Shown here piece by piece: positions 1-35,748 of a stretch of 35,748 bases of DNA. This DNA is from a virus. Position 1 is the first letter of the stretch. Each line of letters begins with the position of its first letter. The stretch spans positions 1 through 35,748 of IMG/VR virus record IMGVR_UViG_3300012964_000030. One strand, written 5' to 3'. Under the pieces are notes generated by a model, which worked only from the letters and a program-made list of their open reading frames with translations, made no database searches and was not told where the DNA came from. The position numbers and the translations under genes were made by a program.

Positions 1-62
1 ACCATAACCTGAACTTATTTTTCCATTCATTGACATATTTGTTTGCTTATAAAAACTTGTTA

Positions 63-278
63 TTAACCATCACCGGAACCGTCATCATGACCAGCATTTA
101 TACGGAAACCGGAACCGAAACCGTCACCGTCACAGAAACCGTCACCATAACCGTAACCGTCACCGTCACCGTCATCGGAACCGGAACCGTAACCGGAACC
201 GTAACCGGAACCGGAACCGTAACCGGAACCGTAACCGGAACCTAAACCACAACTTAGTTTTTCAATTATTGTTTCCAT
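63..278 (-). CDS. Low-complexity Gly-Ser/Tyr/Asp-rich small protein
   Basis: A 71-residue protein on the leftward strand. The first 10 residues (METIIEKLSC) are ordinary; from residue 11 onward it is almost pure Gly-X dipeptide, with X being Ser, Tyr or Asp, encoded by the hexanucleotide array. It overlaps the stop of the upstream gene by 13 bases, which suggests translational coupling in the exo-bet-ssb operon. A weak AGGT sequence lies before the start. The opposite strand is also open across the array, but reads as a Thr-Val-Gly polymer with no ribosome site, so the minus strand is preferred on context. Function unknown. Confidence 0.45.
   Translation of the reverse strand: METIIEKLSCGLGSGYGSGYGSGSGYGSGYGSGSDDGDGDGYGYGDGFCDGDGFGSGFRINAGHDDGSGDG
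67..246. repeat. Hexanucleotide tandem array (CGNNAC units)
   Basis: About 30 consecutive six-base units of the form CGNNAC, mostly CGGAAC, CGTAAC and CGTCAC on the plus strand, run from about 67 to 246. Units degenerate toward the left end (75-115) and are cleanest at 180-240. The period is a multiple of three, so the array stays open in a frame on each strand. On the minus strand it encodes alternating Gly with Ser, Tyr or Asp. Such an array is likely to change length by slippage or unequal recombination. Confidence 0.9.
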
Positions 279-547
279 ACTGGTACATTACCTATATTTT
301 CTTGTGCTTCTTTAGTAACGTCTAGTATTTCGATTACTTCAAATAATTCTACTCGATCAACTTCGCAAGGAAATTTGCAATTTTCAGGTCTTTTTACACC
401 TTCCATTGCTAATTGCGAAAGTGATGATGCACCATCCCAATACCATAATCTTCTGGCTTTTTTCATTACAACTTCTTGTCCATTTCGAGATTCAATATAT
501 CCGGCAAATACACCAGCATTGCAAGTTCTAACAATCACATATTTCAT
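266..547 (-). CDS. Hypothetical protein in recombination operon
   Basis: A 93-residue protein that starts 9 bases after the SSB stop codon, with a good AGGA ribosome site. It begins MKYVIVRTCNAGVFAGYIE and contains a basic stretch around residues 28-33 (MKKARRLWYWDGA follows). The N-terminal pattern of a strand, a G-x-x-x-G-x-I-E turn and a Trp-Tyr-Trp-Asp-Gly segment resembles small phage proteins of about 90 residues that have no assigned role. It has no membrane segment and no catalytic motif I recognise. Its position makes it the fourth gene of the leftward recombination operon. Confidence 0.8.
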   Translation of the reverse strand: MKYVIVRTCNAGVFAGYIESRNGQEVVMKKARRLWYWDGASSLSQLAMEGVKRPENCKFPCEVDRVELFEVIEILDVTKEAQENIGNVPVWKQ

Positions 548-556
548 ATTTTTTTC

Positions 557-946
557 CTATAAAGTAAATTCAATATTATCAATTATATTATTTTCAATAT
601 AATTTTCTTGTTTTTTATTTCCTGACGGTAAAAATAAAATTTTTTGTGCACTAATGTATGTTATTTGAATTTCTCGTCCTTTTGAATTAGTTTCTTTTGA
701 AGGATAAAATTCTAATTCACCCTCTATAAATATTAAATCACCTACCTTAATATATTTTGTCGTTAATTCGGACAATGCATCATATAAGTGCACATTATGC
801 CATATTACACGATCTTTTTTATCACCTTTTGAATTAGTGTATCTTTTATTAGTAGCCATGCTTATAAATGTAGCATTTTTACTATTTTTTGTTTGAGTTG
901 TTTTAATCTTTCCAACTCGACCTATTAGCTGTACACGATTAAACAT
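557..946 (-). CDS. ssb: Single-stranded DNA-binding protein (SSB)
   Basis: A 129-residue OB-fold protein. The opening MFNRVQLIGRVGK, the middle motif RVIWHNVHLYDALSE and the later VGDLIFIEGELEF segment are the hallmark strands of bacterial and phage SSB. It would coat single-stranded DNA in replication and recombination. Typical SSBs end in an acidic Asp-Asp-Ile-Pro-Phe tip that recruits partners; here the end reads DNIEFTL, a weakened version with two extra residues. It is shorter than chromosomal SSB because the Gly/Pro-rich linker is nearly absent. Its ATG directly abuts the bet stop codon, so translation is probably coupled. Confidence 0.93.
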   Translation of the reverse strand: MFNRVQLIGRVGKIKTTQTKNSKNATFISMATNKRYTNSKGDKKDRVIWHNVHLYDALSELTTKYIKVGDLIFIEGELEFYPSKETNSKGREIQITYISAQKILFLPSGNKKQENYIENNIIDNIEFTL

Positions 947-1903
947 TTATATTTTTCTCAATTGCGTATAAAAATCATTTGCTTGTGATTCTGTTAATTG
1001 TTCTAAATTGTCTACTTTATAATATTCAAACGCTTTTTTAAGGCGTTCATCAGATAAACCATTTTTAAAAATTAAAGAAGAAATTAGATCTAATTGGTAA
1101 TCAGTTATCGAGTTAGATATTTTACTTTCTTCCTCTCCAATTTCAGCCATTGATTCATTGTTATTGTTTTTGATTGTTTCTTGCGAATTCTGCGAATCTT
1201 CATACTCGCTATTAATCTCAATAATATTTTCATTGTTAAGTTCTCCTGTTCGCTTCTTTAAAATGTCTTTTAAACATTCTGTCCCTGATTGCTTATTTAT
1301 GACAATAACGTTTTCTGATTCTGAATCAAATGTTTTTTGATATTCTTCTTCGCCGTATGTGCCTCCTAAAAGGTCTTGAAAAGCGGCTCTAAGCGCTTGT
1401 GACTCTGCTACTTTCTTAATCATTGTAGCGGGCTTTCCATCTTTTTCATTCCATAATGATCGTCCTGTTGAGTATTCATCTTTATCTACAAATACATAAA
1501 TAGGCCGTGTTGATTTATGTCGTTTTACTATACAATATGCGCCAATTAAATCACCGCGATTTTTCAAAGTGTATTCGTGAATTATTTCACCATTGATTAC
1601 TTGAAATTTGTCGTTTGAATAGACGGCATCCGATTGATGATAATCATAATCACTGTGAGATTGAGCCGCTTTTCTATATCCATCGCGACCTATAAAAATT
1701 TGAGCGGGTCTACTTTTATCGTATTTAACCGACCATATCTCACGTAGAAAAGGATTTAATCCGGTTGACTGCCCTATGCCACATAAAAACTCAAATTCTA
1801 AGTCTGTCAAATTAGAAGCGAATAGTTTTCTAATTTCTTTAAGTTTTTCGTCATTTTCCCACAAACTGATTATTTTATTATCTGTTTTAACTAGTTGATT
1901 CAT
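947..1903 (-). CDS. bet: Bet/RecT-family single-strand annealing protein
   Basis: A 318-residue member of the Red-beta/RecT annealing family. Residues about 30-190 carry the conserved core, including FLCGIGQSTGLNPFLREIW, QIFIGRDGYRKAA and the motif KKVAESQALRAAFQDLLGG. The remaining 120 residues are an acidic, Asn/Glu-rich linker and a small helical tail. It would anneal the 3-prime single strands made by the neighbouring exonuclease, in phage genome recombination. The start lies 3 bases after the exo stop, and its AGGA ribosome site falls inside the last codons of exo, so exo and bet should be made in step. SSB follows directly. Confidence 0.94.
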   Translation of the reverse strand: MNQLVKTDNKIISLWENDEKLKEIRKLFASNLTDLEFEFLCGIGQSTGLNPFLREIWSVKYDKSRPAQIFIGRDGYRKAAQSHSDYDYHQSDAVYSNDKFQVINGEIIHEYTLKNRGDLIGAYCIVKRHKSTRPIYVFVDKDEYSTGRSLWNEKDGKPATMIKKVAESQALRAAFQDLLGGTYGEEEYQKTFDSESENVIVINKQSGTECLKDILKKRTGELNNENIIEINSEYEDSQNSQETIKNNNNESMAEIGEEESKISNSITDYQLDLISSLIFKNGLSDERLKKAFEYYKVDNLEQLTESQANDFYTQLRKI

Positions 1904-1906
1904 AAT

Positions 1907-2743
1907 TTAAATTCCTGCTAATCTAAAAACACGTTGTCCATTTTTGTTAGCTCTCCATGTAATAATTGTTTTTCCAGATTCATCTATTATGCAATCAGCA
2001 TCCTTCATAATATTCATAAGATTGAATTTATGTTGTTCTTCAATCTCTGTTAAACGCTTTATTTGTTGCTTAACATCATATAACGGCTGTATTTCTTGAT
2101 TGATTTCAACATTATATTGAATCGTTTTTTCTGGATCGTTACGTGAATATTTTATTCTTAAATCATTAATCGTACATGCTTCAGGTTCTCGTCGTTCTTT
2201 TACACAATCCCAGAATTCAATGCATGCTTTAATAATTTCATTTTCAATTTCTAAGTCACGTGTATAATTATATTCTCGGTATTCATTGCCACCTATTAAA
2301 ACTGCAACAATGGCTTTATTACAATTTTTAACAGCACAGTAATGGGCTGCCTGTAATAAATAAATTATTGGCAATACGTCTGTACCTTCGATTCCCCATT
2401 CATTTCTTTTAAATGCATTAGTTATTTTAATTTCTAAGATTGAGTCTAATGCAGTAATATAACCATCAATATTACCAATTATGAAATCATAGTCTTTATG
2501 AACTAAGGTATCATGTTGCGATACAGTTAAACCATGCAATCGGCAAAAATGATCACGTATCACTGGCTCCATCAAATGTCCCCAGTATTGTTCCTCTGTT
2601 TTCTTATATTCTATTTCGATTAATCCTGTTTTCTCATAATACAATTGCAATGGTGTCTTATAAGGAGATAATCCCATAATAACAGCTATATCAGAACCTC
2701 CTATACCATGTTTTCTACGTTCACGTTGTGCTTCTGTTAACAT
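1907..2743 (-). CDS. exo: YqaJ/lambda-exonuclease-type viral recombinase nuclease
   Basis: A 278-residue nuclease of the YqaJ (lambda Exo-like) branch of the PD-(D/E)xK superfamily. Visible landmarks in order are GIGGSDIAVIMGLSPYKTP (residues about 13-31), WGHLMEPVIRDHF with its Glu, IIGNIDGYI with the catalytic Asp, LEIKI giving the E-x-K pair, and YLLQAAHYCAV with the conserved Gln. It would degrade the 5-prime strand of double-stranded ends and hand the 3-prime strand to Bet. The C-terminal 70 residues look coiled-coil and basic. First gene of the leftward operon, 31 bases from the proposed promoter. Confidence 0.94.
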   Translation of the reverse strand: MLTEAQRERRKHGIGGSDIAVIMGLSPYKTPLQLYYEKTGLIEIEYKKTEEQYWGHLMEPVIRDHFCRLHGLTVSQHDTLVHKDYDFIIGNIDGYITALDSILEIKITNAFKRNEWGIEGTDVLPIIYLLQAAHYCAVKNCNKAIVAVLIGGNEYREYNYTRDLEIENEIIKACIEFWDCVKERREPEACTINDLRIKYSRNDPEKTIQYNVEINQEIQPLYDVKQQIKRLTEIEEQHKFNLMNIMKDADCIIDESGKTIITWRANKNGQRVFRLAGI

Positions 2744-2774
2744 TATTTAATTCTCCAATTATCAACACAAATCT

Positions 2775-2803
2775 AGTTTACGCAAACCATTGAGTTGCGT
2801 CAA
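2775..2803 (-). promoter_or_regulatory. Leftward early promoter for exo-bet-ssb
   Basis: Read on the minus strand there is a -35 element TTGACG (2798-2803) and a -10 element TAAACT (2775-2780) separated by 17 bases. The position is correct for a transcript that starts near 2768 and enters exo at 2743. An ACGCAA/TTGCGT inverted repeat overlaps both elements, so a bound repressor would block it. A TTGCGT hexamer on the plus strand (2795-2800) could serve a weak divergent promoter toward the regulator at 2868. Confidence 0.6.
2777..2803. promoter_or_regulatory. Candidate operator, inverted repeat ACGCAA-N9-TTGCGT
   Basis: ACGCAA (2780-2785) and TTGCGT (2795-2800) form a perfect inverted repeat with a 9-base spacer; with one mismatch it extends to 9 bases per arm (2777-2803). 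It lies between the divergent exo and Cro-like genes and overlaps the leftward promoter. The same hexamer recurs in the promoter region at 8476-8504. The obvious candidate ligand is the Cro/YdaS-like protein encoded at 2868, by analogy with lambdoid operators. Confidence 0.5.
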
Positions 2804-2867
2804 CTATTTTGTTACATTATTTCTTGTAAATATTTTTTTTTTTATTAAACTGTGGACGGAGGTAAAT

Positions 2868-3092
2868 ATGACACTTGACGAAGCAGTAACTTTTTTTGGC
2901 TCTGCATATCGTTTAACAAAGGATTTGAACATTTCACGCAATAACGCGACGAAATGGCGAAAAAATGGATATATACCGCACGAGCAGCAATTGAAGATTG
3001 AACAACTAACGAGAGGTACATTACGTGCGGATAACTATCGATTCAGAAAAAAAACTCAACGAAACCAGCAAGAATCTGCAATGGATCATTGA
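2868..3092 (+). CDS. Cro/YdaS-like helix-turn-helix regulator
   Basis: A 74-residue basic protein. Residues 3-45 form a helix-turn-helix like that of YdaS/Cro proteins: DEAVTFFGSAYRLTKDLNIS, then NNATKWRKNGYIPHEQQLKIE, where the recognition helix covers NNATKWRKNG and the IP turn is typical of the family. The start at 2868 is chosen because a strong GGAGG sits 5 bases upstream. It is the first gene rightward of the divergent control region, as cro is in lambda. No CI-type partner repressor is visible on the other side. A run of 11 T residues (2833-2843) lies just upstream. Confidence 0.8.
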   Translation: MTLDEAVTFFGSAYRLTKDLNISRNNATKWRKNGYIPHEQQLKIEQLTRGTLRADNYRFRKKTQRNQQESAMDH

Positions 3093-3279
3093 AGGATTAA
3101 AACAAAATAGCGAAATAGCCATTTATTTAGCTAATTATATTGAACTACTTGTCACTGAAGTACGACGAGAATTAATTTTAATAAACAAATCAATGATTAC
3201 TGAACAAAATCTGTTAGATATATTAAATCAATCTATAAAAAAGACAGATTCTTTCTTTAGAATATATATTCAACATTAG
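3025..3279 (+). CDS. Small helical protein, GTG start, overlaps regulator gene
   Basis: An 84-residue protein with a GTG start that overlaps the last 68 bases of the Cro-like gene in another frame. GAGAGG lies 6-11 bases upstream of the GTG. The sequence is predicted all helical: a long helix around NLQWIIEGLKQNSEIA, an amphipathic helix IELLVTEVRRELILI, and a final helix after MITEQNLLDILN. In lambda the gene in this place is cII, but there is no helix-turn-helix here. Its layout resembles the four small genes that follow. Function unknown. Confidence 0.65.
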   Translation: MRITIDSEKKLNETSKNLQWIIEGLKQNSEIAIYLANYIELLVTEVRRELILINKSMITEQNLLDILNQSIKKTDSFFRIYIQH

Positions 3280-3344
3280 GATTTAATATTAAATGGATTT
3301 TTTTCAAAAACCATATCAAAATAAATTTATTTAAAGGATTAAAA

Positions 3345-3617
3345 ATGACTGAATATCATGAATTAAAACGACTAATTATAGACATTATTGAAAAATCAGA
3401 TCCAGATGGTGACCATCCTGCTAAAGAATTATATCTTAAAATATTAACATTAATATCAATTATATCATTATCATTGTTGCATAATGTATCAGAAAAATAT
3501 AAGGATTGCATTGAAGAAATATGTATTGTTGATTTTCACGTATGTACTGAAGAAGTTCTAAATAATATTCGTATATCAATAAATAACAGAATTGCAGTTA
3601 AACAGGAAGAAAAATGA
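3345..3617 (+). CDS. Small helical protein, member 1 of tandem array
   Basis: A 90-residue protein with an AAAGGATT ribosome site before its ATG. It starts with a charged helix, then IIDIIEKSDPDGDHP, a hydrophobic helix (LKILTLISIISLSLL) and a final helix after the CTEEVLNNI segment. The hydrophobic stretch could be a membrane segment, but flanking charges and the paralogue-like neighbours argue for a packed helical bundle. The end overlaps the next gene by 4 bases (ATGA). Function unknown; it is expressed with the early replication genes. Confidence 0.7.
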   Translation: MTEYHELKRLIIDIIEKSDPDGDHPAKELYLKILTLISIISLSLLHNVSEKYKDCIEEICIVDFHVCTEEVLNNIRISINNRIAVKQEEK

Positions 3618-3844
3618 ATGACATAGATAAACGCATAGAAATTATGAATTTTCTCATAGATGAATCAAAAAAATGTAACCTTGCAACAAAATTATTAACA
3701 TTTCATGTTTTAGTAACAATGCATGTATTTGAATTAGTCTCAATTAAAGATAATCTAAAAGAATTTGAGTCTTCAGGCGGTGAAAGTTTTGATTTAAAAC
3801 AAGTATTAATAAAAGTAATAAAGCCGATATTAAATATTGAGTGA
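3614..3844 (+). CDS. Small helical protein, member 2 of tandem array
   Basis: A 76-residue protein whose ATG overlaps the stop of the previous gene (ATGA). The pattern matches its neighbours: an N-terminal helix with MNFLIDESKK, a hydrophobic middle helix (FHVLVTMHVFELVSI), a polar loop and a last helix KQVLIKVIKPIL. It lacks the Asp/Asn-Pro pair seen after the first helix in members 1, 3 and 4. No recognised domain. Confidence 0.65.
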   Translation: MNDIDKRIEIMNFLIDESKKCNLATKLLTFHVLVTMHVFELVSIKDNLKEFESSGGESFDLKQVLIKVIKPILNIE

Positions 3845-4083
3845 AAATGAAAACAATGGATAATGAAACTTATGATTTGGGTAAAAAAGCAATACAATTT
3901 CTTCTTGATAATGTAAATCCAGAATTAGAAGAAGATTATTTTTCAATGCAATTGTTAATAGTTTTAATAAAAATAATAGCGCAATGTTATTTATACTTAA
4001 GAGAAGAAAAAAATTTAAATAAAATAAAAGATAATGAACATATATATGTAGACACAAAAAAAATGTTTTCAAAAATATTTTAA
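3841..4083 (+). CDS. Small helical protein, member 3 of tandem array
   Basis: An 80-residue reading frame that can start at a GTG overlapping the previous stop (GTGA, 3841) or at the ATG at 3847. Features shared with its neighbours are IQFLLDNVNPELEE near the N-terminus and a hydrophobic helix LLIVLIKIIAQCYLYL, followed by a Lys/Glu-rich helix. A short C-terminal segment ends KKMFSKIF. No recognised domain. Base composition is very AT-rich, even for this window. Confidence 0.6.
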   Translation: MKMKTMDNETYDLGKKAIQFLLDNVNPELEEDYFSMQLLIVLIKIIAQCYLYLREEKNLNKIKDNEHIYVDTKKMFSKIF

Positions 4084-4118
4084 TCAATATTAAAGGATTA
4101 TAATTTTGAGGGCAAAAA

Positions 4119-4421
4119 ATGAAAGAAAAAATTAAAAATGCACAGCAATTTATGAACAAAATCTTTGATTATATGGATCCAACTAATCCACATACTTTAG
4201 TCAATTTTATGGGGATATTATTTCATGAACTTGGAAATGATTTTATTGCAAGATTTTCTTTAGAAAAAAAGGTTGTCAGTGATGAAGAATTCCAGATTAT
4301 CGTTAAAAACGTCTTAAATCGCTATACACAATGTTTAAATCAAATAACCTCATCAAGTGAATCTAATGATTTAAGCGTTGATATAGAAGAGAATTCTTCA
4401 AGTTACTCAACAGGAATGTAG
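4119..4421 (+). CDS. Small helical protein, member 4 of tandem array
   Basis: A 100-residue protein with a GAGGG ribosome site. The first half, FMNKIFDYMDPTNPHTLVNF, carries the same helix then Asp-Pro turn as members 1 and 3, followed by a hydrophobic helix (MGILFHELGNDFIARF). After SDEEFQIIVKNVLNRY comes an acidic Ser-rich tail of about 25 residues absent from the others. It is the last member before a structured untranslated region. Function unknown. Confidence 0.7.
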   Translation: MKEKIKNAQQFMNKIFDYMDPTNPHTLVNFMGILFHELGNDFIARFSLEKKVVSDEEFQIIVKNVLNRYTQCLNQITSSSESNDLSVDIEENSSSYSTGM

Positions 4422-4483
4422 CTCATTGCTATTTTTTTTATTGCACGTACATTTTATTTTTTTTAACTTTGGTTTAATATAGG

Positions 4484-4573
4484 ACTCTTGGGTAGTTATC
4501 AGCTACCCTCAGAGTTAGGAAGCGTAATACCAGTGTTGAAGACTGATATTAGCTAGTGAATCCATTAACGCTT
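4484..4573 (+). ncRNA. Candidate structured RNA or leader in early region
   Basis: A 265-base stretch without a confident gene (4422-4686) holds three supporting stems. Stem 1 is ACTCT (4484-4488) with AGAGT (4511-4515) continuing into GGGTAG (4490-4495) with CTACCC (4503-4508). Stem 2 pairs TAATACCAGT (4525-4534) with ACTGATATTA (4542-4551), with one mismatch. A closing stem pairs AAGCG-T (4520-4525) with ACGCTT (4568-4573) around stem 2. A TATAAT-like box TAATAT (4475-4480) lies just upstream, with only a weak -35. It could be a small phage RNA or the leader of the gene at 4687. No known family recognised. Confidence 0.45.
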
Positions 4574-4686
4574 TAAGGGAGCGCTAACAGATGTTTGCAA
4601 TTTTAAATTTATTTACATTAAAAAGAAAGAGTTTATTAAAAAATATTGCTCGGGATTGGGCTATTTTTACTAAAAAAGGATTTTAT

Positions 4687-4866
4687 ATGTTACTTTCAGA
4701 AAAGTTACTAGATTGCTACGTCCAGAACATTATAAAAAATCATCCAGAAACTTCCATCTTAGAAGTGGAAGAACGAAGTTATAAAGCCATTGAAATAATC
4801 AATAAAATTAATCTAAAAGAAGATTGTGAAGAACAATTTCTCCAGCACATTATGTTGATGACTTGA
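4687..4866 (+). CDS. Small hypothetical protein upstream of replication initiator
   Basis: A 59-residue acidic helical protein beginning MLLSEKLLDCYVQNI. The start at 4687 is chosen because AAAAGGATT lies 6 bases upstream, the ribosome site seen before many genes here. The frame stays open back to an ATG at 4591, which has AGGGAG upstream and would give 91 residues with a basic hydrophobic N-terminus (MFAILNLFTLKRKS), so that longer form is possible. The core (HPETSILEVEERSYKAIEII) has no motif I recognise. It sits 54 bases ahead of the replication initiator. Confidence 0.6.
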   Translation: MLLSEKLLDCYVQNIIKNHPETSILEVEERSYKAIEIINKINLKEDCEEQFLQHIMLMT

Positions 4867-4920
4867 TATTGCTTACCCTTTATTACTAAAAACCAACAAT
4901 AACAACGGAGTTATATTAAC

Positions 4921-5835
4921 ATGTTGTACCAAAAATCCAAACAAAATACCGAAAAAAATCAACATAATTTTAGAGCTTGTATTCCATTTTATGTACTTCT
5001 TGATAAAGATTTATCCGCTAATGAAATACGATTATATGGCCTTATTGAACAAATGCAGTCCAGTACAGGGATTGTTGTTTATTCAAACCGTAAATTATCT
5101 GAGATTATTGGAGTAAGTCATGACTCTAAAATGATTATTCGAATGGCTAATACACTAAAGAAAAAAGGATATATTAAAAGAACATTAACAAAAGTAAACA
5201 TTAAAAATGAAGTTAAAGAACTGTTCATTTGGAACACATGCAATCCGATCATGTCACCCCATGATATGGCGAATATTTCACCAGTACGCAAAACTGACAA
5301 CAGTGTACTTGAGATGAACAACCTCGGTGTACTTGAGATGAACAACCTCAGTGTACAAGAAGTACATCTAAGTAAATCCCATAATCTTAAATCCCATAAT
5401 ATTAATATTATTAAAACCAAAAAACCAAAAAAGATTATTATTGGTGATGTGTCAACATCACAAAAAGAAAGCTTAAATGACACATCTAAATCCAAACCAA
5501 GATTAAAATCTCAGATACACATCCAAGAAGTAATTTCAGCCTATCACGAAATTTTACCAGACTTACCAAGAATAAGAGTCGTTGATGCCCAGCTAGAGGG
5601 CTATATCAAGCGACTATGCAACGATTGGCCAAAATACAGTGAATCGGGTAGCATTTTTACGATCGAAGCGTTTAGGAGCTATCTTGTAGCTTTGAGAGAG
5701 CATCCGGAATTGAGCTGGCTTATTAAGCCGTATATGACAAAAAATGGAAACAAAAAGAATAATTCGCTACGTACTTTAATCAGACCCTTGACGATCGCTA
5801 AAGTACGTAACGGTGAGTTTGCAGCAAGACAATAA
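4921..5835 (+). CDS. O-like replication initiator with helix-turn-helix domain
   Basis: A 304-residue replication protein. Residues about 20-105 form a winged helix domain of the kind found in phage O-type initiators: FYVLLDKDLSANEIRLYGLI, then SNRKLSEIIGVSHDSKMI and LKKKGYIKR. The middle (about 125-165) has two identical-looking repeats VLEMNNL followed by Lys-rich sequence, encoded by DNA repeats that look like origin iterons. The C-terminal half (about 195-290) resembles the helicase-loading part of such initiators. It would bind iterons inside its own gene and recruit the helicase encoded next. The ATG has GGAG 10 bases upstream. Confidence 0.85.
   Translation: MLYQKSKQNTEKNQHNFRACIPFYVLLDKDLSANEIRLYGLIEQMQSSTGIVVYSNRKLSEIIGVSHDSKMIIRMANTLKKKGYIKRTLTKVNIKNEVKELFIWNTCNPIMSPHDMANISPVRKTDNSVLEMNNLGVLEMNNLSVQEVHLSKSHNLKSHNINIIKTKKPKKIIIGDVSTSQKESLNDTSKSKPRLKSQIHIQEVISAYHEILPDLPRIRVVDAQLEGYIKRLCNDWPKYSESGSIFTIEAFRSYLVALREHPELSWLIKPYMTKNGNKKNNSLRTLIRPLTIAKVRNGEFAARQ
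5303..5445. other. Candidate replication origin: iterons plus AT-rich block inside initiator gene
   Basis: Two 24-base direct repeats beginning GTGTACTTGAGATG lie at 5303-5326 and 5327-5350 and differ only in the last base. A third partial copy starts at 5351 and contains the inverted repeat TGTAC-AAGAA-GTACA (5352-5366). Then come two 13-base repeats TAAATCCCATAAT (5373-5385, 5388-5400), followed by an almost pure A/T segment (5401-5445). Iterons followed by an AT-rich unwinding element within the initiator gene is the arrangement of the lambda origin. Confidence 0.7.
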
Positions 5836-5846
5836 GGAAAATTAAA

Positions 5847-7181
5847 ATGATGGCGATTAAACAAAGTCCTGAAGTTGAACAAAGAGTATTAGGATCTCTA
5901 ATCAACATTGGTGATTATACATCGATTGACGTCCAAAAGGCGATGATTTTATTAGATATATCATGTTTTTATAAACAAGAAACGCAAGAAATATTCAAAT
6001 TGATAAAAAAAAGATATGATAATCATGAGTTATTTGATGTAATTAATATGCTTGATTTACTTAATAATGCACATGTAGGAGTTTTCAATTACTTTGAGCG
6101 ATTAATTAAAAACGGATGGTTTACTAAAAATACACTTGACTCTGATATCGATACCCTGATCAAATATGCGACTTTACGGAAACAGTTGAGAATTATGCGT
6201 AAAACATTGATAGACGTATCTGCTGAAACTATCCCATCACAAGCATCAACCATGCTAGACAATAGCCTTACGGAAATGAATACAATCAAATATCCAAAAA
6301 TACAAGATGGTGAAAGCTACGAATATCTGGCAAATCAGTTTTTATCAGGTGAGATGGAACTTGATGAGAAAATCCCAACAAATCTTAAATGTATTGATGA
6401 GCCATTGGGCGGTGGAATTCAAAACAAGGGATTAGTTGTTATCGCTGGAGGGGCAGGATTAGGTAAGACTAATTTTGCAATTTACTTAATGCATCAATTA
6501 TCAAAATCAAGGCTTGATAAACAAGCCGTTTTTTTTAGTTTAGAAATGCCGAACCATGCAATTTGGAAAAGACATATCGGAATTATTGGAAAAAAACGAT
6601 TTGAATCGTTGACTGAGCATGAGCGCACCTTAGCTATCTCAGAATCGCTTGGCATGAGTACTACAATCTACGATAGTGCTAGACCTGATATAACGTTTAT
6701 CGAAACCACGGCGCGTTTAAAAGCCATGCAAAAGCCGCTTTCAGTAATCGTTGTTGACTATCTAGGACTTGTCCAAAACTCTGAGAAATTTGAACGATAT
6801 GATTTAAAACAAGCAGATATAGCGCAACGATTGGCGGCTTTAGCTATAGAGCTTAATTGTGTCGTAATTGCTTTATCGCAAGTCAATCGTAAGCCCTCAG
6901 AACGCGCTAAAGACGATAGATGCCCTTATCCATCCGACGCAGCAGATTCAAGCGGTAGTCATCGTTCCAGTACACTATGGCTAGGAATTGATAGGCCGGA
7001 GACATATCAGGATTGTCCTAGTCATGACAACCAATTTGTTATCAAATGCCGTAAAAACAGATACGGCAGCAATTTTGATGCAATTTTGGCTTTTAACAAC
7101 GGTACTTTCTGCGAGTATGATTTTACAAGCGCCTTTTATACGCAAAAAACTTATAGACCTTCGCACGATATTTTTGTATAA
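5847..7181 (+). CDS. dnaB: DnaB-type replicative helicase
   Basis: A 444-residue replicative helicase. The N-terminal domain starts SPEVEQRVLGSLIN (residues 7-20), which is typical of DnaB. The RecA-like C-terminal domain has Walker A GGAGLGKT at residues 201-208, a Walker B strand LSVIVVDYLG around residue 300, and the later VVIALSQVNRKPSER segment. It would unwind DNA at the phage fork after loading by the initiator encoded 11 bases upstream. Two in-frame ATG codons (5847, 5850) follow an AAGGA ribosome site; either may be used. The length is slightly short of bacterial DnaB, as is usual for phage versions. Confidence 0.93.
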   Translation: MMAIKQSPEVEQRVLGSLINIGDYTSIDVQKAMILLDISCFYKQETQEIFKLIKKRYDNHELFDVINMLDLLNNAHVGVFNYFERLIKNGWFTKNTLDSDIDTLIKYATLRKQLRIMRKTLIDVSAETIPSQASTMLDNSLTEMNTIKYPKIQDGESYEYLANQFLSGEMELDEKIPTNLKCIDEPLGGGIQNKGLVVIAGGAGLGKTNFAIYLMHQLSKSRLDKQAVFFSLEMPNHAIWKRHIGIIGKKRFESLTEHERTLAISESLGMSTTIYDSARPDITFIETTARLKAMQKPLSVIVVDYLGLVQNSEKFERYDLKQADIAQRLAALAIELNCVVIALSQVNRKPSERAKDDRCPYPSDAADSSGSHRSSTLWLGIDRPETYQDCPSHDNQFVIKCRKNRYGSNFDAILAFNNGTFCEYDFTSAFYTQKTYRPSHDIFV

Positions 7182-7213
7182 TATTAATACATCAATTAGC
7201 ATGGATGCTAATC

Positions 7214-7519
7214 ATGAAACAACGCCGACAACTAAAATACATTAAACAAAAATATGAAAAACACTGGCTATTTACAAGTTTCATAGACTTTGCAAAATCG
7301 CAAAATGTTAATTTACTTGATGAAGATTTATTACACATCAGCACTTATTTATTTAATATGCCACAAAACCTCCGTAAATCAGCTATGCGACGTTATATTG
7401 ATGAATGGCTATTAGGTATGCAGGAACACTCGAAAACACCGTCATCGCAGAATTCAGGGCGAAGAAAAGCGAATTTATGGCTAATTGAGTATGATTATGA
7501 AACGAATAAAATGCTTTAA
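7214..7519 (+). CDS. Hypothetical protein after helicase
   Basis: A basic protein of 101 residues from the ATG at 7214 (MKQRRQLKYIKQKYEKHW); an in-frame ATG at 7205 would add three residues. Neither has a strong ribosome site. The body is helical (FTSFIDFAKSQNVNLLDEDL, then LRKSAMRRYIDEWLLGM) and the tail is Ser/Arg-rich. Position after the helicase corresponds to the nin-type accessory region of lambdoid phages, but I see no recognisable family. Confidence 0.65.
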   Translation: MKQRRQLKYIKQKYEKHWLFTSFIDFAKSQNVNLLDEDLLHISTYLFNMPQNLRKSAMRRYIDEWLLGMQEHSKTPSSQNSGRRKANLWLIEYDYETNKML

Positions 7520-7736
7520 CGAATTAATATCCAATAAATTCGTTCGATTATATCTTGCGTTTTTTATTGGCATCTTAATTCTTATACAAATTTTCTTACT
7601 GCATCATTTCTTGGACAAGGCATTTGACAAAGGTAATATCATCCAGTTGGAATGGTTATTTTTAGGGCTTTTTGGCGGGATAATGGCACAACTTATTTTT
7701 TTAGTAAGATTGGTTTTTCGATGGTTTTATGACTAA
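7497..7736 (+). CDS. Small two-helix membrane protein
   Basis: A 79-residue protein starting at 7497 (ATG with GAG 7 bases upstream; ATG at 7491 is an alternative), overlapping the previous gene by 23 bases. After a basic N-terminus (MKRIKCFNELISNKFVRL) come two hydrophobic segments, about residues 19-38 and 53-73, joined by a charged loop, and a short basic end. The size and two-helix topology would also fit a holin, but the early-region location next to the helicase does not support that, so the role is left open. Confidence 0.6.
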   Translation: MKRIKCFNELISNKFVRLYLAFFIGILILIQIFLLHHFLDKAFDKGNIIQLEWLFLGLFGGIMAQLIFLVRLVFRWFYD

Positions 7737-7770
7737 TGCTTTTTATTTTTCAGAGTGTGTGTTATAAAGT

Positions 7771-7794
7771 CACTGCCCAATTAACAGGGCAGTG
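7771..7794. terminator. Convergent intergenic hairpin
   Basis: CACTGCCC (7771-7778) pairs perfectly with GGGCAGTG (7787-7794) across an 8-base loop. It lies between the rightward early operon and the leftward genes starting at 8443, exactly where a two-way terminator is expected. Neither side has a proper run of T after the stem, so termination may be weak or need a factor. Confidence 0.55.
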
Positions 7795-7807
7795 AAATAC
7801 TAGATTG

Positions 7808-7954
7808 TTAATCTTCGGCACATTCATCGTCAATGTTGTGTGTGTCGTCGTACTCTGTATCATCATATTCTACGTTATAATGTCTATAGTAACTAGAACA
7901 TATCTCCCATTCGTAACCTTCATCACCATGAAGATTATCATATCTAGAAATCAT
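7808..7954 (-). CDS. Small acidic Tyr/Asp-rich protein
   Basis: A 48-residue leftward protein starting MISRYDNLHGDEGYEW and ending in an Asp/Glu/Thr-rich tail with repeated (Y)DDTE/YDDTH units. AAGGAG lies 5 bases before the ATG, a nearly ideal ribosome site, and the start overlaps the end of the upstream gene by 11 bases. These points support a real gene despite the short length. The highly acidic composition would suit a DNA mimic or a protein inhibitor, but this is only speculation. Confidence 0.65.
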   Translation of the reverse strand: MISRYDNLHGDEGYEWEICSSYYRHYNVEYDDTEYDDTHNIDDECAED

Positions 7955-8180
7955 AATTTCTCCTTAAGTAAAATTGAATTTCTTGTTTTAAGCTATTTAA
8001 ACCCATTAATAGATCGTCTAATTCGTGAACTGTATAATGATTTTTTACTTCTCTTTTAACTCCGTTTTCATCTGAGTATCTTATTGTTAATTCGTGAATG
8101 TCTTGTTCATTATCCCCGACGAATTCTATTTGGGATGAAAAGTCGTATTGGAGCTCGCTGTAGTTAAATTGTTTGTTCAT
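7944..8180 (-). CDS. Hypothetical acidic protein
   Basis: A 78-residue protein in the leftward trio. It opens MNKQFNYSELQYDFSSQIEF and has a central strand pair (ELTIRYSDENGVKREVKNHYT) followed by a helix ELDDLLMGLNSLKQEIQ. A GGACT-type weak ribosome site precedes it, and the end overlaps the start of the next gene. It has no recognised domain. Location between the early and late regions fits accessory genes driven by the leftward promoter at 8476-8504. Confidence 0.7.
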   Translation of the reverse strand: MNKQFNYSELQYDFSSQIEFVGDNEQDIHELTIRYSDENGVKREVKNHYTVHELDDLLMGLNSLKQEIQFYLRRNYDF

Positions 8181-8251
8181 TTAGTCCTCATTTGTTATGG
8201 AGTCCTTTCCATTCATTAATTTTATGTTAGTTGTTTTATTTAAAGCGGTTT

Positions 8252-8443
8252 TTACACCGCTTTTCTTAATTTTCCATTTTTAAATTCAAACTCTATCATT
8301 GAGCCATCTGAAAATCCGTAAAACTCCCATCTCATTGCTCCGCCAAAAGCAGCGCTATCATTTTCTTTCCACACTTTAGCTTCGGCCAACATTTGATTTA
8401 GATTGTTTTTGTAATCTCGTTTAATTTGTTTCGCTGTTGTCAT
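8252..8443 (-). CDS. Hypothetical protein, first gene of leftward trio
   Basis: A 63-residue protein beginning MTTAKQIKRDYKNNLNQMLAEAKVW, a basic helix, then a beta-rich part (MRWEFYGFSDGSMIEFEFKNGKLRKAV). A GAGGAAAT ribosome site lies just upstream. The fold looks like a small helix plus sheet protein. First gene downstream of a good leftward promoter 33 bases away. No family recognised. Confidence 0.7.
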   Translation of the reverse strand: MTTAKQIKRDYKNNLNQMLAEAKVWKENDSAAFGGAMRWEFYGFSDGSMIEFEFKNGKLRKAV

Positions 8444-8475
8444 TTTATTTCCTCATTTGTTTGCTTGATGTGTGT

Positions 8476-8504
8476 ATAGTAACGCAATAGGTCACGTGAC
8501 GCAA
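8476..8504 (-). promoter_or_regulatory. Leftward promoter with duplicated TTGCGT motif
   Basis: On the minus strand a -35 TTGCGT (8499-8504) and a -10 TACTAT (8476-8481) are spaced by exactly 17 bases. The spacer contains a second TTGCGT (8482-8487) and the 10-base palindrome GTCACGTGAC (8491-8500). TTGCGT is the half site of the inverted repeat at 2780-2800, so one regulator may act on both promoters. It would drive the 8443-7808 genes. Confidence 0.6.
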
Positions 8505-8544
8505 GTGTTATTTTTAAAATTAATGAAAATATTTTATTCACAAT

Positions 8545-8580
8545 GTTATCCACGGTTTTTGTTGATAACTATTGCGCAAT
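8545..8580. promoter_or_regulatory. Operator candidates in the divergent late control region
   Basis: GTTATCCAC (8545-8553) and GTTGATAAC (8561-8569) form an inverted repeat with one mismatch over 9 bases and a 7-base spacer. Immediately after it comes the palindrome ATTGCGCAAT (8571-8580), which overlaps the -35 of the rightward promoter. TTATCCACG (8547-8555) also resembles a DnaA box, differing from the consensus TTATNCACA at its last base. Confidence 0.45.
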
Positions 8581-8600
8581 ATTAGTCCTTTATATATAAT
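8572..8600 (+). promoter_or_regulatory. Rightward late promoter
   Basis: TTGCGC (-35, 8572-8577) and a perfect TATAAT (-10, 8595-8600) with a 17-base spacer. Transcription would start near 8607, ten bases before the ribosome site of the gene at 8624. It is the only strong rightward promoter visible before the terminase and virion genes, and is therefore the best candidate for starting the late transcript. Confidence 0.7.
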
Positions 8601-8623
8601 TAGCCCATATTCAAGGAGTTGAT

Positions 8624-8803
8624 ATGCGTTGTGTGGTTTGCCAAGGAAGACGAAAGGTTGATAGCATGGGTGGTATGCTTAAAGATTGTCCTGCTTGCGA
8701 TGGCACGGGATTAATTGATGTCAAAATACCAAATGAAACTAAAGAAAATGAAGATTTATTTCCCAATATAAAAGAACATAAAAAAGAGAAAAAAAGAGAC
8801 TGA
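8624..8803 (+). CDS. Small DnaJ-type zinc-finger protein
   Basis: A 59-residue protein with AAGGAG before its ATG. It has [10 protein letters not shown] at the N-terminus and CPACDGTG at residues about 25-32, the paired Cys-x-x-Cys-x-Gly knuckles of a DnaJ-like zinc ribbon. The rest is a highly charged Lys/Glu tail. It is the first gene after the late promoter and its stop is one base from the terminase small subunit start. Similar tiny zinc proteins are common in phages, with no proven function; a role in late control or packaging is inference. Confidence 0.75.
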
Positions 8804-8804
8804 A

Positions 8805-9158
8805 ATGCCTGCGGGAAGACCCACTAAATATAAGCCTGAATATTGTGAGATTGTCATTGAAGAAATGAAGATTGGCGCATCTATTGAAGAACTTTGTCTT
8901 GTTGTTGACGCTTGCACAGACACTATAAATGAGTGGAGAAAAGTGCATCCAGAATTTTCCGCAGCCATAAAAAAAGGCCAGAGCTATTCTGAAGCTTGGT
9001 GGAGACGTACTGGACGCACCCAACTTGAGAATGATAAGTTTAATTATACCGGCTGGTATATGAACATGAAAAATCGCTTTGGATGGGCAGATAAAAAAGA
9101 AACGCGTTCTGTTGTATACATGAGACAAGAAGACGCTCTTAAAGAGCTTGAAGAATGA
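8805..9158 (+). CDS. Terminase small subunit
   Basis: A 117-residue protein of the small terminase type. It begins [17 protein letters not shown], the usual opening of this family, then a helix-turn-helix around [24 protein letters not shown], then a helical segment ([19 protein letters not shown]) and a C-terminal part with [15 protein letters not shown] that often contacts the large subunit. It recognises the packaging start site on phage DNA. The large subunit gene follows after one small gene, and its end overlaps that gene by 4 bases. Confidence 0.9.
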
Positions 9159-9361
9159 AGTGGTATTCTGTTGATGAGTATGATCCGATTGTAGGCGCTT
9201 TATATTTAGTTGCTTGTAATGATAAGCGAGTGTTCGTTGCTAGCTATGAGTGGTGTGATAAATTTTATTGGGTTCGTTATCTTGATGATTTTGAATTTTG
9301 TGACGTTACTCATTTTGCGCTTATAGATCCAATTCCACTAGCTAAAGAAGTTGCATCATGA
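9155..9361 (+). CDS. Small hypothetical protein (DUF551-like)
   Basis: A 68-residue protein starting in an ATGA overlap with the small terminase. [21 protein letters not shown] at the start and [13 protein letters not shown] near the end follow the layout of DUF551-type small phage proteins, which usually read Trp-x-x-Val...Val-Thr-His-Trp...Pro-x-Pro. The match is by eye and distant. It is Trp/Tyr/Asp-rich and probably a compact beta fold. Located between the two terminase genes. Confidence 0.65.
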
Positions 9362-9365
9362 CATT

Positions 9366-10916
9366 ATGGACGAGCGTGAAAAACAAATTCGAAAGAATCT
9401 CAAAGAAAATTTCCCGCTTTACGCCGAGCGATGTCTCAAGATACGAACAAAAGACGGCAAAATAGAGCAATTTAGGCTTAACAAAGCTCAAAAATTTATT
9501 CATGCTCAAATCGAAGAGCAAAGAAAGCGAACAGGGAAAGTGCGCGCCGTCATACTTAAAGGACGGCAGCAAGGATGCTCTACATATGTAGGCGCACGCT
9601 TTTATCACAAAACTACACATCATCGCGGTTATCAGACTTTCATCCTTACTCATGCTTTAGATGCTACTCAAAATCTGTATTCAATGGTCAAAAGATATCA
9701 TGAGTATTGCCATGAAGCTGTTAGGCCTTCCGCTTCAACAAGCAATTCTAAGGAATTAATTTTTGGCGGCCTTGATAGCGGTTATAAAGTAGGTACAGCA
9801 GAGAACAAGGCGGTCGGACGCTCATCAACAATCCAGCTATTTCACGGTTCTGAGGTCGCATTTTGGAGCAATGCTGAGGAACATGCAAAAGGAATCATGC
9901 AAGCAGTTCCTGACTCATTAGAAACTGAGATAATACTCGAATCAACTGCCAATGGGATTGGTAATTACTTTCATCAAATCTATCAGATAGCTGATACTGG
10001 CCTATCTGATTTTATAGCTATCTTCGTTCCGTGGTACTGGCAAGAGGAATACAAACGTGATGTACCAGAAAACTTCAAGCCAACTGAAGAAGAAGAAAAT
10101 CTCAAGGCACTTTATTATCTAAATGACGAACAAATATCATGGAGAAGACAGAAGATAATTGACCTATCTGTCGGCGGTATCAATGGCTTAAAGGCTTTTA
10201 AACAAGAATACCCAAATAACTCCACAGAAGCATTTCAAGAGTCTGGAGAAAACTGCTTCATAGATCCTGAAATAGTCATAAAAGCACGCAAGTCAACAGC
10301 AGAAGCATACGGACCTCTAATAATAGGCGTTGATCCAGCCCGTTACGGTGATGACTCCACGGCAATTATACGTCGCAATGGACGTGTTGCTCATGGATTA
10401 GAAATGTACAATAAAAAATCAACGATGGAAATAGTTGGCATATGTCATCAAATTATTGAGGATGAAAAACCAGAGAAAATGTTTATCGATATAGGCGGAA
10501 TAGGAGCTGGAATATACGATAGATTAATAGAGCTTGGTCATAAAGAAATTGTCAAGGCAATCAATTTCGGCTCAACTCCACTTAATCAGAAACGATTTTA
10601 CAATAAACGCGCAGAAATGTGGGGATTATTAAAAGACTGGATTCACGAAGAACCATGTCATGTTCCTGATTTAGATTCTATACATTCTGACTTATGCGGC
10701 ATTCGTTATACATTTGATTCAAATTCAAGATTAGTACTAGAAAAAAAAGAAGACATGCGAAAACGAGGAATACGATCTCCCGACGCCGCTGACGCTCTTG
10801 CTTTGACTTTTGCAATGCCCGTATCCTCATTAACAAATGCTGTACAAAATGATTCAATTGCCACTAAAATAATGCAGAAGGAGCGCCGTTTAAGGCTACT
10901 GACAAGGACTGTCTAG
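9366..10916 (+). CDS. Terminase large subunit
   Basis: A 516-residue packaging motor from the ATG at 9366; a TTG at 9351 would give 521 residues, and neither start has a clear ribosome site. The ATPase half has a Walker A variant LKGRQQGCST around residues 60-69 and Walker B ETEIILESTANG near 183-194. The nuclease half has GVDPARYGDDSTAI with the first catalytic Asp, FIDIGGIGAGIYDRL, and RSPDAADALALTFA with a later metal-binding Asp. It translocates DNA through the portal and cuts concatemers. The stop codon overlaps the portal GTG. Confidence 0.94.
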   Translation: MDEREKQIRKNLKENFPLYAERCLKIRTKDGKIEQFRLNKAQKFIHAQIEEQRKRTGKVRAVILKGRQQGCSTYVGARFYHKTTHHRGYQTFILTHALDATQNLYSMVKRYHEYCHEAVRPSASTSNSKELIFGGLDSGYKVGTAENKAVGRSSTIQLFHGSEVAFWSNAEEHAKGIMQAVPDSLETEIILESTANGIGNYFHQIYQIADTGLSDFIAIFVPWYWQEEYKRDVPENFKPTEEEENLKALYYLNDEQISWRRQKIIDLSVGGINGLKAFKQEYPNNSTEAFQESGENCFIDPEIVIKARKSTAEAYGPLIIGVDPARYGDDSTAIIRRNGRVAHGLEMYNKKSTMEIVGICHQIIEDEKPEKMFIDIGGIGAGIYDRLIELGHKEIVKAINFGSTPLNQKRFYNKRAEMWGLLKDWIHEEPCHVPDLDSIHSDLCGIRYTFDSNSRLVLEKKEDMRKRGIRSPDAADALALTFAMPVSSLTNAVQNDSIATKIMQKERRLRLLTRTV

Positions 10917-12994
10917 TGAAAACAAAGCTTTCTGACGATTTGGAACGTGTCAAGAAAAATATACGACAATCACATGATTATTTTAAAGATAATTTTAAAC
11001 GTTATCACGAGTATCGTAATTACGTCTATAAATCATCACTCTCTGAAAATCAAAAGGCGATGCTGCGAGAGCTTCATAGGCCCATACTAGAACTTAATCT
11101 ATTGCCAGCGCATATAGCATCCTTGCTTGGTGAATTTGCTAAACAAGAACCGGGAATAGAAGTCACCCCAGCAGAAGGCGTTCCAGTCAAATATGATGTT
11201 CTTGAGGTAGTAGAAGGACATTTGCGACATATCATTCATCAAGCCAACAAAGACTCATTTTCATACGAAATGTACAAAACCATGATATCTGGCGGATTCT
11301 CGGTTGCAAAAGTCTATACAGAATTTGATAGTCCAATGTCATTTGAGCAGTCCATTTATTGGCGACGTGTCTTTGACCCAACTATGACCATATTTGACCC
11401 TATGGCACGCGCTAGTCACAAAGGCGATGGTAATTACTGTGGCGAAGTGTTTCCAATGTATGAAGATGATTTTGTCAGAGAATTTGATATTAAAGACTTG
11501 CCTCACATTAGCTACATGCGCGACATAGAAGGCTTTACATGGTCATACAAAAACCAACAGAACGATAAGATTATCCTCTTATGCGACTACTACGAGAAAA
11601 AGAAAAAACGAACGCAAATAGTAAAACTCGCAAACGGCAAAGTCATGCGAAAACGAGAATATGAAAAGCTGGAAAGTTACTGGAATCAATCTTTCTTTGA
11701 GCAAATGCCAAAAGTTGTTGGAAAACCTAGATGGACAGAGCTTGATTACGTTTGCAGGTATCAAGTCATTGAAAATAAAATCATCGATTATGAGGAAACC
11801 GATTACATCTACCTTCCTTATGTTTTCTTTGCAGGTGAATCAGTTCAACTTACACAAGGAACTGGCAATACAGCCTATGATTTTTGTATACCATACGCTT
11901 ACCATGCGAAAGGGACACAAGACCTAAAGAACTTTTCTGGTATTGCTTTAGGAAATTATTTGCAGAACCAAATACAACATAAATACATCATCAAAAAAGA
12001 AGCTATACCTCAAGAAGAAGATTATTTGCAGGCTTTAAATGACATTCAACGAGCTAATACGCTTGTTGTTAATGCTTACAGCGAGAATAATCCAGACAAA
12101 CCAATTCCAGAACCAATACGCGAAGTTGTCAATGTTCAAGCACCTCCGCAACTTATGGAAACGTTTAATGCTTGTGATATCACAATGCACAATATCCTGG
12201 CAGGGTTTAGCAGCAATCAAGCCAAGAACTACAATTATATCTCTGGCAAAGCCATTATCGAATCAGCAAGCCAGGGCAATGCTAGTGCCATGCCTTATAT
12301 TGTTGGTTATCTAGCAGGCCTTACCCAAATGGCTAATATTACGGTTGATTTGATGCCTAAATACTTAACGGGAAAGCGTACAATACCTGTCGTTAATAAA
12401 AAAGGTGACAAGACTTACCAAGACATTAATAACGTTGGAGTCCCATATCTCGACTACGAAGAGCGCGCTATTAAAGTCAACATCGATGCCGGCGTAAACT
12501 TTCAAGTCCAGAAAAACCAAGCGTTGCAACAAATTATTGCGCTCATGCAAGCAAGCACAGAATTTAATCAGTTCATGAACTCTCCACATGGATTACCAAT
12601 TCTTGTCAAAAACCTGACAATCTACTCAGCTGATGAACTTGAGGAGGCAGTGCCTTTATGGATTTCTCAACAAGAACAACAAAAACAACAGGCTATGCAA
12701 GCTCAACAACAAGCAATGATGCAAAATCCACAAATGATTCGAGCGCAAGTGGAAATGCAAAAAGTACAACAAGAAGCGCAACAATCGCAATTTGAAAATC
12801 AAATAGAAATCGCTAAGTTAGCTATTGAAAAAGAACAGGCCGACGCCAATCTATTAATTGCCGAGTCAAAAGTAACTGGTGAACAAATTGATTCAGCAGT
12901 GCGTTTAGAAGAGGCGCAAACATCACAATTAACGCATGCCTTAGATGCCGCTGCAAAGTTTGCAGAAATACAAAGCCGCAAGGAAGGGGATTAA
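10916..12994 (+). CDS. P22-type portal protein
   Basis: A 692-residue portal of the P22 gp1 family. It starts at a GTG overlapping the terminase stop (TAGTG). Family landmarks are HRPILELNLLPAHIASLLGEF near residues 59-79, TPAEGVPVKYDVLEVVEGHL, the FDPMARASHKGDGNYCGEVFP region, and SGKAIIESASQGNASAMPYI. The last 120 residues are a Gln-rich coiled coil, like the barrel of P22 portals. It forms the dodecameric DNA entry ring and head-tail junction. The size is close to the P22 protein (about 725 residues). Confidence 0.92.
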   Translation: MKTKLSDDLERVKKNIRQSHDYFKDNFKRYHEYRNYVYKSSLSENQKAMLRELHRPILELNLLPAHIASLLGEFAKQEPGIEVTPAEGVPVKYDVLEVVEGHLRHIIHQANKDSFSYEMYKTMISGGFSVAKVYTEFDSPMSFEQSIYWRRVFDPTMTIFDPMARASHKGDGNYCGEVFPMYEDDFVREFDIKDLPHISYMRDIEGFTWSYKNQQNDKIILLCDYYEKKKKRTQIVKLANGKVMRKREYEKLESYWNQSFFEQMPKVVGKPRWTELDYVCRYQVIENKIIDYEETDYIYLPYVFFAGESVQLTQGTGNTAYDFCIPYAYHAKGTQDLKNFSGIALGNYLQNQIQHKYIIKKEAIPQEEDYLQALNDIQRANTLVVNAYSENNPDKPIPEPIREVVNVQAPPQLMETFNACDITMHNILAGFSSNQAKNYNYISGKAIIESASQGNASAMPYIVGYLAGLTQMANITVDLMPKYLTGKRTIPVVNKKGDKTYQDINNVGVPYLDYEERAIKVNIDAGVNFQVQKNQALQQIIALMQASTEFNQFMNSPHGLPILVKNLTIYSADELEEAVPLWISQQEQQKQQAMQAQQQAMMQNPQMIRAQVEMQKVQQEAQQSQFENQIEIAKLAIEKEQADANLLIAESKVTGEQIDSAVRLEEAQTSQLTHALDAAAKFAEIQSRKEGD

Positions 12995-12997
12995 ACA

Positions 12998-13201
12998 ATG
13001 AATAAATATCGATTAACAATTTCACACATTGAAAATGAAGGCAATTGCGCTAAGTTAGAACGTGATGGCTTCACGCGTGAGAAGATTATGAAAACTATGT
13101 ACAAGGAAACCGATGGCGCTTCAACGCAAGAACGCAGAGCAATGATTAAAAATCTATACAAACGTGAACCTAAAAAGCCAGTCTTTTCCAGGTGGATATA
13201 A
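12998..13201 (+). CDS. Small basic protein
   Basis: A 67-residue basic protein with AGGGG upstream, three bases after the portal stop. It has a central helix KLERDGFTREKIMKTMYKETDG and a second helix STQERRAMIKNLYKRE, the kind of compact helix-turn-helix shape seen in tiny virion-cluster proteins. Function unknown. Its stop overlaps the next start (TAATG). Confidence 0.7.
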   Translation: MNKYRLTISHIENEGNCAKLERDGFTREKIMKTMYKETDGASTQERRAMIKNLYKREPKKPVFSRWI

Positions 13202-13458
13202 TGAGCATTAAATTTAGTCGTATATTGGAGCCTGGCTTTACAGTAGGATTATCTAGCAAGAATCCAGATGTAACGAATACCGTATTTATTAGCAAACGTG
13301 AAATTGAAAAGCTCGAAGACCCAGAGAAATCCCTGGAAACAGTCTACAAGCGCTTAGAACATTTGATGCTAGAATATATTTATAAGCGCCTGCCGACTAA
13401 AAAGCTTAAAAGAAAATGCAGTTCAATGAAGAAGCTTTTAGAACAAGACAAGGAATAG
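13201..13458 (+). CDS. Small hypothetical protein in head gene cluster
   Basis: An 85-residue protein from the ATG at 13201, chosen because it overlaps the previous stop and has AGGTGG upstream; an ATG at 13192 would add three residues. The first half looks beta-rich (MSIKFSRILEPGFTVGLSS) and the second half helical and strongly basic (LYIYKRLPTKKLKRK-like composition near the end). No known domain. It belongs to the run of small genes between portal and scaffold. Confidence 0.7.
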   Translation: MSIKFSRILEPGFTVGLSSKNPDVTNTVFISKREIEKLEDPEKSLETVYKRLEHLMLEYIYKRLPTKKLKRKCSSMKKLLEQDKE

Positions 13459-13460
13459 TC

Positions 13461-13664
13461 ATGGCTGAAAAATGGATACAAAAAGCGTTGCCTCCATCAT
13501 CAAGAGGCAAGTTGCATAAAGAACTAGGTATAAAGAAAGGTGAAAAAATACCCGCTAAAAAACTTGCTAAGGCAGCTTCAAAGGGCGGTAAGATAGGAAG
13601 GCAAGCGCGCCTGGCAGAGACGCTTAAAAAACTTTCTAGACATCATGGGGCAAGAAAAACGTAA
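13461..13664 (+). CDS. Very basic small protein
   Basis: A 67-residue, Lys/Arg-rich protein from the ATG at 13461 (AAGGA upstream), starting MAEKWIQKALPPSSRGKLHK. Later segments such as KKGEKIPAKKLAKAASKGGK and QARLAETLKKLSRHHGARK are typical of small phage proteins located between portal and scaffold. The charge would suit DNA or RNA binding, but no function is established. Confidence 0.75.
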   Translation: MAEKWIQKALPPSSRGKLHKELGIKKGEKIPAKKLAKAASKGGKIGRQARLAETLKKLSRHHGARKT

Positions 13665-13677
13665 TATTGAGGCAATA

Positions 13678-13908
13678 ATGATAATACAGCTTAATCCACC
13701 ATTGCCCATGGAAACAAATAAAGGTAGTGGCGTTGCACATTTTTTAATTGATTACTCTTGCGAGCACGATCTATTTTGGGTAGTGTTTCTTGATGAGAAT
13801 GGCGAATGCTGGACGATTAACAATAAAGATGTTAGAGCTTGTAAGAATATTACTCTAGGTAGAATAATAGAAAAGCGAGTTAATGCAGATGAGAATCAAA
13901 ATAAATAA
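13678..13908 (+). CDS. Hypothetical protein (conserved small phage type)
   Basis: A 76-residue protein from the ATG at 13678, which follows a GAGG sequence; an upstream ATG at 13645 would overlap the preceding gene. It begins MIIQLNPPLPMETNKGSGVA and continues HFLIDYSCEHDLFWVVFLD then ENGECWTINNKDVRA, the layout of small beta-rich phage proteins that carry a Trp-containing strand pair. Structural role in the virion is possible, but not shown. Confidence 0.72.
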   Translation: MIIQLNPPLPMETNKGSGVAHFLIDYSCEHDLFWVVFLDENGECWTINNKDVRACKNITLGRIIEKRVNADENQNK

Positions 13909-14068
13909 AGATAAAGAAACTATTAAAAATACTAAAGAAATGGAAGTGCCAGAAATTAGCGGATTCAAATTTAGTGAAAAACATATTTCATGTATTGGTT
14001 GCTCTGAATTTTTTTATTCTACCGACCAATTAGAAAAATATTGCTCATTATGTAAAGAAAAAAGTTAA
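13883..14068 (+). CDS. Small zinc-ribbon-like protein
   Basis: A 61-residue protein overlapping the previous gene by 26 bases. It has two Cys pairs, CIGC (about residues 37-40) and CSLC (about 54-57), each consistent with a zinc knuckle, separated by [13 protein letters not shown]. The N-terminus is charged and probably flexible. Start at 13883 uses a nearby GAG ribosome site; ATG 13889 is an alternative. Function unknown. Confidence 0.65.
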
Positions 14069-14109
14069 ATGTAAAAATATTTATATATGTTTCTAACTTA
14101 GGAATAAAA

Positions 14110-14265
14110 ATGACGCTAAAGAAAGGGAAGAGCAAGAAAGTAATCTCTGCAAACATATCCGAGATGGTTAATGCGGGGCATCCACAAAAACAAGCAGTAG
14201 CTGCGAGCTTAAGTCAAGCACGAAAGTCTGGCGCTAAAATACCCAAAAAGAAAGGCGCAAAATGA
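14110..14265 (+). CDS. Small basic protein (DUF6496-like)
   Basis: A 51-residue basic protein with TAGGA upstream. It reads [20 protein letters not shown], then [19 protein letters not shown] and a Lys-rich end. The motif S-K-K-V-I-S-x-N-I...G-x-P-x-K-Q-A-V-A-x-x-L matches the DUF6496 group of very short phage and bacterial proteins. Its stop overlaps the next start by 4 bases. Confidence 0.75.
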
Positions 14266-14531
14266 ATAATATTATTGTATGGTATGAAACAGGTTTAGTT
14301 GAATCTTATAGAAAATTAGTGTTTAAAGATTTAGACACGCATGCTTTTCTTGAGATAAATTTAAGCTCACTAGCTAACGGTCATTATCCAAGTGCGTATC
14401 TTGATGATAAGACCATTGAAACACTTATTTATTTTTTGAAAAAAGAAGAAAAACCTAGACTTTGTAGATTAATATCAAAAATAGGCCAATGGATGGGATT
14501 CGTTGATAATAATAAAGGAGTCAATAAATGA
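14262..14531 (+). CDS. Hypothetical protein
   Basis: An 89-residue protein starting in an ATGA overlap. The N-terminal half is beta-rich ([20 protein letters not shown]), with a middle [13 protein letters not shown]-like turn region and a helix [20 protein letters not shown]. It does not match a family I know. It is sandwiched between two very small basic genes and is less basic than either. Confidence 0.68.
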
Positions 14532-14644
14532 AAGCAAAAGCATCAAAAGCCAAAATGAATAAAAAAGGGAAGATGAAACACTCGGATGAAAAAGAAGACA
14601 GAGCCATGATAAAAAAAATGGTTAAGAAAGGTTGTGTTAAATAG
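14528..14644 (+). CDS. Very small basic protein
   Basis: A 38-residue, Lys-rich protein with AAAGGAG upstream, starting in an ATGA overlap with its neighbour. It reads [20 protein letters not shown] and ends in DRAMIKKMVKKGCVK. The D-(R)-x-(I/M)-K-K-M-V-K-K ending recurs in tiny phage proteins next to scaffold genes, as far as I recall. Its shortness leaves some doubt, but coupling and ribosome site are good. Confidence 0.65.
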   Translation: MKAKASKAKMNKKGKMKHSDEKEDRAMIKKMVKKGCVK

Positions 14645-14672
14645 AATCAATCGATAAAATGTTAGTCAAAGC

Positions 14673-14738
14673 TATAATTACGTCGCCAAACGATAACCTG
14701 GTCGCCTCTTTACTGCGTATGTAAAGTATTACGGTGAC
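14673..14738 (+). promoter_or_regulatory. Candidate promoter and structured leader of scaffold-coat operon
   Basis: A perfect TATAAT (14673-14678) stands without a good -35. Downstream, CTTTAC (14708-14713) pairs with GTAAAG (14721-14726), and flanking GTCGCC (14701-14706) pairs with GGTGAC (14733-14738) with one G-U pair, giving a two-part hairpin. GTCGCC occurs a second time at 14682-14687 and could compete for the same partner. The scaffold start is 27 bases further on, after AAGGA. Confidence 0.45.
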
Positions 14739-14765
14739 GCCGAGCTACAGTCAGGGAAGGATTAC

Positions 14766-15494
14766 ATGACAGAGATAACGGAAATCGAAGCGCAAGATTT
14801 GGGTAGCCCTGAATCAAAAGCGGATGAAGTTAACGTTGCCTCGGACGACGCACAAAAGCCTGTTTTTAACCAAAGACAGATGCAGGATGCTATTACGAGG
14901 GAACGTAAAAAAGCTTTTGAAAAAGGACGCAATGAGGCACTTATGGAATTACAAGACCAGCAACAAATGCAACAACCAGTGCAACAATCACAACCGATGC
15001 AACAGCCGCAAATATCACGGGATGACATCGAACAACTGATTGCTCAAAAAACCCCAGAAATCTTAGCGCAACAAGTCGCACAAGTTAGAAATCAACAAGT
15101 GATTGATAGCTTTGTGAGCAAAATGCAAGCGGCAGAACAAAAGCATCCAGGCCTTGAACAAAAACTTAATAATTTAGACTATAGAGACCCTGGAATCCTC
15201 AATTTAATTCAAATGGCAAATAATCTTGAGGGTACCGGTGAGATAATGAAGGAACTTGTTGATAATCCCATGAAAATGGGTTCAATGCTCAATCTTTTTA
15301 ATTCTCAGCCATGGGCTGCACAGCAGGCTATGACGTCACTCGCTAATTCTATTAAGCAAAATCAAGATGCGGAAGCCGAAGAAACGCAAGCACGAAATCC
15401 GTTAGGTCAGGTAAAGCCGTCCACTAAAGCAGGAGTTAGTAGTGGCGAACTATCCGTGAAGGATTTACGACGTATGCTAGGTAATCGCAGATAA
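14766..15494 (+). CDS. Head scaffolding protein
   Basis: A 242-residue, highly charged and Gln-rich protein directly before the coat gene. Residues 30-70 are a helix with many charges (RQMQDAITRERKKAFEKGRN), followed by Gln repeats (QQQMQQPVQQSQPMQQPQ), a second helical part, and a C-terminal basic end KDLRRMLGNRR that may bind coat, as basic ends do in P22-type scaffolds. Low complexity and place in the gene order support the role; no direct homologue match could be made by eye. Confidence 0.8.
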   Translation: MTEITEIEAQDLGSPESKADEVNVASDDAQKPVFNQRQMQDAITRERKKAFEKGRNEALMELQDQQQMQQPVQQSQPMQQPQISRDDIEQLIAQKTPEILAQQVAQVRNQQVIDSFVSKMQAAEQKHPGLEQKLNNLDYRDPGILNLIQMANNLEGTGEIMKELVDNPMKMGSMLNLFNSQPWAAQQAMTSLANSIKQNQDAEAEETQARNPLGQVKPSTKAGVSSGELSVKDLRRMLGNRR

Positions 15495-15550
15495 TAAACG
15501 GATAACACCGCCACTACGCTCCCAGAAAATGGATTTTTTGGAGCTTAGAG

Positions 15551-16879
15551 ATGACGACAACACCGCTTAATACTTTGCAGAACGTGCAACTCTATATCAA
15601 AGCAGAGCTTGCATGGCTGTCAAACTCCTATTGGGGTATTGAACATGCCAATAAATCATTGGAAGAGTTCAATAACATAAAAGGAAATTTAGGTGACACA
15701 ATCACTTTTGATACCACACCGCGTTTTATTACTTATGATGGCTTGGTTATAACACAACAACCATCCGTTCAACGTTTGCAATCTCTGATTTGCTCGCAAG
15801 CCTTTAATACGTCAGCAGGTTATACTGATGAGCAATTTATATTTAACGTTGAAACCTACATGGATAGATTCGGTTATTCAGCTGCCGAGGAAATTGGCTC
15901 TAAAATCGAACAAGACATTTTACTGAATATTGTTTCAGGAGTTATTGGAAACAATCCAAAGTTATCCGGATTTCAACAAGCACAAGTTAATAGCGGACCA
16001 TACCGTTTTTTTGGTGATGGCGTAAACCCAATTAACTCTTACACACAACTAGCGCAAGCCTGGGCAAATTTCACGGCTTATGGCGCTTCACGTCATGAAA
16101 AACGTGGTGTTATACCTATTGATTTAGTGCCACCAATTGTAGGTTCTGGGCTAAATCAGTTTGCAGTCAAGCGTAACGATGAAATTGCGACATCTTGGGA
16201 GTTAGGACGATTTACTGGATTAGATGTCGAATGGGCTTCTAGTAACCTTTTACCGGTTCATGTATCTGGGACCATTGGGGATACTGCGGCTCCTAATAAC
16301 ATTTTGACAGTAATTTCAGTAAACGGAACATTAGGTGATAACGTTACTGAAATCGTATGCTCAGAACCAACAAGCGGAACCGATCCAAATGCCATTAAAG
16401 CAGGTGATCTATTTCAATTTAATGATACTGCTGGATTTGCTAAATTAAGATTCTTAACATTCATTGGTCATTCCGTAACACGCTTACCTGTACAATTTAG
16501 AGCTATCGAAGATGCCGCTTCTTCTGCTGGGCAAATAACAATAAAAATTCAAACCATTAATGGCGTGGGATTAGTTTGGGCTCAAAACCAAAACCAAAAC
16601 GTTAACAATACCATTGTGGCTGGCATGACATTTACGCCTCTGCCATCACATCAAGCGGGTTGGATGGACTCAGGTAACCAATTTTACTTGGCCATGCCTA
16701 AATTACCTAATGAGTCTCCTTTTGAAACCGTCTATTTTAAAGATCCTGATTCTGGAGCGTCATTAAGGCATTACTGGGGAGCGCAATTTGGTATGGACAA
16801 TAGAGCCTATGTACGAGATTGCATCTTTGGGTCAACGCTTGTGGCTGAAAACTCAATGCGTATGATATTTCCGCTCTAA
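15551..16879 (+). CDS. P22-type major coat protein
   Basis: A 442-residue major capsid protein. The opening ALNTLQNVQ-like segment and VQLYIKAELAWLSNSYWGIEH (about residues 13-33) followed by ITFDTTPRFITYDGLVITQQ match the P22 gp5 HK97-fold coat group; P22 gp5 is about 430 residues. FNVETYMDRFGYSAAEEIG is the spine-helix region. The C-terminal part has AMPKLPNESPFETVYFKDP and ends with NSMRMIFPL. It follows scaffold, and its ribosome site GGAG lies in a short hairpin-prone leader. Confidence 0.88.
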   Translation: MTTTPLNTLQNVQLYIKAELAWLSNSYWGIEHANKSLEEFNNIKGNLGDTITFDTTPRFITYDGLVITQQPSVQRLQSLICSQAFNTSAGYTDEQFIFNVETYMDRFGYSAAEEIGSKIEQDILLNIVSGVIGNNPKLSGFQQAQVNSGPYRFFGDGVNPINSYTQLAQAWANFTAYGASRHEKRGVIPIDLVPPIVGSGLNQFAVKRNDEIATSWELGRFTGLDVEWASSNLLPVHVSGTIGDTAAPNNILTVISVNGTLGDNVTEIVCSEPTSGTDPNAIKAGDLFQFNDTAGFAKLRFLTFIGHSVTRLPVQFRAIEDAASSAGQITIKIQTINGVGLVWAQNQNQNVNNTIVAGMTFTPLPSHQAGWMDSGNQFYLAMPKLPNESPFETVYFKDPDSGASLRHYWGAQFGMDNRAYVRDCIFGSTLVAENSMRMIFPL

Positions 16880-16898
16880 TTATTAAAGGATTATAATA

Positions 16899-17669
16899 AT
16901 GACTCAAACATCACGTGCTTTTCCGTATAGCAGTTTTATTCCTGCTTATGCGAATGGGTTGCAATTGTCTAACAATTCAACGACACCTAATACAAAACTT
17001 GACGTTAGTTCTGGAAGCATTCTTGACTCAACTGGAACGTTTCAATTGGCTCTAGCTTCAAGTGTTACCATTGATGCAACTGTTAATGGTATTAATGGAC
17101 TAGACACAGGCTCATTGGCTGCAAGTACAGTTTATGCCGTTTATCTCGTTGCCGATGTGGTTAATAGCAATAATATGGGCGCAATGATTTCAACTTCATA
17201 CACGGCTCCTTTAATGCCTTTTGGTTATAATTCGTTTGCATTAATTGGTTATGTTGCTACTGATGGTGCTGTTCATTTCCTTAAAGGCTATTGGACAGCA
17301 GGTGATAGCCCATTCCGATTATTTATGTATGATGCGCCTCAAGCAACAGCAGTTACAGCGGGTAATAATACGGCTTTTGCAACTGGATTGGTTGATTTAT
17401 CGGCATTAGTTCCAAAAGTCGATAATATTCCTGTTTGGATGTATACCGTATTTACACCAGGTGCCGCTAGTCGTACTTTAGAGATGCAACCTGCTGGTGG
17501 CACAGGCTCTCCAATCAAAATCACTGGCCAGGTTACTAGCGTTATCGTCACTAGCAATTCGTATATGTATGCTAAATTATCAAGTAGCTTACCTAAAATT
17601 GCTTATCAAGTTTCAAATGCTGGGGATGCTGTGGCGATTGATGTAGCTGGATATAATTTTATTCTATAA
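16899..17669 (+). CDS. Virion protein downstream of coat
   Basis: A 256-residue protein with AAAGGATT upstream. It begins MTQTSRAFPYSSFIPAYANG and is rich in Thr, Ser, Val and Gly, with long beta segments such as STVYAVYLVADVVN and HFLKGYWTAGDSPFRLFMY. Proteins of this length and style follow the coat gene in several podoviruses and may be decoration or minor head proteins. That role is inference. There is no catalytic motif. Confidence 0.72.
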   Translation: MTQTSRAFPYSSFIPAYANGLQLSNNSTTPNTKLDVSSGSILDSTGTFQLALASSVTIDATVNGINGLDTGSLAASTVYAVYLVADVVNSNNMGAMISTSYTAPLMPFGYNSFALIGYVATDGAVHFLKGYWTAGDSPFRLFMYDAPQATAVTAGNNTAFATGLVDLSALVPKVDNIPVWMYTVFTPGAASRTLEMQPAGGTGSPIKITGQVTSVIVTSNSYMYAKLSSSLPKIAYQVSNAGDAVAIDVAGYNFIL

Positions 17670-17686
17670 AGCAAGGATGGTATAAC

Positions 17687-18391
17687 ATGGCTTATACCGC
17701 GCTCCAATTGATAACGCGCGCATACAATCTCTCGCAGATTGTATCGCCGCAGTTACAAACCGTTACCAATACACAAACCGCAGAAGGCCTTTACCTTCTC
17801 AATGCGCTTCTGGATGTTAAAGGAAGTGATTTAAGACTGATTCCATATTTTAGACGCGCCACATTTAATTGCGTTCAAGGGCAAGAGGATTATTTTGTAT
17901 CTAACCTATTATATATTGACGCCTTAACATTCAATATTGGCCCAGTACGTTATCCATTGCGCGAAATGACGCGTAAAGAATATTTTGCTACTGCTCGCGT
18001 GGATAATATTCAGTCATTACCGTTTTGTTATCGGATTGAACGTGAATTAGGTGGGTTAAGAATATTTCTCTATTTTTTACCAGCTGATACGTATGTCATG
18101 AACTTATCAGGGAAATACGGGTTAACGGATGTTACGTTAACGACGGATTTATCGACAACTTATGACCTTTATTATATTGAGTATTTGCGTTATGCGTTAG
18201 CGGAATATCTCTGCTCTGAGTACGGCGCAAACTTCCCGGCCATGGCCACGCAAAAGTTCAAAGAAATACGAAAAAAACTCATGGACATCAATCCTCCTGA
18301 TTTATCTATTCGTTCCAGAAACTTCTTTGGTGAGCGTATTGGCATTGACTGGCAGCTTATAAATTTGTCAGATGGATGGGTACCTTTTTAA
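17687..18391 (+). CDS. Head-tail connector, P22 gp4-like
   Basis: A 234-residue protein of the P22 gp4 (tail accessory factor) type. MAYTALQLITRAYNLSQIVS at the start and the following TAEGLYLLNALLD helix are typical. Then QEDYFVSNLLYIDALTFN, VRYPLREMTRKEYFATARV and a C-terminal helix YIEYLRYALAEYLCSEYG appear in the right order. It would plug the portal exit after packaging. Flanked by gp10-like gene at 18419, as in P22. Confidence 0.85.
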   Translation: MAYTALQLITRAYNLSQIVSPQLQTVTNTQTAEGLYLLNALLDVKGSDLRLIPYFRRATFNCVQGQEDYFVSNLLYIDALTFNIGPVRYPLREMTRKEYFATARVDNIQSLPFCYRIERELGGLRIFLYFLPADTYVMNLSGKYGLTDVTLTTDLSTTYDLYYIEYLRYALAEYLCSEYGANFPAMATQKFKEIRKKLMDINPPDLSIRSRNFFGERIGIDWQLINLSDGWVPF

Positions 18392-18418
18392 CAATTAGTA
18401 TAATAATAGAGCTATTTA

Positions 18419-20044
18419 ATGCCTGAGCGTACAGCAACTCAAGAAATACAAGAAATTCCGCTTAAGATTGTCGGAGGTACGCGCTTTGGTCGTTATCCTA
18501 AAATATCTGTAGAAAATACTACCAATATGATTATCAGTGATGGCGCATTAGTTCCTTACTCAGGATGGAAAAATGTTATTTCTGTAGAATCTAGTAGTCT
18601 TGGAAGGGCATTATACGCAAGCTTTACTGGTGATTTAATGATAGCCGTTATTGGGAATGGTGTTTATCGAATAATTCAACCATTAATTCCCACATCAATG
18701 AGTATATTTCAGTCCACATTAGTTGGCTCGCTGGCAACATCCGAAGGCGATGTTTATATTGCAGAAAATACAAGCAAGCAAATCTGCATTACTGATAGCG
18801 TTAATATTTATGTTTATAATTATGATGATGGTACATTTAAATCATCCGCACCAGGAGGTGGCATTCCAACATGGACAACATTTTTCCCAAATACAAACCC
18901 AGGATATATTAGTTTTCAAAATGGACGATTAATTATTGCGCTTGAAAATACACAGCGTTGGGTGTTATCGGCATTTAATGATGCGCTGACATGGTCAGAT
19001 ACAGCGCCATTTGTAGGAACGCTACAAAGCAAACCTTGCACGATTAAAGCTGTAGTGCCTGTTCCAGGCGGTGGGAATAATGTATTGGTTTTTGGTACAA
19101 CAGTCGCTGAATCATGGCAAGACTTAGGTTTGGCTCTTTTCCCATATCAACGTAATTCAACGTTTAATCTAGATTACGGATGTTTAAATGCTTCATCAAT
19201 AGCAGAGCTTGATAATTTTGTGGTATGGCTTGGCGCTAATGAACAATCTGGACCTACAATCATGGTTACTGGAGGTAATGGAGTACAATCCATTTCAACG
19301 GACGGTATTGATTTTGTATTAGCGCAATTAACCAATCCAACCAATTGCACTGGATTTTTGTTTCGACAAGACGGGCATTTACTTTATCAATTTTCATTTC
19401 CTGATGATAATATTACATTTGCCTATGACTTCAATAATAAAGAATTTTCAACGATTACGGATGATACGTTTAATTACCATCCCGCACGTGAAGTAGTCTT
19501 TTTTAATGGTTCTTATTATTTTGTTAGCCTTAAAGATGGAAACATTTATCAATTTGATACAAAATACACCAATGCCATTTATTCAGATGATGATATTCGA
19601 GAAATCCCACGAGTACGTATTACGCCACCATTACGATTCAATACACAACGTTATTTTATCGGTAAAAGCTTGGCTTTTACGATTGAAAATGGCGAAAAGA
19701 ATATAAAAACAACGACGACAATTAATGCCAATGAATTGGCTGATACCATTGCAACCGAAGTTCCAGCAACATTATTAACTGAGGATGGTTTTGAGTTAGC
19801 CGTAGAAAACAGCGAAGCATTTACTTATTCCACGCTGTCTGAAGCCGTTGATTTATCAATATCGCGCGATGGTGGGCAGACATTTGGCAATGCTTGGCGT
19901 AATGAAATGAATTTAACAGGAAACCGTAAATCACGGTTTATCTACCAGCGGCTTGGAATAGCCAATGACGCAAGTTTTCTTTTGCAGTTCTGTGGATTTG
20001 GGCGATTTGTTGTGTTTGATGGCATTGTGGAGGCATATGAATGA
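18419..20044 (+). CDS. Packaged-DNA stabilisation protein, P22 gp10-like
   Basis: A 541-residue protein of the P22 gp10 type. Residues 14-40 read LKIVGGTRFGRYPKISVENT, and TNMIISDGALVPYSGWKNV is the recognisable signature of the family. A repeated beta pattern continues to the end, consistent with a beta-propeller-like tail hub protein. gp10 binds the gp4 ring and closes the head. The ribosome site is weak (AGAG). Its stop overlaps the next gene start. Confidence 0.85.
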   Translation: MPERTATQEIQEIPLKIVGGTRFGRYPKISVENTTNMIISDGALVPYSGWKNVISVESSSLGRALYASFTGDLMIAVIGNGVYRIIQPLIPTSMSIFQSTLVGSLATSEGDVYIAENTSKQICITDSVNIYVYNYDDGTFKSSAPGGGIPTWTTFFPNTNPGYISFQNGRLIIALENTQRWVLSAFNDALTWSDTAPFVGTLQSKPCTIKAVVPVPGGGNNVLVFGTTVAESWQDLGLALFPYQRNSTFNLDYGCLNASSIAELDNFVVWLGANEQSGPTIMVTGGNGVQSISTDGIDFVLAQLTNPTNCTGFLFRQDGHLLYQFSFPDDNITFAYDFNNKEFSTITDDTFNYHPAREVVFFNGSYYFVSLKDGNIYQFDTKYTNAIYSDDDIREIPRVRITPPLRFNTQRYFIGKSLAFTIENGEKNIKTTTTINANELADTIATEVPATLLTEDGFELAVENSEAFTYSTLSEAVDLSISRDGGQTFGNAWRNEMNLTGNRKSRFIYQRLGIANDASFLLQFCGFGRFVVFDGIVEAYE

Positions 20045-20394
20045 CTGACCAATCTAAACAGCCGATTCGCATTCCCAATTTACCAATGGGAAAATTAGTC
20101 GATGAAAACGGACATCCAACGGATAATGAATTAACTTTTAGGCAGGCTTTAATTACCTCATTACAAAATTACATGGGTAACGAGGGGTTAGTGTCGCCAA
20201 CTCAAAATGATGCAGATAAAACAACAATACAAGATAATGTGGATAGCCAAGGAACGTATACCTGTGAGCTTGGCACCATATTGTATGTTAAACATCCAAG
20301 CGATTATACTCAAGATAAGGTAATGATAGCGGTTCGTGATGATAATACTTATCCATCCACGCCGCCAAAATTTAAAACCATTACATTAGTTTAA
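20041..20394 (+). CDS. Hypothetical tail-module protein
   Basis: A 117-residue protein starting in an ATGA overlap, with GGAGG 8 bases upstream. It opens MTDQSKQPIRIPNLPMGKLV and has LTFRQALITSLQNYMGNEGL, then a beta-rich end (AVRDDNTYPSTPPKFKTITL). In P22 the next gene is the tail needle gp26, but this protein is too short and lacks the long coiled coil, so it is left unnamed. Confidence 0.75.
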   Translation: MTDQSKQPIRIPNLPMGKLVDENGHPTDNELTFRQALITSLQNYMGNEGLVSPTQNDADKTTIQDNVDSQGTYTCELGTILYVKHPSDYTQDKVMIAVRDDNTYPSTPPKFKTITLV

Positions 20395-20421
20395 AACGTT
20401 ACATTGACATAAGGAATTGTC

Positions 20422-21048
20422 ATGCCATTTGACCCGATTAGCCTAGGATTGGCTGGAGCAGGTTTAGGTGCTGGACTTTTTGGAAGAAAGCAAAAAAATC
20501 CAGCTGATGCTGCAATGCCCTATTTGAATCAAATTCCAGGCGCAACATTACCCTATTACAATCCCTATATACAAGCAGGACAAGGTGCCTTAGGCGACCT
20601 GCAATCACAAATCTCGCAATTGCTAGGTAATCCTGGTGAGTTATATAGTCAACTAGGACAAAATTATCAGCAATCACCAGGATATAAATTTGCGCTAGAC
20701 CAAGCGATGCAAGCTGGCGGTAATGCCGCAGCAGCCGGTGGTATGCTTGGAACGCCAGCTAATCAACAGAATCAAATGTCGATGGCTAATAATCTAGCCT
20801 CACAGGACTTTGGCAATTACATGCAAAACATTTTGGGATTATATGGCTCAGGTTTACAAGGGCTTGGTGGATTAAATCAAATGGGTTATGGCGCGGCAAC
20901 CGATTATGCGTCTGGGTTGGCTAACACGTTAGGCCAACAAGCACAATATGCTTATGGTGGTCAGGCAGGAAAAAATGCGGGCAGGTCAGCAATGGGTCAA
21001 AATATCTTTGGTGGCTTGGGTGCTCTGCTAGGTGCTTGGAATAAATAA
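20422..21048 (+). CDS. DNA ejection-type protein
   Basis: A 208-residue protein with AAGGA upstream. The N-terminus MPFDPISLGLAGAGLGAGLFG is a Gly-rich hydrophobic segment, followed by Gln/Gly/Ala/Asn-rich low-complexity sequence (QSPGYKFALDQAMQAGGNAA, then AGGMLGTPANQQNQMSMANNL). This composition and place after the gp10-like gene are typical of ejection proteins that enter the host with DNA. Specific P22 counterparts (gp7, gp16, gp20) cannot be assigned. Confidence 0.72.
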   Translation: MPFDPISLGLAGAGLGAGLFGRKQKNPADAAMPYLNQIPGATLPYYNPYIQAGQGALGDLQSQISQLLGNPGELYSQLGQNYQQSPGYKFALDQAMQAGGNAAAAGGMLGTPANQQNQMSMANNLASQDFGNYMQNILGLYGSGLQGLGGLNQMGYGAATDYASGLANTLGQQAQYAYGGQAGKNAGRSAMGQNIFGGLGALLGAWNK

Positions 21049-21060
21049 CAGGAGTTAAGA

Positions 21061-22359
21061 ATGCCTTGGAATATTCCTGGTATACCTTTTAAATTAACCG
21101 CTGAAGACATGGGCGTGCCTGACTATATTGGCGCTATGCAAAAAGGATTTAATCTCGGCGCCTCACCAAAGATATTGGCTGAAAACTTATTGGCTCAAAA
21201 GTTAAGCAATGCAATTAATTCGACTAAAGCAAAATACGCTGAACAAGAAGCAATGCAGGGATTGGAGGCACAGAAAGCGCAGACTGCTTTAAGTCAAGGG
21301 CAATTAGGAATGATGCCGCTTGAAAGGCGCATGAAAGAAGCACAGTTAGGGTTGGTTCCTTGGAACCAACGATTATTACAATCGCAAGCCGCTCAAGCTC
21401 AAGCAAACGCTCAAAAAGCACAACAAATGGGAAATTTATATAATTTTGCAATGCGCGGGGGGTTTCAACAAGGTGGTATGCCTCAAAATCAAGGACAACA
21501 AATGCCTTCATATCAAGAAGGCCATGGGATGCCTCCTTATGCCCAGCAAATGCAAGGAGGGCAGCAGGCGCCACAAACACAAACAGGACAATATAATCCT
21601 CAAGCAGATATGGCAGCAGCGTTAATGAAAATGCCTGTATATCATCAAACAGCTGATGGACAATTAATTTCCGTTAATCCGTTATCAGGATTGACTTCAA
21701 CAAAAATAGGTCCTTCTGAACGAGAAAAAGCTTTTACAAAAGAAGATGTTAAGATTGCTACAAATTATCAAAATGCCGCAATTGCAGGCCGTGATATTCA
21801 AGATACATATAATGAAGTTGGAAATATCATAGCATCACCTGAATTTGAACAAATGAGACAGCACGCAATATTAGGAAAACATGAATTAGGCTGGTATTCA
21901 AAATTTGGAACTAAAGAACAACAAGATATGGTTGGACAATTTAATACATTGACTGGGGATATTATTCGTAAATCTGCACGAGAATTTAAAGGTTCATTTA
22001 GAGTAGGAGAACAAGGATTATTAAATTCTATGAAGCCAAATAGTTCAGATACAGTAGATGTTGCAAAAGGTAAAATAAAATCATTATCTTTAATGAATCA
22101 ATTGCTTACTCAACGCTCATCATTAACTAGCGATCTAATTAGACAAGGGTATAGCCCTAATCAAGCCAGTAAACTAGCAGACCAACAAATTGATGGCAAT
22201 AAAATTAGAGAAGAAATTAAAAATCAATTAAATCCCAAAAAAACGATTAATTTAAAAGCGTTTACGGAACAGGATATTATTGATACCGCACAAAAACATG
22301 GAATAAGTGTTGAGGAAGTAAAAAATCAATTAAAAGCAAAAGGATTATATAATGGCTAG
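21061..22359 (+). CDS. Putative ejection/internal virion protein
   Basis: A 432-residue protein with AGGAG upstream. Residues 1-45 begin MPWNIPGIPFKLTAEDMGV; a long Gln/Ala/Met-rich helix-forming segment follows (about 60-180), then a proline/Gln linker (QGQQMPSYQEGHGMPPY), then a helical half ending in ITQDIIDTAQKHG-like sequence. Location between two Ala/Gly-rich virion genes supports an internal head or ejection role. No enzymatic motif is visible. Confidence 0.68.
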   Translation: MPWNIPGIPFKLTAEDMGVPDYIGAMQKGFNLGASPKILAENLLAQKLSNAINSTKAKYAEQEAMQGLEAQKAQTALSQGQLGMMPLERRMKEAQLGLVPWNQRLLQSQAAQAQANAQKAQQMGNLYNFAMRGGFQQGGMPQNQGQQMPSYQEGHGMPPYAQQMQGGQQAPQTQTGQYNPQADMAAALMKMPVYHQTADGQLISVNPLSGLTSTKIGPSEREKAFTKEDVKIATNYQNAAIAGRDIQDTYNEVGNIIASPEFEQMRQHAILGKHELGWYSKFGTKEQQDMVGQFNTLTGDIIRKSAREFKGSFRVGEQGLLNSMKPNSSDTVDVAKGKIKSLSLMNQLLTQRSSLTSDLIRQGYSPNQASKLADQQIDGNKIREEIKNQLNPKKTINLKAFTEQDIIDTAQKHGISVEEVKNQLKAKGLYNG

Positions 22360-23614
22360 AGATTTATTTGCTGAGGCAGGTATAGAGCCAATAAAAAGAG
22401 ATTTATTTTCTGAATCAGGAATAAATGATTCAATGCAAAAAGCACAGGAAATCCAATCCCAACATCCTTATTTATATAAACTAGCCGAGATGGTATCGCG
22501 TCATCCTGGTTTGTCTAAAGGTATAGAAGCAGCCGCTAATATAACGTATCCAATTGGATTAGGGGCTGCTCAAGGAATCGGCGATGTATCTGCATCAATT
22601 GGAAATATTGCTTTGAATCCATTAAGTCGTTTAATAGGCAAGGATATTCGATTGCCACATCCACAACTTGAGCAGAATTTAGAACCTAATATGAGAAATA
22701 AGTTATTATTTGGTTTAGGTCAGTTAGGGGCTCAAATTCCAGCGTATTTATCAGGAGAAGGTCTGATTGCAAAAGTCCTAGGTCAAACTGGAGCAAGGAC
22801 TATTGGTTCAAAAGCAGCTACAGGAACATTATCAGGCCTTGGTTTAGGAGAAAACAAAGAAGGTGAAGGAAGAGTTTTATCTGGAGCTTTAGGAGGATTA
22901 ACTCCAATAGGTTTAAGTGTTCTTGGGAAATCAACTCCATTAAATTCTAAAATGATTGCCAAAGATGTATTAAAAGGTATGGAATCAACTGAAAAACATT
23001 ACAATCAAGAATTTAATTCGATATTTAATGAGGCAAAAAATAGAAATATTGCACATGTTGGTATTGAAATACCAAAATTTAATTATTCAATATTAAAAAA
23101 AGGTGGAAGTAAGGATTATTTACACTCTTTAAATGAATTTAAAAAAAATCCAACTTTAGAAAACGCTCATAATGCTCAATCAGATTTAGGTAAATACGCA
23201 AGTTCAATTGGAAGACCTTCAAATACATTAGAAAGAGAAGCTAAAGATGAGGCATTAAATTTGTCTGATAAACTTAGGGAATCAATGATGAATGGATTTT
23301 CTAGAAATAAAAGTTCAGATTTAGCATTAAAATATAATAATGCTCGAAAAGGTTATAAAGAAGAATACATTCCTTATTTAAATAGCAAATCCATTAAAGC
23401 ATTAAAATCAGGTGATTTAAGGCCTTCTAAATTTGCTACAAAAATAGCGAATGAAGAAAAATTTATGTCAAAAATTGGACAATATAGACATCCAATGATA
23501 GGATATAGGGAAAAATTACTAAAAGTGACAAAAAGCAAGCCATTTGCAATGGGGATAGGATTTGGAGCTGGTGAGCTAGGGCTTCATGAACTTAAAAAAT
23601 TTATTGGTAAATAG
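22352..23614 (+). CDS. Putative DNA ejection protein
   Basis: A 420-residue protein starting inside the end of the previous gene, with AAAAGGATT upstream. The first part has a near repeat, RDLFAEAGIEP then RDLFSESGIND. Residues about 60-190 are Gly/Ala-rich helices (PIGLGAAQGIGDVSASIGNIA, LGQLGAQIPAYLSG, TGTLSGLGLGENKEG) of a kind seen in membrane-inserting ejection proteins. The C-terminal half is a charged helical rod. It is the last gene before the leftward coiled-coil cassette. Confidence 0.68.
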   Translation: MARDLFAEAGIEPIKRDLFSESGINDSMQKAQEIQSQHPYLYKLAEMVSRHPGLSKGIEAAANITYPIGLGAAQGIGDVSASIGNIALNPLSRLIGKDIRLPHPQLEQNLEPNMRNKLLFGLGQLGAQIPAYLSGEGLIAKVLGQTGARTIGSKAATGTLSGLGLGENKEGEGRVLSGALGGLTPIGLSVLGKSTPLNSKMIAKDVLKGMESTEKHYNQEFNSIFNEAKNRNIAHVGIEIPKFNYSILKKGGSKDYLHSLNEFKKNPTLENAHNAQSDLGKYASSIGRPSNTLEREAKDEALNLSDKLRESMMNGFSRNKSSDLALKYNNARKGYKEEYIPYLNSKSIKALKSGDLRPSKFATKIANEEKFMSKIGQYRHPMIGYREKLLKVTKSKPFAMGIGFGAGELGLHELKKFIGK

Positions 23615-23691
23615 ATAAATAAAATGTGTATCGCTTTTATCTTTATTATGATTTTGATAGCAATTATAGCTAATGTTGATTAAATCATTAA

Positions 23692-24006
23692 TCATACAAT
23701 CCCAAACTTATGCAATATTACAGGAACAATAATAGTTGTCACTATAATTCCAGTATTAAAATTTATTTTATGATCTAGTTTTTCATTACCTTTATCTATC
23801 TTATTATCTAAAAGCTCAACAGTTTTATCTATCTTTTTGTCTAAAATTTCAAAACTTTTATCTATCTTTTTGTCTAAGACATCAAAATTCCTATCTATTT
23901 TATTATTTAATTTATTAAGCTGACTTTCGATCATTGTAAATTTTTCATCATGAACACGTAATTGAACTTCATGTTCAATATATTTTTCAGTCAATTCATT
24001 ATTCAT
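23692..24006 (-). CDS. Tail-anchored coiled-coil protein, trio member 3
   Basis: A 104-residue leftward protein. N-terminal helix NELTEKYIEHEVQLRVHDEK, then five 11-residue repeats (about residues 32-86) around the core LDKKIDK, and a hydrophobic C-terminal segment GIIVTTIIVPVILHKFGIV without a signal peptide. The layout suggests a coiled-coil rod held in a membrane by its C-terminus. The start overlaps the upstream paralogue by 4 bases. It is the long member: the repeats have expanded relative to the other two. Function unknown; XhlA-like phage proteins share the coiled coil plus C-terminal segment plan. Confidence 0.8.
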   Translation of the reverse strand: MNNELTEKYIEHEVQLRVHDEKFTMIESQLNKLNNKIDRNFDVLDKKIDKSFEILDKKIDKTVELLDNKIDKGNEKLDHKINFNTGIIVTTIIVPVILHKFGIV

Positions 24007-24197
24007 AGCACACCAAATTTTTGTAAAGTAATCTGTAATACATAAATTATTACAAAAATCCCAGTCCTAATATTAATTTTACGATGTAACTTATCAACTC
24101 TCGTTTCTATTTTGTTTTCAAATCTAATAACCTTTTCATAAACTTTACGTAATTGAATCTCATGTTCAATGTATTTTTCAGTCAAGTCATCTTTCAT
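24003..24197 (-). CDS. Tail-anchored coiled-coil protein, trio member 2
   Basis: A 64-residue paralogue of its two neighbours. It begins MKDDLTEKYIEHEIQLRKVY and ends KINIRTGIFVIIYVLQITLQ-KFGVL, keeping the N-terminal helix, one LHRKIN repeat and the C-terminal hydrophobic segment. The middle (EKVIRFENKIETRVDKL) has diverged most. Both ends overlap the neighbouring genes by 4 bases (ATGA), so the three are translated as one unit. Confidence 0.78.
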   Translation of the reverse strand: MKDDLTEKYIEHEIQLRKVYEKVIRFENKIETRVDKLHRKINIRTGIFVIIYVLQITLQKFGVL

Positions 24198-24376
24198 AGC
24201 ACACCAAACCTATGTAATATCACAGGTAATATAATAGATGTGATAATAATTCCTGTATTAAAATTTATTTTATGGTCTAATTTATCAAGCGTCTTTTCTA
24301 AAATTTTAAACTTTTCATCATGGACACGTAATTCTACTTCGTGCTCTATAAATTTTTCAGTCAAATCATCTTTCAT
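24194..24376 (-). CDS. Tail-anchored coiled-coil protein, trio member 1
   Basis: A 60-residue protein, the first of the leftward trio. It reads MKDDLTEKFIEHEVELRVHD, then KILEKTLDKLDHKINFNTG, and ends with the hydrophobic segment IIITSIILPVILHRFGVL. It is the minimal form of the family: helix, one repeat, membrane segment. It lies 25 bases from the start of the proposed promoter transcript. The ribosome site before the ATG is weak. Confidence 0.78.
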   Translation of the reverse strand: MKDDLTEKFIEHEVELRVHDEKFKILEKTLDKLDHKINFNTGIIITSIILPVILHRFGVL

Positions 24377-24408
24377 AGAAGTTTAATCATTGTGTTTTTT
24401 AATTAATC

Positions 24409-24437
24409 ATTATACAATTATAAAACGATTTAATCAA
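24409..24437 (-). promoter_or_regulatory. Promoter of leftward coiled-coil trio
   Basis: On the minus strand TTGATT (-35, 24432-24437) and a perfect TATAAT (-10, 24409-24414) are 17 bases apart. Start of transcription would be near 24402, just ahead of the 24376 start codon. This gives the trio its own expression, independent of and opposite to the late operon. Confidence 0.65.
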
Positions 24438-24516
24438 TTCATTACCTATATAATCTAGCAAATGGATTTATTAAGGTATAAAATTAATCATTATTCTGTC
24501 CACATGGAACCGTGGA

Positions 24517-26796
24517 ATGACAGATGCAACACAAACGCCTAGCCCTTTATATATTCCATTCCAAGGATTGCAGACCTATTTTGTTAATAAACTAGATGGT
24601 AGTCCACTATCTCAGGGTAAAGTTAAATTCTTTAAAGATAATAATCGTACCGTCTCAAAAGATGTTTTCCAGCAAGTTTTGCAAGCCGATGGTAGCTACC
24701 ATTTTGTTGATATCGGCTCAGAAATTACTTTATCCAATGTTGGAACATTTGCAGACATTAACGGCAATGACATTCAAGTCTATGCCTTCCCATACACTGG
24801 AAATGAAGACGCTCCTGGAACTGTAGAGCTATACTTTATTGAAATTTATGCCGCTGACCCACCAATAAGTACGGGCGCATTACAATTTACCAGAGAAGCT
24901 CAACCGCCTAATGTTGTTATCGATGAAAATCCAATTGATATCTTTGAATCAACAGATAATGAATTAAGCAATCCTCAATTTGTAGAAATTAGCTTTGTTC
25001 CAGACCCAGTAACGACTGCTGCTGTATTTAACGTATCAGGAACAAATCAAGAAACTGAAATAGCACCAGGATGGACAATTGTTACTACCGGTACCGGTTC
25101 TGTTACAGTAAAACAAGTGGCAATTGTTGATAACACGATTCCATCTAATCCACCTTATGCGATAGATATAAATTCCGCAGGTATCACAGATATTTACTTA
25201 AGACAACGTTTAGAAGCTTCTCCTAGACTTCTTCTCAATGGTTTTATCTCAGGATATTTTTTAGCAGCCAATGTTGGAAGTGCAACTCAATTATTGTTTC
25301 AAATGGAATATGTTCCTTCTCAGGCAACAGCACAGACATTTTTAATTTGCCAAGGGACCAATGCGCCAAACACAAAATTAACTCCTATATCAGGAACTGT
25401 AGCAACAACACCTAATCCATTATTTTATAATCACAATCCAGCGCCAGCAGGCTATGTAGATATAGAAATTATATTCCCAGCATTAACTCACGTACAAATT
25501 AGTAGCGTGCAGATTACGGGTGTTCAAAATGAAAATTCAAGTGTAGAGTTTTTAGAGCAATCAACGAATAGACAAATTGACCATCTATTTCATTATTACA
25601 AAGATTCAATATTGCTACAGCCTAAAGAATCAATTTTAACCGGATGGGTATTTGGACTTAATCCATTTCAATTTCGTGACTTTACACCTGCAAATTTAGC
25701 TGATAATGCTTATGTTTGCGATCAAACCATAGCGGTACAACAAAATTATGTTGCATCAGCAACAGGTAATAATATTTTAATTGGCCAAGGAACTGCTGCT
25801 AATAATTATCCATTAAATGTTCAGGCTGTTACAGTTAATAATAAATTTGCAATTGTGCAATATATCGACCCTTATGATTTATACGCATTGTGGGGAAATA
25901 ATTTATCGGCGATGGTAAGAGCTAAGATAACAACTAGTAATGCGTCAAATATACGATTTAAAATGCAACTGTATTATAAACCTACATTACCAAATAAAGT
26001 TGCTCAAAACGATCCTATTGCCTCATGGCTTCCAGCAGCAGGTGCAGAACCATCATTTTCAGGTGGATGGATTAAAATACAAGCGTTTAGCGATCCAGTT
26101 TATTACTTAACGTCAAGTTATCAAAATTTCATATTTAATCAATTTACGTTGCCCGCATTAGCTGGAGCTGACCAAACACTAGCAGTGGTTATCTATACGA
26201 TTGATTCAATGGTATCGACTGGTACGGCTGATTCAATTCAAATTGATACAGTATCTTTAATACCTAATGATTTTGCACTCGATGCAACACCTTTGACATT
26301 TGATGAAACATTAGAGCGATGTCAGTATTACTATGAAAAAAGTTATCCGATTGGAGTATTACCAGGAACAATAACTAATGAAAATGCTAAATATATTGCC
26401 ATGCCTTCATTATTTGGAACACTTAATCATCAAGCCTACCCTACTGTATTTGAAATAAACTATCAAACTATAAAAAGAGCAATTCCTAAAATTGTTAGTA
26501 TATTTAATCCTGCAACAGGAGCAGGAGGACCAGTTGGAACTACTGCGCAAGTACGTGTAAGAGCATTTGCTATCAATGTTGGAGGCAGTGGCGCCACTAT
26601 AGGTACTGCTGATACGCTTATAAGTAGTGGTTGGAATACCTTATCATCATCAACAAAAAGATATACTTTTGATGCTTCAACGACATTGCCATTAATTATA
26701 AATACAGCAGCAGGACTTACTGTTTCAAGGGCTTCAGCTGGAATTAATTATCATTATGCTGTTGATGCAAGAATGGGAATAGAACCACCACCTTAG
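24517..26796 (+). CDS. Large tail fibre/appendage protein
   Basis: A 759-residue virion protein. Residues 10-120 start PLYIPFQGLQTYFVNKLDG and SPLSQGKVKFFKDNNRTVSK, a virion-attachment type domain common at the start of podovirus tail proteins. The body has beta-sandwich-like stretches (NPQFVEISFVPD, GWTIVTTGTGSVTVKQVA) that look like carbohydrate-binding modules. The C-terminal part contains LTFDETLERCQYYYEKSYPIG, seen in fibre proteins. A small hairpin (TCCAC/GTGGA, about 24500-24516) covers the start region. It restarts the rightward direction after the trio. Confidence 0.75.
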   Translation: MTDATQTPSPLYIPFQGLQTYFVNKLDGSPLSQGKVKFFKDNNRTVSKDVFQQVLQADGSYHFVDIGSEITLSNVGTFADINGNDIQVYAFPYTGNEDAPGTVELYFIEIYAADPPISTGALQFTREAQPPNVVIDENPIDIFESTDNELSNPQFVEISFVPDPVTTAAVFNVSGTNQETEIAPGWTIVTTGTGSVTVKQVAIVDNTIPSNPPYAIDINSAGITDIYLRQRLEASPRLLLNGFISGYFLAANVGSATQLLFQMEYVPSQATAQTFLICQGTNAPNTKLTPISGTVATTPNPLFYNHNPAPAGYVDIEIIFPALTHVQISSVQITGVQNENSSVEFLEQSTNRQIDHLFHYYKDSILLQPKESILTGWVFGLNPFQFRDFTPANLADNAYVCDQTIAVQQNYVASATGNNILIGQGTAANNYPLNVQAVTVNNKFAIVQYIDPYDLYALWGNNLSAMVRAKITTSNASNIRFKMQLYYKPTLPNKVAQNDPIASWLPAAGAEPSFSGGWIKIQAFSDPVYYLTSSYQNFIFNQFTLPALAGADQTLAVVIYTIDSMVSTGTADSIQIDTVSLIPNDFALDATPLTFDETLERCQYYYEKSYPIGVLPGTITNENAKYIAMPSLFGTLNHQAYPTVFEINYQTIKRAIPKIVSIFNPATGAGGPVGTTAQVRVRAFAINVGGSGATIGTADTLISSGWNTLSSSTKRYTFDASTTLPLIINTAAGLTVSRASAGINYHYAVDARMGIEPPP

Positions 26797-26804
26797 GATT
26801 AGAC

Positions 26805-27161
26805 ATGTCAATAAAATTTAACATGACAAAAGATATAGGAGGCTATAATGGCTTTGGAATTATGCCGACCTATGATATTAAAGCCACAACATTAGCCAAG
26901 AATGTAGCTCAAAGCTGCACAGTTCCTGTTAATTATCCAAATTGGATAGCAATTTTTAGCTATACGCCAGGTTCTAGTGTATGGGTTGATTTTACAACAA
27001 CAGCCTCAGTAGCAGGTGGTGCGTTTGCTTCTTCAACCTCGTCTTTGAATCCTAGTGCAAGGTCTGTAAAAGCTGGAGATACGATTAGCGTGATAACAAG
27101 CGATGATTTTAGCCCGCAAGTCAGTATCGAATTTCAGGTTATACAACCATATCAGAATTGA
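26805..27161 (+). CDS. Small beta-rich tail protein
   Basis: A 118-residue protein with TTAGGATT upstream, 8 bases after the big appendage gene. It opens MSIKFNMTKDIGGYNGFGIM and has alternating hydrophobic strands (WIAIFSYTPGSSVWVDFTT, DTISVITSDDFSPQVSIEF). The size and composition suggest a small virion beta-sandwich that assembles with the fibre. No catalytic site. Confidence 0.7.
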   Translation: MSIKFNMTKDIGGYNGFGIMPTYDIKATTLAKNVAQSCTVPVNYPNWIAIFSYTPGSSVWVDFTTTASVAGGAFASSTSSLNPSARSVKAGDTISVITSDDFSPQVSIEFQVIQPYQN

Positions 27162-27162
27162 A

Positions 27163-27342
27163 ATGGCTATTTTTAATACGCCTTTGGGGATGAATGTAAA
27201 AGACAATCCTTTGATTGTGTCCCCATTTGTAGCTGGAAATCAGTTAGGCGATGGAACTTCACCGGCTGTAACAAAAGAATTAATTACAGAAGATGGGAAG
27301 TTTATATTAACAGAGGATGGTGATTTTATCACAACGGAGTAG
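27163..27342 (+). CDS. Small fibre-associated protein
   Basis: A 59-residue protein starting one base after the previous stop. It begins MAIFNTPLGMNVKDNPLIVS and ends with repeating short strands: LITEDGKFILTEDGDFITTE. This hairpin-like ending is a motif I associate with small phage appendage proteins. The upstream ribosome site is weak, so translation is probably coupled to the previous gene. Confidence 0.62.
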   Translation: MAIFNTPLGMNVKDNPLIVSPFVAGNQLGDGTSPAVTKELITEDGKFILTEDGDFITTE

Positions 27343-27349
27343 TGATGAT

Positions 27350-28660
27350 ATGGCACAAATTAAAATTAGTCAGTTAACTACAGGGACACCACAGGGAACT
27401 GATGAGACACCAGCTACAGACCCATTAGATACAAGTAGCGCTACTACTGGAACTACTAAAAAATATATTCGCGCCGATGAGTTTAATTTTTATATTGAAG
27501 CATTAGGATTAAGAACATTATCATCTTGCGTTGTTGGGACAACTGTAGCATTAACGGCTGTTTATGCAAATGGGGTACTAGGTGTAGGCGCTACATTAAC
27601 AAACTCAGGTGTACAAGCTGCATTGTCTATTGATGGTATAGCTTTGGCTGTCAATGACAGAGTGTTAGTTAAAAATCAAGTTGCTGGATTACAAAATGGA
27701 ATCTATAGAGTATCAAATATCGGTAGCGGCTCTACAAACTGGGTATTAACACGTGCTTTGGATTATGACCAAGCCGCTGAAGTCATACAATATGATGTCG
27801 TTCTAGTAAATCGTGGGACATTGAATGCAGGTGTTGCATATCAAGAAATTGCGCCAGGCCCATTTATTATGGGAACAACAGCGATTCAATTTCAAATATT
27901 TACTATGCAGTCTCTTAGTTTACCTGTAAGCCTGGCACAAGGTGGAACAAGTGCTGCCTTAACAGCTAATAACGGCGGTATTTTTTATAGTACAGCAACA
28001 GCTGGTGCAATATTATCTGGCACAGCAACTGTTAATCAAGTATTGCTATCTGGTGCAAATTCTGCTCCTGCTTGGTCTACGGCTACATATCCAGCAACAA
28101 CTTTAGCAAGTAATTTATTATATTCAAATGGTGCTAATACGATAACAGGTTTAGCAACAGCAAATAGTGCTACATTGATAACTAATCCAACTGGTGTGCC
28201 AGCATGGACTGCTTCAATGACCAATGGTCAAGTTTTGATTGGTTCCACTGGTGCTACTCCAACCCTTGGTGTTCTAAATGCTGGTGCTGGTATATCGATA
28301 TTAAATGGCGCTGGTTCTATCACCATATTATCAGGTGGTTTAGGTTCTTGGCTTGCTGCTCCTGCGACTCCTGTTCCAGCTGTTGTTAATACAGGATATT
28401 ATGTTACTGACGCTGCACAAGTTACTTTTACTTTACCGGTTACTGCTCCTGCTGGTTCCATTGTGGCTATTGTTGGAAATGGCGCTGGTGGATGGATATT
28501 AAAACCTGGAGCAGGACAAACTGTTAAAGTTCTTGCAGCTTCTGCTGGAACGAGCATTACATCGGCTGAACAATATGATTGTATAGAAGTTATTTGTACT
28601 GTAGCGGATACAACATGGGTAGCACGTTCAATGGTAACAACTGGATTTACTATTGTATAA
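27350..28660 (+). CDS. Tail fibre-like repeat protein A
   Basis: A 436-residue protein from the ATG at 27350 (GGAG 13 bases upstream; a more upstream GTG is possible). Residues 2-80 are MAQIKISQLTTGTPQGTDET, the usual start of phage fibres that have a short attachment strand. A Gly/Thr/Ala-rich repeat part follows, with LAQGGTSAALTANNGGIFYS, LLYSNGANTITGLATANSAT and INGAGSITILSG-type units. The end (AEQYDCIEVICTVADTTWVA) looks like a trimer-forming cap. It shares segments with the next gene. Confidence 0.75.
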   Translation: MAQIKISQLTTGTPQGTDETPATDPLDTSSATTGTTKKYIRADEFNFYIEALGLRTLSSCVVGTTVALTAVYANGVLGVGATLTNSGVQAALSIDGIALAVNDRVLVKNQVAGLQNGIYRVSNIGSGSTNWVLTRALDYDQAAEVIQYDVVLVNRGTLNAGVAYQEIAPGPFIMGTTAIQFQIFTMQSLSLPVSLAQGGTSAALTANNGGIFYSTATAGAILSGTATVNQVLLSGANSAPAWSTATYPATTLASNLLYSNGANTITGLATANSATLITNPTGVPAWTASMTNGQVLIGSTGATPTLGVLNAGAGISILNGAGSITILSGGLGSWLAAPATPVPAVVNTGYYVTDAAQVTFTLPVTAPAGSIVAIVGNGAGGWILKPGAGQTVKVLAASAGTSITSAEQYDCIEVICTVADTTWVARSMVTTGFTIV

Positions 28661-28674
28661 AAGGATTTTGAATC

Positions 28675-29925
28675 ATGACTATATCAAATAGTATTGCAGA
28701 TCAAGCTTTAACAACAACAAGTTCGCCCTCATTTACAGCGACAACTTCAGGTAATATAAATTTAGCGACTAATAATATAATTACTACAAATACAAATGGA
28801 GACCTTAATTTAATACCCAATGGAAGTGGAAATATAAAAATTGGAAATTCTACTTGGACGCCTAATGCTTTATTAAATATAGCACACGATAATAGAAATG
28901 CTCAGATCGCATATGGAACATTCGAAAATTCTGCATCTGGCCCTACAACCTATTATTTTAAAAGTAGAAGTACAACAATAGGTTCATTTTCAGCTGTTAA
29001 TAATAATGACATTTTAGGACAATCAGCATTTTATGGTGATGATGGCGCAGCATTTAATGAAGCGGCAGTGATAAAAGTTAGTGCTACAGCCGGTATAGCT
29101 TCTGGTATTATTCCTGCTAAATTAGAGATTTTTACTACAAATACAGTTGGTGTTACTACTTTAGCTTTGACTATAAACTCGTCTCAAGTAGTAACATTAG
29201 CAAATGCTTTACCGGTTCAATCTGGTGGAACTGGTTTAAATTCAACAACAATTAATCAATTATTATATAGTAGTGGGGCTAATACAATTGCAGGATTGGC
29301 AACAGCTAATAATGGTTTATTAGTAACAAGTGCTGGTGGTATTCCAAGTATTGGAAATACAATTGGGGCGTCAATTTCTGTTACTGGATCAATTACTGGT
29401 ACTACTGGATTTACATCAGGTATAGCAAATAGTTCAAGTGGAATTACTACTTATTTAACGGATAATGGAGCTGGAACAGCTCCAGGAAGTGTTTATAAAA
29501 TTGCAAAATCTTCTACTTCCTCTACTCCTGCAATTTTTTTGCAAATAACAGTACCAGCGGGAAATTATTTTATTGGTATTGAATGTTTTATTATTAACTC
29601 ACGAGCTGCTGTAGCAGGAAATATTGGTACATCATTTGTACAAAAAAAATATTTTTCTATAGCGAGAAATGGTTCTGGATCGGATGTTGTACTTGATTCA
29701 TTAGCTGGGGCTGATTTTGTTTCAACAACTACAACAGCTGGCGGTGCACAAAATGCAATTAGTGGTGCAACTACTATTGTAAGAAATGGTGCGGAACCTA
29801 ATACAGATCCACAAGTTGTTAATATTACTATCAATCCTCAAACAACATCAGCAAGCGCAGGATGTTATACAATTTTTTCAACTATAAATGTATTAGGAAG
29901 CGCTGTTGGATTAGTTATTGCTTAA
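28675..29925 (+). CDS. Tail fibre-like repeat protein B
   Basis: A 416-residue protein with AAAAGGATT upstream. It has an N-terminal beta region (NLIPNGSGNIKIGNSTWTPN), then LPVQSGGTGLNSTTINQLLYS and SSGANTIAGLATANNGLLV, near repeats of the preceding gene. The final 130 residues (TDNGAGTAPGSVYKIAKSS onward) form a different, compact cap. Tail fibre or spike function is inference from composition and place. Confidence 0.74.
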   Translation: MTISNSIADQALTTTSSPSFTATTSGNINLATNNIITTNTNGDLNLIPNGSGNIKIGNSTWTPNALLNIAHDNRNAQIAYGTFENSASGPTTYYFKSRSTTIGSFSAVNNNDILGQSAFYGDDGAAFNEAAVIKVSATAGIASGIIPAKLEIFTTNTVGVTTLALTINSSQVVTLANALPVQSGGTGLNSTTINQLLYSSGANTIAGLATANNGLLVTSAGGIPSIGNTIGASISVTGSITGTTGFTSGIANSSSGITTYLTDNGAGTAPGSVYKIAKSSTSSTPAIFLQITVPAGNYFIGIECFIINSRAAVAGNIGTSFVQKKYFSIARNGSGSDVVLDSLAGADFVSTTTTAGGAQNAISGATTIVRNGAEPNTDPQVVNITINPQTTSASAGCYTIFSTINVLGSAVGLVIA

Positions 29926-29937
29926 GGATATAAATTT

Positions 29938-30441
29938 ATGACTACTATTACAAATATGACATTAACAGGTTCCTTATCACTATCACAAACAGCAGGAATA
30001 ATAGGAACAACTACTAATAATAATGCCGATGCAGGATCGATAGGAGAATTAATTAGTAGTATAATTTTAATTGGTTCAAAAGTTTCATTAGTTACAGCTA
30101 CAGCTAAAAATATTACGTCAATTACATTAACGTCTGGTGACTGGGATGTATGGGGTTCAATTTGGACAGCTCCAGATGGTGGTACAATCACAACAAAAAT
30201 AGAAGGAAGTATCAATAGCACAACAGATACATTGGCCACTACGCCTGCTGTTGGTACTTCTTATAGTTCACAAACTGGGTTTATAAGTGCTGCGGCTGAG
30301 GCCATTGTTTTGGGAATACCAGAAACCCGTGTTCTTGTTCCTACTTCCTCAACGACTACAATTTATTTAGTAGCATCAGTAACATTTAGTGTTTCCACTT
30401 TGTCCGGTTATGGTAATATTTATGCGCGAAGACGCAGATAA
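29938..30441 (+). CDS. Small beta-rich appendage protein
   Basis: A 167-residue protein with AAGGA upstream. It opens MTTITNMTLTGSLSLSQTAG and resembles the C-terminal cap of the preceding protein in having NITSITLTSGDWDVWGSIW and VTFSVSTLSGYGNIYARRRR. The terminal cluster of Arg residues is notable. Likely a free-standing receptor-binding or cap domain from fibre gene duplication; not proven. Confidence 0.7.
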   Translation: MTTITNMTLTGSLSLSQTAGIIGTTTNNNADAGSIGELISSIILIGSKVSLVTATAKNITSITLTSGDWDVWGSIWTAPDGGTITTKIEGSINSTTDTLATTPAVGTSYSSQTGFISAAAEAIVLGIPETRVLVPTSSTTTIYLVASVTFSVSTLSGYGNIYARRRR

Positions 30442-30461
30442 TTATAATATGGAGATTAAAG

Positions 30462-30650
30462 ATGCACAAAATTAAAACAGAACATTTAAATGCTATTTTA
30501 CAATATTTAGCTTCAAGACCTTACAATGAAGTATTTCAGTTAATTCAATTGGTACAAAGTGCTCAATTGATATCAAGTGAAGATTTATCTGAACCTGTTA
30601 TGATTTCCACCGAATTGACACAAGAAGGAACTAGTTCACAGTTACAATAA
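30462..30650 (+). CDS. Small hypothetical protein in fibre cluster
   Basis: A 62-residue protein with GGAG upstream. One helix NAILQYLASRPYNEVFQLIQ and a polar acidic tail. It lies between two large fibre genes and is too short for a structural fibre on its own; a fibre chaperone is possible, but there is no motif to support it. Confidence 0.62.
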   Translation: MHKIKTEHLNAILQYLASRPYNEVFQLIQLVQSAQLISSEDLSEPVMISTELTQEGTSSQLQ

Positions 30651-30677
30651 ATTAATGGCTTATATAAGGACATAATC

Positions 30678-32546
30678 ATGCCAATTTTAAATATTCAGCC
30701 CGTTGATTTGGGTCTAGTCGGGGTCACTCCTCGAGTTGTTTATATAAATACAAATGATACTTTAGCTCAAGTCACTGCGACTGGATATTTAAATACTATT
30801 ATGCAACAAGGATTTCGTTTTAGCGAATCTGATATGTGCCTTGTTGCTACAAAGCCTACCCCTTCATCATCGATTACAGAAGTTGGTTGGCTGGAGGTAT
30901 CTTTTGTAAATCCATACTGGTCTTTAGTTCCTATTAATAGTCCTGGTGAAATTGTTCTCCCAACGATAGCTAATTATTTAGCTCACTTTTCAGATGCGTT
31001 AGGAACTTTAACCTCTGCGCCTGCTAATGTAATTAATGCTGGAAATATACAAGCTGGTTTAATAACAGGTACAGCCGGAACTCTTTTAAGTTATCCTTCG
31101 TCCGCTAATAAAGGCGCATTAATACTAGCAGCCGTTGCAAATACTGGTAATACAAACGTTACAATAAGCAATGCTGCAATGGGTCAAGCCTCCGTTATTA
31201 GCATTATAGATCCAGGAAGCGCAACAGCTAATTTTATTCTATCGAAAAAAACAGGAACCCAAAATATTACTGTTGGCTCGCTGCAAGTTGACGCCGGTTC
31301 GATAACGAGTGGTTTAGCTGCTGGTGGATTTGTAGGACTATTAAAAGCTTTCCCTACAACAGGATCAAAAGGATTTATAGCTCTTCAAGCTGCTGTCAAT
31401 GCTACTGGAGATTTCGGAACAACTATATCAAATTCAACAGCTCAAGCTCAAATTCAAGTAATCACAATTCCAGATGTAGGCGGTGCAACTGGTAATTTTA
31501 TTTTATCTGGATCTTCATTATCACCACAACATATAACAAGTGGTGGATTACAAGTTGATGCTGGATCGATTGCATCTGGTATTAATACGGGAGGATTCGT
31601 TGGTCTTATTAGTGCTTTTCCAACTACCGCCTCAAGTGGTTGGATAGAACTTCAAGCTGCTGTCAATGCTACTGGAGATTTCGGAACAACTATATCAAAT
31701 TCAACAGCTCAAGCCCAAACTCAAGTAATCACAATTCCAGACGTAGGCGGTGCAACTGGTAATTTTATTTTATCTGGATTAGTAAGTGGTGGTGTACAAC
31801 ATATAAATTTAGGATCATTTGCAGTTGATGGAGGTTCGATCTCTAGTGGATTAACAACAGGTGGATTTGTTGGTCTTATAAAAGCCTATCCTACAACTGC
31901 AACTAGTGGATCAATAGGATTAAGTGCTGCTGTCAATGCTACTGGAGATTTCGGAACTTTAATTAGTAACGCAATAGCACAAGCTCAAGCACAGGTTATA
32001 ACAATACCTGATTCGGGTTCTGCTACAGCAAATTTCTTATTAGACACTGGCGCCGCCAACATTTTATCAATGCAAGAATTTGTTGGACTTAATAGTGTGC
32101 TTTTATATTCCGCTGGAACATGGACAATAACACGAATAGCGCAAGGAAATTATGTTGCGCGTCATACGGCTGCTGACGATACTACTATTATCGGTATTGA
32201 TATTACACCGATGATTCGTATAGCTTCAGACAAAGGATTTAGACTAGACAGTTTTGATGTTATTTATTCTATTGCTACATTAGCTCTTGATGCTCATACA
32301 TTAACATTAGATAGGATTGCTTATGCGAATAATGTTGCAGTAAGTAGCACTGCAATTGCTTTAACAGGATCGTTAGCTACTGCTACAAATGCAAATCCTT
32401 ATGCAACCAATATTGCGATAACAACACCAGGATTTGATATTACTGCCGATAGTAAATATGTTTTAGAACTTACTGTTGATAATTCAGCAACCAGTGATTA
32501 TGATTTTTACGGTATTATGTTAAAATTCTCTCAAACAATTGCTTAG
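30678..32546 (+). CDS. Large tail fibre with four tandem repeats
   Basis: A 622-residue protein with AAGGA upstream and the last gene before a strong terminator. Residues 1-115 are a unique N-terminal part beginning MPILNIQPVDLGLVGVTPRV. Residues about 121-466 hold four repeats of 82-90 residues built on AGSIxSGxxxGGFVGLxxAFPTT, AAVNATGDFGTTISN and QVITIPDxGGATGNFILSG. The remaining 155 residues form a cap ending YDFYGIMLKFSQTIA. Repeats 2 and 3 are nearly identical at DNA level. Likely a receptor-binding fibre. Confidence 0.78.
   Translation: MPILNIQPVDLGLVGVTPRVVYINTNDTLAQVTATGYLNTIMQQGFRFSESDMCLVATKPTPSSSITEVGWLEVSFVNPYWSLVPINSPGEIVLPTIANYLAHFSDALGTLTSAPANVINAGNIQAGLITGTAGTLLSYPSSANKGALILAAVANTGNTNVTISNAAMGQASVISIIDPGSATANFILSKKTGTQNITVGSLQVDAGSITSGLAAGGFVGLLKAFPTTGSKGFIALQAAVNATGDFGTTISNSTAQAQIQVITIPDVGGATGNFILSGSSLSPQHITSGGLQVDAGSIASGINTGGFVGLISAFPTTASSGWIELQAAVNATGDFGTTISNSTAQAQTQVITIPDVGGATGNFILSGLVSGGVQHINLGSFAVDGGSISSGLTTGGFVGLIKAYPTTATSGSIGLSAAVNATGDFGTLISNAIAQAQAQVITIPDSGSATANFLLDTGAANILSMQEFVGLNSVLLYSAGTWTITRIAQGNYVARHTAADDTTIIGIDITPMIRIASDKGFRLDSFDVIYSIATLALDAHTLTLDRIAYANNVAVSSTAIALTGSLATATNANPYATNIAITTPGFDITADSKYVLELTVDNSATSDYDFYGIMLKFSQTIA
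31038..32075 (+). repeat. Four in-frame tandem repeats within fibre gene
   Basis: Repeat units start near 31038 (85 codons), 31293 (89 codons), 31560 (90 codons) and 31830 (last, about 82 codons). Blocks 31383-31511 and 31650-31778 are 129 bases long and differ at only three positions. The fourth unit keeps a 32-base identical piece starting GCTGCTGTCAATGCTACTGG. The repeats are in frame, so gain or loss lengthens or shortens the fibre. Confidence 0.85.
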
Positions 32547-32565
32547 TCCGTTGGGAAGTGATCAT

Positions 32566-32590
32566 AGCCCCGAAAGGGGCTTTATTTAAT
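32566..32590 (+). terminator. Strong rho-independent terminator of late operon
   Basis: AGCCCC (32566-32571) and GGGGCT (32576-32581) form a six-pair stem closed by a GAAA tetraloop, followed by TTATTTAATT. It lies 20 bases after the last fibre gene and between it and the leftward cassette, so it should end late transcription. Confidence 0.85.
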
Positions 32591-32622
32591 TAATTGAGAA
32601 TCTTATTTTTTGAATGTGACAT
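32590..32622 (-). pseudogene. Relic of a third coiled-coil paralogue (10 codons)
   Basis: Two bases past the stop of the gene at 32625 the sequence repeats the junction that starts that gene: GGATATAA then ATGTCACATTC. The copy reads MSHSKNKILN and stops at 32592-32590. The intact neighbours begin MSHSKKSDF and MSHNKINKF. It therefore looks like the 5-prime stub of another paralogue lost by deletion against the terminator. Translation of such a 10-residue peptide has no obvious meaning. Confidence 0.6.
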
Positions 32623-32624
32623 AA

Positions 32625-32870
32625 TTATATCCAATGAAAACTATGAGCAAGTAATCCAAGAATGCTGGAAAATCCTCCGATCATAAATCCGATCATCCAT
32701 ATGAAATTAGAATCGATTTGATTATCTATCTTGTCGAATTTTTCATCTATTTTATCAAATCTACTCTCAAAACGTTTCAAAGTTTCATTGATATTATCAA
32801 TAGATTGTTCTAAAAGAGCTATCCTTGTCTCTTCGCCATAATGAAAATCTGATTTTTTTGAATGTGACAT
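32625..32870 (-). CDS. Tail-anchored coiled-coil protein, pair member 2
   Basis: An 81-residue leftward protein. The start at 32870 (MSHSKKSDFHYGEETRIALL) is chosen by analogy with its neighbour, although an in-frame ATG at 32882 exists. A helix (residues 10-35) leads to a short repeat zone (RFDKIDEKFDKIDNQIDS) and a C-terminal membrane segment that is almost the same as in the neighbour: FMIGGFSSILGLLAHSFHWI. Phage XhlA-like proteins have a similar plan of coiled coil plus C-terminal hydrophobic segment. Function unknown. Confidence 0.78.
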   Translation of the reverse strand: MSHSKKSDFHYGEETRIALLEQSIDNINETLKRFESRFDKIDEKFDKIDNQIDSNFIWMIGFMIGGFSSILGLLAHSFHWI

Positions 32871-32872
32871 GT

Positions 32873-33283
32873 TTATATCCAATGAAAACTATGAGCCAAT
32901 AAACCTAATATGCTTGAGAAGCCTCCAATCATAAACCCCATAAGATATTTGAAATTAGAATCTATTTTCTTATCTAAATCGCTGATTTTAATATCAATTT
33001 TATTATCCAAATCACTAAATTTAATATCAAATTTTTTATCTAAATCACTGATTTTAATATCAATTTTATTATCCAAATCACTGATTTTGCCATCAAATTT
33101 TTTATCTAACTCATTGAATTTACTATCAATTTTTTTATCTAAATCATTTATTTTATTTTCAAGTTGGTCAAAACGCTGATCAAATTTTATTAAAAGATTA
33201 TTTATATTAATAATTGAGTTTTCTAAAATAGTGATGCGAACTTCATGATCGTAATTGAACTTATTTATTTTGTTATGCGACAT
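32873..33283 (-). CDS. Tail-anchored coiled-coil protein, pair member 1
   Basis: A 136-residue leftward protein with AGGAG upstream. N-terminal helix SHNKINKFNYDHEVRITILE, then six 11-residue repeats (residues 46-111) such as SDLDNKIDIKI and SDLDKKFDIKF, then FMIGGFSSILGLLAHSFHWI. It has no signal peptide. Its C-terminus is the same as in the neighbour, so the two are recent duplicates that differ mainly in repeat number. The HEVRI piece recalls the HEVQL piece of the trio at 23692-24376. Confidence 0.82.
   Translation of the reverse strand: MSHNKINKFNYDHEVRITILENSIININNLLIKFDQRFDQLENKINDLDKKIDSKFNELDKKFDGKISDLDNKIDIKISDLDKKFDIKFSDLDNKIDIKISDLDKKIDSNFKYLMGFMIGGFSSILGLLAHSFHWI
32951..33148. 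repeat. 33-base tandem repeats in coiled-coil gene
   Basis: Six consecutive 33-base units, each encoding one 11-residue coiled-coil repeat with LDxK(I/F)D in the centre. Units 3 and 5 (SDLDNKIDIKI) give the same peptide. Base changes are few, so the array arose by recent duplication. It can gain or lose units in frame. Confidence 0.85.
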
Positions 33284-33313
33284 TTCATACTCCTATGCGA
33301 CTCATTGAATAAT

Positions 33314-33342
33314 AAAGCCACGCCGTTGAGTAGACGGCTTTT
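33314..33342. terminator. Hairpin between promoters: two-way terminator or attenuator
   Basis: GCCGT (33322-33326) pairs with ACGGC (33334-33338), followed by TTTT on the plus strand. An overlapping alternative pairs AAAGCC (33314-33319) with GGCTTT (33336-33341) and is followed on the minus strand by ATTATT. The two stems share bases, so they exclude each other. It lies between the leftward promoter at 33368-33396 and the gene it should feed at 33283. Confidence 0.5.
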
Positions 33343-33367
33343 CGGTAATGACCCTAGGCTTTATATG

Positions 33368-33396
33368 ATTATAAAATAATCATACTGACCCATCAA
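33368..33396 (-). promoter_or_regulatory. Leftward promoter of coiled-coil pair, with palindrome
   Basis: On the minus strand TTGATG (-35, 33391-33396) and TATAAT (-10, 33368-33373) are 17 bases apart. The -10 lies within the inverted repeat ATGATTA-TAAAA-TAATCAT (33365-33383), a likely regulator site. Transcription would pass the hairpin at 33314-33342 before reaching 33283. Confidence 0.55.
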
Positions 33397-33418
33397 TAGA
33401 TAAAATTGAAATAAAAAT

Positions 33419-33447
33419 TTTTCATTTAAAATTATAAAATGTATTAT
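33419..33447 (+). promoter_or_regulatory. Promoter of secreted protease-like gene
   Basis: TTTTCA (-35, 33419-33424) and TATTAT (-10, 33442-33447) with 17 bases between them. The start codon at 33475 follows after an AAGGATT ribosome site. The promoter is divergent from that of the coiled-coil pair, and together they make this a separately expressed block. Confidence 0.5.
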
Positions 33448-33474
33448 GCCTATTCTTTAAATAAGGATTTATAA

Positions 33475-34887
33475 ATGAAAAATAAAAAATTATTATTGAT
33501 TGGTTTAAGTATTACATTGTCAACCGTATCACCATTCATAAATGCTAAAAAAATATTTCCTTCAGATATTTTAGGAAGAGAATTGATTATTCCAGGGGTG
33601 AAGTGGGCAGGTCACGTTGGAATTGCTACAAGGTCAATGTATGACCCAAGTGGCATGTCAAAGGTTGCTGATTTAGTCATAGAAGTTCTTAGAGAACCTG
33701 TTATAGGTCAAATTAATACTATAAATGATTTTAAAAGAAGATCTAAATATTGGGGTAGTAAATATGGAGTAGTACCAAGTCCAAATCATGGTTATAAAGC
33801 TTTAGTAGAAGCAAATCATCAACGATGGTGGGTTAGTGAATATACTGTAAATACCGATTATAGAATTGGCGAGGGAAATCCTAACACTGGAGCAATATTT
33901 GTTACAGGACGATGGCGTTGTGATACTTATGCCTGGTGGGCTTATTTTAGCCAAGGAATAGATACAATGCCTAGTCGAATATGGCTTCCAAGAACTTTAT
34001 TTAATTTTTTTCCTTATTTTAATGATGAAAGATTTAATACACAATTATCCATACAATCATCAGAAATTTTAGAAAATCAATCTTTAGACAATGTAACTTC
34101 TGAAGATCTTAATGAAATGTCTTTTGAGAAATTTCAAACAATAATGAACACACCTATAAAATCTTCAAATAATTATATTTCAACTAATTCAGCATATATG
34201 CGATTTGCATTCGATGAAAACCTTAATGAAGTAAAACGCGGCGCTATGATAGATAAAATCACATCAAAGGGAAATGAAATAAATTTAGTTTCAAATTTAA
34301 TCAAATTATATAATGAAACTAATAATGAAGAAGTAAAAAATAAAGTCGTAAGTGGACTTATGTATCATGTACAAGGAGAATTAAGACAACATCCTAATAT
34401 TAATGATAAAGAATTGTTAAGAAATTTCTTTCATGGATTAATAAGTGAAAAACTTAATCAACTTCGCGCTAATTGGGCTACGATGGGTTTTATAGATACA
34501 CATACACCTGAAGAAATATTGAACAACGTTGATAAAATTGATAATCAATTAGTTGTCACTACACATCAAGCATCCATCATTATTAAATACAAATTGGTAT
34601 TTATATCTAAAGAATTGCAATCAATTTATATCCAATCGATTGTTGACGAGCTTAAAAAAGCAAATGATTCTGATTTAGATGGTTATTTTTTTGGCCCATT
34701 AATTATAGGATATAAAGCCACTGGTAAAAATTTATTAAATCCTGAATCTAAAAAAATAATTCTAACTTATTTAGATGATATGAAATTTAAATATTCAAAA
34801 GAAGGTATTAAATCAAATCCTAATGATTTTCATCGCCAAATGACGGCGCCAATTTATTTTGAATTACTTAAACTCATAAGTAACTAA
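33475..34887 (+). CDS. Secreted protein with permuted NlpC/P60 (YiiX/LRAT-like) pattern
   Basis: A 470-residue protein. Residues 1-24 are a signal peptide (MKNKKLLLIGLSITLSTVSP, cut after FINA). The catalytic-type pieces come in the order of circularly permuted papain folds: His47 in AGHVGIATR, an acidic residue Glu70 in LVIEVL, then Cys149 in WRCDTYAWWAYF. In regular NlpC/P60 the Cys comes first. Relatives include YiiX/YaeF hydrolases that cut amides or lipids. Residues 200-470 are helical with no domain I know. It has its own promoter and no virion-gene features, so it is likely cargo (a lysogenic-conversion gene) acting in the periplasm or outside the cell. Confidence 0.65.
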   Translation: MKNKKLLLIGLSITLSTVSPFINAKKIFPSDILGRELIIPGVKWAGHVGIATRSMYDPSGMSKVADLVIEVLREPVIGQINTINDFKRRSKYWGSKYGVVPSPNHGYKALVEANHQRWWVSEYTVNTDYRIGEGNPNTGAIFVTGRWRCDTYAWWAYFSQGIDTMPSRIWLPRTLFNFFPYFNDERFNTQLSIQSSEILENQSLDNVTSEDLNEMSFEKFQTIMNTPIKSSNNYISTNSAYMRFAFDENLNEVKRGAMIDKITSKGNEINLVSNLIKLYNETNNEEVKNKVVSGLMYHVQGELRQHPNINDKELLRNFFHGLISEKLNQLRANWATMGFIDTHTPEEILNNVDKIDNQLVVTTHQASIIIKYKLVFISKELQSIYIQSIVDELKKANDSDLDGYFFGPLIIGYKATGKNLLNPESKKIILTYLDDMKFKYSKEGIKSNPNDFHRQMTAPIYFELLKLISN

Positions 34888-35157
34888 TCGTATCCTCATA
34901 TATTTTTAATTGATTAATGAATAAAAAAAAGATATATTACGCTAGACATTCGATGAACATTAACTTGCTGGGTGATTAGTAAAAGAATGTCTCTGCATAA
35001 AATATCCTCCGAAAAGCGATATTAATCCTGAAATTCTAAAAATACTTCTTAATAAAAATTGAACAAAAATAACTCACGGACGATGTCTTTTTTTCGCTAA
35101 GTCTGATTATCAATATAACCAGACTTTATTTTGTCGTCATCATTGTTCTTTTGAATG
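34888..35157. other. Intergenic region with 12-codon minus-strand reading frame and hairpin
   Basis: No ordinary gene is visible here. On the minus strand a perfect GGAGG (35006-35010) sits 7 bases before an ATG at 34998, opening a 12-codon frame that ends at 34960. It overlaps an 8-pair inverted repeat AGACATTC (34944-34951) with GAATGTCT (34985-34992), followed on that strand by a run of 8 T (34923-34930). The set resembles a leader-peptide attenuator, but no gene to regulate is placed directly downstream. Confidence 0.35.
35099..35133 (+). terminator. Terminator after secreted protein gene
   Basis: AAGTCTG (35099-35105) pairs with CAGACTT (35120-35126). Inside, TTAT (35107-35110) pairs with ATAA (35115-35118) around a CAAT loop. 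The stem is followed by TATTTT on the plus strand. On the minus strand there is no clean T run, so it mainly ends rightward transcription, before the convergent ribbon-helix-helix gene. Confidence 0.6.
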
Positions 35158-35379
35158 TTATCTATCATGTTTTAATCCAGGCAAAATTATTTCACGTCGT
35201 CCTCTTTTACTTTCAATAATAATCTTATCACCATGTTGGATCGCATCGGTTAAAGCATCACTCAATTCTATAGCTCTTCGTATAACATCCGATCTACTTG
35301 GGGCTTCAAAACATTTTTTTAAACGATCAGTTTGATTTAGAGTTTTTTCTTTAATACGAATAGTCATGATACTAGACAT
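35158..35379 (-). CDS. Ribbon-helix-helix transcription regulator
   Basis: A 73-residue leftward protein from the ATG at 35379, chosen because GGAG lies 4 bases upstream. MSSIMTIRIKEKTLNQTDRL is the N-terminal strand and first helix, and SRSDVIRRAIELSDALTDAI the second helix, as in CopG/Arc-type dimers. The basic end KIIIESKRGRREIILPG may be a third strand. Two palindromes overlap its own promoter, which suggests autoregulation. It may be the antitoxin-like half of a pair, but no toxin gene is next to it. Confidence 0.75.
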   Translation of the reverse strand: MSSIMTIRIKEKTLNQTDRLKKCFEAPSRSDVIRRAIELSDALTDAIQHGDKIIIESKRGRREIILPGLKHDR

Positions 35380-35407
35380 AAATTCTCCATTATTTCTTTT
35401 ACATTGA

Positions 35408-35436
35408 ATTGTAATACAATTGTATATACAATGCAA
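35408..35436 (-). promoter_or_regulatory. Promoter with two adjacent palindromic operators
   Basis: Minus-strand TTGCAT (-35, 35431-35436) and TACAAT (-10, 35408-35413) are exactly 17 bases apart. ATTGTAATACAAT (35408-35420) and ATTGTATATACAAT (35419-35432) are both palindromes and share two bases. Together they span the whole promoter. This is the arrangement expected for cooperative binding by a ribbon-helix-helix dimer, here most simply the product of the gene at 35158-35379. Confidence 0.7.
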
Positions 35437-35613
35437 ACATTTTTTTTATTTACATATAAGTCGCTCGGAAATTGATAGCGTTCTCTATTATGCTCTCCGT
35501 GAAAATAATTTAAATGCTTTGTCATCATATAAACTATACTTATATACACTGTTATTTGATTCGAATCTTTATAAAGATAAGAAAAATTGCAATATGTCAG
35601 ATAAGGATTAATC

Positions 35614-35748
35614 ATGAATACTATAATATTGCCTGAGAACCGATTTGATGAAGCCGTGAAGTTTGTTTTAAGTCACGAGGGCGGATTAAGTGATGATAAA
35701 AACGATCCAGGTGGATTAACGAAATATGGTATATCAATAAGGTTATTG
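35614..35748 (+). CDS. GH108-type endolysin, 5-prime part
   Basis: The first 45 codons of a lysis enzyme that runs off the window, with ATAAGGATT upstream. FDEAVKFVLSHEGGLSDDKN then DPGGLTKYGIS is the signature of glycoside hydrolase family 108 (phage lysozyme/N-acetylmuramidase), with catalytic Glu22 in HEGG. It would cut peptidoglycan glycan strands at lysis. It has no signal peptide at the N-terminus, so it would depend on a holin. The rest of the gene lies beyond 35748. Confidence 0.85.
   Translation, partial: MNTIILPENRFDEAVKFVLSHEGGLSDDKNDPGGLTKYGISIRLL

What the first reader, a model, noticed from the sequence alone, without database searches (positions are those of the whole stretch)
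23692..24516. Leftward cassette of three tandem membrane-anchored coiled-coil proteins inside the late operon
Three overlapping genes (104, 64 and 60 residues) encode helix, LDxKID repeats and a C-terminal hydrophobic anchor. They have their own promoter (TTGATT-17-TATAAT), face against the virion genes, and lie between an ejection protein and a tail fibre. This is the layout of a lysogen-expressed accessory (moron) set, for instance a membrane-based superinfection block. The function is my inference.
Basis: partly seen in the sequence, partly recalled or inferred. Interest (0 to 1): 0.72.

Follow-up and report, generated by a model that had tools for sequence, protein, structure and literature searches.

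The report
Phage membrane-tethered coiled-coil accessory genes
An uncultivated P22-like virus of bacteria carries five small membrane-anchored coiled-coil genes in two clusters that were added to its genome, one of them at the spot where phage P22 keeps a gene that blocks rival phages, so they probably change the host membrane to the phage's advantage, though nothing here proves that function.

Summary
Three overlapping leftward genes (104, 64, 60 aa) form a tandem duplication between an ejection gene and a tail-fibre gene; each ends in a hydrophobic anchor. Corrections: only the 104-aa protein has 11-residue repeats, and a second, unreported cassette of the same family (85 and 136 aa) lies at 32625-33283. 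Purifying selection (dN/dS about 0.2-0.35) supports real genes. About 40 homologues in related uncultivated phages define one family: head motif, variable heptad or 11-residue stalk, C-terminal anchor. The insertion site equals the gene 16-gene 9 'ant moron' site of P22, which holds sieA. It is empty in most relatives; in others it holds endonuclease or regulator genes. Homologues also sit at other sites, in either orientation, including directly behind cro and beside parA; sigma70-like promoters are enriched upstream. So accessory (moron) status is well supported. 'Lysogen-expressed' is not: no tyrosine integrase in 27 records, no S24 repressor, and about a third of copies run with the late genes. 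Exclusion of other phages is my favoured function (about 0.4), by site analogy only; XhlA-like lysis helper or membrane scaffold remain open.

The parts
24194..24376 (-). first gene of cassette A, 60 aa: head (LTEKFIEHEVELR), short linker, C-terminal anchor
   Evidence: AF2 single helix; dN/dS
24003..24197 (-). second gene of cassette A, 64 aa, 4-nt overlap with the first
23692..24006 (-). third gene of cassette A, 104 aa, with 11-residue (33-nt) LDKKIDK stalk repeats
   Evidence: 33-nt spacing; period 11
24409..24437 (-). sigma70-like promoter TTGATT-17-TATAAT, 32 nt upstream of the first start codon
   Evidence: group enrichment
23676..23689 (.). left arm of a 14-nt imperfect inverted repeat flanking cassette A (TTGATTAAATCATT); right arm 24424-24437
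   Evidence: found in 3.5% of Markov shuffles, so borderline
32873..33283 (-). second cassette (B), first gene, 136 aa, with 33-nt/11-residue repeats
   Evidence: family HMM
32625..32882 (-). second cassette (B), second gene, 85 aa, short stalk
   Evidence: (79% DNA duplicate)
33368..33396 (-). sigma70-like promoter TTGATG-17-TATAAT, 84 nt upstream of cassette B
   Evidence: 3% of random windows score as high
22352..23614 (+). left neighbour: ejection protein in the position of P22 gp16
   Evidence: synteny with phrog_598 gene 20422-21048; a gene in the same position in L118 matches phrog_770 'DNA transfer protein'
24517..26796 (+). right neighbour: tail fibre
   Evidence: a homologue in L070 matches phrog_25042 tail fibre; synteny

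Best explanation
SHOWN: the two cassettes are accessory genes of one family of C-tail-anchored helical proteins (head motif, stalk of variable length, C-terminal membrane anchor), inserted by gain and loss into a P22-like podovirus genome, duplicated in tandem and under purifying selection. INFERRED: the proteins are made from their own promoters, or early in infection, rather than from the late operon; they insert in the host inner membrane with the coiled coil in the cytoplasm and assemble into homo- or hetero-oligomeric rods of different length. MOST LIKELY FUNCTION (inferred): they alter the inner membrane of the infected cell so that ejection proteins of a second phage cannot deliver DNA. 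That is the job SieA does from the same genomic position in P22. Several paralogues per genome would widen the range of phages blocked.
For: Same site and same opposed orientation as P22 sieA, between gene 16 and tailspike gene 9. The literature calls this the 'ant moron' region, in rapid flux, no morphogenesis or lysis role, largely not expressed from late mRNA (PMC2629481; PMC8022706). [quoted passage not shown] The junction is empty (gaps of about 56-170 bp) in most relatives, holds this family in the window, G003, L111, L117, L135, L141 and L185, and holds HNH, endonuclease VII, HTH or pRha genes in others. G003, with about 55-65% identical structural proteins, has a four-gene cassette at the same site. 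Upstream regions of 22 cassettes score higher for sigma70 promoters than other genes of the same contigs (mean 9.05 vs 8.04 and 7.96 of 12; p=3e-4 and 2e-5). Homologues sit directly behind cro in G044/G045 and beside parA in G026, which does not fit an exclusively late function. Copies cluster: 14 of 40 records carry the family, up to 5-6 copies each (five of these records were found through the family itself). No hit in 398 Pseudomonadota genomes at 1e-6.
Against: No sequence or fold relation to SieA or to any exclusion protein was found; PADLOC matches are scattered coiled-coil hits. No integrase or S24 repressor, so a lysogen in which exclusion would matter is not shown; lytic phages can also exclude, but usually through early genes. 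About one third of placements run with late genes. The nearest named family is XhlA, linked to lysis. Orientation in the membrane and oligomeric state were not tested.
Confidence: 0.4

Rival explanations
1. XhlA-like lysis helpers: single-anchor coiled-coil proteins that help a holin or endolysin, added as optional lysis-timing modulators.
For: PF10779 XhlA is the Pfam family hit by most members (14 of 39, best E 2.5e-5) and phrog_1193 'hemolysin' by 15 of 39 (best 4e-7); phrog_689 holin by 5. In L113/L116 two copies lie next to a lysozyme and a holin-like gene. In PBSX, xhlA works with xhlB and xlyA (PMC5589764).
Against: In the scan where cut-offs are shown (window proteins), no XhlA match reaches Pfam's cut-off. 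The copies near lysis genes are on the opposite strand. The window's own endolysin (GH108) is 2.3 kb from cassette B and about 11 kb from cassette A. One copy follows cro in the early operon. Coiled-coil composition inflates such matches.
Confidence: 0.2
2. Membrane scaffold for the phage: early-made rods that tether replication, segregation or assembly complexes to the inner membrane, comparable in role to phi29 p16.7 (recalled, not tested).
For: Copies beside early genes in G044/G045, L112 and L113, and beside parA in G026; AF2 shows an extended helix.
Against: Absent from most relatives with the same replication and packaging genes; no DNA-binding domain.
Confidence: 0.15
3. Host modification of another kind in a carrier or plasmid-like state (lysogenic conversion), comparable to Borrelia Bdr proteins.
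For: Shared anatomy: phage-borne paralogues, inner-membrane association, own promoter, variable direct repeats, one copy beside the partition locus (Bdr: PMC10016077 and PMC3303823; here).
Against: ParA in only 1 of 24 records, none in the window; no sequence test against Bdr; Bdr function itself unknown.
Confidence: 0.15
4. Minor virion or ejection components.
For: Next to ejection and tail genes; some copies co-directional within the late cluster.
Against: Absent from most relatives that keep all virion genes; opposed in most placements; some copies in early operons.
Confidence: 0.05

Closest known systems
[quoted passage not shown]
   Same: Same junction (last ejection gene / tail spike or fibre), gene facing against the late operon, own promoter, inner-membrane product, variable or absent in relatives
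   Different: SieA is 162-164 aa with three predicted TM segments; these are 50-136 aa, one C-terminal anchor, coiled coil, in paralogous sets. The family also occupies other morphogenetic-cluster sites, which PMC2629481 says does not happen in the P22-like phages it compared.
XhlA (PF10779, phrog_1193)
   Same: Small, coiled coil plus single C-terminal membrane segment; weak profile matches in 14-15 of 39 members
   Different: XhlA lies in the holin-endolysin operon; these mostly do not and are usually opposed or early
Borrelia Bdr proteins of cp32 prophage plasmids
   Same: Phage-borne paralogue families, direct repeats of variable number, inner-membrane association, own promoter, one copy next to the partition genes (PMC10016077, PMC3303823)
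   Different: Different hosts; sequence relation not tested; Bdr function unknown
CCDC90/DUF1640 family (PF07798)
   Same: Head, helical stalk, C-terminal membrane anchor (architecture recalled); PF07798 matches the 136-aa protein at 1.7e-7, 31.7 bits against cut-off 33.5
   Different: Only 3 of 39 members match; the window protein is below cut-off; match falls on the repetitive stalk and anchor

Membership tests
Phage moron (accessory insertion) | present in one phage, absent from relatives with the same flanking genes | tested here: met
   empty junctions of about 56-170 bp in most relatives, cassettes in seven
Phage moron (accessory insertion) | own promoter | tested here: met
   sequence enrichment only, no transcript data
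Phage moron (accessory insertion) | expressed from a repressed prophage | not testable with these tools
   no RNA data; lysogeny itself not shown
SieA family | three TM segments, about 160 aa | tested here: not met
   single C-terminal anchor, 50-136 aa against three predicted TM segments in SieA; no direct sequence comparison was run
SieA family | location between gene 16 and gene 9 homologues, opposed | tested here: met
   for the window, G003, L111, L185; not for cassette B
XhlA (PF10779) | profile score above the curated cut-off | tested here: not met
   (window proteins, best 23.1 vs 34.7 bits); other members: best E 2.5e-5, scores not shown
XhlA (PF10779) | encoded in the holin-endolysin operon | tested here: not met
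CCDC90-like (PF07798) | profile score above the curated cut-off | tested here: not met
   31.7 vs 33.5 bits
Bdr | sequence similarity to Bdr proteins | not tested
   cp32 sequence not fetched; see referred step
Known anti-phage defence system (PADLOC) | consistent match to one defence model | tested here: not met
   scattered coiled-coil matches, at most 3 of 39 per model

The most novel reading that the evidence does not exclude
A phage family of modular tail-anchored 'head-stalk-anchor' proteins, apparently undescribed, carried in one to six copies per genome with interchangeable heptad or 11-residue stalks, acts as a combinable set of inner-membrane exclusion factors in non-integrating P22-like phages, and moves between junctions of the early and late gene clusters.
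Probability: 0.3. Interest if true: 0.7.

Novelty: new variant of a known kind. Interest (0 to 1): 0.48.

Why it matters
The 16-9 junction is a classical site for optional phage genes, but its known contents are from P22-like phages of enterobacteria and their kin. Here a different protein architecture fills the same site in uncultivated phages, as tandem paralogues that also occur at other junctions. If exclusion is confirmed, it would add single-anchor coiled-coil proteins to the exclusion repertoire. It would also make testable whether phages without integrases carry SieA-like protection.

Tried and rejected
DNA search and tblastn in 50,697 phage records found nothing; plasmids gave only weak matches. 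A single-protein viral scan with the 104-aa protein found nothing; alignments A3 and A4 and the capsid and terminase routes worked. The genome-contig scan by terminase found only distant records, so no host was assigned. 398 genomes of one phylum (that of Inquilinus): no family member at 1e-6; the host phylum is unknown, so this is weak. PDB profile search: nothing credible. Baculovirus, apolipoprotein, Cas12 and ZorA matches were dismissed as coiled-coil composition. The flanking 14-nt inverted repeat is borderline and is not claimed as a mobile-element end. The idea that this is a lysis gene for want of an endolysin was dropped once the GH108 start was found at the right edge of the window. 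AF2 of the 33475 protein failed (pLDDT 40) and was not used.

Full report
What is there. The window is one 35,748-base record of a P22-like podovirus genome. It has a P22-type cro gene (PF14549), a DnaB-like helicase, head-closure and DNA-ejection genes (phrog_578, phrog_598) and, cut by the right edge at 35614-35748, the start of a GH108 endolysin. On the minus strand, between the third ejection gene (22352-23614) and the tail-fibre gene (24517-26796), lie three overlapping genes of 60, 64 and 104 aa. They are tandem duplicates.

A search of the window with the 104-aa protein also rings at 32954-33187. There a second leftward cassette, 32625-33283, encodes 85 and 136 aa proteins of the same build, themselves a 79% DNA duplicate. 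So the phage has five members in two cassettes.

Are they real genes? Six paralogue pairs, four from the window and two from the related phage G003, give dN/dS between about 0.18 and 0.35 with an excess of third-position changes. The 60-aa protein is predicted as one helix (pLDDT 90). This is a monomer prediction; oligomers were not modelled.

The family. Iterative profile searches over all loci fetched gave 41 distinct proteins, of which 39 were aligned as A5. They share a head motif (HEVRLR or ETRIALLE type), a stalk and a C-terminal anchor. The hydrophobic window ends at most 10 residues from the C-terminus (median 6) in all 39. 29 of 39 end in a motif like (A/L)HxFx(W/L)(I/V/F), and all 26 of 13,966 small ORFs with both head and tail motif were family members already. 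Stalks differ: 11-residue period in the window's 104 and 136 aa proteins and in G003's 129 aa protein, 7-residue in L185, L111 and G003's 116 aa protein. The tandem sets of the window and G003 combine long and short stalks. The stalk alone carries most of the sub-threshold matches to unrelated coiled-coil families.

Where it sits. In G003, with structural proteins about 55-65% identical, a four-gene cassette lies at the same junction, also opposed. Across relatives with both flanks visible, the junction is empty in most (gaps of about 56-170 bp), carries this family in the window, G003, L111, L117, L135, L141 and L185, and carries other genes in L111 (HNH), L146 (endonuclease VII), L124 and L127 (HTH) and L173 (pRha). 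This is the position of the P22 'ant moron', where sieA also faces the late genes (PMC2629481; PMC8022706).

Not only there. Members also lie between portal and scaffold (L180-L182), in the head-completion region (L115, L127, L134, L176), before terS (L124, L180), beside lysis genes on the other strand (L113/L116), next to a homologue of the 33475 gene (L112), beside parA (G026) and directly behind cro (G044, G045). By my hand count of 21 independent placements are opposed to the late genes and 7 run with them, so orientation is not a fixed property. PMC2629481 notes that in the P22-like phages it compared no morons occur elsewhere in the morphogenetic cluster; here they do.

Expression. The best promoter match within 130 bp upstream of 22 cassettes averages 9.05 of 12, against 7.96 for 203 other genes and 8.04 for 74 genes with at least 60 bp of intergenic DNA upstream (Mann-Whitney p=2e-5 and 3e-4). 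This is sequence evidence only. Not all cassettes show it, and related cassettes are not fully independent.

Is the phage temperate? No tyrosine integrase in 27 records while all 14 control genomes ring; no S24 repressor in 24; ParA in one; serine recombinase in three of 22, all three family carriers; HTH_3 regulators over cut-off in five. The window itself has none of these, but it is incomplete. A carrier or plasmid-like state is possible for some relatives; lysogeny of the window phage is not shown.

Function. Accessory status is well supported. The exclusion function is an inference from site, presumed membrane location, own promoters and paralogue sets. Against it stand the lack of any sequence link to an exclusion protein and the XhlA resemblance. 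XhlA membership fails on score for the window proteins and on operon context.

Limits. The host is unknown. Most records are fragments. Five relatives were found through the family itself, so its prevalence (14 of 40 records) is biased upward. Membrane topology and oligomerisation were not tested.

Noticed in passing
window 33475-34887 (+): 470-aa protein with a signal-peptide-like start and GHVGIA ... RCDTYAWW motifs that resemble a permuted NlpC/P60-type hydrolase by eye; a 26% identical homologue lies beside the family's genes in L112 (7486-9081). AF2 failed (pLDDT 40), so the fold is unassigned.
   Followed up: partly
window 35614-35748 (+): N-terminal 45 residues of a GH108 endolysin, cut by the end of the record.
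   Followed up: yes
L237 (G044 16396-16731) and L240 (G045 24552-24887): A family member of 111 aa overlaps the end of a cro-like gene at the start of the rightward early operon.
   Followed up: yes
L239 (G026 7887-9044): Family gene just downstream of a parA-like gene and a small gene, same strand; the same record carries a serine resolvase. Suggests a plasmid-like phage.
   Followed up: partly
L137 13954-18006, L143 16054-19770, L148 7711-11338: The head-closure and ejection gene block is inverted relative to the capsid and tail-fibre genes in three relatives.
   Followed up: no
window 35158-35436 (-): Small ribbon-helix-helix-like gene near the right end, matching phrog_8557; a homologue sits beside a family member in L176.
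   Followed up: no
window 30-278: Low-complexity repeat at the left edge that reads as a TVTVT or GYGSGS repeat on the two strands.
   Followed up: no
L111 4863-5399; L115 3722-4608; L134 5858-6499; L127 11376-11948: HNH or endonuclease VII-like free-standing nucleases lie near family members in several phages, by Pfam match in L111 and by eye in the others; homing could help the family spread.
   Followed up: no
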